Positions 1 through 64,000 of a stretch of DNA of 64,000 nt are shown here, in pieces. Positions within the stretch are counted from its first letter, which is position 1; every line of letters begins with the position of its first letter. This DNA comes from Pseudomonadota bacterium (lineage in GTDB: Bacteria; Desulfobacterota; Desulfobulbia; Desulfobulbales; Desulfocapsaceae), in NCBI GenBank assembly GCA_018817385.1, contig JAHIUA010000084.1:1-64000 (forward strand), in the 5' to 3' direction. The translations under genes and the position numbers were made by a program. The notes below the pieces were generated by a model, which saw nothing but the letters and a program-made list of their open reading frames with translations, was not told the origin of the DNA and made no database searches.

Positions 1-133
1 AAATCTGCTGCAAATTTGACAAATCGGCCCATATTTCCATGGCTTTTCGTTAAATAGACCTGCTATTCGCCTCAAATCCATGAAAATCTGGTCTCGATTT
101 CTCTAATTTTCGCTACGATTCTCTAAATCCGAC
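1..133. repeat. MITE-like repeat, copy 1 (left end outside window)
   Basis: These 133 bases match 48164-48296 with three mismatches. The right end, followed by CAGACTC, gives the terminal inverted repeat GAGTCTGTCGGATTTAG when read on the minus strand. This pairs with the left terminal repeat of the second copy, GAGCCTGTCGGACTTAG. No reading frame is carried. It is best read as a short non-autonomous element whose left terminus lies just beyond the window. Confidence 0.75.
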
Positions 134-474
134 AGACTCCCAGTGAGGGATAAATAGTTCTGGAATCTCCAATTATGTGACAAGAAGTGAAAGGGTTACT
201 CACCTTCGCACAGGAAAAGAGTGCCTGGATGGAGTGGGGAATATCAAAAAAGGCGCCTTATTGTATGCTATGTGATGTCTAGGTCGATGAGAGAAGGGTG
301 CGTTGCATCGCTTTGCAGGAGGTGTCAAGTCCTTTCAACTTGCTGTGGTCAAGAAGTCGTGGGATGGTGAGAAAAAGGCAGTTAACAGTCGTCTGGGGCT
401 GGCTGGTAAGGTTGCAATGGAGTAAGTGAACGAAAGTTTGTTTGCCAGGAGGAATGTGCTAAGCCAGCAAGGCA

Positions 475-841
475 GTGTTAGTCTTAGGTTCTCGGGGACG
501 TTTTTATGATGTACAGCGTCTGCTGGACGATCTTTATGCCTCTCTTGCTGGCAGGTCCACCACCGGACTCTTAAGCGCTCTGTGGGTACGACATTCTCCT
601 GCTCGACGAATTGGGGTACATATCGCTCAACAAGGAGCAGATGGATGCGTTCTTCAAACTCATGAAGGAGCGATATGAAGCTGGTAAATCCACCATCATT
701 ACTACTAACCTTGAACCGGAAGAGTGGTATCAACTCCTGAAACCGAAAGATATGGTTGATGCACTGCTCGACCGTCTTTATCACCGCTGTATTGTCATAA
801 AGATTGATGGACAATCATTACGTGGCGGCTCATCCGACTAA
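475..841 (+). pseudogene. istB: IS21-type IstB ATPase remnant (frameshifted)
   Basis: The C-terminal half of an IS21 helper ATPase is visible in two frames. The first frame gives RFYDVQRLLDDLYASLAGRS. The reading must then shift by one base at about 570-585 to continue as YDILLLDELGYISLNKEQMD (a Walker B strand) and on through ERYEAGKSTIITTNLEPEEW to a stop at 841. The Walker A half is not recognisable upstream, so the gene is both truncated and frameshifted. No istA transposase is seen. It sits next to the MITE copy in a zone of decayed mobile DNA and is certainly non-functional as an IstB. Confidence 0.8.
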
Positions 842-1601
842 CACTTCTCGTTCTTCTTTCCTCACTGAAAATTCCTGCTATCCCATTCTCAAAATCCTTG
901 CCCCCTCTATATGCTTTTTCATTCCGGATAGGTTACTGATTGTAGCGCATGAGGCGGGGCAGTTTGTCATGGAATAAGTGGGTTAGATATTTTAAATCCC
1001 AATTTTATTAAAGCATTGGACGGAGTACTCGGGGAATTTCTTTACCGATGGCTAACGTCTCATTTGGAGACCTGTTCAAAGTCAGGATAGGAAATATAAG
1101 CATTTGAAAGGTGCTAACGATAAGGTGAAGAAAGAGTTCCCTGGCGTCGCTGAACCAGAAGGCAGGAGTCTTCTATCATTGGCAATGAGGTGTGTTGCCA
1201 GCGGTTCGAAAATAGGTGTTGTATGACGTGAGAATATTACGTACGGTGGTGTTCCAGCAAAAAATGGTAGTCCAGCAGGAGACGGGCCAGCTAGGGTAAA
1301 AATGATTTGTTAAAGCAAGTGGCCCTCAGGATATTTTTCAAGTACTGTGATCGATTTTTTTGTAGGTTGAATGCGTGGCGTGGAGTTGATTCGCTCTATT
1401 GGTTACGGAAAGAAGATCAGCTGGAACGAGGTGATAGCGTTGAGATGTTTTACAACAGCATATGGTGTCACTTTTTTTTGGGGGTCTATCTGAGTCCAAA
1501 AGAGTGATGGTTTTGAAAAATGCAGCCTGAGAAACTGTGTCTATTGGTATTGGATTACATCACGTCGTAGCTGATGAACGTGTTGAAACTCCTTCGAAAC
1601 T
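842..1601. other. 760-base stretch without a recognisable gene
   Basis: Only short open frames of under 70 codons occur, none with a recognisable product or convincing ribosome binding site. The stretch lies between the istB remnant and the 3' end of fliW, so it probably consists of decayed insertion DNA. No clear terminator for the fliW transcript was found. Confidence 0.5.
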
Positions 1602-2033
1602 TCACTCTTTGTTGGTGGCAGGGAGTGGGGTTTTGGATTTGTATTCACTATCTTCTAAGATAATCTGTATGGCCCTGTTGCTCTTTGGAGAAAAAAGTAT
1701 GGGAGCTGCCAGGTTGATAGTTATTTTCTGATCCGGCGGTACAGTTACCACAGTTAAGGTGAAACACTCATCGTCTTCATCCATTTGCAGGGTGTGTCTT
1801 TCTGAGGTGTCTGGAGTTACTTTGTAATTCAGGAAAAAATTACTCGGGTCAGTGAGAACAAAGGCGATGCCAGTATCATCTACACTCTGGATCCAGAAGA
1901 GTGGTCCTTCTTTTTTGTTTGGCATGACGATGAAATGATGAAGGTTGGGCAATCCAATCATTCCAGCTGGAAAACAGAGAAGGTTTGCTTCGTCATATTC
2001 AACTTCGCCAAATCGCGTCTGTATCTTTTTCAT
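1602..2033 (-). CDS. fliW: flagellar assembly factor FliW
   Basis: A 143-residue protein starting MKKIQTRFGEVEY and containing the family pattern FPAGMIGLPNLHHF, followed by a PLFWIQS-type strand and a DP-x-FFLNY segment. FliW binds CsrA at an allosteric site and also binds flagellin, so free flagellin releases CsrA and represses further flagellin translation. The start overlaps the end of csrA by 4 bases, implying coupled translation and balanced amounts of the two partners. It is the last gene of the flagellar locus, directly after the filament-junction genes. Length is normal for the family. Confidence 0.93.
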   Translation of the reverse strand: MKKIQTRFGEVEYDEANLLCFPAGMIGLPNLHHFIVMPNKKEGPLFWIQSVDDTGIAFVLTDPSNFFLNYKVTPDTSERHTLQMDEDDECFTLTVVTVPPDQKITINLAAPILFSPKSNRAIQIILEDSEYKSKTPLPATNKE

Positions 2034-2272
2034 GGTTTGTTTCTATCTGTTGAAAGGTTCGAACTGATGGCACCAAGGTCGGTCATGCTCCACTGGGATG
2101 CTTCGAGGTTTGCTTGGGTGATTTTGTCGTAGAGCTCTTGTCTGTAAATTTTTCGATCTTTGGGGGCTTCAATTCCAACGCGAACACCTCCCCCTTTCAA
2201 TTCAATGATTTTAATGGTGATATCATCGCCAATGATAATCCCTTCACCGGCCTTTCTGGTCAAAACGAGCAT
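2030..2272 (-). CDS. csrA: carbon storage regulator CsrA
   Basis: An 80-residue RNA-binding regulator starting MLVLTRKAGEGIIIGDDI, with the family core IKIIELKGGGVRVGIEAP and then a C-terminal extension. The start at 2272 is chosen because GGAG lies seven bases upstream; an in-frame longer reading adds a non-family leader. CsrA dimers bind GGA motifs in mRNA leaders, classically that of flagellin. The C-terminal tail beyond the core is somewhat longer than in enterobacterial CsrA, as is common where FliW controls it. It precedes fliW and follows flgL with a gap of about 100 bases. Confidence 0.95.
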   Translation of the reverse strand: MLVLTRKAGEGIIIGDDITIKIIELKGGGVRVGIEAPKDRKIYRQELYDKITQANLEASQWSMTDLGAISSNLSTDRNKP

Positions 2273-2375
2273 GTGGTGCTCCAAGTATATTACTGCATAA
2301 CATATCAAAATATGTATCAAAATTTCTTTATGCTATGCAAAAAAAAAGAGAATGTCAATTGGTAGTTTTAAAGTT

Positions 2376-3416
2376 CTAAAAATAATCAAGAATGGAAATC
2401 TGGGAGACTTTGGAGGTGATGCTCAAGGCTGCCTGAAAGGCGGTTTCCTGTTTGATGATGTCGTTAAAGGTCTCAATGGCATCAGCGTCTTCATAGCGTG
2501 ATAAAATTTGATAAAGATCAATCCTTACGTCTTCCTGGTGAAGCATGGCTGTATCTACTCGGCTCGCTCTGTTTCCTAACTGACTGCGAAGGCGCCTGTT
2601 CTGGTCAGCCGCAGTTTCGAGATCATCAATACTGGCCTGAAGGCCACCACCTGCAGCAAGAGGATCATCAATATTTCCAGCGCGCAAGGCTTCTTCAGTG
2701 CGAGTGAGCACGCTGAAAATATCAATTCTGTCTGTGTCCGAGGCATAAACAGCAGGAGGAGATGGACCGCCTGCCTGCATGATACTATTACTGATCCCCA
2801 AGAAGAGATCATTACCCGTGAGATTGGACTCAAGGTATTCACCAGGTGTGATTTCCAGCTCTGTGGGATTTGCATCTCCCATATAAAGATACGGCCAGGT
2901 AGTAGAATCAGCTGGGTCATATGGCGGATTGAGATTGAGTGGGTCAACCGGGGGATTAGGATTGTAATTGGGGTTTTCGATGAATGGCTTGGTGTTTTCA
3001 GCGTATCCTGAAAAGATATATTTCCCATCAACCTGGGCATTGGCTGAATCAAGGAGTTCTTGTTTCATATTTGCTACTTCATCGGCAAAAATTGTAAGAT
3101 CTTGCGGACTCATAGCACCGTTGATGGCATTGATAGATATTTCTTTAATCCGTTGCAGGATATTTTCGATATGGTTCAGGTGTCCGTCAGTGGCTTGCAT
3201 TTTATCTGAAGTGACACCCATGGTTTCCAGGTATCGATCGGTGTGCATCAGCTGGGTACGAGTGGTCAGTACAGGACGAATGGCGCTGGGATCATCAGAG
3301 GGGTTGTTCAGTTTTATCCCGGTAGCTCCCTGCATCCGAAGCTCTTCCAGACGGCTGGTGACTCGACTGAGATTTGTCTGGAGCATGCGATACGTGGTAC
3401 TTTCTGTGGCTTTCAT
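2376..3416 (-). CDS. flgL: hook-filament junction protein FlgL
   Basis: A 346-residue flagellin-like protein. The N-terminal helix has the junction-protein pattern STTYRMLQTNLSRV...GIKLNNPSDDP, and the C-terminal helix ends FQAALSITSKVSQISILDYF, as in flagellin D0 regions. FlgL joins the FlgK layer to the filament. It follows flgK by 25 bases. The central variable region is rich in Pro and Asn (residues about 150-180), which is unremarkable for this family. Confidence 0.93.
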   Translation of the reverse strand: MKATESTTYRMLQTNLSRVTSRLEELRMQGATGIKLNNPSDDPSAIRPVLTTRTQLMHTDRYLETMGVTSDKMQATDGHLNHIENILQRIKEISINAINGAMSPQDLTIFADEVANMKQELLDSANAQVDGKYIFSGYAENTKPFIENPNYNPNPPVDPLNLNPPYDPADSTTWPYLYMGDANPTELEITPGEYLESNLTGNDLFLGISNSIMQAGGPSPPAVYASDTDRIDIFSVLTRTEEALRAGNIDDPLAAGGGLQASIDDLETAADQNRRLRSQLGNRASRVDTAMLHQEDVRIDLYQILSRYEDADAIETFNDIIKQETAFQAALSITSKVSQISILDYF

Positions 3417-3441
3417 AGGTGATCTCCAAAAAACTCAGTTA

Positions 3442-4863
3442 TCATTTCAGTCCAATTATGACGTCCATCATCTCATCAACAGTGGAAAGGAATTTGGCTG
3501 AGGATTCAAAACCTCGCTGATATTGAATGAGGCTGATCATTTCTTCATCCAAAGAGACACCAGATAACCCGTCGCGCATATTTTGAAACTGGACCATAGC
3601 ATCTTCCGCTCCTCCCAGAGCAAGTTTGTTCTGATTGGATTCTATACCCACTTCGGCAGTCATTTTTCCATAATAGGCACCAAAGGTGTCACTGCCGTTG
3701 ATGAGAAAGGTTTCGCCAAGGCTGGAAATAATGAGGGCATTTCTATTGTCCCCAGGAGCAACGGTTGCCGGTGGAGTTGGGGCGCTTGCAGCCGCTACCT
3801 GATTGGAATCGGTAAGAATTACTGACATATTACGGGCTGCATCCAGCCAGGGATCAGAGGCTGGTGGCGGTGGCAGAGGATTGGGAGGAGAAAAAAAGTT
3901 TCGATCAGTAAGTGAATCAAGACCAGCTCCTGCGTAATGAACAGTATTGACTGCTTCGGTAATCTCATAGGCAAGTCTATCAAGATCGTCTTTCAGTGAA
4001 GGAATAAATTGATCCCGGATGTTGACTAAACCTTTGAATTCACCTCCCATTTGGTTCAGACCGATGTCTCTGGTAACACCACCGGTATGGAGGACAAGAG
4101 TCAGGTCACTGCCGCTTGTTACGGCTTCAATTTCCATGGCGATGTTTCCCTGGACCAAGGGAAGGCCTCCTGGCAACTGGACGGCAAGCATGCCTTTAGA
4201 GTCTTCATATGTCTGGATACCTAGGGATGTTGCCAGGTCTTTGGCTAGCAGATCACGACGATCGCGGGCACTGTTTGCAGTTTGACCTTGGACTTCAATG
4301 GTAAAGATCCGTTCGTTGAGTTCAGCGATTTCAGAGATCTGGGAATTGACAGCAGCGACTTTTGATATTAGAGAGTCATTGACATTTTCTTTGACTTTAT
4401 TGAGTTCATTGGCGGTGAGATTGAATTTTTCGGCAAGCAGTTCGCCCCTCTGGATAACGATGTCTCGTTCTACCAGGCCGGAAGGATTGGCGGAGAGTTC
4501 CTGCCAGGAGTCAAAGAAGCGATTTATTTCTGTGGAGATATTTTCTTCACCGATGCTGAAAATTCTTTCCAGTTCGGAAAGTGCATTGGTTTGACCATTC
4601 TGGAGACCAAATTCGATGGATTTTTCCTGGAGCATATTGGTGACAAAGATATCATGGTCACGGCTGACATCGGATATAACAACACCCTGGCCAACAAAAA
4701 AACTACCGAAGGCCATGGAAGGATAGGGAGAAAGCTCTGCACTCTGACGTGAATAGCCTTCGGTGTTGACGTTGGATATATTGTTGCCGACAATCTCGAT
4801 GGACTTCTGGTTTACACCGAGGGCGGTTTTACCGGCGTTGAGTGCTGTGAAGAGTCCTGCCAT
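3442..4863 (-). CDS. flgK: hook-associated protein 1 FlgK
   Basis: A 473-residue axial protein. The N-terminus LFTALNAGKTALGVNQKSIE leads into the rod/hook signature GNNISNVNTEGYSRQ, and the C-terminus SLIQYQRGFESSAKFLSTVD is the conserved D0 helix. It forms the first junction layer on top of the hook. It lies directly after flgN with one base between stop and start. At 473 residues it is short among FlgK proteins (commonly 450-650), suggesting a reduced outer domain. Confidence 0.94.
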   Translation of the reverse strand: MAGLFTALNAGKTALGVNQKSIEIVGNNISNVNTEGYSRQSAELSPYPSMAFGSFFVGQGVVISDVSRDHDIFVTNMLQEKSIEFGLQNGQTNALSELERIFSIGEENISTEINRFFDSWQELSANPSGLVERDIVIQRGELLAEKFNLTANELNKVKENVNDSLISKVAAVNSQISEIAELNERIFTIEVQGQTANSARDRRDLLAKDLATSLGIQTYEDSKGMLAVQLPGGLPLVQGNIAMEIEAVTSGSDLTLVLHTGGVTRDIGLNQMGGEFKGLVNIRDQFIPSLKDDLDRLAYEITEAVNTVHYAGAGLDSLTDRNFFSPPNPLPPPPASDPWLDAARNMSVILTDSNQVAAASAPTPPATVAPGDNRNALIISSLGETFLINGSDTFGAYYGKMTAEVGIESNQNKLALGGAEDAMVQFQNMRDGLSGVSLDEEMISLIQYQRGFESSAKFLSTVDEMMDVIIGLK

Positions 4864-4864
4864 G

Positions 4865-5224
4865 TCACACCTGTCCTGAGAGAAGTCGACCGTTAATTTT
4901 AGAATTTACCATCCCGGCATTGGCTGAGTAGCCGGAGGCAACTGTACGTTTTCCAAAAAATTCCATGGTTTCTCTGATCCAGCCAAGGGTGGCTTTGAAG
5001 AGATAGGCGTTGCGTCTGTTTTCGTGGCGGATGATTCCTGCAATTTCCTTATCCTCTTCATCCAGTACCTTCATGTGTGCCAGAATCTGAATAATTTCTT
5101 CTTTCTCCTCCATGGTCCTGGCCAAGGCTTCCATGTCCAGGGCTTTGGCATTCTCTCGTTCTTTCAGAATAACGTTATGCAAACGTACAAGGTATTCGTG
5201 AGTTGTTCCGGGGCTCATGATCAT
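4865..5224 (-). CDS. flgN: FlgN-type export chaperone
   Basis: A 119-residue, largely helical protein: a long amphipathic helix with LHNVILKERENAKALDMEAL, then MEEKEEIIQIL, ending in a variable tail with SGYSANAGMVNSKING. This C-terminal Y/N/G-rich tail and the position between flgM and flgK are typical of FlgN, the cytosolic chaperone that delivers FlgK and FlgL to the export gate. The start overlaps the flgM stop by 4 bases. Sequence identity in this family is low, so the call rests on length, helix pattern and context. Confidence 0.8.
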   Translation of the reverse strand: MIMSPGTTHEYLVRLHNVILKERENAKALDMEALARTMEEKEEIIQILAHMKVLDEEDKEIAGIIRHENRRNAYLFKATLGWIRETMEFFGKRTVASGYSANAGMVNSKINGRLLSGQV

Positions 5225-5505
5225 TTTGTCTCCATGAGGAACTGAAGCAGATTTGAGGCAACTTTATTCAGATCGGGTTCATAGGATCCATTACTGATTT
5301 GAGCCTTGAGTTCTGCAACCTTTTCTGCCCTGCCACTGTTGTCGCCACCAGCCTGCATTTTATGCACATCCTGTAAAACCGAGGAAAATTGCACCTGATC
5401 TCCTTCCTGCATTGGACCAGTTTTTTTCTCGGTCTGCGCCTTTTCACCTTTTTTTATGCTGCCTATCTGTCCAAGGCCGCCAATTCCGAAAAATTCAACA
5501 CTCAT
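5221..5505 (-). CDS. flgM: anti-sigma28 factor FlgM
   Basis: A 94-residue small acidic protein with a C-terminal FlgM signature, KVAELKAQISNGSYEPDLNK followed by VASNLLQF. FlgM binds FliA until the hook is complete and is then exported. The start at 5505 is preferred: AGGTGAT precedes it, and the longer open frame overlaps the upstream gene. It is followed by flgN with a 4-base overlap. A candidate FliA promoter lies before the upstream unknown gene (6191-6218), so FlgM would be under autogenous control. Confidence 0.88.
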   Translation of the reverse strand: MSVEFFGIGGLGQIGSIKKGEKAQTEKKTGPMQEGDQVQFSSVLQDVHKMQAGGDNSGRAEKVAELKAQISNGSYEPDLNKVASNLLQFLMETK

Positions 5506-5530
5506 GTTATCACCTGTATTCGGTCTTGAT

Positions 5531-6112
5531 TTAAGATACCTGTTCCTGGCTGTCCACGTTTGCCCAGGTGTCAAGTTTGTTCATTACTGCATCATAGGTT
5601 TCGTAAGAGATGTCAGGAAGTGAGCCGCCAAAGGCGTCAAGGGCTTCGCTGAATCCATTTTCTACCCCTTCTTTAATGGCTGCCAGTCTGGAAGGATCGC
5701 CCCCTGCAACAGCTATGGCAAAATCTACAATACGATCAGAAGTTTGTCCAACCCCAAAGTAGCCATCTTCGCCAATAAGTTCTGTGGCCTCTTCCGGGCT
5801 GAGACTACTGATGTCAATTTTCTGGGTGCCATTGGCAGCTTGAAATTCGATTCCCTGCTCTTTGAGCATATTAACAACCAACCCTCTTAGCAGGCTATAT
5901 TGATCCTGCGATGTTTCTGTCTGTATGGTCAGAGAACTGGAGTAGGTCATAGACACTTCCTGATGCCGGCTAATGGTGACTGAATCAGATCCTGTTATCG
6001 GCTTGTTTGGATTAGTTGTCTGTTTATCTGCCAGGCGATTCAAATTTTTATTGTTATGTTGTCGAAGTTCGTGAGGATTGAGATGCGCCTGGTTGCTGAT
6101 TGCATTTGCCAT
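5531..6112 (-). CDS. uncharacterised flagellar-locus protein
   Basis: A 193-residue soluble protein with no signal peptide or membrane segment. The N-terminal 55 residues are polar and low-complexity (many Asn, Gln, Thr). The C-terminal part is better ordered, with SLSPEEATELIGEDGYFGV, then RIVDFAIAVAGGDPSRLAAI and GSLPDISYETYDAVMNKLD. The closing pattern resembles the DUF5610-like proteins found in some flagellar clusters, but I cannot verify that assignment. It is the first gene of the flgM-flgN-flgK-flgL-csrA-fliW set, just after a candidate sigma28 promoter, so a late flagellar role (secreted substrate or assembly helper) is plausible. Function unknown. Confidence 0.75.
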   Translation of the reverse strand: MANAISNQAHLNPHELRQHNNKNLNRLADKQTTNPNKPITGSDSVTISRHQEVSMTYSSSLTIQTETSQDQYSLLRGLVVNMLKEQGIEFQAANGTQKIDISSLSPEEATELIGEDGYFGVGQTSDRIVDFAIAVAGGDPSRLAAIKEGVENGFSEALDAFGGSLPDISYETYDAVMNKLDTWANVDSQEQVS

Positions 6113-6190
6113 TATTTTCGCCTCCTTGCAGTCTTATTATGCGTCCGTGCATAGAATGTAAGAGATCTATTTGAATTTCTCTTATACTCT

Positions 6191-6218
6191 ATATCGGATT
6201 GTTAGAAGGAGAAGTTTA
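6191..6218 (-). promoter_or_regulatory. candidate FliA (sigma28) promoter
   Basis: On the minus strand TAAA is followed after 16 bases by TCCGATAT, close to the sigma28 consensus TAAA-N15-GCCGATAA. It lies about 80 bases upstream of the gene at 6112, which leads the flgM-flgN-flgK-flgL group, the class usually driven by FliA. The spacing is one base long and the -10 has mismatches, so support is moderate. Confidence 0.45.
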
Positions 6219-6242
6219 GGGTCTTCGCCTTAACTTCGTAAC

Positions 6243-6269
6243 TTTTTGTAACATAACCTGTTACAAAAA
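6243..6269. terminator. AT-rich inverted repeat, possible bidirectional terminator
   Basis: TTTTTGTAAC, a 7-base loop, then GTTACAAAAA: a perfect 10-base stem ending in A/T tracts. It follows flgJ and precedes the late-gene promoter. The GC content of the stem is low, so termination would be leaky. The rest of the 365-base gap (6113-6477) holds the sigma28 candidate and no reading frame. Confidence 0.4.
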
Positions 6270-6477
6270 ATAAAGTATCTCATCAGAGCTGCTCCTTCCA
6301 GTTAAGGCACATATCCTTTTTTGTCAGGGGGCATGCCTTGCAGTTGATAAGAGTTATCAAGGAGTCAGGTTAGGGAAAGCGGAGGAACGAAGCGGTGCTG
6401 TGTGGTTTTTTTATCTGGACGCTTGCTTGGAATCTTTAAATTTGGTTTAGGATAAAAACGATATTCTATTCCAATTG

Positions 6478-6804
6478 CTATTTATTGTTACCAGGAGCAG
6501 GAAGTTGTTCTTTCAGTTGGTTGTACATTGCTTCACCAACTCCCATACCTTTTCCGGCTGCGGTTTGTTTTGCCAGTTCCATATCGAGCATTTCTTTGTA
6601 GAGCTCACTTGACATATCCTTTTCAAAGAGTCCACTTTCAGGAACAGTTTTACGCATGGCCTTGTACATCTCGTTGATGTAGATGGCTTCAAATTCTCGA
6701 CATGTTTGACGGAGGGCATGCAGTTCCTTCTCTTTGGGATCGGTTGCCTGGTTTTTTGTGTCGCTGGCTGAAAGCATTGTTCTCGGGTCGATGGAAAGAT
6801 TCAT
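6478..6804 (-). CDS. flgJ: rod-binding protein FlgJ (N-terminal domain only)
   Basis: A 108-residue protein with the Rod-binding signature: CREFEAIYINEMYKAMRKTV, then MSSELYKEMLDMELAKQTA and GMGVGEAMYNQL. It caps and scaffolds the rod in the periplasm. The peptidoglycan-hydrolase domain present in enterobacterial FlgJ is absent, as in many delta-type bacteria, so a separate muramidase must open the wall. The start at 6804 was chosen because the family begins shortly before the LRQTCREFE helix and the longer open frame runs back through flgI in another frame. It follows flgI by 25 bases. Confidence 0.88.
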   Translation of the reverse strand: MNLSIDPRTMLSASDTKNQATDPKEKELHALRQTCREFEAIYINEMYKAMRKTVPESGLFEKDMSSELYKEMLDMELAKQTAAGKGMGVGEAMYNQLKEQLPAPGNNK

Positions 6805-6829
6805 GTGTTTGTGTCCATATTTTTTGATA

Positions 6830-7942
6830 TCAGAGGACGATGAATTCGCCCTGCATAGCTCCTGCGGCCTTGATCGCCTGGAATATGGCGATAAGATCCC
6901 TTGGCGTCGCCCCAATGGCGTTGAGTGCATCAGCAACTTCTCCAATGGAAACACCTTCTTTGACCACCATGATTTCACCATCATCTTCAATGACGTCAAT
7001 TGTGGTTTGGGGGGTAACCACAGTTTGACCTGGTGCCAGAGGATTTGGTTGAGATACCTCGAAGCTTTCTTTGATAACAAGAGAAAGGTTTCCATGGGAT
7101 ACTGCAACAGTAGAAAGGCGGACGTCCTGGCCCATGACTATGGTGCCTGTTCTTTCGTTAACGACCACTCGGGCATTGGAGTCGATTTTTACCTTTATCC
7201 CCTCAATTGAGGCGACAAAGCGAACCGTGTCGTCGAGAAAATTTTCAGGAATTGTCACTTTTATTGTTGCTGAATCGACTGGGAATGCCGTGTTTTCACC
7301 ATAAATTTCATTTATGGAATTACTCATGTTCGATGCAGTCGTGAAATCGGCTTGCCGTAAGGTATAGGAGAGAAAACCGTTTTCTCCAAACTGGGTAGGG
7401 ACAACTCTTTCGATGGTTGCCCCACTGGCAATTCTACCTACGGTTGGATGATTTTGTTGAGCCTTGGCAGCCTTTCCGCCAAAAGAGAAGGCCCCTATGG
7501 TTAAAGGTCCTTGTGCCACGGCATAGACTTTTCCATCCGGTCCCTTTAAGGGGGTAAGAAGAAGATTCCCGCCAGCAAGACTATCAGCATCTCCTATGGA
7601 AGAGACTTGGACATCAATGGTAGAACCGGGTTTGGAAAAAGGCGGCAGGGTGGCCATAACCATAACCGCAGCGACATTGTTGACTTTAATATTTTCAAAA
7701 TCTGTTGGATTGACTGTGATCCCTTGACGAACCAACATATTATAGAGAGCCTGTCTGGTGAAAAGGACTTTCTTGAGGTCGTCGCCAGTACCGGCAAGAC
7801 CGGTAACCAGACCGTAGCCGACGAGCTGATTGTTCCGTACCCCACTGATTTCGGCAATGTCTTTAATGCGTGCTCCCCAGCTATTGGAGCTGAGAATAGT
7901 CAAAAGAAGAAGTAAGGTGATGGAGAAGTGCATTCGCCGCAT
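6830..7942 (-). CDS. flgI: flagellar P-ring protein FlgI
   Basis: A 370-residue periplasmic protein with a signal peptide (about residues 1-23, ending SSNSWGA) and the family opening ARIKDIAEISGVRNNQLVGY followed by GLVTGLAGTGDD. The C-terminus ALNAIGATPRDLIAIFQAIK and AGAMQGEFIVL is diagnostic. It polymerises around the distal rod in the peptidoglycan layer. About 225 bases separate it from flgH upstream; no gene is seen in that gap. Confidence 0.96.
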   Translation of the reverse strand: MRRMHFSITLLLLLTILSSNSWGARIKDIAEISGVRNNQLVGYGLVTGLAGTGDDLKKVLFTRQALYNMLVRQGITVNPTDFENIKVNNVAAVMVMATLPPFSKPGSTIDVQVSSIGDADSLAGGNLLLTPLKGPDGKVYAVAQGPLTIGAFSFGGKAAKAQQNHPTVGRIASGATIERVVPTQFGENGFLSYTLRQADFTTASNMSNSINEIYGENTAFPVDSATIKVTIPENFLDDTVRFVASIEGIKVKIDSNARVVVNERTGTIVMGQDVRLSTVAVSHGNLSLVIKESFEVSQPNPLAPGQTVVTPQTTIDVIEDDGEIMVVKEGVSIGEVADALNAIGATPRDLIAIFQAIKAAGAMQGEFIVL

Positions 7943-8167
7943 TATAATTCCATGGGGTTAGAGGTAATCAACATAAGGTTGTAGGGTCCACAACAGCTCT
8001 TTGTTTCCGACGGGCTATTGTAGGCGGACTCTTTGTTAGTCAAAAAACTCAACGTTAAAAATGGCAGTTAGATGCCGGTTGGTAACTATTGGTTGTGCCT
8101 CGCTCTCGACTGGGTAGGTGCTTCTGTGACACTGCGTAGAGGTTGGAGTACAGGGCAACGTCTGCGG

Positions 8168-8854
8168 TCAGAAGGGCCAGACATTATCGAGAACTCGCAT
8201 GAGCCAGCCTGGTTTTTGTTTGTCACTGATTGCGCCTTTTCCGGTATAAGAAATTCTGGCATTGAGAACATTTTTAGAATCTATAGTATTATTCGAGAGA
8301 ATATCTACAGGACGAATGATGCCGGTCATGTAAATTATCTGTACTTCATTGTTCACCCGAACCTCTTTTCCTCCTCGAATCTTTAGATTGCCATTGCCAT
8401 AGACTTTGATAACCTGCGTTGTGAGGGAGGCAACCAGGTCTTCTTTTCTGACAGTGGTGCCCGATCCTTCGAATGTGTTGGCAAAGTTGGCTTCAACCAG
8501 ATTAGCGATATCGATATTCGGGTTATTGGCCACCAGGGTAGAGTTTTCGAGACCAAGGAGATGAGGGATGCCCGCAGACATACTGGAACTCCGGTCGGTA
8601 TTGGTGGAAGCCTGTTTGGAGGCACTGGCCTGTTCAGAAATTGTGACGGTTACCAGGTCACCAACGGTTCTGGCCTTATGATCAGCGTACAGCGAATGTT
8701 GTTCGCCGGGCCAGAGTGATCCGTTTGTCTGTGGGGTATCTCTACTTTCCTGGATTTCTTCAAGTGGTTCCGGGATTTCCACAACCTGTTGCTCCCTTGT
8801 ACTGCAAGAGGCGAGGCAGAATATTATGACGAGGAAGTGGAATATTTGTTTCAT
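8168..8854 (-). CDS. flgH: flagellar L-ring lipoprotein FlgH
   Basis: A 228-residue outer-membrane ring protein. The N-terminus FLVIIFCLASCSTREQQ is a lipoprotein signal with the acylated Cys in LASC. The body carries NGSLWPGEQHSLYADHKART, VGDLVTVTISE and LKIRGGKEVRVNNEVQ, all FlgH hallmarks. It anchors the rod at the outer membrane, confirming a diderm cell. It starts one base after the flgA stop codon. Confidence 0.95.
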   Translation of the reverse strand: MKQIFHFLVIIFCLASCSTREQQVVEIPEPLEEIQESRDTPQTNGSLWPGEQHSLYADHKARTVGDLVTVTISEQASASKQASTNTDRSSSMSAGIPHLLGLENSTLVANNPNIDIANLVEANFANTFEGSGTTVRKEDLVASLTTQVIKVYGNGNLKIRGGKEVRVNNEVQIIYMTGIIRPVDILSNNTIDSKNVLNARISYTGKGAISDKQKPGWLMRVLDNVWPF

Positions 8855-8855
8855 G

Positions 8856-9806
8856 TTATATCTTCACCTCCACAAGTCCAGGGGCAAGAACTCGACAGAA
8901 TACTATTTTTTGAGATCCTGTGTTTTTGACACGAATAACCTGATCTTGTTTTCCATTAGTGATGGAAATGCCAGTTGCTGTGAGTTGTAACGTTTTGTGA
9001 TTGATTATTATCTTAACGAGTTCACCTTTTTGAATAAGCGGTGGGAAGTCGATGCTGCTGAGCTCTAGTACACTTCCTGAGCGTTGACTATTTATAAGTT
9101 TTTTTCCGAGCACTTCACGCAGGTCGGTACACGGTGACCGCAGTGACGAAAGATCCTTGCTTTCCATCTGCACCATTTCAGGACTGAGAATAGCACCACG
9201 CTTGACATTTTGGGTAAGAACAACCACTGGGGTCATAGCCGTCAGGTTTCCTCTGACAGAGATGTTTTTTACAATTCTGCCGTCAACCTTATAGATCAGA
9301 GAAAATCTTTTGCTGCCGATGATTCCAGGTTTTGCCGAAATGACTTCGAGCTCGAGTTGGCCGGTGGGAATAACAAAAGGAAGGGGGATGTCGTAGGCCG
9401 CAAAGGCGTATTCGGCCTGAGGCAGGTTTTCTCTCTGGGAATCTATGTATGCAGCAATAGCTGATTCTATTTCCTTGGGGCCGATGGTGATGCCTGTTCT
9501 TTTTAAAAGAATGGAGGGGGATCCGTTCCAGTGTACCTCGTTGTTTTGGGAAATGCTTTGGAGCAGTAAGGTAATGACCGTATCGGCGTCAAGGGTTACG
9601 CTTTCTCCGGCCTCTGGTGCGTGGCCAATGCGTTGGCTGGCAAGGGCATTGCTGAGAGGGGTTTCCTGATCAAAAACGGCAAGATCCCCCAAGGTAATAA
9701 AGGGGGAGGAAACCTCGGCCGATGCTTTGAAGGAGACTTCCAGTGCAAATCCTGAAATCGGTAAGAAACTCAGAAGGGCAGTGAGAATAAAAAGGAGCTT
9801 CGTCAT
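8856..9806 (-). CDS. flgA: P-ring assembly chaperone FlgA
   Basis: A 316-residue periplasmic protein with a signal peptide (about residues 1-21, FLPISGFA) and a C-terminal SAF-like domain: VVLTQNVKRGAILSPEMVQM, LREVLGKKLINS, then GELVKIIINHKTLQLTATG. FlgA helps FlgI assemble the P ring. The long N-terminal half (residues 22-190) is family-variable. It lies between flgG and flgH with one- or two-base spacers, so it is part of one transcript. Confidence 0.92.
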   Translation of the reverse strand: MTKLLFILTALLSFLPISGFALEVSFKASAEVSSPFITLGDLAVFDQETPLSNALASQRIGHAPEAGESVTLDADTVITLLLQSISQNNEVHWNGSPSILLKRTGITIGPKEIESAIAAYIDSQRENLPQAEYAFAAYDIPLPFVIPTGQLELEVISAKPGIIGSKRFSLIYKVDGRIVKNISVRGNLTAMTPVVVLTQNVKRGAILSPEMVQMESKDLSSLRSPCTDLREVLGKKLINSQRSGSVLELSSIDFPPLIQKGELVKIIINHKTLQLTATGISITNGKQDQVIRVKNTGSQKIVFCRVLAPGLVEVKI

Positions 9807-9808
9807 GC

Positions 9809-10594
9809 CTATACCAGGTTATTAGTGGTTTGCATCATCTCATCAGAGGTCTGGATAGTCTTGGAGTTGATTTCATAGGCCCGCTGGGTAGTGATCATTG
9901 CTGTCAACTCTTCAACAATGTTGACATTGGATCCTTCCAGAAAATTCTGCAGTAAAAGCCCATAGCCGTCATCGCCAGGTGTGCCGGCCTGAGCATCTCC
10001 TGAGGAGTTGCTTTCTCTGAAGAGGTTTTTGCCAACGGCCACCAGGCCACCGTTATTAGTGAATGTAACGGTCTCAAGGGTACCGATTTCAGTACTTTCA
10101 GTATCATCTCCTATTATGGCACTTACGATACCTGTTTCGCTGATAGTGACTTGACGGGAACCGTCGGGGATGGTTATGCCGGGAGAAATGGGATAGCCGT
10201 CAGAGTTGGTCACCCGACCATCACCGTCTCGTTTAAGCGCACCGGCTCTGGTGAATGCCGTGACTCCATTTGGTAATTCTACCTGGAAAAAACCATCACC
10301 TTCAATGGCAACATCGAGTTCATTTCCGGTTTGAATCAGATCACCCTGGGTAAAGAGTTTCTGCACAGCCGCTGGACGAACACCAAGGCCGACTTGAATT
10401 CCAGAAGGGGATTCGGTATCTGCAGAGGTCTGAGATCCTGGAACCTTCATGATTTGATACATAAGATCTTGAAAATCGGCACGACTCTTTTTGAAACCGG
10501 TGGTGGAGACATTGGCCAGATTATTGGCAATGACATCAAGATTCAGTTGTTGACCGTTCATGCCGGTGGTGGCGGTCCAGAGAGATCGAATCAT
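9809..10594 (-). CDS. flgG: distal rod protein FlgG
   Basis: A 261-residue axial protein starting MIRSLWTATTGMNGQQLNLD, then VIANNLANVSTTGFKKSRAD with the distal-rod insertion FQDLMYQ. The C-terminal D0 helix is LTAMITTQRAYEINSKTIQT. It forms the distal rod to which the P and L rings attach. Length is exactly that expected. Confidence 0.97.
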   Translation of the reverse strand: MIRSLWTATTGMNGQQLNLDVIANNLANVSTTGFKKSRADFQDLMYQIMKVPGSQTSADTESPSGIQVGLGVRPAAVQKLFTQGDLIQTGNELDVAIEGDGFFQVELPNGVTAFTRAGALKRDGDGRVTNSDGYPISPGITIPDGSRQVTISETGIVSAIIGDDTESTEIGTLETVTFTNNGGLVAVGKNLFRESNSSGDAQAGTPGDDGYGLLLQNFLEGSNVNIVEELTAMITTQRAYEINSKTIQTSDEMMQTTNNLV

Positions 10595-10651
10595 GGCTTT
10601 CCTTTTTTCGAATGGTTGCGTCTATGAAAAGACTATATATCTGATGAGGGA

Positions 10652-11401
10652 TTAGCCGAGAGTTCCCAGTTCATCTTGTTTCTGTCCTAAGGCCCCATAA
10701 CTCTTCAGGACCTTTTGATAGGTCTCAAAGGTCCTGAGGGTGTCAATCATGAGCGCCATTTCTTCTGTCATATTGACGTTGGAGATTTCCAGACTGGCAC
10801 TGGCAAGTCTGGGTTCTTCTACCGGAATTTCCTGACCACCTTCTTCGAGGGAAAAAAGGGTGTCTGATTCTCTTTTTAACAAGTTGTTGTCATTTATGGT
10901 GTAGACACCGATTCGTCCTACTACATTCCGTGTTCCTTCAAGTGAGAGAACGGATACCTCACCAAGATTATTTACAGATATTTTGCTGGTATCAATGTCA
11001 GGGATGGTGATAGGCTGGTTACCATCATCCAATATCGCCATATTGTTTTTTGTCTGGAGCTGGCCATTCCGGTCAACCTGAAGATCACCTCTGCGGGTAT
11101 ATCTGTCTCCATCTGGACTGCTGACCTTGAAGAAACCCTCTCCATGGATGGCAAGATCCAAGGGGTTGGCGGTTTCTTTGATGGGGCCCTCTGTAAATTC
11201 AGTAAAATTTTCGCGAACGCGACTGTAATTAATGCCCTTCGCTTCCTGGGTCTGTTTTTCGCCCCGTAGAAGGGATTCGAAGCTCATACGGGTTTTTTTA
11301 TATCCGACAGTATTGACGTTGGCCAGATTTGCGGAAATATTTGCCAATCGCTGTTCGCGAGAAATGGCTCCCGCAAGGGCACTGTATTTTCCTGAAACCA
11401 T
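10652..11401 (-). CDS. flgF: proximal rod protein FlgF
   Basis: A 249-residue rod protein: MVSGKYSALAGAISREQRLA, then NISANLANVNTVGYKKTRMS, and a C-terminal helix MALMIDTLRTFETYQKVLKS. It is slightly divergent in the N-terminal D0 region but clearly a FlgF/FlgG-family protein, and its place before flgG matches flgF. About 57 bases separate the two genes. Confidence 0.92.
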   Translation of the reverse strand: MVSGKYSALAGAISREQRLANISANLANVNTVGYKKTRMSFESLLRGEKQTQEAKGINYSRVRENFTEFTEGPIKETANPLDLAIHGEGFFKVSSPDGDRYTRRGDLQVDRNGQLQTKNNMAILDDGNQPITIPDIDTSKISVNNLGEVSVLSLEGTRNVVGRIGVYTINDNNLLKRESDTLFSLEEGGQEIPVEEPRLASASLEISNVNMTEEMALMIDTLRTFETYQKVLKSYGALGQKQDELGTLG

Positions 11402-11522
11402 GTTTTTTTCTCTCTCTAGAAAGGTAGGAGTCTTTTTCGAAATTTTCTTTCTCTTTTTAAATCGACAGGTTCTCTTTTTTTCTTAAGGAGAAAGACCTCT
11501 ATGTCCGCTCAGAGAATAGATT

Positions 11523-11564
11523 CAGTGAACATGACCAGGCTCTATTGCCTGGTCATGTTCACTG
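11523..11564. terminator. 18-bp perfect hairpin at the end of the 145-residue gene
   Basis: CAGTGAACATGACCAGGC, a six-base loop, then GCCTGGTCATGTTCACTG: an 18-bp perfect stem. The TGA stop of the gene at 11559 lies inside the right arm. No U-tract follows on the minus strand, so it may be a factor-dependent terminator, an mRNA-stabilising structure, or a regulatory hairpin ahead of flgF. Confidence 0.5.
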
Positions 11565-11996
11565 TGGTTTTTGCTTAAAGCCTGCTGTCGTCTGGGCAAT
11601 GGTGGATAGTTTGAGCAGTTGCGAAATTTCATGACCGGACATCCCTAAGGTAGAGGCTATCTCTTCTGTCTGCATGCCGGAACGAAACATGCTTTGAACG
11701 TAGGCGTAGCGTTCAGGAATCCGTAATTTTGGCTGATCCTGGTGGAATAATGTCCTTGATTGTTGCAGTTTTGTTGTAACCTCGGCCTGTTTCAAGCTGG
11801 TTTGAAAATCCTGGTCAAGAACTATGGTTCGTACTTTGTGGGTAAGTTCTTCATGATATTTTTGCAGGGCGATTTTTTGTTTAGCAATGAGATCAGAGTG
11901 TGCCATGGCACGCCTGCGCCAGACGATTGAGTGAATTAAGAGAAGAGAACAGACTAAGAGGCACGCTAAAGTCATGAAAAATTGGTAGACCAGCAT
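11559..11996 (-). CDS. membrane-anchored protein with C-terminal HTH-like segment (DUF2802-like)
   Basis: A 145-residue protein: one N-terminal transmembrane helix (about residues 4-25, FFMTLACLLVCSLLLIHSIV), a basic/coiled helical linker (30-85), and a C-terminal helix-turn-helix-like stretch, RYAYVQSMFRSGMQTEEIAS followed by TLGMSGHEISQLLKL. This architecture resembles DUF2802 proteins encoded beside fliA/flhF in several flagellar loci. It lies between fliA and flgF. A membrane-tethered regulator or assembly factor is possible, but no function is established. It ends inside an 18-bp hairpin. Confidence 0.72.
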   Translation of the reverse strand: MLVYQFFMTLACLLVCSLLLIHSIVWRRRAMAHSDLIAKQKIALQKYHEELTHKVRTIVLDQDFQTSLKQAEVTTKLQQSRTLFHQDQPKLRIPERYAYVQSMFRSGMQTEEIASTLGMSGHEISQLLKLSTIAQTTAGFKQKPQ

Positions 11997-12070
11997 AGTA
12001 TCACCGTTTTAGAGAAAAAAAGTTGTCAGTAGTTGGTTGTTGGCTTATGCCTGCTCTGATTGTTTTACAT

Positions 12071-12799
12071 CTAGATTAGGTCTTTGACCTTGGTCTTCAA
12101 TTTTAACAGAGCCTGGCTGTGCAGCTGTGATATCCGTCCTTCGGATACCTCCAGAACTTCAGCAATTTCCTTTTGCGTTAGTTCCTCATAATAGTAAAGG
12201 GAGATAACCAACCGCTCTTTTTCTGAGAGCTCTTTGAGGACCCCTGCAATGGTCTTTGTCAATTCGTGTTGTTCGAGCCTGTTAACTGGTGATGCATTGT
12301 TCCGGGTATCTATCAGGGCATCCTGGAAGGATCGCCCCTGATCGGAGTGATCAAGCGTTTCGTTGAGACTGACACAACCCAGATGACTGACTTGGCCCAG
12401 AAGATATTGATACTGTTCAAGGGTTATATTCATTTCCTCGGCCATTTCCTGTTCCTCCGGATATCTGCCAAGCTTTCTTTCAAGGTCCGCCATGGTTCGG
12501 CTGAGATTGTTCTGCTTTTCCCTGAGAGATCGTGAAAACCAGTCCAGTTTACGCATTTCATCAAGAATAGCACCCCTGATGCGATATTCTGCAAAGGTCT
12601 TGAAGAGAATTTTTTTTTCCACCTGGAATTTGTTTGCGGCATCAATGAGGCCGAGCATTCCAGCGCTCCTCATATCATCCCTGTTCATAAAGGAAGGAAC
12701 TTGAGTAACCATTCTGCCGACAATGATATCGACGAGAGTGATATGGTCCTTGATCAGGGTTGTCCGATCTTCAGGGAGTTGTTGGGGCGTATAGGTCAT
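12071..12799 (-). CDS. fliA: flagellar sigma factor FliA (sigma28)
   Basis: A 242-residue sigma70-family protein lacking region 1.1: region 2 with VSFMN-like RDDMRSAGMLGLIDAANKF and FKTFAEYRIRGAILDEMRKL, region 3 around RTMADLERKLGRYPEEQEM, and region 4 with LKELSEKERLVISLYYYEEL and ALEVSEGRISQLHSQAL-type HTH residues. It directs transcription of late flagellar genes. ATG at 12799 is taken as the start; an adjacent GTG (12802) is equally in frame, with GAGG upstream. The gene abuts flhG, and flgM in the same locus supplies its anti-sigma factor. Confidence 0.96.
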   Translation of the reverse strand: MTYTPQQLPEDRTTLIKDHITLVDIIVGRMVTQVPSFMNRDDMRSAGMLGLIDAANKFQVEKKILFKTFAEYRIRGAILDEMRKLDWFSRSLREKQNNLSRTMADLERKLGRYPEEQEMAEEMNITLEQYQYLLGQVSHLGCVSLNETLDHSDQGRSFQDALIDTRNNASPVNRLEQHELTKTIAGVLKELSEKERLVISLYYYEELTQKEIAEVLEVSEGRISQLHSQALLKLKTKVKDLI

Positions 12800-12802
12800 C
12801 AC

Positions 12803-13711
12803 TCAGCCTCTTCCTCCAATATCAAGAAGTCTTTTCCAGAAAAACTGCACTCCACCTTTAGGCTGTGAGGTCGGCTGCTCGGCACAGATTGTCACTGCCA
12901 GAGTGGAAAAGGCTGCAGAAATTTTTGAGGAAGGATAGAGGTCTACGATGACTCGTTGCTTGCGGATGGCATCAATCATCTGCCGGTCCGCTGGTATTGA
13001 TCCCAGGAAGTCGATGGAAATATCCAGGTAACGATTAGAGACCATGGTTAATTTGCGGAATACGTCCAATGCCTCGTTTTCATGTCGAACCTGGTTAACA
13101 ACCAGATTGAAACGTTTTTCATGATATTGGGTGGAAAGTAATTTCATCAGTGCATAGGCGTCGGTAATAGCTGTTGGTTCAGGAGTCGTGACGATGAGTA
13201 TCTCTTGAGCAGCTGTGTTGAAATAGGTGACATTCTCCGATATTCCAGCCTCTGTATCGATGAGGACAAAGTCGAAGTCATTGTGCATCATGTCGAGTGC
13301 ATCAAGCAGTTTAAGCTTCAGTCGAGAGTCAAGCCTGGTGAAGTTCTGGACACCTGAGCCGGCCGGTAATATTTTGACACCATGGGGACCATCGGCCAGG
13401 ATGGCGCCTAGATCCTGTTCTCCTGCAAAAAAATGATTGAGGTTATAGCGAGGAGCAAGACCAAAGACCACATCTATATTGGCTAGTCCCAGATCGGCAT
13501 CCAGAATGAGCACTTTCTTGCCGAGTTTGGCAAGCGATACGCCTACGTTTGCAACCACTGCGGTCTTTCCCACACCGCCTTTGCCACTGGTTATGGCATA
13601 GACTCTGGTAGGATACTCCTGGTCTGGGCTGAGAGATCTCGACGGCACTGGTTCACCAAGTGTTCGTAGTGTGTCGGCTTGATCCTGCACTGCAGAATGT
13701 GTTCTATTCAT
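12803..13711 (-). CDS. flhG: MinD-like ATPase FlhG (FleN/YlxH)
   Basis: A 302-residue ParA/MinD-type ATPase with the deviant Walker A SGKGGVGKT (Lys49), the DADLGLANID strand, and DFVLIDTEAGIS. FlhG works with FlhF to control flagellar number and, in polar flagellates, represses the sigma54 flagellar activator. The N-terminal 30 residues include the region used to stimulate FlhF GTPase in other species. It overlaps flhF by 8 bases. Confidence 0.94.
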   Translation of the reverse strand: MNRTHSAVQDQADTLRTLGEPVPSRSLSPDQEYPTRVYAITSGKGGVGKTAVVANVGVSLAKLGKKVLILDADLGLANIDVVFGLAPRYNLNHFFAGEQDLGAILADGPHGVKILPAGSGVQNFTRLDSRLKLKLLDALDMMHNDFDFVLIDTEAGISENVTYFNTAAQEILIVTTPEPTAITDAYALMKLLSTQYHEKRFNLVVNQVRHENEALDVFRKLTMVSNRYLDISIDFLGSIPADRQMIDAIRKQRVIVDLYPSSKISAAFSTLAVTICAEQPTSQPKGGVQFFWKRLLDIGGRG

Positions 13712-15029
13712 AGGGTAATCCTTTACCAGGAGTCATGATAAGTTGAGTCAGTAACTCTTTATCTGCTTCCAATAGGTCTTCAGGCACTCTTTGGCCATTT
13801 GTGATGTAGGAAAAAGGAACGTTATCTCGAAACTGAATGTCCAGCAAAAGGCCAAGGCTACTGCATTCGTCTATCTTGGTAATAATGATATTGTCGATAT
13901 CGAGAATGGAGAAACGATGCATTGCTTCGAACAGTTCTTTTTCGCGCGTAGTTGCGGAAAGGACGAGATGTTTTTGTATGTTTAGATTTGGAGAGAGAAA
14001 AGATGTGAGTTCTTCAATACACAGGGTATCCTGGGGACTGCGTCCTGCAGTGTCAATGAGAATCAAATCTTTGTCCCGATGTTTGAGCAGCATTTGCTCA
14101 AGCTGCTCTGGGCTGAGCACCACCTCCACTGGCAGGTTCATGATTTCACCATAGACCTTGAGCTGTTCCACTGCAGCTATTCTATAGGTGTCGATGGTTA
14201 TGAGAGCTATAGATGCCGAGTGTTTACTGAGGTAGTCGGCTGCTATCTTGGCAAGAGTTGTTGTCTTCCCCACACCTGTGGGGCCTACCAGGGCCAGGCG
14301 ATGTTGGCGTTTGTGTCTTGGGAAAATATCTGTGTTTACTTGGAGCAGGTCACCTATGGCCTTGCTGACGTATTGTTGCTGTCTGAAAAGGTCGAAGAAC
14401 TCTTCCGGAGCGAGGGCCTTGCCGGCGTTATCGCTTATGGTTCGTGCCGTAGACGTACTGATACCGTAGGTAAGGAGGCGCTCGTACAGGGAACGTAAGC
14501 CCCTGTTTTGTTCTGGAGAAAGTTGGGCTTCGGAATCCTGAAGCTCAGGTTGGGGCTCTGTGAACTTCGACTGGGAAGCATTGATTCTAACCATTTCTTG
14601 GGCGAGATTTCTGATCATACCTTTCAGTTCATCGACCTCTGTCTGCAGGGCGTTTTGTTCAGGAAAAGGTGGGATGGATCGAGTCGGTTTCTCGGTCTTT
14701 GAAACTGGATTTTGATTAAGTCGGAGAGCAGAATTGTAGGTTGGGAATTCTTCTTTTTCTTCACGTGGCTGTGATTCTGATATTATTTCTTTTTGTTCCA
14801 ATAGAACCGCATTCTTTTTGGCCTCTGTCCGGGAAGCGATATAAAAGTTTTTATCTGGCCATGGCGCATCAATCGCTGCAGTAATCTCCAGCCGTGGTTT
14901 ACCTAGCAGCCCAAGTTTTCCTGAACGGATTGTTTTGGTGGATAGAATCAGGGCATCAGGACCAAGTTCCTTCTTGATCATTTTCAAGCCAGTTGCCATA
15001 TCTGCTGATTCAAAAACCTTAACTTGCAT
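13704..15029 (-). CDS. flhF: SRP-type GTPase FlhF
   Basis: A 441-residue protein starting MQVKVFESADMATGLKMIKK, the FlhF B-domain opening, followed by a linker rich in Glu, Lys and Gln and the SRP GTPase NG domain with GPTGVGKTTTLAKIAADY (P-loop), DTYRIAAVEQLKVYG and DTAGRSPQD, plus a TKIDE G4-type motif. FlhF marks the flagellar assembly site, usually at the pole. The ATG at 15029 is preferred to the in-frame GTG at 15041 because family members begin MQVK. It follows flhA. Confidence 0.95.
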   Translation of the reverse strand: MQVKVFESADMATGLKMIKKELGPDALILSTKTIRSGKLGLLGKPRLEITAAIDAPWPDKNFYIASRTEAKKNAVLLEQKEIISESQPREEKEEFPTYNSALRLNQNPVSKTEKPTRSIPPFPEQNALQTEVDELKGMIRNLAQEMVRINASQSKFTEPQPELQDSEAQLSPEQNRGLRSLYERLLTYGISTSTARTISDNAGKALAPEEFFDLFRQQQYVSKAIGDLLQVNTDIFPRHKRQHRLALVGPTGVGKTTTLAKIAADYLSKHSASIALITIDTYRIAAVEQLKVYGEIMNLPVEVVLSPEQLEQMLLKHRDKDLILIDTAGRSPQDTLCIEELTSFLSPNLNIQKHLVLSATTREKELFEAMHRFSILDIDNIIITKIDECSSLGLLLDIQFRDNVPFSYITNGQRVPEDLLEADKELLTQLIMTPGKGLPYE

Positions 15030-15092
15030 GGTAATTATCACTTTTCATGATTAACAATTTGGGAAACCCTCGTAGTGTAATTTTTTGCATAG

Positions 15093-17192
15093 TTACTTTG
15101 TATTGAACGTCACAGTCCCTAATGATTTAATTTTAACATTGGGGAGTATTTCATTGTGGGAGAGGATCACCAGTGAAGGGTAATACCGTTCCGTGAGTTT
15201 CCGCACATGAGGACGAATCTGGGGGGCTGCCAGGAGGGTTGGCTGTTGTCCGCCTTCAAAAAGGGGAATAGCCTTGCCAATGGAGTCCAGAATAAGCTGA
15301 GCCTTATTTGGGGCAATGGCCAGATAGCTGCCTGTTTCTTTGTGCTGTATGGAGGTTGCTATTTCATCCTCTACGGATTTATCCATGGTAATCAATGGAA
15401 TAATGCCATTGATGGCCAGATCACTGCTGATCGATCTGGCCAGGGCATGGCGGACATATTCGGTGAGAATATCAGTATCTTTGGTCATGGGTGCCCAGTC
15501 AGCCATTGATTCCAATATAGTTCGAAGGTCTCTTATGGAAACGTTTTCGGAGAGCAGGTTCTGAAGAATGCGCATAATGGTGCCAAGTGAAAGAACAGCA
15601 GGCACCAGATCTTCAACAAGTTTGGGATAGGTTTTGGCCAGATTGTCGAGAAGGCTTTGTACTTCCTGGCGACCTATCAGTTCATGGGCATGTTGTTTGA
15701 TGATCTCAGAGAGGTGGGTGGCCATGACAGTTGTGCAATCGACGACAGTATATCCGGCAATTTGGGCCCGTTCTTTTTTGTCTTCGGTAATCCAGATGGC
15801 CGGCAGGCCAAAGGCAGGTTCCTTGGTCGGTACACCCTTGATGGTTTCTGTGACCATACCTGGATCCATGGCCATGAAATGGCCGGGAAGCATTTCTGCC
15901 TGGGCTACCTGCACACCTTTTAAGGCCAGAGTGTATTGATTGGGAGAAAGTTGGAGGTTGTCCTTGATATGCACAGGAGGAACGATAAACCCGTTATTTG
16001 AGGCAAACTGGCGACGGATGGATTGGATTCGAACGAGGAGTTCACCATCCTGAGAGGCATCGACAAAGGGAATGAGACCGTATCCAACTTCAAGTTCCAA
16101 CAGGTCCACATTAAGAAGCTCTTCGTAATTCTCCTGAGGTTTTGGTGCTGGTTCTCTTGTTACTTCCTCCTCAATTTTTTCTTTCTCTTCTTTTTTCGTT
16201 TTATCGAGTTGAAAACCGATAAACCCCATGACCAGTGACAAGAGAAGAAAGGGAATAAAAGGGAGACCTGGAATGAGAGCAAAGATCATGAGAACTGCGG
16301 AGACAACCCAGAAAGCGATTGAATAACGACTGAACTGTTGTTGCAGATCAGAACCAAAGTCAGAGTCTCCGGTGGATCGTGTGACCAGGAGTCCAGCGGA
16401 GGTGGAAATGATGAGTGCAGGGATCTGACCAACCAGGCCATCTCCAACCGTCAGAATGGTATAATTGGCAGCGGCTTCCGCCATGGGCATCCCTTTTTGC
16501 AGGACGCCTATGACAAACCCGGCCCCGATATTGACCAGGGTGATGATGATACCGGCTATGGCATCACCCTTCACAAATTTTGAGGCACCGTCCATTGCTC
16601 CGTGAAAACTTGCTTCGTTACTGATTTCCTGCCGCCGTTCTCTGGCATCGTTTTCAGTAATGAGCCCGGCATTGAGGTCGGCATCAATGGCCATCTGTTT
16701 TCCGGGCATGGCATCAAGAGTAAAGCGCGCTGCAACTTCAGCGACACGACCGGCACCCTTGGTGATAACCATGAAGTTGATCAGGACCAAGATGATGAAA
16801 ATAACAAGACCTACTACATAGTTCCCTCCAACAACAAATTGACCAAAAGACTGAATGACCGATCCGGCAGCGGATGGCCCCTGGTCGCCTTGGAGAAGAA
16901 TTAAGCGGGTTGAGGCCACATTTAAGGAGAGACGAAAAAGGGTTGTCGCCAGGAGAACTGCAGGAAAAATCGAAAAATCTGTGGCCTTAATGGTATACAA
17001 ACTAATAATAAGAATAAGCAGGGCTACGGTGATGTTCACTGATAAGAACAGATCGAGGAGCAGGGATGGCAGGGGAACGATCATGATCATCAAGATGCCA
17101 ACAAGTCCAAAGGCCGCCATGACATCTGAGCGCTGGAGGAGCGCATTTAACTGGTGTCGACTGAAGATGTTCCTTGGACTGATCAATTCCAT
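15093..17192 (-). CDS. flhA: flagellar export gate protein FlhA
   Basis: A 699-residue inner-membrane protein: about eight transmembrane helices in the first 320 residues, including the conserved cytoplasmic FHIPEP-type loop region with RFTLDAMPGKQMAIDADLNA, then the large C-terminal cytosolic domain (about 350-699) that docks export chaperones and contains TVVDCTTVMATHLSEII. It forms the nonameric ring of the type III export gate. It overlaps flhB by 10 bases. Confidence 0.97.
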   Translation of the reverse strand: MELISPRNIFSRHQLNALLQRSDVMAAFGLVGILMIMIVPLPSLLLDLFLSVNITVALLILIISLYTIKATDFSIFPAVLLATTLFRLSLNVASTRLILLQGDQGPSAAGSVIQSFGQFVVGGNYVVGLVIFIILVLINFMVITKGAGRVAEVAARFTLDAMPGKQMAIDADLNAGLITENDARERRQEISNEASFHGAMDGASKFVKGDAIAGIIITLVNIGAGFVIGVLQKGMPMAEAAANYTILTVGDGLVGQIPALIISTSAGLLVTRSTGDSDFGSDLQQQFSRYSIAFWVVSAVLMIFALIPGLPFIPFLLLSLVMGFIGFQLDKTKKEEKEKIEEEVTREPAPKPQENYEELLNVDLLELEVGYGLIPFVDASQDGELLVRIQSIRRQFASNNGFIVPPVHIKDNLQLSPNQYTLALKGVQVAQAEMLPGHFMAMDPGMVTETIKGVPTKEPAFGLPAIWITEDKKERAQIAGYTVVDCTTVMATHLSEIIKQHAHELIGRQEVQSLLDNLAKTYPKLVEDLVPAVLSLGTIMRILQNLLSENVSIRDLRTILESMADWAPMTKDTDILTEYVRHALARSISSDLAINGIIPLITMDKSVEDEIATSIQHKETGSYLAIAPNKAQLILDSIGKAIPLFEGGQQPTLLAAPQIRPHVRKLTERYYPSLVILSHNEILPNVKIKSLGTVTFNTK

Positions 17193-18259
17193 TGTGAGTT
17201 CTTTTTCAGAGAATATACGTGTGCAAGTATTTCAGCCACCGCCTTAAATAATTCTTCCGGGACGCTGGCTCCCAGGTCGATTTTATGCAATAATCGAGCC
17301 ACAGGCGGGTTCTCTATCAGGGGAATATTGTTCTCCCTGGCAATTTCACGGATACGCATGGCTACCAGATCAGCACCTTTTGCCACTACTATGGGGGCAT
17401 CCATGGTCTGCATGTCATATTTTATTGCTACTGCAAGGTGAGTAGGATTGGTGATTACCACATCGGCCTCAGGAACTTCTGCCATCATGCGTTTTCTGGC
17501 CATTTCCTGCTGGATTCTTCGAATCTGATTTTTAATGAAGGGATCACCTTCCGTCTCCTTGTATTCTTCCTTTACTTCCTGTTTGGTCATTTTCATTTTT
17601 TCTTCCATCTCGTGGCGAGTATAGAAGAAATCAAGGGCCCCTATCAGGATGAGGAGAGCACACACCTTTGCCAGAATAAGTGCTGCAATTCGAGCCATGT
17701 ACAAGACAGCGGCCCATGGACTGGTGTCTATCAGGGTGAGTGCTTCTTCAAAGTTGTTGTAAACCGTTGAGTAGGCCACCCAGCCAATCAGGCCAACTTT
17801 GACTATGGATTTGATCATATCCACAAAGCTTCGCATGGAAACAAAACGGGCCATGCCTTTTATTGGATCAAGCTTTGATAAGTCTGGGGTGAGTGGTTGG
17901 GTTGTAAAGAGCCAGCCTATTTGGAAAACAGTTGTAAAAAAACCGATTATAATAACCAGAAGAAAGAGTGGATAGAGGAGGATAGCAAGTTCCTTTGTTA
18001 TAAAAAAGAACAGTGTTGTCACTGCCGTAGCCGTACCTTCGAATTCGGCAATAGAATTGAAAATAGAGGCGATGAGTTGGGAAAGACCGGCCCAGAACCG
18101 AGGCATGTAAAAGATCCATAACAGAAGGACCATGGTGAAAATAGCAGCGGTCTGTACCTCTTTACTCTGTGCTACTTGACCTTTTTTACGAAAATCATCC
18201 CTCCGTTTCGACGAGGGGGATTCAGTTTTTTCGCCGCCGGATGTTGATTCTTCTGCCAT
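17183..18259 (-). CDS. flhB: flagellar export switch FlhB
   Basis: A 358-residue export protein with an N-terminal polar segment (TESPSSKRRDDFRKKGQVAQ), four transmembrane helices (about 35-210) and a cytoplasmic domain holding the autocleavage site NPTH at residues 271-274 (VVITNPTHLAVAIKY). Cleavage switches export from hook to filament substrates. A strong sigma54-type promoter lies about 185 bases upstream of the start (18442-18457), making flhB the likely first gene of an flhB-flhA-flhF-flhG-fliA transcript. Confidence 0.97.
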   Translation of the reverse strand: MAEESTSGGEKTESPSSKRRDDFRKKGQVAQSKEVQTAAIFTMVLLLWIFYMPRFWAGLSQLIASIFNSIAEFEGTATAVTTLFFFITKELAILLYPLFLLVIIIGFFTTVFQIGWLFTTQPLTPDLSKLDPIKGMARFVSMRSFVDMIKSIVKVGLIGWVAYSTVYNNFEEALTLIDTSPWAAVLYMARIAALILAKVCALLILIGALDFFYTRHEMEEKMKMTKQEVKEEYKETEGDPFIKNQIRRIQQEMARKRMMAEVPEADVVITNPTHLAVAIKYDMQTMDAPIVVAKGADLVAMRIREIARENNIPLIENPPVARLLHKIDLGASVPEELFKAVAEILAHVYSLKKNSQWN

Positions 18260-18441
18260 GAGAGGAAATGATCAAGTTAGAGAGTGAATGAAGAAAAAAA
18301 ATCGATGATTTTTTAGTATGTTGTGCTGGAAAAATCAGAAAAAAACAAGTTTACCTGAGTCGATGAAATCGAATCGAGGCTTGACACTCTGCCAGTAATT
18401 AGCAAAGAAATATATCCAATTGCGTTAATAGTTTTTTACAG

Positions 18442-18457
18442 TGCAAATAGTTTGCCA
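18442..18457 (-). promoter_or_regulatory. sigma54 promoter upstream of flhB
   Basis: Minus strand TGGCAAACTATTTGCA fits TGGCACG-N4-TTGCA with the exact GG-to-GC spacing and a perfect -12 element. It lies in the 292-base gap between fliR and flhB, the largest gap in this part of the locus, and points toward flhB. The transcript would start near 18430 with a leader of about 170 bases. The gap contains no gene. Confidence 0.65.
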
Positions 18458-18551
18458 TGAGGGGAAGTTGTCAGTTAAGGAGGATTGATATCCTCTGGAA
18501 AGTCGAAAATCAGGTGCTTCCATGATATGAGGTTCTGTAATCGATCTTCAA

Positions 18552-19331
18552 TTATTGCAAAAACTGAAGGAGGGTGACGAATCGTTCCCCAAGGTTGTCA
18601 AATTCTCGTCTTAAAAGAATGGTAACCAGGGGGAGTGTCAAACCAATGACGGCAAAAGCAGTTCCGATATTAATTGGGAAGGAGAGGAGAAAGACGTTTA
18701 ATTGAGGAAAGACCCTGGCCAGGATTCCAAGAATCAGACCGGAAAGGAGAAGAATGGCGAGTAAGGGAGCGCTGAATTGGATTCCCAGTGAAAATATCTT
18801 GGAAGAAAGGCTTATCAGATAGGGAATGCCTTCACCTGAGATGTTAAGTTGTCCAGGGGGGAGGATTTCGTATGACTTTGCGGCGATATGGAGAAAGATG
18901 TGATGCCCGTCCACGGCAAGAAAAATAAGGATAGCAAAGATGTTTTGAAATTGAGAAATGAGTTCAATCTGGCGCTCACTTGAAGGATCAAAGACATTGG
19001 CTGCGGCAAAGCCCATTTGGTATCCGATTATGGTTCCGCCATATTCGACTGCAGTAAAAACCATCCTGGCGATTAATCCAATCATGCTTCCCAGTAGAAC
19101 CTCATTGATCATAAGGAGTAGAAAACTTAAAGGAGGCATGGCAAGAGACGCTATCGCAGGAGACATGATAGGATAGAGTACCAAGGAGAACATGAAGGCA
19201 AGTCCTGCTTTGATCCGAGCCGGAGTCTGGTTACTGATAATGACAGGGATTGCCCCGATAAATCCTGCAACCCTGGCGAGGCAGATGAGGAAGGTTTGAA
19301 ATTGCTCTATGGGAAGAAGCTGGAGATCCAC
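18552..19331 (-). CDS. fliR: flagellar export protein FliR
   Basis: A 259-residue hydrophobic protein with about six transmembrane helices; typical FliR features include LVLYPIMSP and the long stretch EYGGTIIGYQMGFAAANVFD then PSSERQIELISQFQN. FliR joins FliP and FliQ to form the helical core of the export gate. It follows fliQ by 6 bases. It is the last gene before the flhB promoter gap. Confidence 0.95.
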   Translation of the reverse strand: MDLQLLPIEQFQTFLICLARVAGFIGAIPVIISNQTPARIKAGLAFMFSLVLYPIMSPAIASLAMPPLSFLLLMINEVLLGSMIGLIARMVFTAVEYGGTIIGYQMGFAAANVFDPSSERQIELISQFQNIFAILIFLAVDGHHIFLHIAAKSYEILPPGQLNISGEGIPYLISLSSKIFSLGIQFSAPLLAILLLSGLILGILARVFPQLNVFLLSFPINIGTAFAVIGLTLPLVTILLRREFDNLGERFVTLLQFLQ

Positions 19332-19337
19332 AATGGC

Positions 19338-19601
19338 CTAGAAACCGGCAATGGAGGTAAAAATAGATCTGGTAAAGGAGGTCATAGTCTGGATCAACCA
19401 GGGAGTCATAAGGAGGAGGGTGATAAAGACGGCAACGATCTTGGGGATAAAGGTAAGGGTCTGTTCGTTAATCTGAGTTGCGGCTTGAAAAATGGAAACA
19501 ATGAGTCCGACAATCATTCCAGCCAAAAGCATGGGGGCCGCCATCATAAGGCTGGTTTGTACTGCCTTTCTGCAGATATCGACGACAAATTCTATGGTCA
19601 T
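19338..19601 (-). CDS. fliQ: flagellar export protein FliQ
   Basis: An 87-residue protein with two transmembrane helices: MTIEFVVDICRKAVQTSLMM, then PMLLAGMIVGLIVSIFQAAT with the conserved QINEQTLTFIPKI turn. It is a subunit of the FliPQR export-gate core. The length is exactly that of the family. Confidence 0.96.
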   Translation of the reverse strand: MTIEFVVDICRKAVQTSLMMAAPMLLAGMIVGLIVSIFQAATQINEQTLTFIPKIVAVFITLLLMTPWLIQTMTSFTRSIFTSIAGF

Positions 19602-19647
19602 GGCATCTTCTCGCGTTAGTTGGAAAATGTGGTGTGGTATAGGTTAG

Positions 19648-20424
19648 TTACTGAAAACTTTGGATAAGTGAACCTACTATTAAAGCCCATCCGTCTACTA
19701 GAACAAAGAGAAGAAGTTTGAAAGGCATGGAGATGATCACTGGAGGTAACATCATCATACCCATGGACATGAGGATGGAAGCAACAACCATGTCAATGAC
19801 CAAAAAAGGAACATAGATCATAAATCCCATTTGAAAGGCGCGTTTGAGTTCAGAGAGCATGAAGGCTGGAATAAGCGTCATGGTGGGAATGTCATCTTTG
19901 TCATAGGGTTCGTTGTTCATGGTGATGTTGGAAAGGAGGCTCAGTTCATTTTCATTTACCTGTGAAAACATGAAGTCACGCATGGGGGCCAGGGTTTGGT
20001 TGAGTGCCTCCTCCTGAGTGATCTGTTCACTGAGGTAAGGTTGTAGTGCTTTATCATTAATGGCATTTAAGGTTGGAGACATGATGAAAAAAGAAAGAAA
20101 CATCGCAAGTCCGATAATAACCTGAGTTGGTGGCATATTCTGGGTTCCCATAGCCTGGCGGACAAAACCAAGGACAATAACGATACGGGTGAAACAGGTT
20201 GTCATCAGGACAATGGCTGGGGCCACGGAGAGAATGGTTAAAAGAAACAGGACCTGGAGTCCGGTTGAAACCTGTTGCGGTGTATTTGCATCTTCTACTC
20301 CGAAACTGATGGTCGGTAAGCCAATAGCAGAAGTTACAGGAGGAGAAAAAAGCAGAAAGAGGGGAAGAAAAAGAAAAAATCCCCTTAAAAGAGTAAGAAG
20401 CCGGTTAGATGGAATTTTGTTCAT
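19648..20424 (-). CDS. fliP: flagellar export protein FliP
   Basis: A 258-residue protein with a cleavable signal-like N-terminus (LLTLLRGFFLFLPLFLLF), then TTCFTRIVIVLGFVRQAMGT, MPPTQVIIGLAMFLSFFIM, a periplasmic segment, and FQMGFMIYVPFLVIDMVVAS with SMGMMMLPPVIISMPFKLLL. These are FliP signatures; it forms the pentameric base of the gate. Start at 20424 (MNKIPSNRL) because a longer open frame only reads back through fliO. The start overlaps the fliO end by 20 bases. Confidence 0.95.
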   Translation of the reverse strand: MNKIPSNRLLTLLRGFFLFLPLFLLFSPPVTSAIGLPTISFGVEDANTPQQVSTGLQVLFLLTILSVAPAIVLMTTCFTRIVIVLGFVRQAMGTQNMPPTQVIIGLAMFLSFFIMSPTLNAINDKALQPYLSEQITQEEALNQTLAPMRDFMFSQVNENELSLLSNITMNNEPYDKDDIPTMTLIPAFMLSELKRAFQMGFMIYVPFLVIDMVVASILMSMGMMMLPPVIISMPFKLLLFVLVDGWALIVGSLIQSFQ

Positions 20425-20806
20425 GCTGTTCTGTAGCAGTTTCCAGGGTAGCGGAAAAGTTGTGATTTTTTTCGGCATCAAGTGTTGCCAGAAGTGTGAT
20501 TGTATCATTGCCCAGGCCAAGGAGATACTCTCGGCCAGCGACTTCAACGAGACAGAGGGACTTTTTAGCCATGAGGTGACGGGTCTCAAGAATTTTAATC
20601 TGAGACTTTCTGTTGGAGTGGGCGAGAGAGAGCCGTTTTCTGGCCAGGCCATAGATGATGAGGAGAAGACCAAGAACGACCAGTAATCCCCACAACATCC
20701 TTAGACCTGCAGAAGCCAGAGAAGTATCTGTGCCGGCAGCCATTACATGATCTGCCATCAGGACTGAAATAACAGCACAACAGAGGGGGAGTACTTTTGG
20801 CGACAT
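20405..20806 (-). CDS. fliO: flagellar biosynthesis protein FliO
   Basis: A 133-residue membrane protein with a short N-terminal hydrophobic segment (signal-like), a transmembrane helix WGLLVVLGLLLIIYGLARKR, and a cytosolic domain with IKILETRHLMAKKSLCLVEV and AGREYLLGLGNDTITLLATL. It assists FliP assembly. The order fliN-fliO-fliP supports the call despite low family conservation. Confidence 0.9.
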   Translation of the reverse strand: MSPKVLPLCCAVISVLMADHVMAAGTDTSLASAGLRMLWGLLVVLGLLLIIYGLARKRLSLAHSNRKSQIKILETRHLMAKKSLCLVEVAGREYLLGLGNDTITLLATLDAEKNHNFSATLETATEQHEQNSI

Positions 20807-20815
20807 CTTTTCCCC

Positions 20816-21214
20816 CTAGCCAAGTTGTTCTATGCGATCACTTGGACTGACTACCTCGGTAAGGCGTATTCCAAATTTATCACCTACCATCACCGCTTCT
20901 CCCTTGGCAATAAGTTTGGAATTGACGAAGAGGTCAAGAGGTTCTCCGGCAAGTTTGTCGAGCTCAATAACATAGCCTTCTCCCATTTTTAAAAGATCTT
21001 TGAGAAGAATTTTACTCCGTCCAACCTCCACTGAGATTTGTAGTGGAACATCATAGAGAAACTCAAGACCACGTTGCCCTTGAGACGAAAAAGGTCCTGA
21101 AGATTTTTTTTGATACTCTGAGGGATCCGGAGTATCTGTTTCATCACTATTCAAAAGTTCTTTGATCTCATCTGGGTCTGGTTTGGCGTTTTTTTGTATA
21201 TTATCTGTTTTCAT
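20816..21214 (-). CDS. fliN: flagellar motor switch protein FliN
   Basis: A 132-residue C-ring protein. The N-terminal 55 residues are polar and acidic; the C-terminal SpoA domain has LEFLYDVPLQISVEVGRSKI, LKDLLKMGEGYVIELDKLAG and VNSKLIAKGEAVMVGDKFGI, then RLTEV. Start at 21214 is chosen because AGGAG lies seven bases upstream. It overlaps the fliM end by 14 bases. FliN forms the base of the C-ring and also binds the FliH export complex. Confidence 0.95.
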   Translation of the reverse strand: MKTDNIQKNAKPDPDEIKELLNSDETDTPDPSEYQKKSSGPFSSQGQRGLEFLYDVPLQISVEVGRSKILLKDLLKMGEGYVIELDKLAGEPLDLFVNSKLIAKGEAVMVGDKFGIRLTEVVSPSDRIEQLG

Positions 21215-22208
21215 TATGTTCTCCTGAATCATACACACCGGTCAAGTGGATAGCTTTTTTTCCGCTGATGGTCCCGGGAATTGCGAAAAATTTGAGATTG
21301 TCTTCAACGAGTATTTTTAGAGGTGCATTCGGGTCGTAATCAATGTTGATGATGTCGCCTTTCTTGAAATTCATTATCTTCTTGACGGGTAGGGTGATTG
21401 TTCCTGATTGTGCTATAACAGTTGTAGACATCTCTTGCAGTTTAGAAATCAGGAGCTCTTGCCACCCAGATTGGCGAATAGTCTTAATGGTCAGGAGATC
21501 TCGTAGTTGTTCCCGGACCGGATCGAGTGTTGTAATGGGAAAGACAATATCGAACATGCCGGAAAGACTTCCAACTTGAATTTTGAAGTGCCCGATGAGG
21601 ACTTCTGCATCCGGTTCTGCAATGGAAACAAGTCTTGAGTTGCTTTCTATTTTGACAATGGAAGATTTAATTTTTATGACCTGGGTAAAGGCCTTGTCAA
21701 TGTCTAAACAGGCCTTGGCAATGATTGATTTGAGGACATTGAGTTCAATGGTGGTTGGCTTGCGCTCCAGATGTATGGGGGCGAGTTCCGTTGAGGCACC
21801 GAGCATAATTTCAATAAGAGAAAAACAGAGTTCTGAATCAAGAGCTACGAGGGCACCATTTTTAAGGGGCTCGAGATTCAAGACACTTATCGCTCCGGAA
21901 TTTTTCTGGGACATCAGATATTCTTGGAACTCAATGGTAGTGATTTCTGTCCTGGTGATGGTGAATGTTCTCTGGAGGTGGTTGGTCAGGGTGATGGCAA
22001 AATTTTGGGCAAAGGCATCCAGGATAATATCGAGATTAGGGATGCGATGCTGTTCCTCTGACGATCTTGCCATCTGAAAGAGATTCAGGGCGGTGACATT
22101 TACGTTGGAAAACCTTTTATCGTCACCTTGAAGGTCCGTAGATACCTGGCCGCTTTTTATGGCAGCCAATAATTCAGCAATCTCTTCCTTTTTCAGAATT
22201 GGTTCCAC
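21201..22208 (-). CDS. fliM: flagellar motor switch protein FliM
   Basis: A 335-residue C-ring protein: an N-terminal tail with LKKEEIAELLAAIKSGQ (the CheY-binding region in the family), a central CheC-like domain (about 45-230), and a C-terminal SpoA domain with VKKIMNFKKGDIINIDYDPN. The N-terminal CheY-binding motif is less acidic than the classical LSQxEIDALL but recognisably derived. It is the predicted target of the CheY encoded at 38966. It precedes fliN and follows fliL. Confidence 0.93.
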   Translation of the reverse strand: MEPILKKEEIAELLAAIKSGQVSTDLQGDDKRFSNVNVTALNLFQMARSSEEQHRIPNLDIILDAFAQNFAITLTNHLQRTFTITRTEITTIEFQEYLMSQKNSGAISVLNLEPLKNGALVALDSELCFSLIEIMLGASTELAPIHLERKPTTIELNVLKSIIAKACLDIDKAFTQVIKIKSSIVKIESNSRLVSIAEPDAEVLIGHFKIQVGSLSGMFDIVFPITTLDPVREQLRDLLTIKTIRQSGWQELLISKLQEMSTTVIAQSGTITLPVKKIMNFKKGDIINIDYDPNAPLKILVEDNLKFFAIPGTISGKKAIHLTGVYDSGEHNENR

Positions 22209-22262
22209 TGATTTTTCCTGTTTTTGTCAGCTAATTGAAATGGCTCTGTGGTTCCGATACGT

Positions 22263-22778
22263 TTATTGGACAACAAAATCTGTAAAATAAATGGCTTTTA
22301 TCTTCCCATTTTGCAGAAACGAGTTGATTTTGCTGACCAGTTCTGCCTTGAGTTGTTTCTTGCCTTGGAGATCATGGAGTTCTTCATAGGTCTTATTGCC
22401 AACCAGGAGAAGGATCGCATCCCTGATCTGGGGCATACGTTTATTCACCTCTTCAAGTGCTTCTTCTTTGTTCAATTCAATGGTCAGTGCCGCCTTGACA
22501 TAATGGCTTTCGTCTTCGCTGATGATATTGACGATGAACTCTTTGATATCGACCATTGGTCCAATGTCACTATTCTGGCTGATTTCAGGAACAGGTACTT
22601 TTAACCCTGGATCCTTTTCCTCTTCCGGCACTGGTTGAGTCTTGAAGACGAAAAAATAGAGCACAGCTGCGATGACAAGGAGAAGGACCAGAGCAGCCGA
22701 CCCGATGATAATAAGTTTTTTCTTTTTATTCTCGGTTTGTTCAGGGGCATCTTCTTTATTTTTCTTTTTTTCGGCCAT
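22263..22778 (-). CDS. fliL: stator-associated protein FliL
   Basis: A 171-residue protein: lysine-rich cytosolic N-terminus, one transmembrane helix (about 28-50, LIIIGSAALVLLLVIAAVLY) and a periplasmic domain with MVDIKEFIVNIIS, HYVKAALTIEL and INSFLQNGKIKAIYFTDFVV at the C-terminus. FliL forms rings around stator units and stabilises torque. It lies between motB and fliM. A 243-base gap before it (22779-23021) holds no gene. Confidence 0.94.
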   Translation of the reverse strand: MAEKKKNKEDAPEQTENKKKKLIIIGSAALVLLLVIAAVLYFFVFKTQPVPEEEKDPGLKVPVPEISQNSDIGPMVDIKEFIVNIISEDESHYVKAALTIELNKEEALEEVNKRMPQIRDAILLLVGNKTYEELHDLQGKKQLKAELVSKINSFLQNGKIKAIYFTDFVVQ

Positions 22779-23021
22779 GGTTATATCTCTTGTTGTTTTT
22801 TAAGACAAATAATTTAAAAAGAATACTACTCCTATGGATAGTATCTATCACCAACTCACTGCATTTTCGTATAAAACCTGATATGTTCTTTTGCTCTACT
22901 CTTCAGAGTCAAGTGAAACTTTTTGTACAGAGAAGAACTGGTGTGCTTACTCGTGTTGCTGTAAATTGTTTTCAATCGACAGGGTATGTTTTTCAGGATG
23001 AGGACCTTTTCTGACAGCTTA

Positions 23022-23813
23022 TCAGAGAGGAATTTCACCAGGCTTGGCTCCCGTAGGGCCGATACCGATGAGAGTATTGGCTCGGAGAACGAAGTCAACT
23101 CTTCTGTTTTTCGTCATGTTTTCTTCACTGGTGTTGGGAGCAACAGGCCTTTCTGAACCATAGCCAATGGCAGCCATGCGATCCAATGGAAGAAGATCAC
23201 TTTTTTTGAAAAAGCGCATAACCGAAACGGCTCGTTCAACGGAGAGGTTCCAGTTGTCAATTTTGCGTGTGGAAACCGGACTGGAGTCCGTGTGTCCCTC
23301 AATTCGTAAACGCATGGGTAATGGCCTGATAATATCAGCAATTTTTCGTAATAGAGGGTAGGCCGTGGGAGATACTGTGGATTGTCCTTTATTAAAAAGA
23401 ATTGAATTATTGATTCGAAGGATGATGGTGTCATTATCTTTTTTTATCAGTTCAATGTCCTCAGGGACTTTTGATTCTTTAATCTGTGATTCGATTCGTT
23501 TATAGATCTTTGTTGCCATCTCGTTCTGGATTGGAGCAAATTTGGATATGGGCACACTGGGAAGAATCGGTAGAGAAAAGTCAATCCGGGCAGGTTTGGA
23601 ATGGACACCAAAGGCATCTCGGATGGAACTTGAGGCAGCAGTAAATTTCACCTCATCCATACTGGCCATGGATAAGAGAAGAACAAAAAAGGTGAGAAGC
23701 AGGGTCACCAGGTCGGAATAGGTTACCATCCATGCCGGTGCACCTCCGCTGCAGTCACATTTCGGGCATTGTTTCTCTTCCTGAGGGGCCTTATCTTGAT
23801 TGTTGTTTGACAT
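23022..23813 (-). CDS. motB: flagellar stator protein MotB
   Basis: A 263-residue stator subunit: one transmembrane helix with the ion-binding Asp34 in YSDLVTLLLTFFVLLLS, a plug/linker region, and a C-terminal OmpA-like peptidoglycan-binding domain with LRIEGHTDSSPV and NLSVERAVSVMRFF. The cytosolic N-terminus carries the cysteine cluster CPKCDC at residues 16-21, which could bind a metal. The pair is more like PomB/MotS-type stators than enterobacterial MotB. It follows motA by 12 bases. Confidence 0.94.
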   Translation of the reverse strand: MSNNNQDKAPQEEKQCPKCDCSGGAPAWMVTYSDLVTLLLTFFVLLLSMASMDEVKFTAASSSIRDAFGVHSKPARIDFSLPILPSVPISKFAPIQNEMATKIYKRIESQIKESKVPEDIELIKKDNDTIILRINNSILFNKGQSTVSPTAYPLLRKIADIIRPLPMRLRIEGHTDSSPVSTRKIDNWNLSVERAVSVMRFFKKSDLLPLDRMAAIGYGSERPVAPNTSEENMTKNRRVDFVLRANTLIGIGPTGAKPGEIPL

Positions 23814-23825
23814 AATGCGAGAAAT

Positions 23826-24593
23826 CTATTTGTTAAAGGTTGATTCTCGAAGTTTCGGTGCAATAAAGGCATGGAGCTTTTGTTCCATGATCCGTGGATT
23901 TTCTCCTGAAAGAATAGACTGCATGCCCTCAATGATTAAGGTCTTGGTGAGGACCTCAGATGCTGATCTGTTTTTTAACTTGCCCGCCATGGGTGAAAAG
24001 AGGACATTGGCGAGAACTGCTCCATAGAAAGTGGTCAGAAGGGCTACAGCCATCGCAGGACCAATGGCGTCTGGATCGCTCATGTTCATCAGCATTTGGA
24101 CCAGACCGATCAAGGTGCCGACCATACCCATAGCCGGTGCATATGCGGCGAGAGAAACAAATATCTCCGCACCCTTGTCGTGTCGTTCTTTGATATATTC
24201 CACTTCCGTATTGAGCATGGAGCGAAGGGTGTCTGGTTCCTGGCCGTCAACTGCCATCTGCATAGCCTTAAGAAGGAAATTGTCTTCCACAGCTTCCATC
24301 ATTCCCTGCAGTGAAAGGATCCCCTCTTTTCTTGCTTTGTTCGCAAATCCCATGAGTTGTACTATCAGAGAATTTGGAGATTCGTCTACACTGAGAATAG
24401 TTTTTTTGGCAACAGCCATGGCCCCGGCAATATCTTTAAAAGGATAATGGACCAGGGCTACCCCGGCTGTACCGCCAAAGACGATAAGGATGGAGGGGGT
24501 GTTGATAAAAATGGAGAGGGGGCCACCCTGTATAATAGCCATAAGCATCAGGCCAAAGGCAATGGCGACTCCTAAAATTGTTGCGAGATCCAA
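23826..24593 (-). CDS. motA: flagellar stator protein MotA/PomA
   Basis: A 255-residue protein with four transmembrane helices and a cytoplasmic loop (about 60-145). The N-terminus DLATILGVAIAFGLMLMAII, GGPLSIFINTPSILIVFGG, and the helix 3-4 segment APAMGMVGTLIGLVQMLMNM are characteristic. The short opening and lack of the enterobacterial cytosolic insert place it nearer the PomA type, often sodium-driven; ion choice is inference. Confidence 0.93.
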   Translation of the reverse strand: MDLATILGVAIAFGLMLMAIIQGGPLSIFINTPSILIVFGGTAGVALVHYPFKDIAGAMAVAKKTILSVDESPNSLIVQLMGFANKARKEGILSLQGMMEAVEDNFLLKAMQMAVDGQEPDTLRSMLNTEVEYIKERHDKGAEIFVSLAAYAPAMGMVGTLIGLVQMLMNMSDPDAIGPAMAVALLTTFYGAVLANVLFSPMAGKLKNRSASEVLTKTLIIEGMQSILSGENPRIMEQKLHAFIAPKLRESTFNK

Positions 24594-24781
24594 AAGAAAA
24601 TCCTCCGCTTCACAAAATGATGTATGTTAAGTTTTTTTCATCATATAATCTAGCGTCCTTAAAAACAATGCAAAATGTATTCCCAACTGTTTTGATTCCT
24701 TTCAAATATCTTTGTTGCTGATTTGTTGAGTTTTTGACGTTCTTGTCCAAGGGGGAAGACAATGTGGAAGAAAAAAGGTAA

Positions 24782-24811
24782 CAACGTGTGTCATAAAAAT
24801 GACAGACGTTG
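24782..24811. repeat. inverted repeat CAACGTGTGTCAT...ATGACAGACGTTG
   Basis: Two 13-base arms separated by AAAA, matching at 12 of 13 positions. It lies about 190 bases upstream of motA. It could be an operator or a weak hairpin; no run of T follows on either strand. Confidence 0.45.
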
Positions 24812-24911
24812 ACTGAGAGGAAAAGGGAGACAGAAGAGTTGAATTAAGAAGCTAAGACAAGAAAATATAAAAAAAGCGATTTTATCAAATTGATTTTGAG
24901 GAGAAGAGCGA

Positions 24912-24954
24912 TCCAATCTCATGGTCTTGCTTGAATGAAGACCATGAGATTGGA
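24912..24954. terminator. 17-bp perfect hairpin downstream of flgE
   Basis: TCCAATCTCATGGTCTT, a nine-base loop, then AAGACCATGAGATTGGA. It lies about 70 bases beyond the flgE stop on the minus strand and is the likely end of the hook transcript, although no U-tract follows. Confidence 0.55.
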
Positions 24955-25022
24955 GGGGAGGGAGAATGGGGGACCTATTGTTTGTAGGCGTTCGGCAAGA
25001 AAAGAATCAGTTGTAACTCGTC

Positions 25023-26279
25023 CTAACGTTTCAAATTAATCAGTTCACCCAGAAGTTCATCAACCGTGGTGATAATTTTGGAGTTGGCCTGAAATCCCCT
25101 TTGGGTGGTAATCATTTTAACGAATTCCTGTCCCATATCGACATTGGATTGTTCAAGGGAATTGGTAAAAATTTTCCCTAGTTCTGGACCTGGGATACCG
25201 CTACGGGGGACACCAGAGGTGCCTGTGCTAATAAACATGTTTGAACCGACCATTTCCAGTCCGCCCGGGTTGTTGAATTTTGCGAGAACCAGATTGGAAA
25301 CTTTGACCTGTTCGCCATTGGAGTAGGAGGCAATAACGATTCCCTCAGCATTTATGCCGACATTGGTCAGGTTGCCTGCCGCAAATCCGTTCTGGTCCTG
25401 AGAGATAACCGTGGAGGCACTGTTGAACTGAGTTGTATCAAAGGTGACATCTATTGCCGTGGGGGTGGAACCATTGAGCCAATCGATAACTGGAATCTGT
25501 CCGGTACCGTTGCCGACAATGGCATCATCAAGGGTGCCATCTTCATTAAAGACAATTTGGGTGGCACCAGCACCTCCCAGCGCTCCCCCATCACTATCTT
25601 CGGCACTCCAGTTCCAGTTCCAGGTGTTGTCAACGGCATCTTTCACGAAGTAGATCGTTACGAGATGCGAGCTGCCGAGGGTGTCAAATACCGCAGTTGA
25701 TGCTGAATAATTATAGGTTGCTGGAATTGTTGGGTCAAATGCTGCTACAGGAGGTACTTCGCTGGCATCCAGATTGGTGTTATAGGTTATCATATCTGTG
25801 ACCTTGGCCGGTACCAGGCCTACATTTTCTACCTGGATATCGGTTGGGTCACCCGGAAGGATAGCGCCATTCTCGTCAAAGGCTTTTCCTAGAACATGGT
25901 ACCCTTCAGGATTGATCAGGAATCCATCTGCGTCAAAGCGGAAGGCACCAGCTCTCGAGTAAAACGTTGTGTCATTACCCTCTTCTTTGAGCATGAAGAA
26001 CCCTTCGCCCTCAATCGCGACATCGGTGTTTGAGGATGTGTTTTCAAAGGTGCCCTGGCTGAAAATGTTGTCAACTTTGGAGACATTTACACCACGTCCG
26101 ACCTGGGAATTTCCTCCTGAACCGGAAATGTTGCTGGAAAGGAGATCAGAAAAAACGGTTCTTGCCCCTTTAAAGCCGAGTGTGTTGGTGTTGGCAAGAT
26201 TGTTGCCAATTACGCTCATTGCCTGTGAATTCGTGTTGAGTCCACTTACTCCGCTGTATAGTGCACTGGTGATACCCAT
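25023..26279 (-). CDS. flgE: flagellar hook protein FlgE
   Basis: A 418-residue axial protein: MGITSALYSGVSGLNTNSQA, then VIGNNLANTNTLGFKGARTV and FSDLL, and the C-terminal helix EFVKMITTQRGFQANSKIIT. The central region (about 140-330) has hook-protein beta domains. It polymerises into the hook. SD GGAGG lies 8 bases before the ATG. It follows flgD by about 48 bases. Confidence 0.96.
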   Translation of the reverse strand: MGITSALYSGVSGLNTNSQAMSVIGNNLANTNTLGFKGARTVFSDLLSSNISGSGGNSQVGRGVNVSKVDNIFSQGTFENTSSNTDVAIEGEGFFMLKEEGNDTTFYSRAGAFRFDADGFLINPEGYHVLGKAFDENGAILPGDPTDIQVENVGLVPAKVTDMITYNTNLDASEVPPVAAFDPTIPATYNYSASTAVFDTLGSSHLVTIYFVKDAVDNTWNWNWSAEDSDGGALGGAGATQIVFNEDGTLDDAIVGNGTGQIPVIDWLNGSTPTAIDVTFDTTQFNSASTVISQDQNGFAAGNLTNVGINAEGIVIASYSNGEQVKVSNLVLAKFNNPGGLEMVGSNMFISTGTSGVPRSGIPGPELGKIFTNSLEQSNVDMGQEFVKMITTQRGFQANSKIITTVDELLGELINLKR

Positions 26280-26327
26280 AAGTAAATCCTCCCGTTTGGT
26301 CTGGATGGTGAAATCAGTTTGATGGTT

Positions 26328-27155
26328 CTATCTCTCTAAGTAGTACTGGAGTTGTTCTAATGCGATCTGATCTTCATCCTTGGGAACAGATTCTGTCACG
26401 TAGGGCGAGGTCGCCGTCTTGGCTACCTTGTTGATATCATTTATAGAATACCCTGTTTTGTTGATGGCGTTGCCGTCTGCCTCATAAGCGGCAAGAATGT
26501 TTGCTAAGCTGATTTCTCCGGCTTGGGTGTAAAGGAGTGCCCCCCCTGTAGTGGAATCAAAGTCTATACCTGTAACCTTTGAGCGAATGAGGGGAGAGAT
26601 GGCAACGGATGTCTCGTTTCCACCTGCGTTTGCCTGGAGAACGATATGGTATTTGCCATCTGGTACACTGTTCCCTCCACTGTCCAAGCCATCCCATTCT
26701 AAAAAATGGTTTCCTGCTTCAAGGTCTGTTGGAGTGAGTGTGGCGAGAGTCGTATTGTCTTCATTTTGAATAGTGATTGTGACTGAGGATGCGGTACCGT
26801 CAAGTTGATAGCCTATGTCCACAGGATTCCCGGAAAATTCAAATACACTTTCCTGGTAGACAACTTCCTTGCCTATGAGGTCTATTGAGGTGAATCGATC
26901 AGACTTTATCTGGGCATCAGCCAGTTCTGTCATGCTGTCGTTGAGGTTTACTAACTGTTCCAGAGAACTGAACTGGGCAAGCTGAGCGGTGAACTCAGTG
27001 GGGTCGTCAGGGTTTAAGGGATCCTGATTTTGGAGCTGGGCAACGAGCAGAGTGAGAAATTCTTCTTTCCCCATGATCTCATCATTCTTCGAGGTGGAAG
27101 AAGTCTCTGTCTGTGCAGTACTGGGGAATTGATAGATTTCTGAAATTGCACTCAT
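26328..27155 (-). CDS. flgD: hook scaffolding protein FlgD
   Basis: A 275-residue hook cap protein with the N-terminal signature KEEFLTLLVAQLQNQDPLNP followed by EFTAQLAQFSSLEQLVNLN, then FlgD Ig-like and tudor-like beta domains (about 85-205) including GNHFLEWDGLDSGGNSVPDG. The C-terminal 55 residues are longer than in enterobacterial FlgD. It is exported and removed when the hook is complete. Confidence 0.93.
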   Translation of the reverse strand: MSAISEIYQFPSTAQTETSSTSKNDEIMGKEEFLTLLVAQLQNQDPLNPDDPTEFTAQLAQFSSLEQLVNLNDSMTELADAQIKSDRFTSIDLIGKEVVYQESVFEFSGNPVDIGYQLDGTASSVTITIQNEDNTTLATLTPTDLEAGNHFLEWDGLDSGGNSVPDGKYHIVLQANAGGNETSVAISPLIRSKVTGIDFDSTTGGALLYTQAGEISLANILAAYEADGNAINKTGYSINDINKVAKTATSPYVTESVPKDEDQIALEQLQYYLER

Positions 27156-27220
27156 TGTTTTTTTCCTTTCCCTTGAAATTCGCTAAGAATTATGGGACGG
27201 CAATCCTGCTTGCATTATCT

Positions 27221-28855
27221 TCATGCAGTTACATTGATACTTGCACTGTCTGTGGTGGGACTCCCCGGAACGTCAGTTTTCTCTAATATCAGGTCAAAAG
27301 ATTTTGTCCCTTTGGCAGAGGATCTGGTGAAGGAATATTCCTGTTGTTGGGAAGAGAAATGTTCCTGGAAAAATTCTTGCTGTCTTCCGCCCTCACCATC
27401 CATTGTTATTTTGAAGGAATCGACTGTAAAGCCTTGCTGCTCAAGTATCGTACGAAGTCGCGGCATGTTCTTTTCTAGTGTATCAAGTACTTGCTGGCTT
27501 TGGGCGACAATATTTGCTTTGATCGAGCCTTCTTTTACCAAAATGTCTACCTTTAATTCACCTAATTCTGCAGGGTGAAGCTGCATGGTAAGTTTACTGG
27601 TCTGTAGTCTTGGGTTGACACTGAATCGTTGGATTAGATGATTGACTATTTCCGGTTCAGGGACAGTTAGTTGGGCACCAGGCGCAAATTTTCCTTCAAT
27701 ACTGGTGTGGCCAGGGGCAGCAGGGTTTAGACTGAACTGGGAGCCGGGCATGGCTTCCAGTCCTGAACTTGTGGGCGATAGAGAAAAACTGGCAACACCG
27801 GTTGCAGGTTGAGGTCCACTCTTGTTCTGCTCTCCAGCAGGTTGTTGCTCGGAACCGGATTGTTGAGATTGGTCTCCTGTTTTAGTACCGTTGCCAGCGG
27901 TATCCCCCATTTTTGCGGAGAGATATTGTCCAGTAATATCTTGACGGTTTCCCTCCAGTTTTGCAGATTTGTTTGCCTCAACTCCCTTTCCTTCCTCAAT
28001 ATCGAGAGAGACCAATGTCTGCTGGGCCTGGATTTCACCGTTGCTGGTCCTTATTAAGGCAGGACTCGTCAGCTTCTGCAGTTCTTCGGCTTGTGTTTGA
28101 CCAACAGTGGTTGCTTGTGGTGTGGTTTGAATAATTATTGGGCCCTTATTCTTCCCTTCATTCAGGAGTTGCTGGATCTGCTGCAGGAGCAATGTCTCCG
28201 CTTGTTTAGGAGGGGTAATGGTTTCCCCTGATCCTTGTTCCTGTAAGGGGAATAAGGTTTCTCCTTTGGAGCGCCCGTTTTCCTGTATGGTGGCTATGGT
28301 GAAAACTGGAGATTGAGACGAGTTTTGGTGAAAGACCGTCACCTGCTCGGCTTTGACGACCCCTGCCTGTTCTGGAGAAAATTTTGCCTTGACGACTCCT
28401 GCCAGCTGTGGAGAGGACTCCTCCTGGATGACTCCTGCCAGCTGTGGAAAGGACTCCGCCTGGATGACTCCTGCCGGCTCTGGAGCAAATTCTGCCTTGA
28501 CCATTCCTGTGGGCTGTGGAAAGGATTCCCCGGTGATGAAAAGCGCTGTTTCCGCATTGCGTTCTCGGAAAGAAAACCAATTATCGGCAACATTGGTCCC
28601 GTCTGGGGAGGATGTTGCTGCATCTTCCAAGGGGTCTGTTAATAATTCAGGATGAGGGCGGTTTGTTTCCTCGCCTTGATCAGTTTTCCCCGCTACAACG
28701 TGTTCTTTTTGTATTTCTTGGCCTTCCTGGCTTTTCATCGTCTCATTGAGAAGGGGGGCGAATCCTCCCTTCTTGGTTTGTTTTGTTTCTTTGAGATCCG
28801 GCGCTTGAATTGGATTCTGTGCAGGAGTCTTTGGGGCTAATAGGAAGGCTTCCAT
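27221..28855 (-). CDS. fliK: hook-length control protein FliK
   Basis: A 544-residue export substrate and molecular ruler. The C-terminal Flg_hook domain (about 420-510) contains LTMQLHPAELGELKVDILVK and QVLDTLEKNMPRLRTILEQQ. The long N-terminal region is low in order, rich in Gln, Glu, Pro and Thr, and includes five tandem 12-residue repeats (see 28350-28529). Start at 28855 (MEAFLLAPKTPAQ) is chosen because GGTGGAG precedes it and it begins eight bases after the motE-like stop; the longer frame runs back into that gene. Confidence 0.92.
   Translation of the reverse strand: MEAFLLAPKTPAQNPIQAPDLKETKQTKKGGFAPLLNETMKSQEGQEIQKEHVVAGKTDQGEETNRPHPELLTDPLEDAATSSPDGTNVADNWFSFRERNAETALFITGESFPQPTGMVKAEFAPEPAGVIQAESFPQLAGVIQEESSPQLAGVVKAKFSPEQAGVVKAEQVTVFHQNSSQSPVFTIATIQENGRSKGETLFPLQEQGSGETITPPKQAETLLLQQIQQLLNEGKNKGPIIIQTTPQATTVGQTQAEELQKLTSPALIRTSNGEIQAQQTLVSLDIEEGKGVEANKSAKLEGNRQDITGQYLSAKMGDTAGNGTKTGDQSQQSGSEQQPAGEQNKSGPQPATGVASFSLSPTSSGLEAMPGSQFSLNPAAPGHTSIEGKFAPGAQLTVPEPEIVNHLIQRFSVNPRLQTSKLTMQLHPAELGELKVDILVKEGSIKANIVAQSQQVLDTLEKNMPRLRTILEQQGFTVDSFKITMDGEGGRQQEFFQEHFSSQQQEYSFTRSSAKGTKSFDLILEKTDVPGSPTTDSASINVTA
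28350..28529 (-). repeat. five 36-bp tandem repeats inside fliK
   Basis: Five contiguous 36-base units encode 12-residue repeats of the form (S/F/A)P-x-x-(A/T)GV(I/V)xAE(x), for example SPQLAGVVKAKF and FPQLAGVIQEES. They sit in the N-terminal ruler region of FliK. The units are in frame and uninterrupted, so copy-number change would alter protein length by 12 residues per unit. Confidence 0.85.
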
Positions 28856-28862
28856 ATATCGT

Positions 28863-29432
28863 TTACTCCACCTGTAGGGTAGAAAATGTAGTGCTAAGTT
28901 GTGAGGCTTTGGCCTTGTCCATCTGATCAAGAATTTTGGCAGCTGATTTCACTTTCATATTCGCCAGGAGATCAGCAGCGAGCTGTAAATCAAGGCTTGC
29001 CATGGAAAGAGCTGCCTTATCAGGATCCATTTTGGCATAAATGAGGCTCAACTCTTTTATTTTCTCAAGCTCTTTAGCATCTTTTTTTGCCAATGCGGTC
29101 TCAATGTTTTTCTGTAGTTGTTTTAACTCGTCTAGCTTTTTGTTCATCTCTTCAAGTTTCTTATCGACTTCCAACTGAAGAGTCTTTAGTTCCTTTTCCT
29201 TGAAGACCAGTACTTTTTTCTCTTCTTCAAGGTTATCGCGTTCATTTTGAAGAAGGGTATATATTCTTCGTTCTTCAACTGAATCAAATGTTTTTTCTTT
29301 TTGTGTCATGACGGGTTGGTCCACAGCAGCCCCTTTTTCGGGTTTTTCTTCGGAAGCGAAGCTCCTGAGTGGGAGGAGTCCAGTGCAAATAAAAAAGAAG
29401 GAGAGTGCGGTAAGATAGATCATTTTATTCAT
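28863..29432 (-). CDS. motE: MotE-like periplasmic coiled-coil protein
   Basis: A 189-residue protein with a signal peptide (about 1-26, LLPLRSFA), a long coiled coil (about 50-125, rich in Glu, Lys, Leu) and a C-terminal MgtE-N-like helical domain: LSLIYAKMDPDKAALSMASL, LANMKVKSAAKILDQMDKAK. Such proteins (MotE/YlxF-type) occur between fliJ and fliK; MotE is known as a chaperone for the stator-associated protein MotC in rhizobia. The exact role here is unproved. SD AAGGAA precedes the start. Confidence 0.82.
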   Translation of the reverse strand: MNKMIYLTALSFFFICTGLLPLRSFASEEKPEKGAAVDQPVMTQKEKTFDSVEERRIYTLLQNERDNLEEEKKVLVFKEKELKTLQLEVDKKLEEMNKKLDELKQLQKNIETALAKKDAKELEKIKELSLIYAKMDPDKAALSMASLDLQLAADLLANMKVKSAAKILDQMDKAKASQLSTTFSTLQVE

Positions 29433-29749
29433 AACAATTCCTTATGGGAAATAACTGCCGCCTCATTTTTTACCACCAGGGCGGTTGATAACGTTTTTCA
29501 CAAGATAGGTTGGGAGCAGAATCATATTATTATCCACATCCGTTTTACTCTGGGGCCTGTCTCTACATGGCTCGCTTGCTTGGCTTTTCATTGGCCAAAA
29601 AAAATAATCTCTTGAATATCAGATTGATACATGTTGCTAAGTTGTGTCTGTGTCTCGACGAAGATTAGAAAATCTCATTTATTGATGGACACTATCAAAA
29701 AAAAGTGAGCAGAGCGAGGTTAGGGGGAGTGAGGATGGACCTTTGCCTT
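29433..29749. other. 317-base gap between fliJ and the motE-like gene
   Basis: No coding frame with family character is seen on either strand, nor a clear promoter or terminator. A long leader of the motE-fliK transcript or a degraded gene are both possible. Confidence 0.45.
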
Positions 29750-30205
29750 TCATTTGTTGTCCGTGTCATTTCTTTCGTGACGGAGAACAGCAATTTCATC
29801 AAGCATGGCTGCTTCTTTTTTGTTTTGATAATTTTGCCAAGCGATATTCTGATTTTCCTTTAGTTTTTCAAGTATCTTGTGTTCCTTGCTTTTTTTTAAT
29901 AAAATTATCTTCTTTTGTTGTGCTATCTTTTTTTTCCGATCGAGTTCACCCTTCGTAAGGGTTATCTGCTGACGAAGATAGGTGATTCGTTCTTCATAAC
30001 GCGCTAATTCTAAGGTCAGTATTCCAGTTTCCTGCTTTTCCTCTAACATTTGAATAAGAGAACTTAATTCTTGTTGGAGTGTATCAAGGCGTTCCTGAAC
30101 TTTCTTTTCTTCAAGTCGAGCCAAAAAAAAAATCTGTCTTGCTACATCCTCTTCTCGTTTTCTAAACTGAAGGATAGAATCCAGGGAAAATTGTTTTATT
30201 GCCAT
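29750..30205 (-). CDS. fliJ: flagellar export chaperone FliJ
   Basis: A 151-residue protein that is almost entirely coiled coil, opening AIKQFSLDSILQFRKREEDV, then ARQIFFLARLEEKKVQERLD, as in FliJ. It links the FliI ATPase ring to FlhA. It follows fliI by 20 bases. Sequence conservation is low in this family, but length, heptads and order agree. Confidence 0.88.
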   Translation of the reverse strand: MAIKQFSLDSILQFRKREEDVARQIFFLARLEEKKVQERLDTLQQELSSLIQMLEEKQETGILTLELARYEERITYLRQQITLTKGELDRKKKIAQQKKIILLKKSKEHKILEKLKENQNIAWQNYQNKKEAAMLDEIAVLRHERNDTDNK

Positions 30206-30225
30206 CAGAGATACTCACATTAAGG

Positions 30226-31593
30226 TCAAGGTGTGTTGGTTGGGGCATCACTTTCTCTTCTGTTCAGCCGTTTTACGCCATCTTTTTCACGTTCACTGAG
30301 GAGTTGGCCAAGTTCTTCAACGGTCTGCTTGAGGGGGGTCACCTCATCATATCCTTGGCGAAGGAATTCATTGATAGCGTCAATTTTACTGATGGCAAAG
30401 TCAATTCCGGGGTTGGATCCTTTGGTGTAGGCTCCGATGTTGATGAGGTCTTCGGCTTCTGCATAGGTCGCAAGTACTTTTCGTGCTTTTCCGGCAAGTT
30501 CTATGTGACGAGGAGTGCTGATTTCTCGCATGATTCTGCTGGCAGAGTTCAGTACGTCGATGGCAGGATAATGGTTTCTGGCAGCTATTGCTCTGGAAAG
30601 GACTATGTGCCCATCCAGGATGGAACGTACCGAATCTGCAACGGGTTCGGTCATATCATCTCCATCAACAAGTACGGTATAGAGACCGGTAATAGAACCC
30701 TGCCCTTGGAACTGTCCTGCACGTTCAAGAAGCTTAGGAAGGGTTGCAAAAACAGAAGGGGTATATCCTTTGGTGGTTGGAGGTTCACCCACGGCCAGTC
30801 CGATTTCCCGCATGGCCATGGCAAAGCGGGTAACCGAATCCATCATGAGGAGGACATTCTTCCCTTGTTTACAAAAATATTCGGCGATGGAGGTGGCAAC
30901 AAATGCACCCCGCATGCGTAAAAGCGGCGATTGGTCGGAAGTGACAACGACTATGACTGAACGGGCCAGTCCCTCTTTACCAAGGTCTCTTTCTATAAAC
31001 TCGCGAACCTCTCTTCCACGTTCACCGATGAGGGCAATGACATTGACATCGGCTCGGGCATAGCGGGCCATCATGCCAAGGAGAACACTTTTGCCCACTC
31101 CAGACCCTGCCATAATTCCCATCCTCTGGCCGGTGCCACAGGTGATGAGTCCATTGATTGCACGAACACCAAGGTCCAACGGTTCAGTAATATTTCTTCT
31201 CTCCATTGGTCCTGGAGGATGGGAGTAAATTTGTTTTTCTTCTTCGAGAAGAGGGATCGGTTTTCCGTCAAGGGGTGTTTCCATGGCATCGATGACCCTG
31301 CCCAGTAAGTTACTGCCAACCTTAATGGTTGCACTGGCCTTAACGACACGGATTCTGCTACCGGGGCCAAGTCCTCTCAGGTCTCCAAGGGGCATGAGAA
31401 GGGCTCGGGAATCTTTGAAACCAACTATTTCTGCAAGGACAGGTGGTGTGTCGTCAAGTGGGGTGAGTTCACAGAGTGAACCAATAGAGGCGTAGGGACA
31501 ATACCCTTCAACAATAAGTCCTACAATCCGTGTGACTTTGCCCCATATGCGGATGGGATTGATGGATTTAAAAGATCCTGAGTAAAGTGACAT
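30226..31593 (-). CDS. fliI: flagellum-specific ATP synthase FliI
   Basis: A 455-residue F1-beta-like ATPase of the type III export apparatus: N-terminal barrel with GKVTRIVGLIVEG, Walker A at about 162-169 (AGSGVGKS), VIALIGERGREVREFIERDL, NVLLMMDSVTRFAMAMREIG (Walker B) and PSVFATLPKLLERAG. It energises substrate delivery with FliH and FliJ. Confidence 0.97.
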   Translation of the reverse strand: MSLYSGSFKSINPIRIWGKVTRIVGLIVEGYCPYASIGSLCELTPLDDTPPVLAEIVGFKDSRALLMPLGDLRGLGPGSRIRVVKASATIKVGSNLLGRVIDAMETPLDGKPIPLLEEEKQIYSHPPGPMERRNITEPLDLGVRAINGLITCGTGQRMGIMAGSGVGKSVLLGMMARYARADVNVIALIGERGREVREFIERDLGKEGLARSVIVVVTSDQSPLLRMRGAFVATSIAEYFCKQGKNVLLMMDSVTRFAMAMREIGLAVGEPPTTKGYTPSVFATLPKLLERAGQFQGQGSITGLYTVLVDGDDMTEPVADSVRSILDGHIVLSRAIAARNHYPAIDVLNSASRIMREISTPRHIELAGKARKVLATYAEAEDLINIGAYTKGSNPGIDFAISKIDAINEFLRQGYDEVTPLKQTVEELGQLLSEREKDGVKRLNRRESDAPTNTP

Positions 31594-31630
31594 AAGATAT
31601 GAAGGGGTTGCTGACGTTATTTTCAGGTAA

Positions 31631-32419
31631 TTACTCAGAGGTCATAATCGAGTTGCGTATGACCTTGAGTTGACTGGCCATGCTGGCGTCTATTGTGCAT
31701 GAGATAGATTCTATCTTGCAGCCGCCACGTTCTAGAGTGGCGTCTGGTTTCAGGGAAATGTTGTCCAGGCCACTTATCTGGTTAATGATTTCACTCTTTT
31801 TTTCCTCAACACAGGCTAAATCTTTAGGGTTTAGTTGAATTTGAAATTCGTCTGATTTAACTGCTAAATGGATAGCCTCTATTATGGTGGCGGTTATGGT
31901 CTCGCTTTGTTCTTCCACTGAATGTCTGATGATTTTCTCGGCAATGGCCAAAACCAGCTCTCTCATTTCTCCTATACTGTTCTGAAGAATGGTTTCTCGA
32001 AGACGATCCAGTTCGTTGCAGATGCAAAGCAGGGTCTGGGCGCCATTTTCAAAATCTTTTTCGGCCTGTTTCCTCCCAGCTGTTACTCCAGCGTTAAAGC
32101 TCTCTTCGCGAATATCGTTAATGTTTACTACAGGTTCTGGAGGAATGTCTTGCGGAATGGATGTCGGGGGTTGAGGTGCAGGGGGATCGTCAATCAGATT
32201 TTTGGGTTCCTTTGTTTCTGGTATGGGTTCAGGAGAGGGAATACTTTTTCGTCCTTCCTGATTTGGTTGTGAAACAGGGGCAGTGATTTTTGCTCCAGGT
32301 TTTGCACTATCCAATTTTACAATCGATTCCCATACAGGTTCACTCTCAGAGGTTTCACGTTTCAAAACGACAACCGGTTTAAAATCACTGCTGGCTTTGT
32401 AAAATTTAGACAAGCTCAT
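31631..32419 (-). CDS. fliH: flagellar assembly protein FliH
   Basis: A 262-residue protein: an N-terminal Pro/Glu-rich extension (about 40-105), an AxxxG-type coiled segment with ESFNAGVTAGRKQAEKDFEN, and a C-terminal V-ATPase subunit E-like domain, MRELVLAIAEKIIRHSVEEQ and FQIQLNPKDLACVEEKKSEI. FliH regulates FliI and tethers it to FliN. It overlaps fliG by 14 bases. The proline-rich N-terminus is unusually long. Confidence 0.9.
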   Translation of the reverse strand: MSLSKFYKASSDFKPVVVLKRETSESEPVWESIVKLDSAKPGAKITAPVSQPNQEGRKSIPSPEPIPETKEPKNLIDDPPAPQPPTSIPQDIPPEPVVNINDIREESFNAGVTAGRKQAEKDFENGAQTLLCICNELDRLRETILQNSIGEMRELVLAIAEKIIRHSVEEQSETITATIIEAIHLAVKSDEFQIQLNPKDLACVEEKKSEIINQISGLDNISLKPDATLERGGCKIESISCTIDASMASQLKVIRNSIMTSE

Positions 32420-33410
32420 CAGCGCCCCCTGAACCGATTACCAGTTTTCCTTCTTCTTCAAGTTTCATAGCAATTTTAACAATGGCCTGCTGCATGGCTT
32501 CCACTTCGGAGAGTCGGACAGGACCCATAGCGTCAAGGTCATCGCGAATCATATCTGCAGCGCGGGCGGACATGTTGGCAAATATTTTCTCCTTTATTTC
32601 ATCGGAAGCGGTTTTTAGGGACAGGGTAAGAGAATCATTGTTTACCTCGCGCAGTATCATCTGTAGTGAACGACCATCAAGTGCCACCAGATTTTCAAAA
32701 GTGAACATGCGTTTGCGAATTTCTTCAACCATGTCTGGGTCATTTTCTTCGATGTCGTCCAGGATATCGACATCTATGTTGTTACTGAGGTGATTGAGAA
32801 GATCAACGACCTTATCGATGCCCCCAACCTGTTTCTGCTCTTTTCCTGCCACCAGACCGATTTCACGATGGAGGGCGTCCTCGATTCTGGCAATGACTTC
32901 AGGAGATACTTTTTCGATCTTGGCAATACGATAGACAACATCTGCGCGTATTTCTTCTGGTAAATGTGACAGAATTTCACTGGCATGCTCAACATGCTGG
33001 GTGGAAAGTACCAGGGCAACAGTCTGGGGATGTTCCTTTTCCAGGAGGCCAGCTACCATCCGAGGTTGCATGAGGGCAATGGTTTCCAGGGAATGGGTTT
33101 CTGTGCCGGAGATAAACTGTTCCAGCAATATATCCGCCCGTTCTTCTGACTCCAGTGAAGAAATAGCCTTTTTCGCAAATTCGTCACCTTTGATAAAAAG
33201 TCCTGCATATTCTTGCTGTGCCTCATGAAAGCTGGCAAAAACCCGTTCTTTTATATCCTCTGGGATATGGTCAATGGTGGCGATGGCACGAGTAACCTGA
33301 CGAATTTCATCATTACTCAGTTCAGAAAATATTTTTGCAGAGGCATCTTCTCCCAGGCACATCAGGAGCACAGCCGCTTTATTTACACCGGTTAAGGTCA
33401 TAATGCTCAT
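32406..33410 (-). CDS. fliG: flagellar motor switch protein FliG
   Basis: A 334-residue C-ring rotor protein: GVNKAAVLLMCLGEDASAKI, LSNDEIRQVTRAIATIDHIP, the EHPQTVALVLSTQ motif in the middle domain, and the torque helix region LDGRSLQMILREVNNDSLTL then KEKIFANMSARAADMIRDDL-DAMGPVRLSEVEAMQQAIV. The charged residues used for stator contact are retained. It starts 3 bases after the fliF stop. Confidence 0.97.
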   Translation of the reverse strand: MSIMTLTGVNKAAVLLMCLGEDASAKIFSELSNDEIRQVTRAIATIDHIPEDIKERVFASFHEAQQEYAGLFIKGDEFAKKAISSLESEERADILLEQFISGTETHSLETIALMQPRMVAGLLEKEHPQTVALVLSTQHVEHASEILSHLPEEIRADVVYRIAKIEKVSPEVIARIEDALHREIGLVAGKEQKQVGGIDKVVDLLNHLSNNIDVDILDDIEENDPDMVEEIRKRMFTFENLVALDGRSLQMILREVNNDSLTLSLKTASDEIKEKIFANMSARAADMIRDDLDAMGPVRLSEVEAMQQAIVKIAMKLEEEGKLVIGSGGADELV

Positions 33411-33413
33411 ATC

Positions 33414-35042
33414 TCAGCCTTCCTGAATCCAGTTTTTGATAATGTAGGCGGTTGGTACATGATTGCGCATGATTTGCTGGCGCAGAGTGACGATTGAATC
33501 TGGAAGGATCTCTTCTTCTTCAATCTCTTCTTGGTGTTCTTCACTCTGTTTGGCTTCAAGGGCTTCGCGTTCAAGTTCTGAAATTGTTTTGTTGTGCTCC
33601 GTTACTTCTCTCTTCATGGTTTTGATAATCGGCCTGATAAGAAGAAAGTAGAAGAGGAGGGCTCCAACAGATAACAGTCCAATTTTAACCAGTGGGAGAT
33701 ATTCGTAGAGCAGATTTTTGGGTATCCCCTCCGCAATTAACTGTTCTTCTGCTTTTTCCATAAACGGCATGGAAGTGACATTGATGATATCCCCACGGGC
33801 AGACACCAGTCCCAAGGCACTGGCCACCATGGTTTCGATGGCTTTCAGTTCATCTGCGCTTCTAGGAAGAGTGGCTGTTTCTGTTTTCCCATCTTTTGAG
33901 GGAAGAACCTTATCTGCGATCAAGACCGAGACAGAAAGGGTTGTGATGGATCCCACAGGGTTGATTATTTTACTGATGGACTTACTGATCTCGTAATTGA
34001 TGATCCGAGAAGATTTGTTTGATACAGGAGTAGAGGATGTTTGTCCTCCACCATTTCCTTCAAGGTTTGATTGAACTCCGGGGATTCCACCAGTTCCCTG
34101 GGTGCCGCTACTCTCTTGCTGCAGCTGTTCACTGCGGACAACTGGTTCTTCTCCGTCAAATAATTCTTCTGTCTTCTCCACCTTGGCAAAATCTAAGGTG
34201 GCTGTGACTCTGACCATGGCCTTGCCGTAACCCATTGTTTTGTCGAGAAGGTCTTGGGCTCGCATCTCCAGACGATGTTCCACCTCCTGTTGATAGGCAA
34301 GCCTGTCAATGGGGATTCGTTGTTCGTCTTTGTCTATCTCGGTGCCTTCAAGTATCTTTCCGTTGGCATTGATTACCTTCACATTTTCTGGGGTAAGGCC
34401 AGCCACAGAGCCGGAAATGAGATGGATAATGCCTTGAACCTGTTCCTTGTCCAGAGCCCTCCCTGGAACCAAGGTGACGATAACAGAAGCAGTGGCCTGT
34501 TTCTGTTGGTTTTTAAAGAGGCGTTTTTCTGGAAGAGCAAGGTGTACCCTGGTTGACTCAACAGGAGCAAGGGAGGTGACTGTCCGTGCCAACTCTCCCT
34601 GCAGGGCCCTGGTGTAATTAACCTGTTGCACAAAGTCAGTAAGGGCGAAAGACTGCTTGTCAAAGACTTCGAATCCAACACCTCCTCCGGAGGGAAGATC
34701 AATGGCGGCCAGATCAAGTCTGCTTTCATAGATTTTGTCAGCAGGAATCCAGATGTTTTTGCCATTGTTTTTCAGTTGATAGTCTATTCTCTGGCCTTTG
34801 AGCCAGGAGATGACAGCAGAGGCATCTTTTTGCTCAAGATTTGCATAGAGCAATTGATAGTCTGCGGTTCTAGCCTGAATGATGAGCACAGCAAAAAGGG
34901 CGATTGAAATAACAGCCACTGTGGCCAGGGCAATTTTTCTGGAGAGAGGCCATTCTTTCAAGAGGGTGAGCAGATCTTTCCTTTTAGGAAGAGCTGGTTT
35001 TTCTCCTGAGTTCTGTTCTTGGATGAAGTCTTCTTCAGCCAT
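33414..35042 (-). CDS. fliF: flagellar MS-ring protein FliF
   Basis: A 542-residue ring protein: first transmembrane helix at about 33-54, ring-building motifs with YQLLYANLEQKDASAVISWL and GFEVFDKQSFALTDFVQQVN-YTRALQGELARTV, a variable loop (about 290-350), a second transmembrane helix (about 435-460, GLLSVGALLFYFLLIRPIIK), and a C-terminal FliG-binding tail with QIMRNHVPTAYIIKNWIQEG. It is the assembly base of the motor. Confidence 0.97.
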   Translation of the reverse strand: MAEEDFIQEQNSGEKPALPKRKDLLTLLKEWPLSRKIALATVAVISIALFAVLIIQARTADYQLLYANLEQKDASAVISWLKGQRIDYQLKNNGKNIWIPADKIYESRLDLAAIDLPSGGGVGFEVFDKQSFALTDFVQQVNYTRALQGELARTVTSLAPVESTRVHLALPEKRLFKNQQKQATASVIVTLVPGRALDKEQVQGIIHLISGSVAGLTPENVKVINANGKILEGTEIDKDEQRIPIDRLAYQQEVEHRLEMRAQDLLDKTMGYGKAMVRVTATLDFAKVEKTEELFDGEEPVVRSEQLQQESSGTQGTGGIPGVQSNLEGNGGGQTSSTPVSNKSSRIINYEISKSISKIINPVGSITTLSVSVLIADKVLPSKDGKTETATLPRSADELKAIETMVASALGLVSARGDIINVTSMPFMEKAEEQLIAEGIPKNLLYEYLPLVKIGLLSVGALLFYFLLIRPIIKTMKREVTEHNKTISELEREALEAKQSEEHQEEIEEEEILPDSIVTLRQQIMRNHVPTAYIIKNWIQEG

Positions 35043-35124
35043 GAAAAATTCCTTTTTCTAAAGTTGGTTGATGGGAGCAGGCCGGGTTGTTATTTTTGAA
35101 CCGATTCTGTGTTGGATGCATACC

Positions 35125-35424
35125 TTATATTTGCAGTCGCATGATATCATCGTAGGCCTGTAAGGCTTTGTTACGAAACTGGACAAGCATTTTGAGTGAG
35201 ATATCCGCCTCTTCAACCGCTATCATTACTTCGTGCAGGTTTTTGGCCTCACCGCTGTTCAGTTTATTGATGGCGGCATTGCTTTGCTGTTCAGCATTGG
35301 TAGCCATATCGATACTGGACTTGATCATTTTTGAGAAATCTGATCCGGCTTTGGCCACCGGATGCGAATCAGGTTGGGCCAGGGGAAGCGGGGTCGAATT
35401 GATTTGTAGAGTTATTGGATTCAT
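35125..35424 (-). CDS. fliE: hook-basal body protein FliE
   Basis: A 99-residue rod-MS-ring adapter with FSKMIKSSIDMATNAEQQSN and LHEVMIAVEEADISLKMLVQ, ending FRNKALQAYDDIMRLQI, exactly the FliE C-terminus. It is the first rod component exported. It follows flgC by 6 bases. Confidence 0.95.
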   Translation of the reverse strand: MNPITLQINSTPLPLAQPDSHPVAKAGSDFSKMIKSSIDMATNAEQQSNAAINKLNSGEAKNLHEVMIAVEEADISLKMLVQFRNKALQAYDDIMRLQI

Positions 35425-35430
35425 TTGTTT

Positions 35431-35850
35431 TTATTTCCCAATTTCCAGCGCTTTGAGAGCCATGCGCTTTGCTGATTTAATAACTGTGGTATTTGCTTCA
35501 TAAGAACGTGTGGCAGACATCATATCCACCATTTCCTTGAGGACACTGACGTTTGGCATTTCCACATAGCCGTCTTCCTTGGCATCAGGGTGTGAGGGGT
35601 CGTATATCTTTTTAGGTTCTTCAGTATCTTCTAAAATCTTTGTTACTTCCACACCCTTGATGGAGGCATCCAGTTCTTCTTTAAAGGAGACCGGGCGGGT
35701 CTGAAAATAAACGGATTTTTTCTTGTAGGGTCCGCCTTCAGGAGTGGATGTCGTCTCCACATTTGCAAGATTTGAACTGATTGTATTGAGTCTGATCCGC
35801 TGGGCCTTAAGGGCTGAGGCGCTGATGTCGAATGTGGTAAAGATGTCCAT
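35431..35850 (-). CDS. flgC: proximal rod protein FlgC
   Basis: A 139-residue rod protein: MDIFTTFDISASALKAQRIR, LNTISSNLANVETTSTPEGG, the PYKKKSVYFQ segment, the C-terminal YVEMPNVSVLKEMVDMMSAT and RSYEANTTVIKSAKRMALKA. All FlgC landmarks are present. Confidence 0.96.
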   Translation of the reverse strand: MDIFTTFDISASALKAQRIRLNTISSNLANVETTSTPEGGPYKKKSVYFQTRPVSFKEELDASIKGVEVTKILEDTEEPKKIYDPSHPDAKEDGYVEMPNVSVLKEMVDMMSATRSYEANTTVIKSAKRMALKALEIGK

Positions 35851-35868
35851 GCTGTTTCCCTCCCTTTT

Positions 35869-36282
35869 TTATTTGCCTTCTGAGATCGCGTAATTGAGCA
35901 TAGTGAGTTTTTTCTTTAATAACTGGGCTGCTGTTTCGTAAAGGAGTTCATTTTCAGATAAGGCGATCATCTCCTCATCGACGCTCACGCCGTTTTGATC
36001 GCCAAGACCCGTTTTATCCTCTATGTAACGAACGGTACCGGTCACGGAATCAAGCTCAGGTCCCCCAAGTGATATATGCTTCTGGTGGGTGGTGATCAGG
36101 GGAGAGCTGTTGTTATTGATTGCCTGCTGCAATTCTTCCTCAAATTCAAATTGAGCCCTGGCATATCCTGGGGTCTCGCCATTGGCGATATTTGTTGCAA
36201 TGATACTTTGATTTGTAGAACGTAAATCCATAACCTTTTGGAGGAGTTTCATGTTGGAATCTAAAGGGGTTAATGGGTTCAT
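35869..36282 (-). CDS. flgB: proximal rod protein FlgB
   Basis: A 137-residue rod protein with LLQKVMDLRSTNQSIIATNI then ANGETPGYARAQFEFEEEL and a C-terminal DGVSVDEEM-like NGVSVDEEMIALSENELLYE. It is the first core rod gene in the locus, starting 32 bases after the stop of the TPR gene. Confidence 0.95.
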   Translation of the reverse strand: MNPLTPLDSNMKLLQKVMDLRSTNQSIIATNIANGETPGYARAQFEFEEELQQAINNNSSPLITTHQKHISLGGPELDSVTGTVRYIEDKTGLGDQNGVSVDEEMIALSENELLYETAAQLLKKKLTMLNYAISEGK

Positions 36283-36314
36283 GGTCTCTCCTGTATTGTA
36301 TAAATGATATCAGG

Positions 36315-38741
36315 TTATTGGGTGACGTTGGCATATTCTAGCTCTTTCTGTGCCATTTTTATCCAAAGGGGACTGCTACCTGTTTCGACAAGTTCTTCGT
36401 ATATTTTTAGTGATGCTTTACTATCACCTCTGGTTTTGGCAAGTTCGGCGAGTCGGTAAAGCGATTGGTCATAATGAATGGAGTCAGCCGGAATATTCGT
36501 ATAAAATTTTTCCGCCTTGTCATAAACATTAAGCTGATAAAGGCTTTCGGCAAGCATGAATTCGCTTCGGGAACGTGGCTCACCAGTTGCCACAAGCGGT
36601 TGTTCGAGAATTTCAATGACTTTTGGATAATTATTCTCGTGAAAATAGAGTGAGGCTGCAACGAGTGAGAAATCCCCAGTGTTGGGTATGGGGTGCGGAA
36701 GGAGGGCAATGGCCTCTTGATACGCTTCTTCTGCGATAAGACTTTTTATGCGCAGGAGTAAAATGTCATTCCTGTATAACCCATTGGGGTAGTGGTAACT
36801 GTATTGGTCGGAATAGTCTTCTACTATCTTGTAGTCTCCATGGTCATAAGCAGCTGAGATAAGGGGCAGGTAATACTGCTCTTTCTGGTCTTCAGAGGAA
36901 ATACTTATGAGATAAAGATAGAGCTTTGACGCTTCATTGTAAATACCAACCGCATGATATGATTGCGCTATTTCTGTTAACAGGTTGATGTCTACCCAGT
37001 TTTTTATAAAGAGTTTCCGGTTTTGCTTGGCAATAACCAGTGCCTCCACATACATTCCCTTCTGGACATATTCTTTGATGACTTGAGGAAGGAGTTCTAT
37101 GAGCAGGGCCTGGCCTGTTTCGTAAAGCTCACCTTTTCTGAAATTTCTTAGAAACTCCATGAGCAGGTTGACACTTTTGATTTTTTCATTGTTAAGGCTG
37201 TAGGCCAGGGCCTCTTTGAAGCTTGCCTCTTCCCTTGTTTCTCGGGAGACAGATTTTTCCGCAAGAGCCTTATAGTAGAGCAAGGCTTCCGGGGCCCAGT
37301 TTTTGAGATTGAGGTATTTTATATCAGTTTTCTTCAACGCCCCTCTGAAGCTGGCCTCAGTACCGGGATAGGTGTTTTCGATTCGAGCAAAGTAATCAAC
37401 CATTCCTAGTTCGGACTTGTAATGGAGTTCTGCCATGTGTTTCCGGTAGTTGATTATTCCCAGTAGCTGTTTGTCATTAATATGATTGGCTAACGTATTG
37501 TAATAGAATGCTGAATCATGGAATTGCTTGTGTTGGTAGAGGGTGTCGCAATAGCCGTTTAGTGAGAAAGTTTTGTCGAGGAGAATTTCATGCTTTTCAA
37601 GTAACTGGTAGCCCACATAGGCTTTAATTAAGTCCCCGGTTGCATACCAGTAATCCGCCTGTCGAAGTTCTTTGATGAGAAGTGTCTGCTCAGGGTAGGG
37701 AATATCATCTCGCTGAAGAAGCTCTTGCATACGCTCTAATTGATCCGTTGCCAAGGCGGTTTCAATCTGGGTGATGAGGAAATAAGGTGTCAAGGGATTG
37801 GCAGCGGTCATGAAGGGTTCAAGATTCCGTAATTCATAGTCTGCAATATAGGGATCTTGAAATTTCGCTCTCAGTAGTGCGAGAAGGTAACGGGCCAAAA
37901 CACCAATTTCTTCTTCCTCATATTCTTCAGCAAGGAGATAAAATTGTTTGTAGGCGTCGGGAAAATTTCCTTCCCGCAATAGGCTGTCTCCATAGGTAAG
38001 AGCAAGCTTTTTCTTCACTTCCGGGTCTTTTTCCCTGGCAATGCTTTCGAGAAGGAGGACCTGCGTATCACCCCACAGATTTTGCTCGGCAAGGCTATAT
38101 ATTTCTGGATTTAGAAGAGAGCTGTTTTTTTCTTTTTCGGGAGGAAGAAGGGCTATGGCGGGAAAGGGAAGCACCGTGTTTTGAACGGGAAGCGAAATGG
38201 TAACCTTGGATTCATAAATCCGAAAGAAACTCTTCCAGTCCGCTGCATAAGGTGAGGCGATCAGGGGATTGGAGTAGTCTTTAGTTGTCCTTTTGACTAA
38301 GGTCAACCCCTCAAGTCTTGCGGAAAAGTCTGGTAATGCGCTACTGTATGGATTTCCCAAAAGAATGTTGACAGTGATCTTCTCTTCTTTTTCATTAGGA
38401 ATCACATCAAATTGTTGTGGCGGATAGCGAAAATAGAATGAAAGAATGGTCTTGTTGTTTTTATTGACTGACAAAATTTTGACTATTTTGTCATCAGGCT
38501 TGAAGTAGGTGAAATCGGGCGTTACTGTTGTGTTTTCAAGGATGAAATCTACTCTTTTCTCCCTGATATTGGTGTGATAGGTTGGTGTTTTTGTGAAAGA
38601 ACAATATAATTCTATTGTATTATTTCCGTCTACCCTGTTCATGCGCGTAAGAATACTTTCGGCCCGAGTCTGACCAGGAGTCAGACAGAGAAGGATAAAG
38701 AGAATAAGAAGTGGTGTTTTTATTGTATTATTCATAGGCAT
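36315..38741 (-). CDS. exported TPR-repeat protein heading the flagellar locus
   Basis: About 808 residues. An N-terminal signal peptide (TPLLILFILLCLTPGQTRAE) is followed by a beta-rich domain of about 100 residues (NTIELYCSFTKTPTYH, KRVDFILENTTV), which resembles an AMIN-like periplasmic module. From about residue 230 to the end it is a chain of helical TPR-like repeats (for example GDSLLREGNFPDAYKQFYLL, AESLYQLNVYDKAEKFYTNI). It is therefore periplasmic or outer-membrane attached. The start is uncertain: ATG at 38741 or 38735, with no clear ribosome binding site; a TTG at 38774 adds residues before the signal peptide. Its place ahead of flgB suggests a role in motor assembly or a periplasmic motor accessory ring. 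Function unknown. Confidence 0.8.
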   Translation of the reverse strand: MPMNNTIKTPLLILFILLCLTPGQTRAESILTRMNRVDGNNTIELYCSFTKTPTYHTNIREKRVDFILENTTVTPDFTYFKPDDKIVKILSVNKNNKTILSFYFRYPPQQFDVIPNEKEEKITVNILLGNPYSSALPDFSARLEGLTLVKRTTKDYSNPLIASPYAADWKSFFRIYESKVTISLPVQNTVLPFPAIALLPPEKEKNSSLLNPEIYSLAEQNLWGDTQVLLLESIAREKDPEVKKKLALTYGDSLLREGNFPDAYKQFYLLAEEYEEEEIGVLARYLLALLRAKFQDPYIADYELRNLEPFMTAANPLTPYFLITQIETALATDQLERMQELLQRDDIPYPEQTLLIKELRQADYWYATGDLIKAYVGYQLLEKHEILLDKTFSLNGYCDTLYQHKQFHDSAFYYNTLANHINDKQLLGIINYRKHMAELHYKSELGMVDYFARIENTYPGTEASFRGALKKTDIKYLNLKNWAPEALLYYKALAEKSVSRETREEASFKEALAYSLNNEKIKSVNLLMEFLRNFRKGELYETGQALLIELLPQVIKEYVQKGMYVEALVIAKQNRKLFIKNWVDINLLTEIAQSYHAVGIYNEASKLYLYLISISSEDQKEQYYLPLISAAYDHGDYKIVEDYSDQYSYHYPNGLYRNDILLLRIKSLIAEEAYQEAIALLPHPIPNTGDFSLVAASLYFHENNYPKVIEILEQPLVATGEPRSRSEFMLAESLYQLNVYDKAEKFYTNIPADSIHYDQSLYRLAELAKTRGDSKASLKIYEELVETGSSPLWIKMAQKELEYANVTQ

Positions 38742-38757
38742 TGGTTTGTTTTGTTGA

Positions 38758-38773
38758 TGCAAAAAACGGACCA
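38758..38773 (-). promoter_or_regulatory. candidate sigma54 promoter ahead of the flagellar locus
   Basis: Minus strand TGGTCCGTTTTTTGCA matches TGGYACG-N4-TTGCA at all but one defined position. It points to the TPR-flgB series. The predicted start of transcription is only a few bases before the chosen ATG, so the leader would be very short; that is odd and lowers confidence. Confidence 0.4.
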
Positions 38774-38940
38774 AGTTGTGCGGTATCCCGTGTTGGCGTT
38801 ATTTTTTTTGTTGCCGGGGGAGCTTGAATAGTTTTTTTGAGAAAGATGTTTGATTTTTGTTCTTGATTATTGATATGATTTATTCAAATATCTCCACAAG
38901 GTAATCTTAGATTCTCGAAATTAGTACTGTGCTATTTTAA

Positions 38941-38946
38941 TATAAT
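38941..38946 (+). promoter_or_regulatory. possible sigma70 -10 element of the cheY gene
   Basis: TATAAT lies 20 bases before the cheY start, in the 224-base divergent gap with the TPR gene. No convincing -35 is seen at 17 bases. The cheY ribosome binding site GGGAGGT is at about 38954-38960. Confidence 0.3.
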
Positions 38947-38965
38947 GCGTTACGGGAGGTAACGA

Positions 38966-39337
38966 ATGGGAAAAAATGTATTGTTGGTCGATGATTCCAG
39001 CACAATGAGAAAAATTGTTGGCAGATCGCTTCGTCAGGCCGGAATTGATTTTGATAATATTTTTGAAGCTGCTGATGGAATAGAAGCCTTGGAAATCCTT
39101 GAAAAAGAGCACATTGATATCGTTCTCAGTGATATTAATATGCCTAATATGGATGGCATCAGTTTTCTTCGTGAAAAGGCAACTCGCGACAACATAAAGG
39201 GGATCCCGGTACTGATGATTTCAACTGAAACAGGAGATGATATTATTGGGGAAGCTAAATCTCTTGGGGCTGTCGGGGCCATAAAAAAGCCCTTTACTCC
39301 GGATAAGGTCAATGAGGTTCTTGGGCCGCTTCTGTAG
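38966..39337 (+). CDS. cheY: CheY-type single-domain response regulator
   Basis: A 123-residue receiver domain with no output domain. Phosphorylation residues are all present: acidic pair Asp9-Asp10 (LLVDDSSTMRK), phosphoacceptor Asp56 (VLSDINMPNMDG), Ser86/Thr87 (MISTE) and Lys108 (KKPFTP). Such proteins bind FliM when phosphorylated. No CheA kinase is in the window, so the phosphodonor is elsewhere. It is the first gene of a plus-strand group that continues with two CheX-type phosphatases, which are expected to dephosphorylate it. Confidence 0.92.
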   Translation: MGKNVLLVDDSSTMRKIVGRSLRQAGIDFDNIFEAADGIEALEILEKEHIDIVLSDINMPNMDGISFLREKATRDNIKGIPVLMISTETGDDIIGEAKSLGAVGAIKKPFTPDKVNEVLGPLL

Positions 39338-39597
39338 AGTGCTTTGGAAAATTCTTTTTTTTGATCAAGCTCGGATCAGCAACATCGAAGTCTCCGGTTC
39401 TCCATGGGACTTCGATTTTTTTTTCGGAATGTTGGCACAGGTGTCATGTGGGAAAATATGTTTGGGTACATGTCGCTGTTTGTGGGATGATACCATATTT
39501 TCCATAACCGAATTGGTGTGTAGCCGGTCAAATGATTCCCCGAGGTTTAGGGATCATTTTTTTCAGATGGCCTGAAACAACAAGCAAAGAGGGTTGT

Positions 39598-40050
39598 GTG
39601 AGTATTGAAGAGAAGGTGATTGGGTCGACCAAGGAGATTTTTTCTTCTATGGTCATGATGGAAATTAGTGTTAAGAGGGTGATGGATTATAGCGGCCCTC
39701 TTAATAACACTATTACCGGTATGGTTGGGCTTGCTGGTATTTATAGAGGAGTTTTGGCCATACATATTCCTTATCCTGTTGCAATGGCCATTACCGCCAG
39801 CTTCCTTGGCATGGACGTGGACGAAATAAATGAGGATGTTCATGATGCCATAGGCGAACTTGCCAATATGCTGGGTGGAAATGTGAAAACGATTCTTTCA
39901 GAGAAAGGAAGAGATATAGAGTTGTCACTCCCGTCTACCATTTCCGGGAGTGAGTATAGCTTCCAGTTGGATAAGGAGGTCGACACGGTGATAATAGAGT
40001 TTGATACTGGTCAAGGACAGTTTATGGTCGAAATGGTATTGGAAAAATAA
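39598..40050 (+). CDS. cheX: CheX-type CheY-P phosphatase, first copy
   Basis: About 150 residues from a GTG start at 39598, preceded by AGAGGG; an ATG further upstream in frame adds a non-family leader. The CheX active-site pattern D-x3-E-x2-N is seen in DAIGELANMLGG (Asp, Glu, Asn), followed by GRDIELSLPSTISG with the conserved Pro 22 residues after the Asn. The family removes phosphate from CheY-P using the Glu and Asn. It lies 260 bases after cheY; this spacer holds no gene. Confidence 0.85.
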   Translation: MSIEEKVIGSTKEIFSSMVMMEISVKRVMDYSGPLNNTITGMVGLAGIYRGVLAIHIPYPVAMAITASFLGMDVDEINEDVHDAIGELANMLGGNVKTILSEKGRDIELSLPSTISGSEYSFQLDKEVDTVIIEFDTGQGQFMVEMVLEK

Positions 40051-40186
40051 GTTGACTCCTTTCTGCTTTTTTCCAGATGTGTCCTCCTTCATTAGCTCTA
40101 AAGAAAACTGTTTGCCCCCCATTGTAGATGAGTCTGCTAACATTATCTGCAACATTTTTTGAGAACAAACTGACATATTCTGACAA

Positions 40187-40663
40187 ATGAATGAAACGGA
40201 AATAAATATTGGGCAGGCTATCATGGACAGTACTCGAGAAGTTTTCAGTACCATGTTGATGGTCGAGTTGAAAGCAGACGAACCGATCGAAGGACAAGGC
40301 GGTGAGGTCGATTCGAATATTACAAGTATGCTTGGGCTTGGTAAAGATATTAGAGGAATGCTGTCTGTTCATTGCCCAGGGGAGGTGGCAAAGGATATTA
40401 CCGGGACATTTCTTGGTATGGAAGTAGAAGAGATTGACGAGGATGTAAAAGACGCCATCGGAGAAATTGCTAATATGGTAGCTGGAAACCTGAAGGTGTT
40501 TTTTCAAAAACACGGTAGAGATATAGAGCTAGCCATACCGACTTCGGTTGTCGGAAATTCTTTCCGAACCAGTGGTATGTCCGGTGCACAACGAGTTGCT
40601 GTGCCCTTTTCCATGAATGGAAGAACCTTTCTTGTTGAGTTGAAGTATATGGAAAACACTTAA
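40187..40663 (+). CDS. cheX: CheX-type CheY-P phosphatase, second copy
   Basis: A 158-residue paralogue of the preceding gene. It has the same frame of motifs: MDSTREVFSTMLMVELKADE, GMLSVHCPGEVAKDITGTFL, GMEVEEIDEDVKDAIGEIAN (D-x3-E-x2-N) and GRDIELAIPTSVVG. Two adjacent CheX paralogues suggest either a heterodimer or two phosphatases for different receivers. It is followed after 156 bases by the triple-domain protein. Confidence 0.88.
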   Translation: MNETEINIGQAIMDSTREVFSTMLMVELKADEPIEGQGGEVDSNITSMLGLGKDIRGMLSVHCPGEVAKDITGTFLGMEVEEIDEDVKDAIGEIANMVAGNLKVFFQKHGRDIELAIPTSVVGNSFRTSGMSGAQRVAVPFSMNGRTFLVELKYMENT

Positions 40664-40819
40664 CGCAGGGGTTAGTTTTCTCATCTCTTTTCAATAACCT
40701 TGTTGATTATCTTTTCTCATGTATTCTTTTGTGTTCTTCTTAAGAAATTTCTCGTATTAGTCGATAGTTATTTAACTGGAATGTTTTTTCTATGATCCTT
40801 CTGCATCTAGTACACTCAT

Positions 40820-43357
40820 ATGTCCGATAATAAAGCCCAAAAAAAAATAGACAAGATCCTCGAAGTTATCCAACCCCGCATTGGAGAGGAGGTGGGAGGG
40901 CTTATTGGTGCAACCCTTTCCCTTTCAAATCTTTCCACTCGAATTGTCAGTAAAAATGATTTTTTTGCTGAACCAGCAGGGAAACTTGTTTTGGCAGAAA
41001 TTGAAGTGGCGGGTGAAGTGGAAGGGAAGGGATGTCTGCTGGTCCCGATCAAGGCTGCCATTCGACTGGGTGGCGTTCTCATTATGCTTCCGGATAATGA
41101 GTTAACTACCATTATTGCAGCGGAAGAATACAGTGAGGAATTAGCCGATTCGTATGGGGAGATTGCCAATATTATAGCTGGCGCTTATTCCTCTACATTT
41201 GAAGAGATGTACTCCAAGCCCTGTCGGTTCATTCGTAAGAAACTAGAAGTTCTACCATCTCCAACAGCAGTCCTTGAATCTGACGAACTCGTTCTTGAGC
41301 AAAATTATTATCAAGTCACAGTGTCAATGTCTTTGAATGACAAGGCCATGGGTGATTTGATCATGCTTATGCCTGCAGCGCCGTTTGGAGTGGACGAAGA
41401 AGCTCCTGGCCTTGCCAAAGATACCAAGGAGCAAGACGTGCCCTTGGTTGGCGCAGCTAGTCCGGAAACTGCTGCTGTGGCCAATGAAGGAGCGGAACGT
41501 CCTGAACAAATGGCAGACCCTGGAACACCTCCGGTATTTGGCATGTCAGCTGATAAAGCAAAAGGGAAGTTAGATGCTGTTCTCGAGGCAGTTCGGTCTC
41601 GTCTTGGAGAGGAGGTTGGGGGGCTCATTGGCGCAACCCTCGCCTTTACTGATCTCTCCACTCGCTTTGTCAGTAAGAGAGACTTTTTTGTCGATCCTTC
41701 TGCTAAGGTTGTTTGTGCCGAAATAGATGTTAGTGGCGAACTGGTAGGAAAAGGGGGGGTATTGGTGTCGCTCAAGGATGCCATCCGATTGGGCGGAACA
41801 CTCCTTATGATTCCGAATAGTGAGTTGAATGAAATTGTTGCAGCGGAAGAATACAATGAAGAATTGGCCGATTCGTATGGGGAAATTGCTAATATTTTAG
41901 CTGGTACTTTTTCCTCTACACTTGAAGAACTGTATCCCAAGTCCTGCCGCTTTATTCGGAAGGAGCTGAGCCTTGTAACGCCAGGACAGGTTGACATTGA
42001 ATCTGATGAGCCAATTCCCAACCAGAATTATTATCAGGCTTCAATGGCTATGGCCATGAATGATAAAGATATTGGCAGGTTGGTCATGCTCATCCCTGCC
42101 GCAACATTTGGTGTTGAGAAAGAAGTTTCTGCTTTTGACGATGCTCAGCCTTCCACTGCATCAGCAGGGCTTGCCAATGCCACAGAAAATGGTGAACCTG
42201 TCGCAGATTCTCATCAATCACCGGAGTTCGTTACACCTCCCAAGCTGGCAGAGGCTGGGCATGCCGGGAAGTCTTTTGATATTGATAAACAGAAAAAACG
42301 TGTTGATGCTTGTCTGGCAGAGTGTCGAAAACGTATGGCTGATGAAGTTGGTGCTTTGCTTGGCAAAGACGTGAAGTTAACAGAACATGAAGTCCGTCTT
42401 GTCAGCAAAGAAGATTATTTTTTTGATGAGGCGTCTGGGAAGCAGATCCTTGTCAACATGGATGTAGTAGGAGAAATTGAAGGTAAAGGGTATCTTTTTG
42501 TTGGCTTAAAGGATGCTATATATATAGGTGGAACGCTTATCATGCTGCCGCCTTCCGAGTTGGATCTTGTCGTTAACGATGAAGATTTCAGCGAGGATAC
42601 TGAAGATGCTTATGGAGAAATTGCAAATATTATATCAGGTGTCTATACCGCAGTTTTTGAGGAAAAGTATCCTCAAAAATGTCGGTTCATAAAAAATGGT
42701 CTTGAGAAGGTAATTCCTCTTAAAGTAGATATTGCCTCTCAGGAGCCGATGCCTGATCAACTCTATTATATGGATAGCAGCAGATTAACCATCGGAACAT
42801 GTGAGCTGGGGAAAATACAGATGCTTTTTCCTGCAACACTCCTCCAACTGGAGCAATTGAGCCAGGTGGCTGCCCATGCAGATGAACGGAGTGATGAATC
42901 CGGAAGGACAGCTGCCCCTGGTACTGGAATTGCTGTTGGGGCAGAAAGTGAGGAAATTGGTGCATCGCTGCAAGCGAATAACAACGGTTCTCGAGATCCA
43001 GAGTTGCTCATCGTCAGTAATAATAAACAGGAGTGTGTGAAAGTAACAGCTGTTTTGAATGAAAGGAATATATCGTACAGAGTTCTCAACTACAAAGACA
43101 GTGTCAGCGATTATTTGCCTGGAGAAGTCAGGGCAATTTTTCTTTTGATGGCAGATGTTGATGAGAAGGGATTAGGTGTAGCCATTAAAATCTCCGGTGT
43201 CAGTCAAGTTCCATTGATAGCCGCAGGACCGGAATGGACACGGACAAAGGTGATCAAAGCGGTAAAATATGGGGTGGATGATATCCTCCTTACTCCTGCC
43301 AGTTCTGATGATATTGGCGAAAAAATCGATTCTATCTCGGCTCAGATGGCCGCTTGA
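40820..43357 (+). CDS. three tandem CheX/CheC-like domains fused to a pseudoreceiver
   Basis: An 845-residue soluble protein. Three homologous domains lie at about 1-190, 243-431 and 487-675. Each holds the phosphatase-like signature D-x3-E-x2-N: Asp110/Glu114/Asn117, Asp351/Glu355/Asn358 and Asp596/Glu600/Asn603 (DSYGEIANI twice, DAYGEIANI once). Domains 1 and 2 are near-identical even at base level, a recent duplication of about 730 bases; domain 3 is older. Acidic, Pro/Ala/Glu-rich linkers join them. The C-terminus (about 725-845) looks like a receiver fold (ELLIVSNNKQECVKVTAVL ... GVDDILLTPASSD) but lacks the acidic pair, phospho-Asp and Lys. It is probably a multivalent phosphatase or scaffold for CheY-P. 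Function unproved; I know of no characterised protein with this architecture. Confidence 0.82.
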   Translation: MSDNKAQKKIDKILEVIQPRIGEEVGGLIGATLSLSNLSTRIVSKNDFFAEPAGKLVLAEIEVAGEVEGKGCLLVPIKAAIRLGGVLIMLPDNELTTIIAAEEYSEELADSYGEIANIIAGAYSSTFEEMYSKPCRFIRKKLEVLPSPTAVLESDELVLEQNYYQVTVSMSLNDKAMGDLIMLMPAAPFGVDEEAPGLAKDTKEQDVPLVGAASPETAAVANEGAERPEQMADPGTPPVFGMSADKAKGKLDAVLEAVRSRLGEEVGGLIGATLAFTDLSTRFVSKRDFFVDPSAKVVCAEIDVSGELVGKGGVLVSLKDAIRLGGTLLMIPNSELNEIVAAEEYNEELADSYGEIANILAGTFSSTLEELYPKSCRFIRKELSLVTPGQVDIESDEPIPNQNYYQASMAMAMNDKDIGRLVMLIPAATFGVEKEVSAFDDAQPSTASAGLANATENGEPVADSHQSPEFVTPPKLAEAGHAGKSFDIDKQKKRVDACLAECRKRMADEVGALLGKDVKLTEHEVRLVSKEDYFFDEASGKQILVNMDVVGEIEGKGYLFVGLKDAIYIGGTLIMLPPSELDLVVNDEDFSEDTEDAYGEIANIISGVYTAVFEEKYPQKCRFIKNGLEKVIPLKVDIASQEPMPDQLYYMDSSRLTIGTCELGKIQMLFPATLLQLEQLSQVAAHADERSDESGRTAAPGTGIAVGAESEEIGASLQANNNGSRDPELLIVSNNKQECVKVTAVLNERNISYRVLNYKDSVSDYLPGEVRAIFLLMADVDEKGLGVAIKISGVSQVPLIAAGPEWTRTKVIKAVKYGVDDILLTPASSDDIGEKIDSISAQMAA

Positions 43358-43472
43358 TCAGCTGATACTTCAGTATCGCACGTGTTTCTACGGAGAAGAG
43401 TGGGAGTTACCTCCCCTGGTCTGGCAGACAGGATTCACCGTCTTCAGATGGCTCGTCTGTGTTATATCTTGA

Positions 43473-44972
43473 TCAGGATTCCTCCCACATCCCCTGGAGA
43501 TCTTTTTTCTTAATTTTTTCAAGCAGGGTTGTCCTTTTAAGATTGAGCAGCTTTGCTGCCTCTTTTTTGTTCCCGCCGCTAAGTTTCATAGCTTGGATAA
43601 TAAGCAGTGTCTCGTAATCATTAATCAGCTCATTGAAATCCACCTCTCCTGCTTCCAGTTGACTGTCAGTGGGAAGTGTTGTCTGGAGTGGTTGAGAGGT
43701 CTTGGCGCCAGGTTGAGAAAAAGATGTTCCTGTAATAATGTTGGCAATCTTTTCCTGATCTATTGTACTTGGGTCAAATTCTTCCAGAAAACGTTCCGGG
43801 ATATCTTCCATCTGGATTTCTCGGCCGCTACAGAGAATGGACATATGTTGGACCATATTCTGCAATTCTCGTACATTGCCTTTCCAGTTATAAGCAAGAA
43901 GGACGGTCATTATCTCGTGTGGAATTGAAAATCGTTCTCTCCCTCGTTGAATAGTATATTGATCAATAAACACATCGAGGAGAAGAGGGATGTCCTCTTT
44001 CCGATCCTTCAGCGGTGGAATGTGCAGGGGAATGACAGATAACCGATAATAGAGATCTTCTCGGAATTGTCCTTTGGAGACAAGCTGTTCAAGATCACAG
44101 TGGGTGGCCGCAACAATACGGGTATCTACCGGAGTTGCCTTTAATCCGCCAACTGGTTCAAACTCTTTTTCCTGGAGAACTCGGAGTAATTTTGCCTGCA
44201 ACGAGGGCTTCATGTCACCTATTTCATCAAGAAAAAGGGTGCCTCCATCTGCATACTGGATGCGGCCGATTTTGTTTTGAACAGCCCCGGTAAAAGCACC
44301 TTTGGTGTATCCGAAGAGTTCACTCTCGAGAAGATCATCCGGAATTGCCGCGCAATTCACGGGGACAAAGTGTTTATTCTTGCGCCTGGAGTGGAGGTGG
44401 ATAGCTTTAGCTACAAGTTCTTTACCGGTTCCTGATTCACCTCTGATAAGAACTGTTGCAAAATCATCTTCGGAAATTTTGGTGATCAGGTCAAAAAGGT
44501 TTTTCATGGCTGGAGTTGCACCAATAAGACCATAAAAATCGTTCTTTGATTTATTATTGCTTTCTGGAACAGAATTATATTGAATGCCGAGCTTTATGCA
44601 GGCCCGTTTCAGGGCCAGTTGAATTTCTGCCTCCTGGTATGGGATGTTGATATAATAAAAAAGATTGTGGTCAAGAATTTCCTGCTCAAGTTCCAGATCG
44701 TCTTGAGGTACGGCTGCAACGATCAGAAGATCGGGGAAGCTGCTCTGGATTTCGTCGAGTAATGTTATCCCGTTGATTTCAGGAGAGAGGCCAAGATCCA
44801 GAAAAAGAATGGTAATATTTTTTTCCTGGAGTGTATTTACCAAGTCTTTCTGGTTGGAACTGACATGGAAATTGCCTGGGGAGATTTGCTCAAAGAGTTC
44901 TATGCAGGTCATCTGCGTCTCGGGAGCGCGACTGGCAAAAAGTATAGTGGGTACTGCTGGCATAGGTATCAA
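43473..44972 (-). CDS. sigma54-dependent activator with degenerate receiver (FlrC/FlbD/FleR-like)
   Basis: A 499-residue regulator. The N-terminal receiver-like domain (about 5-128) keeps a candidate Asp59 (LFLDLGL) but has lost the acidic pair (FASRAP) and the Lys (YINIPYQ). The AAA+ domain (about 150-390) is intact: GESGTGKELVAKAIHLHSRR (Walker A), GAFTGA (sigma54 contact) and GGTLFLDEIGDM (Walker B). A Fis-type HTH ends the protein (GGNKKEAAKLLNLKRTTLLE). Its location next to the flagellar locus and the sigma54 sites there suggests it drives flagellar genes. The damaged receiver implies control by protein binding or level rather than by standard phosphorylation. It is convergent with the triple-CheX gene. 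Confidence 0.9.
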   Translation of the reverse strand: MIPMPAVPTILFASRAPETQMTCIELFEQISPGNFHVSSNQKDLVNTLQEKNITILFLDLGLSPEINGITLLDEIQSSFPDLLIVAAVPQDDLELEQEILDHNLFYYINIPYQEAEIQLALKRACIKLGIQYNSVPESNNKSKNDFYGLIGATPAMKNLFDLITKISEDDFATVLIRGESGTGKELVAKAIHLHSRRKNKHFVPVNCAAIPDDLLESELFGYTKGAFTGAVQNKIGRIQYADGGTLFLDEIGDMKPSLQAKLLRVLQEKEFEPVGGLKATPVDTRIVAATHCDLEQLVSKGQFREDLYYRLSVIPLHIPPLKDRKEDIPLLLDVFIDQYTIQRGRERFSIPHEIMTVLLAYNWKGNVRELQNMVQHMSILCSGREIQMEDIPERFLEEFDPSTIDQEKIANIITGTSFSQPGAKTSQPLQTTLPTDSQLEAGEVDFNELINDYETLLIIQAMKLSGGNKKEAAKLLNLKRTTLLEKIKKKDLQGMWEES

Positions 44973-45228
44973 TACAGGTAGAACTAAAATTCCAGGTCAT
45001 CTTGTAACAATATTTTTTTGTTCAAGCTCTGGGTTATGGGAAAAAGAGTATCATTGGAGTATTCCTTGACTCCATTTCAGGGATTCGCACCCGTAGTATG
45101 GCTGATTCCTGCGGGGGACCTGCGCTAACATGTTAAACATGCCTTGGGTCTTTCCTTGCCTGACCTTGTCCCCCAAAAAACCTCATAGTTAATAATATCC
45201 TCTAGCCTATTAGGAATAGAAAAAAATG

Positions 45229-45726
45229 TCATCCGATATTCGTTTGTAGCATGTCAGCGAGCTTACTTGATGTTCGCCGCATGTTGAGGCTGAGCAGTCT
45301 GGCTGTTTTCTGAATGATTTTCACACCAAGCAGCGGAGATTTTTCGGTGAGTCGATCAAAGCCTTTACTCGTCAATGTTACCATGGTCGTTGGCTGTCTG
45401 CTGACAACTGTGGCTGATCGTGGGGATTTATCAATGAGGGCCATTTCACCGATGGAACTTCCCTTGGTCAGCCTGGCGATGACAATATTTTCTCCGGTTG
45501 CTGATTTCTTCAGGACTTCAAGGATGCCACTGACAACAAAACCCATGAAATCTCCTTTGTCGCCCTCGACGAAAAGAAATTCTCCTCTCTCTAGATGGAT
45601 AAAACTCATGTGCTTGGCTAGGATTGTGAGTTCGTCAACGTTAAAACTGTCAAATAGGGGGAGGTTGAAGAAGAAATCCCTGGTTTCCTCTTCTGAGGCA
45701 GTCAGCTTTTCTGGTTCTTGTCCCAT
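45229..45726 (-). CDS. cyclic nucleotide-binding domain protein
   Basis: A 165-residue single cNMP-binding domain: LPLFDSFNVDELTILAKHMS, LERGEFLFVEGDKGDFMGFV and the phosphate-binding cassette IGEMALIDKSPRSATVVS, in which the Glu and Arg that contact the cyclic nucleotide are intact. There is no DNA-binding domain, so it is not a CRP-type transcription factor; it probably acts on a partner protein. It is read toward the flagellar activator but with a 256-base gap that contains no gene. Confidence 0.88.
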   Translation of the reverse strand: MGQEPEKLTASEEETRDFFFNLPLFDSFNVDELTILAKHMSFIHLERGEFLFVEGDKGDFMGFVVSGILEVLKKSATGENIVIARLTKGSSIGEMALIDKSPRSATVVSRQPTTMVTLTSKGFDRLTEKSPLLGVKIIQKTARLLSLNMRRTSSKLADMLQTNIG

Positions 45727-45927
45727 ATGGTTTCACTGCTAACAAAACGACTTGATTCGAGGCATTAACTAAAATAGGGCAAGAGAGTTACAAAAAATAA
45801 CACAGTCTCTTCCCTTCTGAGATAAGCTTATCATAGCGAAGGAAAAAATAACAAGGAGCTTTTCTTTCTTTTTTTCAGTTAGTAAGCTGGTATCTAATCT
45901 AACACCGGTGATGAACGGTAAGCCGGT

Positions 45928-45985
45928 ATTAGTACCTTAGAAATTCTTTTCAAAAAAACACGAAAAGAATTTCTAAGGTACTAAT
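45928..45985. repeat. 24-bp perfect inverted repeat
   Basis: ATTAGTACCTTAGAAATTC + TTTTC, a 10-base loop, then the exact reverse complement. It stands alone in the 380-base divergent gap (45727-46106) between the cNMP-binding gene and the nuclease gene; no gene lies in the gap. The left-arm core TTAGTACCTT recurs at 52187. It could be a transcription block, a relic of a mobile element end, or an operator. Confidence 0.6.
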
Positions 45986-46106
45986 CAACCAGTCTTTGTT
46001 CCTGTTGTAAACACTTTATAACTGAGAAAAGGGAAGGGCGTACGGGGTAACGGTTCCATTTTAGGAATGTATCCATAGATAAACACTCATTATTGGATCT
46101 CTTATA

Positions 46107-46634
46107 ATGCAGATAGGAAAAAGAAAACGAGCTGCTTTTGTTACCAATATTGTGGGGGTGCTGCTTACTGTGCTCCTGGTTTTCTGTGGTGTGGCAAGAG
46201 GGGAGGCGGGGCAGTATATTAAGGCAACCGTGATAAAAGTTGTTGATGGAGATACTATTCAGGTCCTGTATAAGGGGAGGTCCATTCGAGTGAGATTATG
46301 GGGGATTGATACTCCTGAATGGAGGCAGCCTTTTTCAAAAATTGCTAAAAAACATACTATAAAGCTCCTTGCCGACCCAGAGGTAGAATTGGAAGAAAAA
46401 GATTGGGATGATTACGGTCGCCTGGTGGCGATTGTTATCACGAAGAAAAAACAGTGTTTGAATGAGGAATTATTACGAGCTGGTCTGGCGTGGGTCCATA
46501 TCTATTACTGTAAAGAAGCAATATGTGACAGATGGTATAAAATTGAACGGGAAGCACGGGGGAAACGATCCGGTCTTTGGCGTGATAACTCACCGACACC
46601 TCCTTGGGTTTGGAAGCGACAAAAACACTCTTAG
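46107..46634 (+). CDS. secreted staphylococcal-nuclease-like endonuclease
   Basis: A 175-residue protein with an N-terminal signal or anchor (about 10-34, VVGVLL-type hydrophobic run) and an SNase domain: VIKVVDGDTIQVLY, VRLWGIDTPEWRQPFSK (catalytic Asp, Thr, Glu) and DDYGRLVAIV (second catalytic Arg). These match the calcium-dependent thermonuclease active site. It probably degrades extracellular or periplasmic nucleic acid. The start ATG overlaps a TATAAT-like string, so a longer leader cannot be judged. Confidence 0.88.
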   Translation: MQIGKRKRAAFVTNIVGVLLTVLLVFCGVARGEAGQYIKATVIKVVDGDTIQVLYKGRSIRVRLWGIDTPEWRQPFSKIAKKHTIKLLADPEVELEEKDWDDYGRLVAIVITKKKQCLNEELLRAGLAWVHIYYCKEAICDRWYKIEREARGKRSGLWRDNSPTPPWVWKRQKHS

Positions 46635-47053
46635 TGATATAGGTGTCGACCATTTTCTTCACTCGCCAGCATCCCCATCCTCTCTGACCAGACAGAGAAA
46701 CAATCCTTATACCAAGGAGCTCCCTGCCAAGATTTTGCAACTCAGGGTAATTTTCGGCAAATTCCAAAAGTTCAGAAGCTCAAATAAAGGTGACATCAGC
46801 GGGGTAAAAGCAGAGACGCATCCAGTTACCGTGAAGATCTGAAAAGGACCTGTTTACAAATGCACCCTGATGGCTGATCATCATCACGCCTGCCATCTTA
46901 TTTTCTGTTTGTAATCTTAGGTACCCTCTTTTGGTAGTTGACCGTCGGCCGGTCTTCCTCCTTTTACTGGGTACAGGGCACAGTGGCTTTTTCTACCAGG
47001 GAAGAATAAAAAAAACTCCTGAAGGGGGCGCGTTACAGAGGGAGGAAAAAAAA
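46635..47053. other. gap after the nuclease gene, no gene seen
   Basis: About 420 bases on the downstream side of the nuclease and of the small membrane-protein genes. Short open frames here lack family features. The minus-strand terminator begins at 47054. Confidence 0.45.
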
Positions 47054-47092
47054 CCTTCTGTTCTCCGATAGAGATAGGTAGAGAACAGAAGG
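47046..47092 (-). terminator. Rho-independent terminator of the small membrane-protein genes
   Basis: Minus strand CCTTCTGTTCTC, a 15-base loop, GAGAACAGAAGG, then eight T residues. This is a textbook terminator 37 bases beyond the 99-residue gene. Confidence 0.85.
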
Positions 47093-47128
47093 TCGGGGGG
47101 GTGGGTGTTGTTCTATTACTTGCGTTAA

Positions 47129-47428
47129 TTACTTTATTGCCTTAACTGTTTTGGGCGCCTTGTTTATATATTTAAAGAAGACTGGGAAGGCCACGAAAAA
47201 GGCGACACAGATAAGATATTCGATCCCTTTGATATGGGTGTAGTAATCAACCAAGGTGTGCAGAGGTTTGATCATACCGACGGCTGTCATGTATTGGCTT
47301 GCCAGTGTGCTTATAGACCAGTTGGTGTGGTAAAGGGCACCAGTAAGTGCTGCTGCAACCCAGAGACACATTAATGAACCTGTTGCCAGGATAAGCCTGC
47401 TTGCTGTTGTTGGAGTGTTCTCCGGCAT
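47129..47428 (-). CDS. small membrane protein, 99 residues
   Basis: Two hydrophobic helices are visible: about 11-32 (LILATGSLMCLWVAAALTGA) and about 66-86 (IEYLICVAFFVAFPVFFKYI), with a polar loop containing HTLVDYYTHIKG between and a basic C-terminus. The first helix shares the spacing (S-R/K-x-x-L-x-x-G-x-x-M) with the neighbour at 47474, suggesting the two are paralogues. SD GGAGAACACC precedes the ATG. I do not recognise the family. The pair forms one transcript with a sigma54-like promoter and a strong terminator. Confidence 0.75.
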   Translation of the reverse strand: MPENTPTTASRLILATGSLMCLWVAAALTGALYHTNWSISTLASQYMTAVGMIKPLHTLVDYYTHIKGIEYLICVAFFVAFPVFFKYINKAPKTVKAIK

Positions 47429-47473
47429 GGTGTTCTCCTTCGTTTGTTGTCTTAGTGGGTAGAGTAGATAGTA

Positions 47474-47668
47474 TTAACCGCTTATTGCGACAAAGTAGTT
47501 TTTCAGTACATTTACAGTTCCTACATTAGCAAGAGCGCTGATGAGACATGTCATGCCCCAGAGACCAACGAGGGCCGCCATGCTGATTCCAACACCGAGT
47601 GCGAATTTAGAAGTTTCGTATCCTGTATCTTCTTGAGTTCTGGTTGTGGTCTGGGTGTGAGTGGCCAT
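47474..47668 (-). CDS. small membrane protein, 64 residues
   Basis: A Thr/Gln-rich cytosolic N-terminus (TQTTTRTQEDTGYETS) followed by a single long hydrophobic helix (about 22-47, KFALGVGISMAALVGLWGMT) and a short tail. A good GGAGG lies before the ATG. It resembles the first helix of the next gene. Family not recognised; possibly a small subunit of a membrane redox complex, given the NrfD gene set nearby, but this is only inference. Confidence 0.72.
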   Translation of the reverse strand: MATHTQTTTRTQEDTGYETSKFALGVGISMAALVGLWGMTCLISALANVGTVNVLKNYFVAISG

Positions 47669-47726
47669 GATTGCCTCCTTATCGATTCGGATTCATGTTG
47701 TTTTTTGTATCCTTTGCCTTTTGTTT

Positions 47727-47742
47727 TGCATCTATGATGCCA
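47727..47742 (-). promoter_or_regulatory. sigma54-like promoter of the small membrane-protein genes
   Basis: Minus strand TGGCATCATAGATGCA keeps TGGCA at -24 and TGCA at -12 with exact spacing. It lies about 60 bases before the 64-residue gene and would give a leader of about 48 bases. Two -24/-12 positions deviate from consensus. Confidence 0.5.
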
Positions 47743-48142
47743 GTTCGTGTGTTCTGACGGGGGAGGTTTTTTTTGTTCTTTAACTACATGATATGATGTG
47801 ATTTGTTTTTTTGTTCTCCTGGTCTGGTCATACTACACTTCTGGGGTACGGGAGTGTCGTATGACCAGATGCGTGGCAGGGGATCGAAAGAGTGTGGTTT
47901 TTGTCCAACGCAAGTGTTGCAAACTTTAGCAGATAGGTGGAAGGCAGTTGCTGGGTGGTTGCTGTGTTGGGAAATGGAACAGTTTGTAGAAAAAAATGAT
48001 TGCGGATGCGTTCACTTTTAAAAATAAAGAAGATATCGAATTGTTGCAGCGACAAATCTCGTCCGCATTTCTCATCAGAATCTCCTGCAAAGGCGGTAAG
48101 CTGAGCATCTCCTTCGTTGCAGAAGCAAAAAATACTCTCTAG
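47743..48142. other. gap with no recognised gene
   Basis: Between the sigma54-like promoter and the MITE. An open frame covers part of it and runs into the MITE, which argues against coding. The gap ends in the CTAG target duplication of the MITE. Confidence 0.4.
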
Positions 48143-48302
48143 GAGCCTGTCGGACTTAGACATAAATCTGCTGCAAATTTGACAAATCAGCCCATATTGC
48201 CATGGCTTTTCGTTAAATAGGCCTGCTATTCGCCTCAAATCCATGAAAATCTGGTCTCGATTTCTCTAATTTTCGCTACGATTCTCTAAATCCGACTCAC
48301 TC
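48143..48302. mobile_element. intact 160-bp MITE, copy 2
   Basis: Terminal inverted repeats GAGCCTGTCGGACTTAG (left) and GAGTGAGTCGGATTTAG (right, minus strand) match at 13 of 17 positions. The tetranucleotide CTAG occurs directly on both sides (48139-48142 and 48303-48306), as expected for a 4-bp target duplication. Internal sequence 48164-48296 is 130/133 identical to 1-133. No coding capacity. The parent transposase is not in the window. Confidence 0.8.
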
Positions 48303-48438
48303 CTAGAGTGACAAGGTTGTCTGTGAGTTTTTTTTTTGGGTCTTGAAATACGGTATGTTCCAGTTTCTGATAACGACCTTGATGAGAAATGTGGGCTCGA
48401 GATAACTAGCTAATGCCCAGGAAAGGGGAGCTATTGAT

Positions 48439-49890
48439 TCAGCCAGTGGTTTTTCCATGACGAGGAATAGATATCGTACAGAGATTTAATTGATCCTCTT
48501 CTCTGATTACTTCGAGGTTGCCGTTAAAGGTTTGCAAAAATTGTCTGCAGAAATTCATATTATGCCACGGTCTGTTGGAACTGTTTCCGTGAAGAGACTT
48601 TTCTAATTTCCAAGGGGCACCGTTGTCATAAATAGGGATGATAATGTGGGATTCGGTGATGCAATCATCATTGATTGTGATTTCTATTCTCTTTTTGCCT
48701 GACTCACTGTTTTGAAATCGTTCATTCAAGGCCGTTCTGCTGCTTTGAATGGCTGACAAAATGACTAGTTGTAGATCGCTGACATGGTAATTGAGTGAAA
48801 TTTCATTATCTGTCAAGGTGATGGTCAATTCAATATTATCGGTCTTAAGGGTTCCTCGGGTGAGGGTTGCTATGTGGGCGAAAATCTCTTGAAGGGTCAG
48901 AGCCTTGATTTCACCACTTTCACTGCTGCTGGTAAACAATATCATTTGGGTCAGAATCTGGGACATTTTTTTCTCTTCTGAAAAAAGCTTTTGCAAAAGA
49001 TTTTTAGAATCGCTATCTAACTGTAATTCGCCAATGAGATCAATAAGGGCCTGGGTATAGTTTATAACGCCATTGGAGAGATTGGTTAATTCATGACTCA
49101 GTCCACCTAAGAGATGGCCGATGCTGCTGTATCTGTAGAGACGGGCCAGTTCCTGCACTGGCCATTGTCCATCAAGAGTAGCTGCAGTTTGATCGTTCTT
49201 TTGCGACTGTTGTGAGGCCAGTGATTCAATTGCTGAGTTGAGAGTAAAAAGAGAGATTTCACCAGACGATTTTGTTGGGAAAAGGGATCGGCAATAGTGA
49301 ATGATAGGAGTGGTTATGTATCTCGTTAACACCAGAAGCATGATGCTGACTGTGGCCACGACAAGGGCGAGCATCCCAACTAATGCACGATGGAGCCCCA
49401 GGAGTTGGGTCTGGGTGTACCTGGTAATGAGCTGATGGAACCCAGTGAGTTTTGCACTGATCGATCGCAGTTGGGTTGAGAGTGCAGCAAGTTGAGCGGT
49501 AGTTGGTGCTTCAGGCGTATTTTGCAGATTGCGGAGGCTTACCGTTATATTTACCAAATCCACCTGGGTAATAAATGCAAGTTTGAATTCTTCAGGAATA
49601 AGAATATCACCCAGAACTTTCGCTAACTCCTTATCCAGGCCATTGATTTCTTTTATGAGTGTGGCGCTGTTCAGTGTTTTCTGGCTAAGAAGGGTGTCAT
49701 TAATGTGCTCTTTCATTCCAGTGAACTGAAAAAGAAGGTTTTGACTGGAATTTACAATCTGTTCGCAATGATGATAGAGGAAATACTGTTTACTCGCAAG
49801 AAAGATGACAATAAAGAGGAGGCAGACAGTCGAACTTGTAAAGACATAAAAAACACTTTTTAATGTGATTTTTGAAAAAATTGCTCTCAT
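48439..49890 (-). CDS. membrane histidine kinase with degenerate ATPase domain
   Basis: A 483-residue protein: transmembrane helices at about 12-32 and 166-189 flanking a helical periplasmic sensor region, then a dimerisation domain with phospho-acceptor His266 (GGLSHELTNLSNGVINY). The C-terminal HATPase region is hard to recognise; N-box and G2 glycines are missing and only a DNG (near VPIYDNGAP) remains, so kinase activity is doubtful. It may be a phosphatase or a phosphotransfer partner. It begins 30 bases after a terminator, so it has its own promoter or arises from readthrough. Confidence 0.78.
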   Translation of the reverse strand: MRAIFSKITLKSVFYVFTSSTVCLLFIVIFLASKQYFLYHHCEQIVNSSQNLLFQFTGMKEHINDTLLSQKTLNSATLIKEINGLDKELAKVLGDILIPEEFKLAFITQVDLVNITVSLRNLQNTPEAPTTAQLAALSTQLRSISAKLTGFHQLITRYTQTQLLGLHRALVGMLALVVATVSIMLLVLTRYITTPIIHYCRSLFPTKSSGEISLFTLNSAIESLASQQSQKNDQTAATLDGQWPVQELARLYRYSSIGHLLGGLSHELTNLSNGVINYTQALIDLIGELQLDSDSKNLLQKLFSEEKKMSQILTQMILFTSSSESGEIKALTLQEIFAHIATLTRGTLKTDNIELTITLTDNEISLNYHVSDLQLVILSAIQSSRTALNERFQNSESGKKRIEITINDDCITESHIIIPIYDNGAPWKLEKSLHGNSSNRPWHNMNFCRQFLQTFNGNLEVIREEDQLNLCTISIPRHGKTTG

Positions 49891-49920
49891 CTTTTATCCT
49901 ACGGCCTAGAAGGATTAACT

Positions 49921-49954
49921 GAAAAAAACAAAAGCCCTCAGAAAAACTGAGGGC
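49921..49954. terminator. Rho-independent terminator after the NrfD-type gene
   Basis: On the minus strand GCCCTCAG, loop TTTTT, CTGAGGGC, then TTTTGTTTTTTT. It is 16 bases beyond the stop codon at 49971. Confidence 0.9.
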
Positions 49955-49970
49955 CTTTGTTAATTGTACT

Positions 49971-51224
49971 CTATTTCTCACCTTTCCATCCATAGACGAT
50001 GGGAAGACGATAGACGATGAAGCGGTAGGTCAAGAAATAGAGGGAATAAACAGTAATAGTAATCCAAACTTCCTTCCAGTGGGGTATTTCCTGGTACATC
50101 TGCCAGTTATAGCAAATCATTGAAGTGTTGAGACGATTCCAGATAATTCCTAATGCAGCGATAAGTGCTGCAAATCTGATCAGGCCAACATAGCGATGCC
50201 TGATGCCAATGGCAAACATGAACATGGGTAACACAACGGCTACTCCTAGTTCCAGCATGTAGTAACTTCCCCAACCGGTAAGAAGGTAGGACCATTCTTG
50301 GTCATGGGCGATGGCGACGATTTTGATTATCAGGTAGGTGATCATGGCATAGGAACAACCTTTTGCCAGTCCTATGGTTATGTAGTCCAGATTGTCTTTA
50401 AACTCATCATCACAACGCCATGCCATAAAATTACGGATCAATGTCGAGGAGATGATGACCATGGAGAGTCCAGCAAAGATGGAAGAACAGAAAAAGTGAA
50501 TCCATTGAAAATTGACTGATAGCCACAAGGGGTGAACCTTTGATGGTGCATAGGTAAATAAGGCCCCCAATGCTCCTTGGTGGAGGGTAGAAAGAATGAT
50601 ACCAGCAATGGTCAGGCCCAGAACCATTTTTCTGATGACCCGTTTTCCCTTAAGCCAACCAATCCATTCAAAAAATGCAGGGAGAACTTCTGCTATCTGA
50701 ACGGAGAGGTATGTTGCCACATGCCAGGCAACAAGGAAAAGGACTGCTGCCGGTCCCAGGGAGACAAACATCGGATAGGGGAGTCGCCAGGGCATACCAA
50801 GATCGACTTCGAGAAAAAGAACTGCAAAGAAATATCCCAGAAGTCCGTTGAGCAGGGCCAGGCGTTCAATTGGGTGAAAATCTTTTCTGCCAAAGAGTTC
50901 TACCGTGGTGCCCAGCATGAATCCTGATGCAGAAAGAGGAACCATTCCGAAGAGGCCGAAACCTAGAAAAAGTCCCCAAGGATAATCATTGGAAGCGTGG
51001 GTTACAGCACCCAGGCCATAGATATAGCGCTGAAGGAGAAGAGGAATACCCACTGCAAAGATGGCAATCATCAACCAGTTCACAGGATTTCTTAAAAATT
51101 GTTTCTTGTATTCACCAAGGGATAGCCCTAGCCATAATTTTTCCTTTATAGTCCACTCTGTCCCATCTGCTTTCAGATGATTAACAATTGGAATTTCAGG
51201 TCGTTCCTTTGAAAAGAATTTCAT
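49971..51224 (-). CDS. NrfD/HybB-type membrane subunit of a redox complex
   Basis: A 417-residue polytopic membrane protein with nine or ten hydrophobic helices. The family region includes ASNDYPWGLFLGFGLFGMVP and SGFMLGTTVELFGRKDFHPI with RLALLNGLLGYFFAVLFLEV. NrfD/HybB proteins bind quinone at the periplasmic side and pass electrons to or from the adjacent ferredoxin subunit. The start overlaps the ferredoxin gene by 4 bases (51221-51224) with GGAGG before it. It ends at a strong terminator. Fits the HmcC/QrcD/HybB class; exact subfamily not settled. Confidence 0.9.
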   Translation of the reverse strand: MKFFSKERPEIPIVNHLKADGTEWTIKEKLWLGLSLGEYKKQFLRNPVNWLMIAIFAVGIPLLLQRYIYGLGAVTHASNDYPWGLFLGFGLFGMVPLSASGFMLGTTVELFGRKDFHPIERLALLNGLLGYFFAVLFLEVDLGMPWRLPYPMFVSLGPAAVLFLVAWHVATYLSVQIAEVLPAFFEWIGWLKGKRVIRKMVLGLTIAGIILSTLHQGALGALFTYAPSKVHPLWLSVNFQWIHFFCSSIFAGLSMVIISSTLIRNFMAWRCDDEFKDNLDYITIGLAKGCSYAMITYLIIKIVAIAHDQEWSYLLTGWGSYYMLELGVAVVLPMFMFAIGIRHRYVGLIRFAALIAALGIIWNRLNTSMICYNWQMYQEIPHWKEVWITITVYSLYFLTYRFIVYRLPIVYGWKGEK

Positions 51225-52156
51225 GCTTTCTCCTCCTTCTTTTCCATTTCTTGTTCTTTTATCTTTTCTTTTCTCGTTGCCAGTAAGTGAAATCCAGCAA
51301 AGAGACCAGGCCAGATGGTGAGAACCATGGGGACGATAGCTAAGAAATCTTTTACGGAATTCAAGATCGGTTCTTGGGGAACATGGGTGTCAAAACCAAC
51401 CTGGTCGAAGGGCACACTGGAGAGGTACATCCAGGCCGTGCCGCCCACTTCTTTTTCTCCATAGATATGCTCTACATACTTTCCAGGAGTTTCACGGATA
51501 CGCTGACGGCCCATGGTAATCAGGTCATTCCGTTTACCAAAGGTCAGTGCTTCCTGAGGACATGCTTCCACGCAGGCAGGTGGTTTGCCATCTTTTAAGC
51601 GAGTATCGTAACAGAAGATACATTTCATGATACGGGGATTAAAGGCACTGGAATATTTAAAGGTTGGAATATAAAATGGACAGGCGATCATACATGTTCT
51701 GCAACCGACGCAGACTTTTGAATTATAGATAACTGCGCCTTCCGGTGTCTTGGTGTAGGCATTGACAAAGCAGGAAGTCAGACAAGCTGGTTCCTGGCAG
51801 TGATTACATTGGATCTTACGAAAAAGGGGGTGGTCCAGTTCGGGAATATCGTATTGATTTACAACCGTATAGGCCGTTTCATCGGTGCGTCTTTTCTCCC
51901 CATGTTTTATTTCTTGAAAAACGGAATAGTCATCAAAAGGTTTGGCTGGTGTTGGGAGGCCCTGTTCCTTGTTACAGGCAGCTTCGCAGCTTCTGCATCC
52001 TACACAGCGAGTGAGGTCAACCAACACACCCATTCCATCAGGATATCCTTCGAATGAATGCGCTGCCTGCGTCTCTTTGCTTTTCATCACCGCAACAGTT
52101 GCAGTGCCTGCAAGCCCGCCTTTTATAAAATTTCTACGGCTTACTATTTTTTTCAT
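51221..52156 (-). CDS. Tat-exported 4x[4Fe-4S] ferredoxin subunit (HybA/HmcB-like)
   Basis: A 311-residue protein. A twin-arginine signal (RRNFIKGGLAGTATVAVM) is followed by four cysteine clusters: CVGCRSCEAAC, CNHCQEPACLTSC, CVGCRTCMIAC and CIFCYDTRLKDGKPPACVEA-type. A single C-terminal transmembrane helix (about 275-297, DFLAIVPMVLTIWPGLFAGF) anchors it on the periplasmic face, as in HybA. It shuttles electrons between the pentaheme cytochrome upstream and the NrfD subunit downstream. Confidence 0.92.
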   Translation of the reverse strand: MKKIVSRRNFIKGGLAGTATVAVMKSKETQAAHSFEGYPDGMGVLVDLTRCVGCRSCEAACNKEQGLPTPAKPFDDYSVFQEIKHGEKRRTDETAYTVVNQYDIPELDHPLFRKIQCNHCQEPACLTSCFVNAYTKTPEGAVIYNSKVCVGCRTCMIACPFYIPTFKYSSAFNPRIMKCIFCYDTRLKDGKPPACVEACPQEALTFGKRNDLITMGRQRIRETPGKYVEHIYGEKEVGGTAWMYLSSVPFDQVGFDTHVPQEPILNSVKDFLAIVPMVLTIWPGLFAGFHLLATRKEKIKEQEMEKKEEKA

Positions 52157-52287
52157 TTTCTTTCCCTCTCTTGAAGAACATGTCGCTTAGTACCTTGGAA
52201 ATAATTTCTTAACTCGTTTGGATAGAAAATTATTGGGAATAGGTAGTTACACTGGTCCTTCGTTCCATTTACCTGTCTACCATTTAA

Positions 52288-52818
52288 TTAGTGACCAGGA
52301 GCCGAGTGTCCTTTAGCTGGTGTGTGGCTACCGGTATCAAACATTTTTTCACCGGCCAGCGTCATTGTGTGGCAGTCTTGACAACCGGTTGGCCCGGATG
52401 TTGTTTCATGGCAGCTTATACAGTTGAGATGATAGGCGCCTTTGAGTCCGGGCTTGTCTATATGATAAAGCTCAGGAGCTTCCAGGGTTCTAAGGTAGGT
52501 TTTGTTAAAGCGATCCTTTTCATGACATCCTGTGCAGGTGACCTCATCAGCTTCTCCACTGTTACTGTGGCAGCGGGCACAATTAGGATTAACAACCGCT
52601 CCTCCGGTGGTGTGGTGATGACATTCTTGACAACTCGCGTATTCGACATGCATGGCGTGATTAAATTCAACACCAGTATAGAGATTCGCCAGGCTATCAA
52701 TAATTACAGACTCGGGAGCATCTTCTGCTTCCATGGACCAGATTTGGGTAGGAACCATCAGGACTCCTCCAAATGCTATGGCTAATGCAGTCTGCATTAT
52801 TTTCTTTCGTGTTTGCAT
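52288..52818 (-). CDS. periplasmic pentaheme cytochrome c
   Basis: A 176-residue protein with a signal peptide (about 1-28, LAIAFGGVLMVPTQIWS) and five CxxCH heme motifs: C63QECH, C80ARCH, C95TGCH, C133ISCH and C146QDCH, plus free His residues (HAMHVEY, ECHHH) suited to bis-His ligation. It is probably the electron entry subunit of the complex encoded by the following two genes. It lies 131 bases upstream of the ferredoxin gene, with a strong SD (AAGGAGGAAAAGG). Confidence 0.9.
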   Translation of the reverse strand: MQTRKKIMQTALAIAFGGVLMVPTQIWSMEAEDAPESVIIDSLANLYTGVEFNHAMHVEYASCQECHHHTTGGAVVNPNCARCHSNSGEADEVTCTGCHEKDRFNKTYLRTLEAPELYHIDKPGLKGAYHLNCISCHETTSGPTGCQDCHTMTLAGEKMFDTGSHTPAKGHSAPGH

Positions 52819-52877
52819 TCCTTTTCCTCCTTATGAAAACTTCTTGGTAATCTTGAACACCATTCCTCTTGTTTTTC

Positions 52878-54698
52878 TTATCCCTCCTTGTGATTTTTCA
52901 TAAATTTTTTCTCAATTCTTTTTTCATTCATGTAACAATAATGAACGATATCCATTTCTTCCCCATCTACGGTTTCGTTGACAAGCAGAGCTTCGGCAAG
53001 TTTGTGGAGAAACTTGTTGTTCTCAGTAAGGAGCTCTACTGTTTCTTGGTAGCATTCTTCTATGATTCTTTTGATCTCACGATCGATATTCTCCGCCGTT
53101 TTTTCGCTGTAGGGCTTCGTTATGGTGGATCCACCAAGAAATCCTCCCTGTTCCTGTATGTAAGCAACGGGGCCAATGGCTTGACTCATGCCAAATTCGC
53201 AGACTAAACGGTTGGCGATGTCAGTTGCCGTGAGGATATCATTGCTGGCACCAGTTGTCTGATGGCCAAAAACAATCTCTTCAGCGACCCTTCCCCCCAT
53301 AAGTATTTTTATCCTGTTAATCAAATAGTTACGTGAATATGTGTATCGATCATCAAGGGGAAGCTGCTGGGTAAGACCTAAAGCCCTCCCCCGAGGAATA
53401 ATGGTTATTTTATGGACAGGATCGGTCTCTGGAAGCAGTTTGGCTGTGATTGCATGGCCAGCTTCATGATAGGCGGTGACACGTCTGATTGTTTCATTGA
53501 TAACGACATTTTTTCGCTCAAGACCGAGACTGATTTTGTCTTTGGCTTCCTCAAAATCAGAAAGTTCTACAGCAATTTTGTTGTGTCGCGCCGCCATTAA
53601 TGCTGCCTCGTTAACAAGGTTGGCAATTTCAGCCCCACTGAATCCCGGGATGGACCTGGCAATTTCAGAAAGATTAATTCCAGGTTGCATGATAATTTTT
53701 TTGGCATGGACTTCGAGGATTTTACGTCTGCCTTTAACATCGGGGAGATTAATGGTCACCTGGCGATCAAAACGACCAGGACGGAGAAGGGCAGGATCAA
53801 GCATGTCAGGACGATTAGTGGCCGCAATGATGATTACAGTTTGGTCTGAATTAAACCCGTCCATTTCAACAAGCAGGGCGTTTAGGGTTTGCTCCCGTTC
53901 ATCATTGGAACCCGTGGCATTGCCTCCACTACGTTTCCCGCCAATGGCATCTATTTCATCGATAAAAATAATAGCTGGCGCATTTTTCTTTGCCTCTGTA
54001 AAGAGTTCCCTTACTCGAGAAGCTCCAACACCGACAAACATCTCTACAAAGTCTGATCCGCCTATGGAAAAGAAGGGGACTGAGGCTTCACCTGCAATCG
54101 CCTTAGCAAGAAGAGTCTTCCCTGTCCCTGGAGGACCTTGCAGCAATACGCCTTTTGGGATATACCCTCCCAAGCTGCTGAATTTGTCAGGGTTTTTTAA
54201 GGATTCTACTATCTCTATCAGCTCAGATCTGGCTTCGCTGATACCTGCAACATCCTCAAAAGAGACCTTCGTGTTTTTGCTTGGTACAAAAGAGCTGTAT
54301 TTGTTTTTTCCAAGACCTGCTGAGCCGCTGCCTTTTTGGGTTCGACTGAAGATCAGATATCCCCCAAGAATGAGAAAAACAGGGACCATGGATTTGAGAA
54401 ATCCACCTATGTTTTCATTGTCTTTCTCAGCTGTTATTTGAACAGATTTTTCTTTGAGAATAGTTATTGTCTCTGGGACATCTGGTATATAGGAACTGAA
54501 AGATTGCTTGCCAATATCTTCACCTTCTACGGCCCCGCCTCTCAGGTGGACGCTTTTAATTTGACCTTTTTGCAGTTTATCCATGAATTCTGTATAGGAA
54601 ATTTCATTGGGTGTTATTTCCTTGAGGTAAACGTTGTAGCCAACAACCCCTAAAAGGGTAAGGAGCAGTAAGAGTAATCCTATTTGAATTTGAGACAT
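52878..54698 (-). CDS. ftsH: ATP-dependent zinc metalloprotease FtsH
   Basis: A 606-residue membrane protease: transmembrane helices at about 5-22 and 103-118, AAA+ domain with Walker A GPPGTGKT (188-195), Walker [25 protein letters not shown], and the peptidase zinc motif HEAGH (411-415). It degrades unstable membrane and cytosolic proteins. The gene starts 4 bases after the transposase-like gene, so the two are co-transcribed. Another FtsH may exist elsewhere, since this operon context is unusual for the housekeeping copy. Confidence 0.95.
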
Positions 54699-54702
54699 AG
54701 AA

Positions 54703-55617
54703 TCATTCCGTAGTAGTGTGAGCAGTTAAGTTCTTGTATGATCGAGGTTTGTGTGCAAGAACCCCTGAGAGAAGTAGATTAAATATTGCCTCATTATCTG
54801 AAAGCATTGTCACATTACTGCGAAAACAAAATTCATCGAGATAGAGCTGGAGGTGTTTGCCTACCACTCCTCCTCTATGGATCTTGTTCAACCAGATCTC
54901 AAAACTCTGTATGATTTGTTGGATACGAGCAGCTGTTGCACTTTTTGAATCGGTAATAGTTGTATATGCGTCATGGTCTATTCCCTGATAAAGAGCGCTG
55001 TCGGGGACAATAAGTGATGATCCGGTGGTCACATGCCTGTTCAGGAAATCGCTTACTATGTTCTTGGGGAGATCGCTGATCGATTCCATTTTAATTCTTC
55101 CGGTAATCCCTGATGGGAGTATGATTTCTGCTGCGGCAAGAATATGTGAGTTGCTTCCCTTCTCTCCACCTAATAATATGGTATTCGAACAGAGTTCAAC
55201 GGTTCCACGACAGGGCTTGTTATCGGCAACTGCCATAGCCATGCGAAGTTTCTGGAGCCATGTCCATGCCGTTTGATAGCTTGAAAGGTGTAACAGGCGT
55301 TGTAAATCTTTGGCACTATGGCCTCCATCGGTAGAGGCCAGCCACCAGATACACATCAGCCATCCCAGCAAGGGCTTTTTGGTTCCATGCATGATGGTAT
55401 TGGTTGTTATCGAGGTGGGATGTCCACAATGACCGCAGGTGATGGTCTTAGTAGGTTCTTGGTCTTTTTTTTTCCAGTTGCAGTAAGGGCACACAAATCC
55501 TTGTGGCCACCGTTTGTAAAAGAGGAAGTGGAGGCAGGTCGCTTCGTTATGAAACTCTTTTATGAATTCTTCTATGGTTTTTGGGAATCTATTTTTAGGA
55601 GCGAGAGTGTCCTGCAT
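54703..55617 (-). CDS. IS1595-like transposase-derived protein missing a catalytic Asp
   Basis: A 304-residue protein with the layout of IS1595 transposases: N-terminal zinc ribbon (Cys43, Cys46, Cys61, Cys64), a helical part with LSSYQTAWTWLQKLRMAMAV, then an ISXO2-type DDE domain with a GTVEL...LLGGEKGSNSH strand. In active relatives the strand reads VEVDE; here it is VELCS, so the first catalytic Asp is Cys143. The second Asp (VPDSALY, Asp206) and the tail LDEFCFRSN are kept. No obvious inverted repeats were found around it. Loss of the Asp, intact frame, and coupling to ftsH suggest a domesticated protein or a recently disabled element. Confidence 0.78.
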   Translation of the reverse strand: MQDTLAPKNRFPKTIEEFIKEFHNEATCLHFLFYKRWPQGFVCPYCNWKKKDQEPTKTITCGHCGHPTSITTNTIMHGTKKPLLGWLMCIWWLASTDGGHSAKDLQRLLHLSSYQTAWTWLQKLRMAMAVADNKPCRGTVELCSNTILLGGEKGSNSHILAAAEIILPSGITGRIKMESISDLPKNIVSDFLNRHVTTGSSLIVPDSALYQGIDHDAYTTITDSKSATAARIQQIIQSFEIWLNKIHRGGVVGKHLQLYLDEFCFRSNVTMLSDNEAIFNLLLSGVLAHKPRSYKNLTAHTTTE

Positions 55618-55663
55618 GTGTTTTCCTCAAATTGTTGAACTTATCCACTTTAATTTGAGTAAT

Positions 55664-55679
55664 TGCACATACAATGCCA
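55664..55679 (-). promoter_or_regulatory. sigma54-like promoter of the transposase-like/ftsH operon
   Basis: Minus strand TGGCATTGTATGTGCA keeps TGGCA and TGCA at the exact -24/-12 distance. The predicted transcript begins about 35 bases before the ATG at 55617. Part of the 325-base gap 55618-55942. Confidence 0.45.
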
Positions 55680-55892
55680 GAGGGGCTATCTCTTTTGTCA
55701 TGCCGCTAATTATTTGAAATATAATGTTATTATGTGTGGCAGGGCTAAGGGGGGATACTTTTTGGCCGAGGGGAGGGAAGGGGGGAAATAAGAAAATAGG
55801 GATTGTTTTTTAGGTTATATATACTGTGAATACAGTATGTTGTGGCGTTTTGTCGTTGTCTCTTTCTGAAAAGAAGGGCTACCACACAAGTG

Positions 55893-55938
55893 TTCCCCAT
55901 GCCACACTTGTGATTCCACACAAGTGTGGCATGGGGAA
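55893..55938. terminator. 20-bp hairpin with CCACAC palindromes after the NtrC-type gene
   Basis: TTCCCCATGCCACACTTGTG, loop ATTCCA, then the exact complement. An extra CCACACAAGTGT lies just to the left (55882-55893). The hairpin is 5 bases past the regulator stop, so it probably ends the operon; no U-tract follows. The palindromic core CACACAAGTGTGG is repeated at 61047. Confidence 0.6.
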
Positions 55939-55942
55939 GAGG

Positions 55943-57754
55943 TTAGATACCGATGGTGTTGAGATCGATATTCAGCTCTTTTAGTTTTCTGTACAATGTT
56001 GATCTGTCCATACTGAGGAGTCTGGCTGCCTTAGCTTTGTTTCCCCCTGTTTTTTTTAATGCGGCAACGATGCTACTTTCAAAAGAATGATATTGGGAGG
56101 GGGATGTAATTGAGATTGAATTGTCCAATTGCTGGACTGGTTCCTCTGGTAGAAGAGGGGCTTTGTAACCGGGCTGATCATAACTATGCTGGATTTCCAG
56201 AGGAAGCTGTTCGGTGGCAATGGTGGAGCCGTTGCAGAGCACACATGAGCGCTCAATAACATGTTCAAGTTCTCTGATATTTCCAGGCCATTGATATTGA
56301 GAAAGCAATGTCATGGCCTGATCGGAAATACCGGTAATGGGTTTGTTCATTTTTTTGCTGAACCGCTGGATAAATAGGTTTACCAGGAGTTCAATATCTC
56401 CATTCCGTTCACGGAGGGAGGGGAGGATGATATCGATAACTCTGAGACGAAAATAAAGATCTTCACGGAAGTTTCCCTGTTGTACCTTTTCACGTAGATT
56501 CACGTTGGTTGCCGCAATGACCCGCACATCTACCTGAATGGGAGTATCTCTGCCCACAGGATAAAAGGTTTTTTCCTGAAGAAAGCGAAGAAGGCGAAGT
56601 TGCATCATGGGCGAAATATCACCTATCTCGTCAAGAAACAGAGTTCCTCCATCTGCTTGTAGAATTCGTCCCATCCTGTCTTGATCGGCGCCGGTAAAAG
56701 AACCTTTCTTATGTCCAAAAAGTTCACTTTCGAGAAGGTTTTCTGGAATAGCAGTACAGTCTACTTTAATCAGCGGACGGTTTTTTCTATGACTTTCCAG
56801 GTGCAGGGCCTCTGTGGCCAGTTCTTTACCTGTTCCACTTTCTCCGGTGATAAGGACAGCTGAATCGACTTTACCAACATTTTCAATCATGGCATAGACA
56901 GTTTGCATTGCAGGACTGGCGCCAACCATTCGATGGAAAGAACTCCGTTGTTGAGAGTTGCTTTGTGCCTGGCATGACATATCACGGATGACAATGACAA
57001 CGCCATGGAACCCCCCCCGGCCGTCTTCTAAAGGAGAAATATAGAGACTGAACACCTTCTCAGTATGAGAGGCGGTGATATACTCGATCCTGTGTTCCTT
57101 GATTTCAATACCGGAGCGCAAGACTTTTTCTGCGTCTTCTTTAAAAAAACAACTGTTTTTTTCACTGCAGGCCTGAGAGAGGTTATTTCCTTCGCGAATG
57201 TTTGGATTGATTGAGCCAAACAAGGAACGGGCTGCCTGGTTCATTTTGATAATATTCAGATTCTCATCAATTGTCATGATACTGTCGGAGACACTTCTGA
57301 ACAGGGTGACCAGGTAGCTACGCCACTTGTCTTTTTCTTGTTTTGCCAGTTGTTTCTCTTGCTGAAGTCGATGCTGCTGCAGGGCAAGGCGGGTGGTTTT
57401 GAGGAGTATCTCCTTGTCAACCGGTTTCTGGATATAATCAAAGGCGCCAAAACGTACTGCTTCAGAGGCTGTATTGACCGTAGGGTAACCAGTTATCATG
57501 ATGACAGGGCTGAGGATACCAAGCTCGCGGATTCTCTTTAAGAGATCAATGCCTGAACTCCCTCCAAGGACGATGTCGCTGATAATTAAATCAAAGGGAC
57601 GGCTGGTAAGTTCACTCACCGCCTCTTCAAAGTTGGAGGCCATTACAACTGGGCCATATCCTTCCCGTTTGAGAAAAATTTGAAAGGTGTGGCGTAGGCT
57701 TTCCTCATCGTCAACGATGAGGATTGGCGTTTCAGTGGTTGATTCATTGTTCAT
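55943..57754 (-). CDS. NtrC-family response regulator with PAS domain
   Basis: A 603-residue regulator. Receiver (about 10-125) with complete residues: Asp15-Asp16, Asp60 (IISDIVLGG), Lys110. A PAS domain (about 145-265) follows, then an AAA+ domain (about 270-510) with GESGTGKELATEALHLESHR, GSFTGA in place of GAFTGA, GGTLFLDEIGD, and a Fis-type HTH (GGNKAKAARLLSMDRSTLYR). The GSFTGA variant still occurs in functional sigma54 activators. It is the last gene of the kinase/PAS/regulator operon, 21 bases after the PAS protein gene, and is the cognate partner of the kinase at 58918. Confidence 0.93.
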   Translation of the reverse strand: MNNESTTETPILIVDDEESLRHTFQIFLKREGYGPVVMASNFEEAVSELTSRPFDLIISDIVLGGSSGIDLLKRIRELGILSPVIMITGYPTVNTASEAVRFGAFDYIQKPVDKEILLKTTRLALQQHRLQQEKQLAKQEKDKWRSYLVTLFRSVSDSIMTIDENLNIIKMNQAARSLFGSINPNIREGNNLSQACSEKNSCFFKEDAEKVLRSGIEIKEHRIEYITASHTEKVFSLYISPLEDGRGGFHGVVIVIRDMSCQAQSNSQQRSSFHRMVGASPAMQTVYAMIENVGKVDSAVLITGESGTGKELATEALHLESHRKNRPLIKVDCTAIPENLLESELFGHKKGSFTGADQDRMGRILQADGGTLFLDEIGDISPMMQLRLLRFLQEKTFYPVGRDTPIQVDVRVIAATNVNLREKVQQGNFREDLYFRLRVIDIILPSLRERNGDIELLVNLFIQRFSKKMNKPITGISDQAMTLLSQYQWPGNIRELEHVIERSCVLCNGSTIATEQLPLEIQHSYDQPGYKAPLLPEEPVQQLDNSISITSPSQYHSFESSIVAALKKTGGNKAKAARLLSMDRSTLYRKLKELNIDLNTIGI

Positions 57755-57775
57755 TCTTTCCCCTGTGCATAAAGA

Positions 57776-58897
57776 TCACGAAAAGGTGGTGAGATCCCGA
57801 AAGACCACCACGGCACCGGTTAATTTTCTGCCTTCGATAATGGGGGTGGACGTGTACTCAACGGTGAAACTGTTTCCGTCTTTTGCCCAGAAGATATCAT
57901 CGGACTTGAAGTGGACCTTCCCGTCTTGGCATGCCATGTAAATAGGGCAATCTTCTTCTTTGTAATGGGTTCCATTGATGTGACTGTGATGGACAAGATC
58001 ATGATGTGACCTACCGATCAACTCTTCCTGTTCCCAACCAAGCATGATCGTGGCTGCCTTGTTCATGAAGGTCACTTTGCCATCAATGTCTAGGCCAAAA
58101 ATACCTTCTCCTGCAGAGTTGACGATGAGTTCAAGCTGTTTTTTGAGTTTTTTGGTCTTGCCAATATCTTTAAACACCACCACTGCTCCTGTTACCTTGT
58201 CGTCATTAAGCAGGGGGGTGGATGTGTATTCTACTGAAAAACTCTGCCCGGATTTTTTCCAGAAAATATCATCAGATTCAGAATAATCCATTCCATCTTT
58301 AAAGGCTTTGTGGATCGGGCATTCCTGTGCCGGAAAATCAGTACCGTCCTCATGTGAGTGGTGGACCATGTCATGGTGGATATTGCCGATGAGTTCCTCT
58401 GCGCTCCATCCCAGTAACTCAGTCGCCTTCTGGTTGACAAAAGTAACTTTACCGTGAATGTCGAGACCCACAATTCCATCGCCGGCGGAATTAAGGATGG
58501 CCTGTAGTCGTTTTCGGAGCTTTAGTCCTTCTGCTTCAGCCTGAATACGTTCAGCTATTTCTCTGTTTAAAGAGCCATTAATTACGGACATTTCAAAAGT
58601 TTTCTTTTCAACGGCATCATCAAGACTGGACTGGACGTAGGTTAAAGATTCAGTGGTTGAATGGAGTGTCTGCTCAAGTTGGAGTCTCTCTTTGTTATAG
58701 GAGTTAGCCATGCTGAAAAAAATAAAAAGAGTGAAACCATAGAGGGTACAAATGGTCACAAAAGACCAGGATTCATATGGAATGTAGGATACTTGGTTGG
58801 CATTTGCATTAATTTTGAGATCAAGAAAATATAAGATCATTGCCACAGAAAGAAACGACAAAGAAAGCCATAGCGTAAAATGAAATTTTCTGGTCAT
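57776..58897 (-). CDS. membrane protein with two duplicated PAS domains, no output domain
   Basis: About 373 residues. Two transmembrane helices (about 6-26 and 39-58) enclose a short periplasmic loop, a coiled segment follows (about 70-125), then two PAS domains (about 130-250 and 252-370) that are clear duplicates; each has the pattern HHxxVHHSH ... CPIxxA. No kinase, cyclase or DNA-binding domain is present. Start at 58897 is chosen because AAGGAG lies seven bases upstream; a GTG at 58921 is less likely. It sits between the kinase and the regulator and probably senses a redox or ligand signal for them. Confidence 0.85.
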   Translation of the reverse strand: MTRKFHFTLWLSLSFLSVAMILYFLDLKINANANQVSYIPYESWSFVTICTLYGFTLFIFFSMANSYNKERLQLEQTLHSTTESLTYVQSSLDDAVEKKTFEMSVINGSLNREIAERIQAEAEGLKLRKRLQAILNSAGDGIVGLDIHGKVTFVNQKATELLGWSAEELIGNIHHDMVHHSHEDGTDFPAQECPIHKAFKDGMDYSESDDIFWKKSGQSFSVEYTSTPLLNDDKVTGAVVVFKDIGKTKKLKKQLELIVNSAGEGIFGLDIDGKVTFMNKAATIMLGWEQEELIGRSHHDLVHHSHINGTHYKEEDCPIYMACQDGKVHFKSDDIFWAKDGNSFTVEYTSTPIIEGRKLTGAVVVFRDLTTFS

Positions 58898-58917
58898 GTA
58901 ATGCTCCTTGTAACAAT

Positions 58918-60951
58918 TCACCAGTGACGTGTTTCTTTGGTCTCTGAAATTGGCAAATCAACAATGATTGAGGTAAATGAACCGAACTCGCTCTTAATTC
59001 TGAGGTATCCTTTGTTGTCTTGAATAAGGCCGTGGCTAATGCTGAGTCCTAGCCCCGTACCTTCTCCTTTTGGTTTTGTTGAATAAAAAGGATCAAAAAC
59101 ACGATCAATAATATCCTGCTCAATTCCAGTACCGTTGTCTGTAATGGTGAGGCGAATATAGGTCTTATCTTCAATTTCCACCTCTTCGCTGGAGATGAAA
59201 ATTTTCTTCTGTGGATGTGCTTTTGGGAAGCGTTTGTTCAGTGCATACCTGGCATTGGAGAGTATATTGAGCAGGACTTGTTGGATCTGTTGCGGGTTGC
59301 AGCGAACATTTGCTAATCGTGTTTGCCAATGGAATTCGAGCAGGGTCTGATCTTTCCTGAACTGATGGCCGACCAGTTCAAGACAGCTTTGAGCAATGTT
59401 GTGAATGGAGACATCTTCCAGTTCTTCAGAATTTTGTCTGGAAAAATCGAGAAGATTATAAACGATGCTCGCCACTCGCTTCCCTTCCTTGATAATTCGT
59501 TTAAGAAGATCCGGAGTGTCAGAATCACCAGGGTCGTCAAGAATTATCTGGGCATAATTGATAATGCCATTAATAGGGTTATTAATTTCGTGAGCAACGC
59601 CGGCAGCCAACTCACCGAGTGAGGCCAGTTGCGCAGCACGGATGGCTTCTGCTTTCATACGTTCTTCTTCTGACAGATTTCGAGCCACGAGAAGTGTTGC
59701 TTCAATGTCGTTGTCCAGTTGTTGTAAGGGACTGATCGTCAGAAGGTAATTCCCGTGCAGGCCGCGAAGTTCTGTTTCTATGATACGATTTCGTCTTGTC
59801 TCAATTTGTTGTTCCAGAGGGCAGGAGGATCCAACTGTTCTCCCATTGTGCAAAATTTCACATACTTTGTGGCCTATGACATCCGATCTGTTTTTTCGGG
59901 CAGCAGTGAAGGTGGCAATATTGGCATCGAGAATGATAGCATCGCTGGAGACGATCAGAGCAGGATCCTGAATTGCTGAAAATATATTTTCCCATTTAGC
60001 AATAGCCTGATTGAGATCTTGTCCGGCCTGTATTTGACCGGTAATATCCATACCAAAAAGAACAAGTCCGACTTTTCCCTGTTCAATGTTTTGCCGAAAA
60101 GAGCCATGCCAGTTGATTGTTCTGGTTTGTTTGTCTTTGGTGAGGAGACAAGACTCAAAATTTATCTGCAGTTCTTCCCCTTTAAGGAGGTTGGCTAGAA
60201 GCTGTTGATTTGATTTCCGATGCTCTGGGGCCATCAGTACATCGACCCAGTAGAGATCAAGCACTTCTTTTTCTTTGTATCCTGTTATTTCTTCAGCCTT
60301 ATGGTTGAAAGAGAGAATTTGTCCGCAAGGTGAGACGGAGACAAGCAAGGCCTGCATTGTGTCAACGATTTCTCGATTGAAATCACGTTCCACCTGCATG
60401 CGCTGCGTCATTTCTTGTGAATAGAGGGCCAGAGAAATATCAGCAATGACTGTTTTTAAAAAGGAAACCTCTTCTTCTGTAAAACAGTTTATCGTTTCGG
60501 AGTGGATATTGAGAACACCGAATTCTTTTTCTTTGTATTTCAATGGCCATGAGGAACAAGATCTGAACCCTGTCTTCAATGAGATGTCTAGTAATGCTTT
60601 AGAATTGCTTTGTAAACGGACATCCTGATAAATAACGGGGCTCCCTGAAAGAAGAGCCTTGGCTGCTGGGTTAGAGGCGTGCATGTCGGTTATGACTTGT
60701 TCGACCAGATACATACACTGTTGGTTTGAGATGTTTGCTGAAGTCAGGGCAACTAAAGGGGAGATTGCTGCATTATCGTCATCGCGTTTGCCGGCCCATA
60801 TAAGACAATACTCCTGATTGTGCATGAGAATTTGGCAGCATTTTTCAAGTAATTTGTCTTTGTTGGTTTTCTTTTCCTCATCAGAGGCTGCAAGCTCATT
60901 GATAGCGAGCAACATGGCATTTCTTCTGGAAAAATCCATAAGCAAGGTCAA
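58918..60951 (-). CDS. cytosolic sensor histidine kinase (GAF-PAS-PAS-HisKA-HATPase)
   Basis: A 677-residue kinase without transmembrane helices. Order: GAF domain (about 20-190), PAS (about 195-315) with YKEKEVLDLYWVDVL, second PAS (about 320-430) with EILHNGRTVGSSCPLEQQIE, HisKA with H-box GELAAGVAHEINNPINGIIN, and HATPase with DNGTGIEQDIIDRVFDPFYS and GTGLGLSISHGLI. All catalytic boxes are intact. The first gene of the operon that continues with the PAS-only protein and the NtrC-type regulator. Confidence 0.93.
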   Translation of the reverse strand: MTLLMDFSRRNAMLLAINELAASDEEKKTNKDKLLEKCCQILMHNQEYCLIWAGKRDDDNAAISPLVALTSANISNQQCMYLVEQVITDMHASNPAAKALLSGSPVIYQDVRLQSNSKALLDISLKTGFRSCSSWPLKYKEKEFGVLNIHSETINCFTEEEVSFLKTVIADISLALYSQEMTQRMQVERDFNREIVDTMQALLVSVSPCGQILSFNHKAEEITGYKEKEVLDLYWVDVLMAPEHRKSNQQLLANLLKGEELQINFESCLLTKDKQTRTINWHGSFRQNIEQGKVGLVLFGMDITGQIQAGQDLNQAIAKWENIFSAIQDPALIVSSDAIILDANIATFTAARKNRSDVIGHKVCEILHNGRTVGSSCPLEQQIETRRNRIIETELRGLHGNYLLTISPLQQLDNDIEATLLVARNLSEEERMKAEAIRAAQLASLGELAAGVAHEINNPINGIINYAQIILDDPGDSDTPDLLKRIIKEGKRVASIVYNLLDFSRQNSEELEDVSIHNIAQSCLELVGHQFRKDQTLLEFHWQTRLANVRCNPQQIQQVLLNILSNARYALNKRFPKAHPQKKIFISSEEVEIEDKTYIRLTITDNGTGIEQDIIDRVFDPFYSTKPKGEGTGLGLSISHGLIQDNKGYLRIKSEFGSFTSIIVDLPISETKETRHW

Positions 60952-61000
60952 CTGTTAAAATTTTAAAAGTGACAAAACATAGCTGACATTGGCGGGCAAT

Positions 61001-61018
61001 TACCACACATATGTGGTA
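61001..61018. repeat. palindrome TACCACA-N4-TGTGGTA
   Basis: Two exact 7-base arms around CATA, about 50 bases upstream of the kinase start. A likely operator, given the related CCACAC palindromes beside it and at the operon end. Confidence 0.5.
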
Positions 61019-61021
61019 CCG

Positions 61022-61072
61022 GAGCACACTTTTACCACACTATTGACACACAAGTGTGGTAAAAGTGTGCTC
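61022..61072. repeat. 20-bp inverted repeat containing CACACAAGTGTGG
   Basis: GAGCACACTTTTACCACACT, an 11-base spacer, then AGTGTGGTAAAAGTGTGCTC. The right part includes CACACAAGTGTGG (61047-61059), also present in the hairpin at 55917-55929. It lies between a sigma54-like site and the kinase gene, so it may be an operator or a leader hairpin. Confidence 0.55.
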
Positions 61073-61095
61073 TGAATAGGGCTTGTAAACAGAGT

Positions 61096-61111
61096 TGCAC
61101 AGCTTGTGCCT
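61096..61111 (-). promoter_or_regulatory. sigma54-like promoter of the kinase operon
   Basis: Minus strand AGGCACAAGCTGTGCA keeps GGCAC and TGCA at exact -24/-12 distance. It would start transcription near 61085, giving a leader that carries both palindromes. The first T of the -24 box is missing. Confidence 0.35.
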
Positions 61112-61489
61112 GAATTGTCATCGTCACCATGAAAAACCAATTGAAATCATAAGAAATTTAGTCGGAAAAGAAGCTTATCTTATTGACAACTATTGGTATT
61201 ATGTATGGTTTATAGGAACCTCGACAAGAGAATTTTATGCTCTTTTTAATAAATACCTTGACTCCTAAAAAAAAAAGTGTACTTTGCACGATTATAAAGT
61301 GTTGCATAAATGTGGCACAGCATATATGATACATAAAATTCCATATTAAATCAACATATTATTGAAAATTGACTTTTGGTTAATATTCTGTAATGAATGA
61401 AGTTTTATGTGTAATTGTCGGTTTTTGTCCATCTGAACTACCGGCTCATTTGAACACATTTACGTGTTTCAAGTATTAGGAGGGGGAGA
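61112..61489. other. gap before the second redox gene set, no gene seen
   Basis: AT-rich divergent region. A TTGACA (61183 region) and a TTGACT (about 61370) could be -35 boxes for the plus-strand ferredoxin gene, but no good -10 at 17 bases is seen. A TGGCAC at 61313 has no matching GC at -12. Confidence 0.4.
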
Positions 61490-62254
61490 ATGAACATTAA
61501 GGACTTGGAAAAGGAAAAAAACGAAGGCATTGATTCACTGCCTTTGAAACAACGTCGTGAATTTCTAAAAATAGGACTGGCAGTTACAGGTGTTTTTTTC
61601 GGTGGCTCCGTGCTGTCATTGACTTCGGTAAGAAAAGCCGAGGGAGGAATTAGTGATTCTGTAATACCTGTTGAAGGGGAATATCCTTACACCAAACATT
61701 ACGGAATGGTGATGAGACAGAATAACTGCGTTGGTTGTGAAAAATGTGTCGAGGCCTGCAGGGAGACAAATCATGTTCCTGTCGGTCATGGCGCCTGGCG
61801 AACTGCTATTCAGGAACGTCTGACCACTGTCGATGGGGTGGAAAAAAGAGAATTCCGACCAATCCTTTGTAATCATTGTAATCGTCCCCCCTGTGTTCGA
61901 GTATGCCCTACCAGAGCAACTTATAAAGATCCAGAAACCGGTATTGTTGTCATGGATTACAAGAAATGCATTGGTTGTAAAACCTGTATGGCCGCATGTC
62001 CATACAATGCCAGGTATTTTAACCATGACAAGTACGCCATAGATAAGTGTAACTTTTGTCTCGATACAAGATTGGCAATGGGCGAGAAAGATACCGCTTG
62101 TGCGAATGTATGCCCAGCAAAAGTACGAATTTTCGGTGACATAAAAGATAAAAGTAGTGAAATCTACCGATTGTTGCATGAGCCTGACAATAAAATCTGG
62201 GTGTTGCGTCCTGAAACTGGCGCCTTACCAAACGTTTTTTATATGAATGCATAG
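61490..62254 (+). CDS. Tat-exported 4x[4Fe-4S] ferredoxin subunit (NrfC/PsrB/DsrO type)
   Basis: A 254-residue protein. A twin-arginine signal (QRREFLKIGLAVTGVFFGG) is followed by four Cys clusters: CVGCEKCVEAC, CNHCNRPPCVRVC, CIGCKTCMAAC and CNFCLDTRLAMGEKDTACAN-VC. Unlike its counterpart at 51221, it has no C-terminal membrane helix. It carries electrons on the periplasmic face for an NrfD-type partner, encoded here at 63394. SD AGGAGGGGG precedes the ATG. Confidence 0.92.
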   Translation: MNIKDLEKEKNEGIDSLPLKQRREFLKIGLAVTGVFFGGSVLSLTSVRKAEGGISDSVIPVEGEYPYTKHYGMVMRQNNCVGCEKCVEACRETNHVPVGHGAWRTAIQERLTTVDGVEKREFRPILCNHCNRPPCVRVCPTRATYKDPETGIVVMDYKKCIGCKTCMAACPYNARYFNHDKYAIDKCNFCLDTRLAMGEKDTACANVCPAKVRIFGDIKDKSSEIYRLLHEPDNKIWVLRPETGALPNVFYMNA

Positions 62255-62623
62255 GTAAGTGTCTCGTTACAAATGTTCACTTGCATTCATGCAGACTCGT
62301 TTACCTGCATGCTGTCCTGTGATGTTTGAATGAGGTTTTGGGCTATTTTATTCTATGCACCTCAAATCTTTTTTTCGGGGGAGACTGCATTTTCATTTTC
62401 AGGGGACATCTTGAGGCGGTTTTTTTTCCTATAGCATTATCTCCGCCAGGAGAGTGAAGAAGGTGTTTAGACTTACCTGCAACATACCTAACAAATACGT
62501 TTTTTAAAAAAGATTAGGAAAGTCATCCTCCAGGGAAATGATGCTACATGGAATGAAAGTGATTGAGATTCTTATTAGCAACCCAATAGTCGTATCCCAC
62601 TCAGATTCTAGGAGATCATTAAA
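62255..62623. other. 369-base gap between ferredoxin and cytochrome genes
   Basis: No open frame of note. A small CATGCAG/CTGCATG hairpin lies at 62288-62311, soon after the ferredoxin stop, and may be a weak terminator or processing site. The cytochrome gene may have its own promoter. Confidence 0.4.
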
Positions 62624-63289
62624 ATGAATATAAATTTAGTTACTACTTTTGGTGTCACCGTACTCGCAGGAATGTTTTTGTTTGTAAACAATGTCTCTGC
62701 TTCGGAAGAGTACGATGTAAAGGCATTTGGCCCCAAAAGTCCAATTGTCTGGAATAAGCCGGTCAAAGTTGTCTTTGAACACAGAGTACACACGGATGAT
62801 ATTGGTCTTGAATGCAGTGCTTGTCATGGCGAGATTTTTGCCATGCAGCGTGGTGTCGCTCCCAACACAGGCCAACTGAGCATGGCTTCCCTTGCGGAAG
62901 GAAAATTTTGTGGTGCCTGTCATGATGGAGATAACGCTTTTGCCTCTGATACGAATTGCGGTGCCTGTCACATTGTTCCAGAAGACTTGATCGTCTGGAC
63001 CAAACCTGTTGAAGCGGTGGTGTTTTACCATCAGGTACACACAGATGAATATGGTCTTGACTGTGATTCCTGTCACAACGATGCGTTTGCCATGAAAAAA
63101 GGTACAGCAGAGGCGTCAGCAAATTTCACAATGAAATCCCTCTATAAAGGGCAATACTGCGGTAAGTGCCATGATGGCGATACAGCTTTTGCCTCAAATA
63201 CTCTCTGCAATACATGTCACATAGGAGCTAAAGGGTACAACCGGATGATGGGTGTCACTCCTCACGCTGAGAAGAAAAGTAGTCATTAA
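62624..63289 (+). CDS. periplasmic hexaheme cytochrome, two c7-type triheme domains
   Basis: A 221-residue protein with a signal peptide (about 1-26) and six CxxCH motifs: C64, C96, C112 in the first half and C147, C179, C195 in the second. The halves are internal repeats: VFEHRVHTDDIGLECSACH against VFYHQVHTDEYGLDCDSCH, and CGACHDGDNAFASDTNCGAC against CGKCHDGDTAFASNTLCNTC. This matches the c7-type triheme domain, here duplicated. It is likely an electron donor or acceptor for the ferredoxin/NrfD pair that flanks it. Confidence 0.92.
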   Translation: MNINLVTTFGVTVLAGMFLFVNNVSASEEYDVKAFGPKSPIVWNKPVKVVFEHRVHTDDIGLECSACHGEIFAMQRGVAPNTGQLSMASLAEGKFCGACHDGDNAFASDTNCGACHIVPEDLIVWTKPVEAVVFYHQVHTDEYGLDCDSCHNDAFAMKKGTAEASANFTMKSLYKGQYCGKCHDGDTAFASNTLCNTCHIGAKGYNRMMGVTPHAEKKSSH

Positions 63290-63393
63290 TTCATGAAGGA
63301 GGTTTGGCGACCTCTTCAATAAAATGATTTGCAGGGAACTATAGTAAACGCACAGGCCAAGAGCCTGAAAAATTAATTGCGCAGGAGATTGAA

Positions 63394-64000
63394 ATGGCGA
63401 ACAATTCATTGGCAAATATATTTGTCGAGACGCAGGATACCCGTCTGGCAACTCCCGGTATAAACCGGGCAACGATATTTTTCCTCCTTACTGTCATTGC
63501 TGGACTCAGTTGTGGGGTTGCTTCTTTTATCTTTGGACATGAGGCTATATATAATAACAGCCGTGAAGTACCTTGGGGGATGTTGATTTCCACGTATGCC
63601 TTCTGGGCGATCACTTCCACCGGTCTTTGTATGTATGCCGCTATTTCGCACCTCTTTGGTGGTACCAGAATGGCTATTGTCAGTAACAGGATGGTATGGA
63701 TGTCCATCGTTTGTATCCTTGCCGCATTCGCAACCATCGGCGTGGAGATTGCAAGTCCTCACAGGATGATCATTTATAATATTCTATCTCCCAACCCAAC
63801 CTCTAATATCTGGTGGATGGGAACCCTTTACGGTTTAGCCGTTGGCTGTATGATCGTAGAGTTTTTTGGTATTGTGGCCGGGTTGGCACGCATTGCGGTT
63901 GTCCTGGGAACTATGGGTGCCGTGGCTGAGGTTCTTGCCAACAGCTGTCTCGGCGGCGTGTTTGCAACACTGCCGGCAAGACCGTATTGGTATGGTGGTC
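63394..64000 (+). CDS. NrfD-type membrane subunit, 3' end outside window
   Basis: An open reading frame from ATG at 63394 (SD GCAGGAGATT) stays open for 202 codons to the window end. It encodes hydrophobic helices: INRATIFFLLTVIAGLSCGV, PWGMLISTYAFWAITSTGLC, RMVWMSIVCILAAFATIGVE, and WWMGTLYGLAVGCMIVEFFG. The motif REVPWGMLISTYAFW is typical of NrfD/PsrC/HmcC proteins, which bind quinone. Only about half of the gene is present. It forms a redox complex with the two genes before it. Confidence 0.88.
   Translation, partial: MANNSLANIFVETQDTRLATPGINRATIFFLLTVIAGLSCGVASFIFGHEAIYNNSREVPWGMLISTYAFWAITSTGLCMYAAISHLFGGTRMAIVSNRMVWMSIVCILAAFATIGVEIASPHRMIIYNILSPNPTSNIWWMGTLYGLAVGCMIVEFFGIVAGLARIAVVLGTMGAVAEVLANSCLGGVFATLPARPYWYGG

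Follow-up and report, generated by a model that had tools for sequence, protein, structure and literature searches.

A flagellum-linked family of proteins in which CheC/CheX/FliY-like repeats are joined to a C-terminal pseudoreceiver

The effect usually discussed for phosphatases of phosphorylated CheY (CheY-P) is that on motor rotation, and pseudoreceivers are known as receiver-like domains that lack the acceptor aspartate. Among flagellar regulators, the receiver of FlbD lacks some key residues and FliX regulates FlbD through binding, according to the available part of one report (PMC3096577); the available part of another likewise places FlbD under the regulation of FliX and apparently not of phosphorylation (PMC3930126). 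CheX in Campylobacterota is treated in PMC9321776, and a survey of chemotaxis in Geobacter counts cheX genes, with no fusion of the kind described here in its accessible passages (PMC2577667). The earlier note on the present DNA, made from the sequence alone, knew of no characterised protein of this form. Our literature search, with subscription papers mostly and preprints wholly outside its scope, agreed in finding no description of a repeat-pseudoreceiver family, and within the same scope it found no route from CheY-P to a flagellar sigma-54 activator.

The window, by which we mean the whole stretch of 64,000 nucleotides that was analysed, contains at positions 40820-43357 of the plus strand an open reading frame that starts with ATG, is open from end to end, and encodes a protein of 845 amino acids. 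It consists of three repeats of approximately 190 amino acids each, all members of the CheC/CheX/FliY/FliM superfamily, followed by a C-terminal pseudoreceiver. In a model of the whole chain the single domains fold, the linkers between them (44-51 residues) are of low confidence, and the packing of the domains is unreliable (pTM 0.32). A frameshift or fusion artefact was ruled out, because the reading frame is uninterrupted and many genomes carry this same fusion. We also ruled out a replacement FliY of the C-ring: the genome has separate genes for FliM (21201-22208) and FliN (20816-21238), both within the window, and no match to the FliN-like domain PF01052 was found in the 845-residue protein with Pfam.

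A D-x3-E-x2-N signature had been read three times in this chain by the earlier note, and the residues are exactly those that it named: D110, E114 and N117 in repeat 1 (residues 1-197; 40820-41410, plus strand), D351, E355 and N358 in repeat 2 (residues 242-438; 41543-42133, plus strand), and D596, E600 and N603 in repeat 3 (residues 486-685; 42275-42874, plus strand). Repeats 1 and 2 are 59% identical and repeat 3 is 39-43% identical to both, over alignments of about 195 amino acids. Pfam CheX (PF13690) recognises three stretches in the protein (51.7 bits for the whole protein, cut-off 27), Pfam CheC (PF04509) scores 29.3 bits (cut-off 22), and the motif lies inside the matches of both models and lines up with the one in CheX1 and CheX2, the products of two neighbouring genes that are 24% identical to repeat 1. 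The aspartate, glutamate and asparagine are invariant in all 23 aligned repeats, taken from the window protein and named related proteins. Because the repeats align with one another, Pfam CheX finds three stretches, and these residues do not vary, the motifs are not chance matches. In a whole-genome search each repeat alone scored 19.6-22.5 bits, below the Pfam cut-off, which marks the repeats as divergent. The Thermotoga-type CheX equivalog model NF041094 did not match the 845-residue protein at E<=1, and it gave CheX1 and CheX2 47.8 and 61.2 bits, both under its cut-off of 280. A profile of the repeats compared by sequence against the PDB returned chance-level matches only, CheX 3hm4 (E=0.82) among them.

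Structure prediction and fold search, the test that had been proposed for these claims, placed the repeats in the CheC-like superfamily with the motif on the active-site helix. Repeat 2, modelled alone from an alignment of 23 repeats with no CheX sequence among them, reached a pLDDT of 91.7 and a pTM of 0.87, and its D110, E114 and N117 (repeat numbering) sit on a helix spanning residues 106-130. All three sites are intact, as had been held, with the three residues present in each repeat on the predicted helix. A Foldseek search of the PDB with this model returned 38 chains at E<=0.001, every one a FliY, CheC, CheX, CheC-like/chemotaxis or FliM/C-ring entry. With VIA-align the closest structures were the FliM middle domain (Z up to 19.8) and FliY (4hyn, 19.1), followed by CheC (1xkr, 16.7) and CheX (1xko, 13.5), and the first row outside the superfamily had a Z of 3.8. 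The description of the repeats as CheX/CheC-like was therefore right as to the superfamily and less apt in its choice of relative, CheX being more distant than the FliM middle domain, FliY and CheC. CheC has two sites; in the first helix of the repeats the corresponding Glu24 is conserved and the place of the asparagine is mostly taken by Gly, Ala or Ser, which leaves a half site. The repeats are thus predicted to be full-length domains of the CheC/FliY/FliM type with one complete site each, and we infer that they may bind and hydrolyse CheY-P.

The C-terminal domain (residues 723-845; 42986-43354, plus strand) matches receivers by sequence (2qzj, E=0.0013; by profile, E=9.6e-7), and its predicted fold is that of a receiver (Z about 14-15 over 110-120 residues). 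It lacks both the acceptor aspartate and the lysine, in agreement with the earlier impression of a receiver that looks unable to be phosphorylated. In an ungapped alignment to 2qzj the acceptor place is Leu776; among 30 homologues, drawn from the order of the window (Desulfobulbales) only, this column holds Val in 23, Ile in four and Leu in three, and Asp occurs in none of the 30 here or in column 777. The lysine place, 825, is Thr in the window protein and in 24 of the 30, and Lys in none. These relatives have kept some of the acidic pair that follows beta1, with Asp at its two positions in 18 and 19 of the 30. A gapped register would put Asp779 in the acceptor place, in an unconserved column whose commonest residue is Glu (14/30); that register comes from a pseudoreceiver profile that included the window CheY and hence leans towards CheY. 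In two more distant homologues (L104 and L107, from the families f39/f115) the lysine is retained and the acceptor place is Gly, as read by eye.

The best-conserved part of the pseudoreceiver is beta4-alpha4-beta5 together with its loops, where mean column entropy is 0-0.9 bits; receivers commonly bind their partners through this face. The invariant residues are W806, T807, A814, Y817, G818, D821, I822 and P826, and the signature W-T-x6-A-x2-Y-G-x2-D-I is present in 30/30 rows. Alpha1, beta2 and alpha2 are less conserved (2.3-2.4 bits), and the loops after beta1 and beta3 have mean entropies of 1.5 and 1.8 bits, versus 0.8-0.9 for beta4-alpha4-beta5.

The gene is the fourth of a unit whose order, CheY - CheX1 - CheX2 - repeat protein, is fixed among the loci of relatives. 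CheY (38966-39337, plus strand) is a canonical receiver (PF00072, E=2.7e-25) for which the best NCBIfam model is that of CheY (88.6 bits, under the cut-off of 189); its orthologues are 75-98% identical in loci of the window's family, Desulfocapsaceae, and in the source genome it is the sole match to itself at E<=1e-20. CheX1 (39532-40050, plus strand; PF13690 83 bits), for which the true start is probably later than that of the reading frame, and CheX2 (40187-40663, plus strand; PF13690 76.7 bits) are conserved neighbours, each a single CheX domain with an intact site (DAIGELAN and DAIGEIAN, respectively). The source genome has five CheX-family matches, all inside this unit; its one match to CheA is on another contig, and no CheZ over the cut-off was found in it, the sole match scoring 21.3 bits against a cut-off of 30.7. 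On one flank lie a flgBC-fliF row and, divergent from CheY, the gene for a TPR-like protein (36315-38774, minus strand; TPR_19 match below its cut-off), which is conserved at this flank within the window's family and adjacent in most loci. The other flank has a CRP-like gene and, convergent with the unit, the gene for a sigma-54 activator of the NtrC type whose receiver is weak (43473-44972, minus strand; PF00158 239 bits). A scan of the window for sigma-54 sites found 10, where 7.8 were expected, which is no better than chance.

A search for the same fusion in other Desulfobacterota, which the earlier note had recommended, revealed a widespread family with 0 to 3 repeats, so that the architecture is not unique to the window and varies in repeat number. 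Of 96 near-relative genomes, the source included, 51 match the 845-residue protein at E<=0.001. One of these matches, in G061, is weak and lies in a RadA-like reading frame (read by eye), and we rejected it as a homologue; G061 has FliM and a homologue of the activator, the latter on a contig of 5.5 kb, and no pseudoreceiver at E<=1e-10. Among the 59 genomes of the window's family, all 46 with FliM have a homologue, and 12 of the 13 without FliM have none, the exception being G013 (76% complete). Of the 37 genomes in the order that lie outside this family, three carry true homologues (G079, G088 and G091), all three with the low-scoring class of FliM; of the 26 genomes with the high-scoring class, none has one. 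Of 395 genomes sampled from the phylum, 20, in 13 of 245 genera, match the pseudoreceiver profile at E<=1e-15. In 13/14 loci of the distant families the genes again stand in a row, CheY with either one or two for CheX and the one for the repeat-pseudoreceiver protein, which has one or two repeats. The eight named loci belong to Desulfocapsa (six), Desulfobulbaceae (one) and an assembly labelled 'Proteobacteria bacterium' (one).

The two ends of the protein differ in how they fare in the absence of CheY. CheY was seen in 39 loci (the window, 25 loci of near relatives and 13 of distant families), and in these the D, E and N are kept in every fully read repeat. Ten loci lack CheY (G021, G027, G029, G042, G043, G046, G053, G056, G079 and G463), absence meaning no match at E<=1e-20 in nine of the genomes and being judged at the locus only in G463; several of these genomes are incomplete (81-94%), so single absences can be false. 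In 10/10 of them the pseudoreceiver is retained with the activator beside it. The repeats are another matter: G021, G046 and G056 have one repeat with D, E and N; G463 has one in which the motif aspartate is lost (A-E-N); G029, G043, G053 and G079 have two repeats each, both without the site asparagine; and in G027 and G042 no repeat was recognised, although an N-terminal stretch in G027 resembles a remnant. The repeats with the poorest scores (L055 and L057, 16-20 bits) were read through a weak alignment, on which their motif letters depend. The contrast also appears under single genus labels, between G033 (three repeats, CheY) and G046/G056 (one repeat, no CheY), between G367 (intact repeats, CheY) and G079 (degenerate, no CheY), and between G268 (two repeats, CheY) and G463 (one repeat, no CheY at the locus). 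CheA was not found in 8/9 of the CheY-less genomes, G042 having a partial match; G463 has two CheA matches elsewhere and none near the locus, whereas its congener G268 has CheA near the locus. CheA was also not found in G005 and G007 (78% and 85% complete), and G005 has a CheY at its locus (L037).

On a tree of the activator AAA+ domain (41 rows), CheY changes six times, as does the trait of having at least two repeats, all intact. Independent pairs on supported branches run 4:0 in the predicted direction (p=0.125, not significant), and since four pairs are too few, this test cannot reach 0.05; for the trait that all repeats are intact, the median count is 3:0, and one pair shows no difference. 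In the labels of the tree, three-repeat proteins were entered as two, which leaves the first trait unaffected; L065 was entered as CheY-positive though its contig, on which CheX1 and CheX2 are present, ends before CheY; L058 was entered as having two intact repeats, of which a run of N leaves one readable; L038 carries no CheY label; and the tree omits L069, L076 and the nine loci without an activator, and also L036, which duplicates L065. Taken with the loci above, these comparisons suggest that the repeats follow CheY and that the pseudoreceiver follows the flagellum. The link between repeat and CheY is not a strict one, as the three CheY-less genomes that keep one intact repeat make clear. 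Lineages with a pseudoreceiver and no CheY are natural controls for separate roles of the two ends.

The activator lies within the locus in 41/50 genomes and elsewhere in the genome in G004, G012 and G041; in six loci of f39/f115 it is not among the neighbours, which are flagellar genes and those for CheY and CheX. The receiver of the window's activator barely passes Pfam (PF00072, 30.5 bits versus a cut-off of 30.2) and, by eye, is without the usual acidic pair and the lysine. The acceptor aspartate is present in some homologues and lost in others, and in 10/41 loci the activator begins near the AAA+ domain, after an N-extension of at most 42 residues; eight of these ten short activators were checked with Pfam, and a receiver was found in 0/8. 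The activator of f112 (L097) has a receiver of near-canonical look (55.9 bits). As judged from these sequences, the receiver of the activator is mostly degenerate and often absent, yet not degenerate everywhere. A homologue of the activator at E<=1e-90 occurs in 13 of the 24 genomes that were asked: in all 11 that have FliM, in the FliM-negative G013, and in one of the 12 that have neither FliM nor the pseudoreceiver (G034, a 70% complete assembly). In the window's family, then, the activator behaves as a flagellum-linked protein, often without a receiver of its own. The activator matches in f39/f115 genomes are 45-54% identical and may be paralogues.

We tentatively favour the reading, to which we would give not quite an even chance, that the protein is a flagellum-linked adaptor, engaging CheY-P through its repeats and docking by its pseudoreceiver on a partner from the flagellar system, of which the activator is the likeliest. 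Between one and three repeats would serve as sites at which CheY-P docks and is dephosphorylated, and would thereby read the CheY encoded in the unit. The pseudoreceiver would be a docking module independent of phosphorylation, with its conserved beta4-alpha4-beta5 face binding the partner; if this is the adjacent sigma-54 activator, with its own receiver mostly degenerate or lost, then the pseudoreceiver would supply receiver-like control of the activator in trans. CheY-P on the repeats would alter the interaction of pseudoreceiver and activator, so that flagellar gene expression would be informed of chemotaxis activity, and the repeats would additionally drain CheY-P. This proposal builds on the observed domains, sites, synteny and co-occurrence with the flagellum and on the decay of repeats in lineages without CheY, whereas the contact between pseudoreceiver and activator, and the direction in which regulation would run, we infer; the activator is our candidate partner because it adjoins the gene and has a weak or missing receiver. 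The earlier note suggested, among other roles, that the protein could bind the neighbouring activator, and the adjacency of the two genes in every CheY-less locus supports this indirectly, though such adjacency could reflect flagellar synteny instead of contact. A chemotaxis-to-flagellar-transcription coupler, in which the level of CheY-P sets gene expression by way of a phosphatase array, a detached receiver that cannot be phosphorylated, and the activator, we consider unlikely, if far from fanciful. Were it true, chemotaxis activity would feed back on the production of flagella via the sigma-54 activator.

The protein might instead be an array of CheY-P phosphatases on the motor side, anchored by the pseudoreceiver to the flagellar base or C-ring and with no role in transcription. 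A repeat fold nearest to the FliM middle domain and FliY, sites that are intact wherever CheY was seen, the lack of a CheZ over the cut-off in a genome whose CheX-family matches all fall within the unit, and the adjoining flgBC-fliF all fit such an array, and we regard it as a real possibility, if a somewhat doubtful one. The unit already contains CheX1 and CheX2, however, and the pseudoreceiver is retained in flagellates in which CheY was not found and whose repeats have degenerated or disappeared; being kept without CheY and with decayed repeats, it must have a task other than placing a phosphatase. The same lineages bear on the idea, raised in the earlier note beside that of a phosphate sink, that the receiver-like domain is a decoy, which would mimic CheY, fill the active sites of the repeats in cis and so tune the phosphatase. 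A receiver fold in the same chain as phosphatase-type sites would suit this arrangement, but the pseudoreceiver is kept where the repeats are degenerate or unrecognised (L054-L057, L059 and L060), and conservation in the loops that follow beta1 and beta3 is lower than in beta4-alpha4-beta5; we think such a decoy distinctly improbable. Because the repeats and the pseudoreceiver evolve apart, with the latter kept in lineages without CheY where the former are reduced, degenerate or gone, a pure phosphatase or phosphate sink and a cis decoy are both disfavoured as full accounts, and the adaptor is favoured.

The protein could also be a scaffold for an assembly checkpoint, with a structural protein of the flagellum or the TPR neighbour as its partner in place of the activator. 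The co-occurrence with FliM agrees with this, as do the presence of an adjoining TPR gene in most loci from the window's family and the TPR-like reading frame found by eye before flgB in L104 and L107, where the activator is not adjacent. Against it, the TPR protein of the window is unmatched in the loci of f74, f95 and f112, where the activator adjoins, and we judge a scaffold of this type improbable.

Compared with the known systems, the protein that we tentatively read as an adaptor is closest to FliY, CheC and CheX (PF13690/PF04509), with which it shares the fold, the E-x2-N site and preceding aspartate on a long helix, and a CheY encoded in the unit. It differs from them in that its family has up to three such domains per chain, with one full site each, and in that the window protein has a C-terminal pseudoreceiver, no FliN-like tail and a repeat fold nearest to the FliM middle domain and FliY. 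CheX1 and CheX2 have the same site motif and the same neighbours as the repeats but are single, shorter domains. Like other pseudoreceivers, the C-terminal domain has a receiver fold and has lost the acceptor aspartate; unlike them, it carries its own W-T/Y-G/D-I signature and is fused behind CheC-like repeats. The FliX-FlbD pair of Caulobacter offers an analogy, not a homology: there, as far as the accessible parts of the reports extend, a sigma-54 flagellar activator with a deficient receiver is controlled by a partner. The window protein, however, has phosphatase-like domains and a receiver fold, none of which is given for FliX in the available part of PMC3096577.

When the FliM proteins of the relatives were scored by their matches to PF02154 (the gene lies at 21201-22208 in the window), two classes were apparent among the relatives of the order. 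The low class, at about 41-131 bits, comprises the window's family together with four further genomes (G061, G079, G088 and G091), and the high class, at 175-197 bits, comprises 26 other genomes of the order. Among these relatives the pseudoreceiver gene was seen only alongside the low-scoring class, and the combination suggests a distinct flagellar lineage. One three-repeat homologue (locus L032, 3759-6296) is broken by an in-frame TGA within repeat 1, which may be an assembly error or decay; this homologue and that of locus L004 are one gene.

A large TPR-like protein (window 36315-38774) is retained beside the unit of CheY, CheX1, CheX2 and the pseudoreceiver protein. By eye, two loci of the distant families f39/f115 carry a TPR-like ORF of comparable size between the pseudoreceiver homologue and flgB (L104, 9733-11907; L107, 9932-12148), and the window's protein gave no BLAST match to either.

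The receiver of the flagellar sigma-54 activator (window 43473-44972) is weak, and 10 of the 41 homologous loci (L050, L053, L054, L060, L099-L103 and L110) have an activator without one. Close to the activator in many relatives there remains a small gene (window 46107-46634) for a secreted nuclease-like product of staphylococcal-nuclease appearance. The sole CheA ORF in the genome of locus L045 (9259-12168, 970 aa) bears a receiver-like stretch, 29% to CheY.
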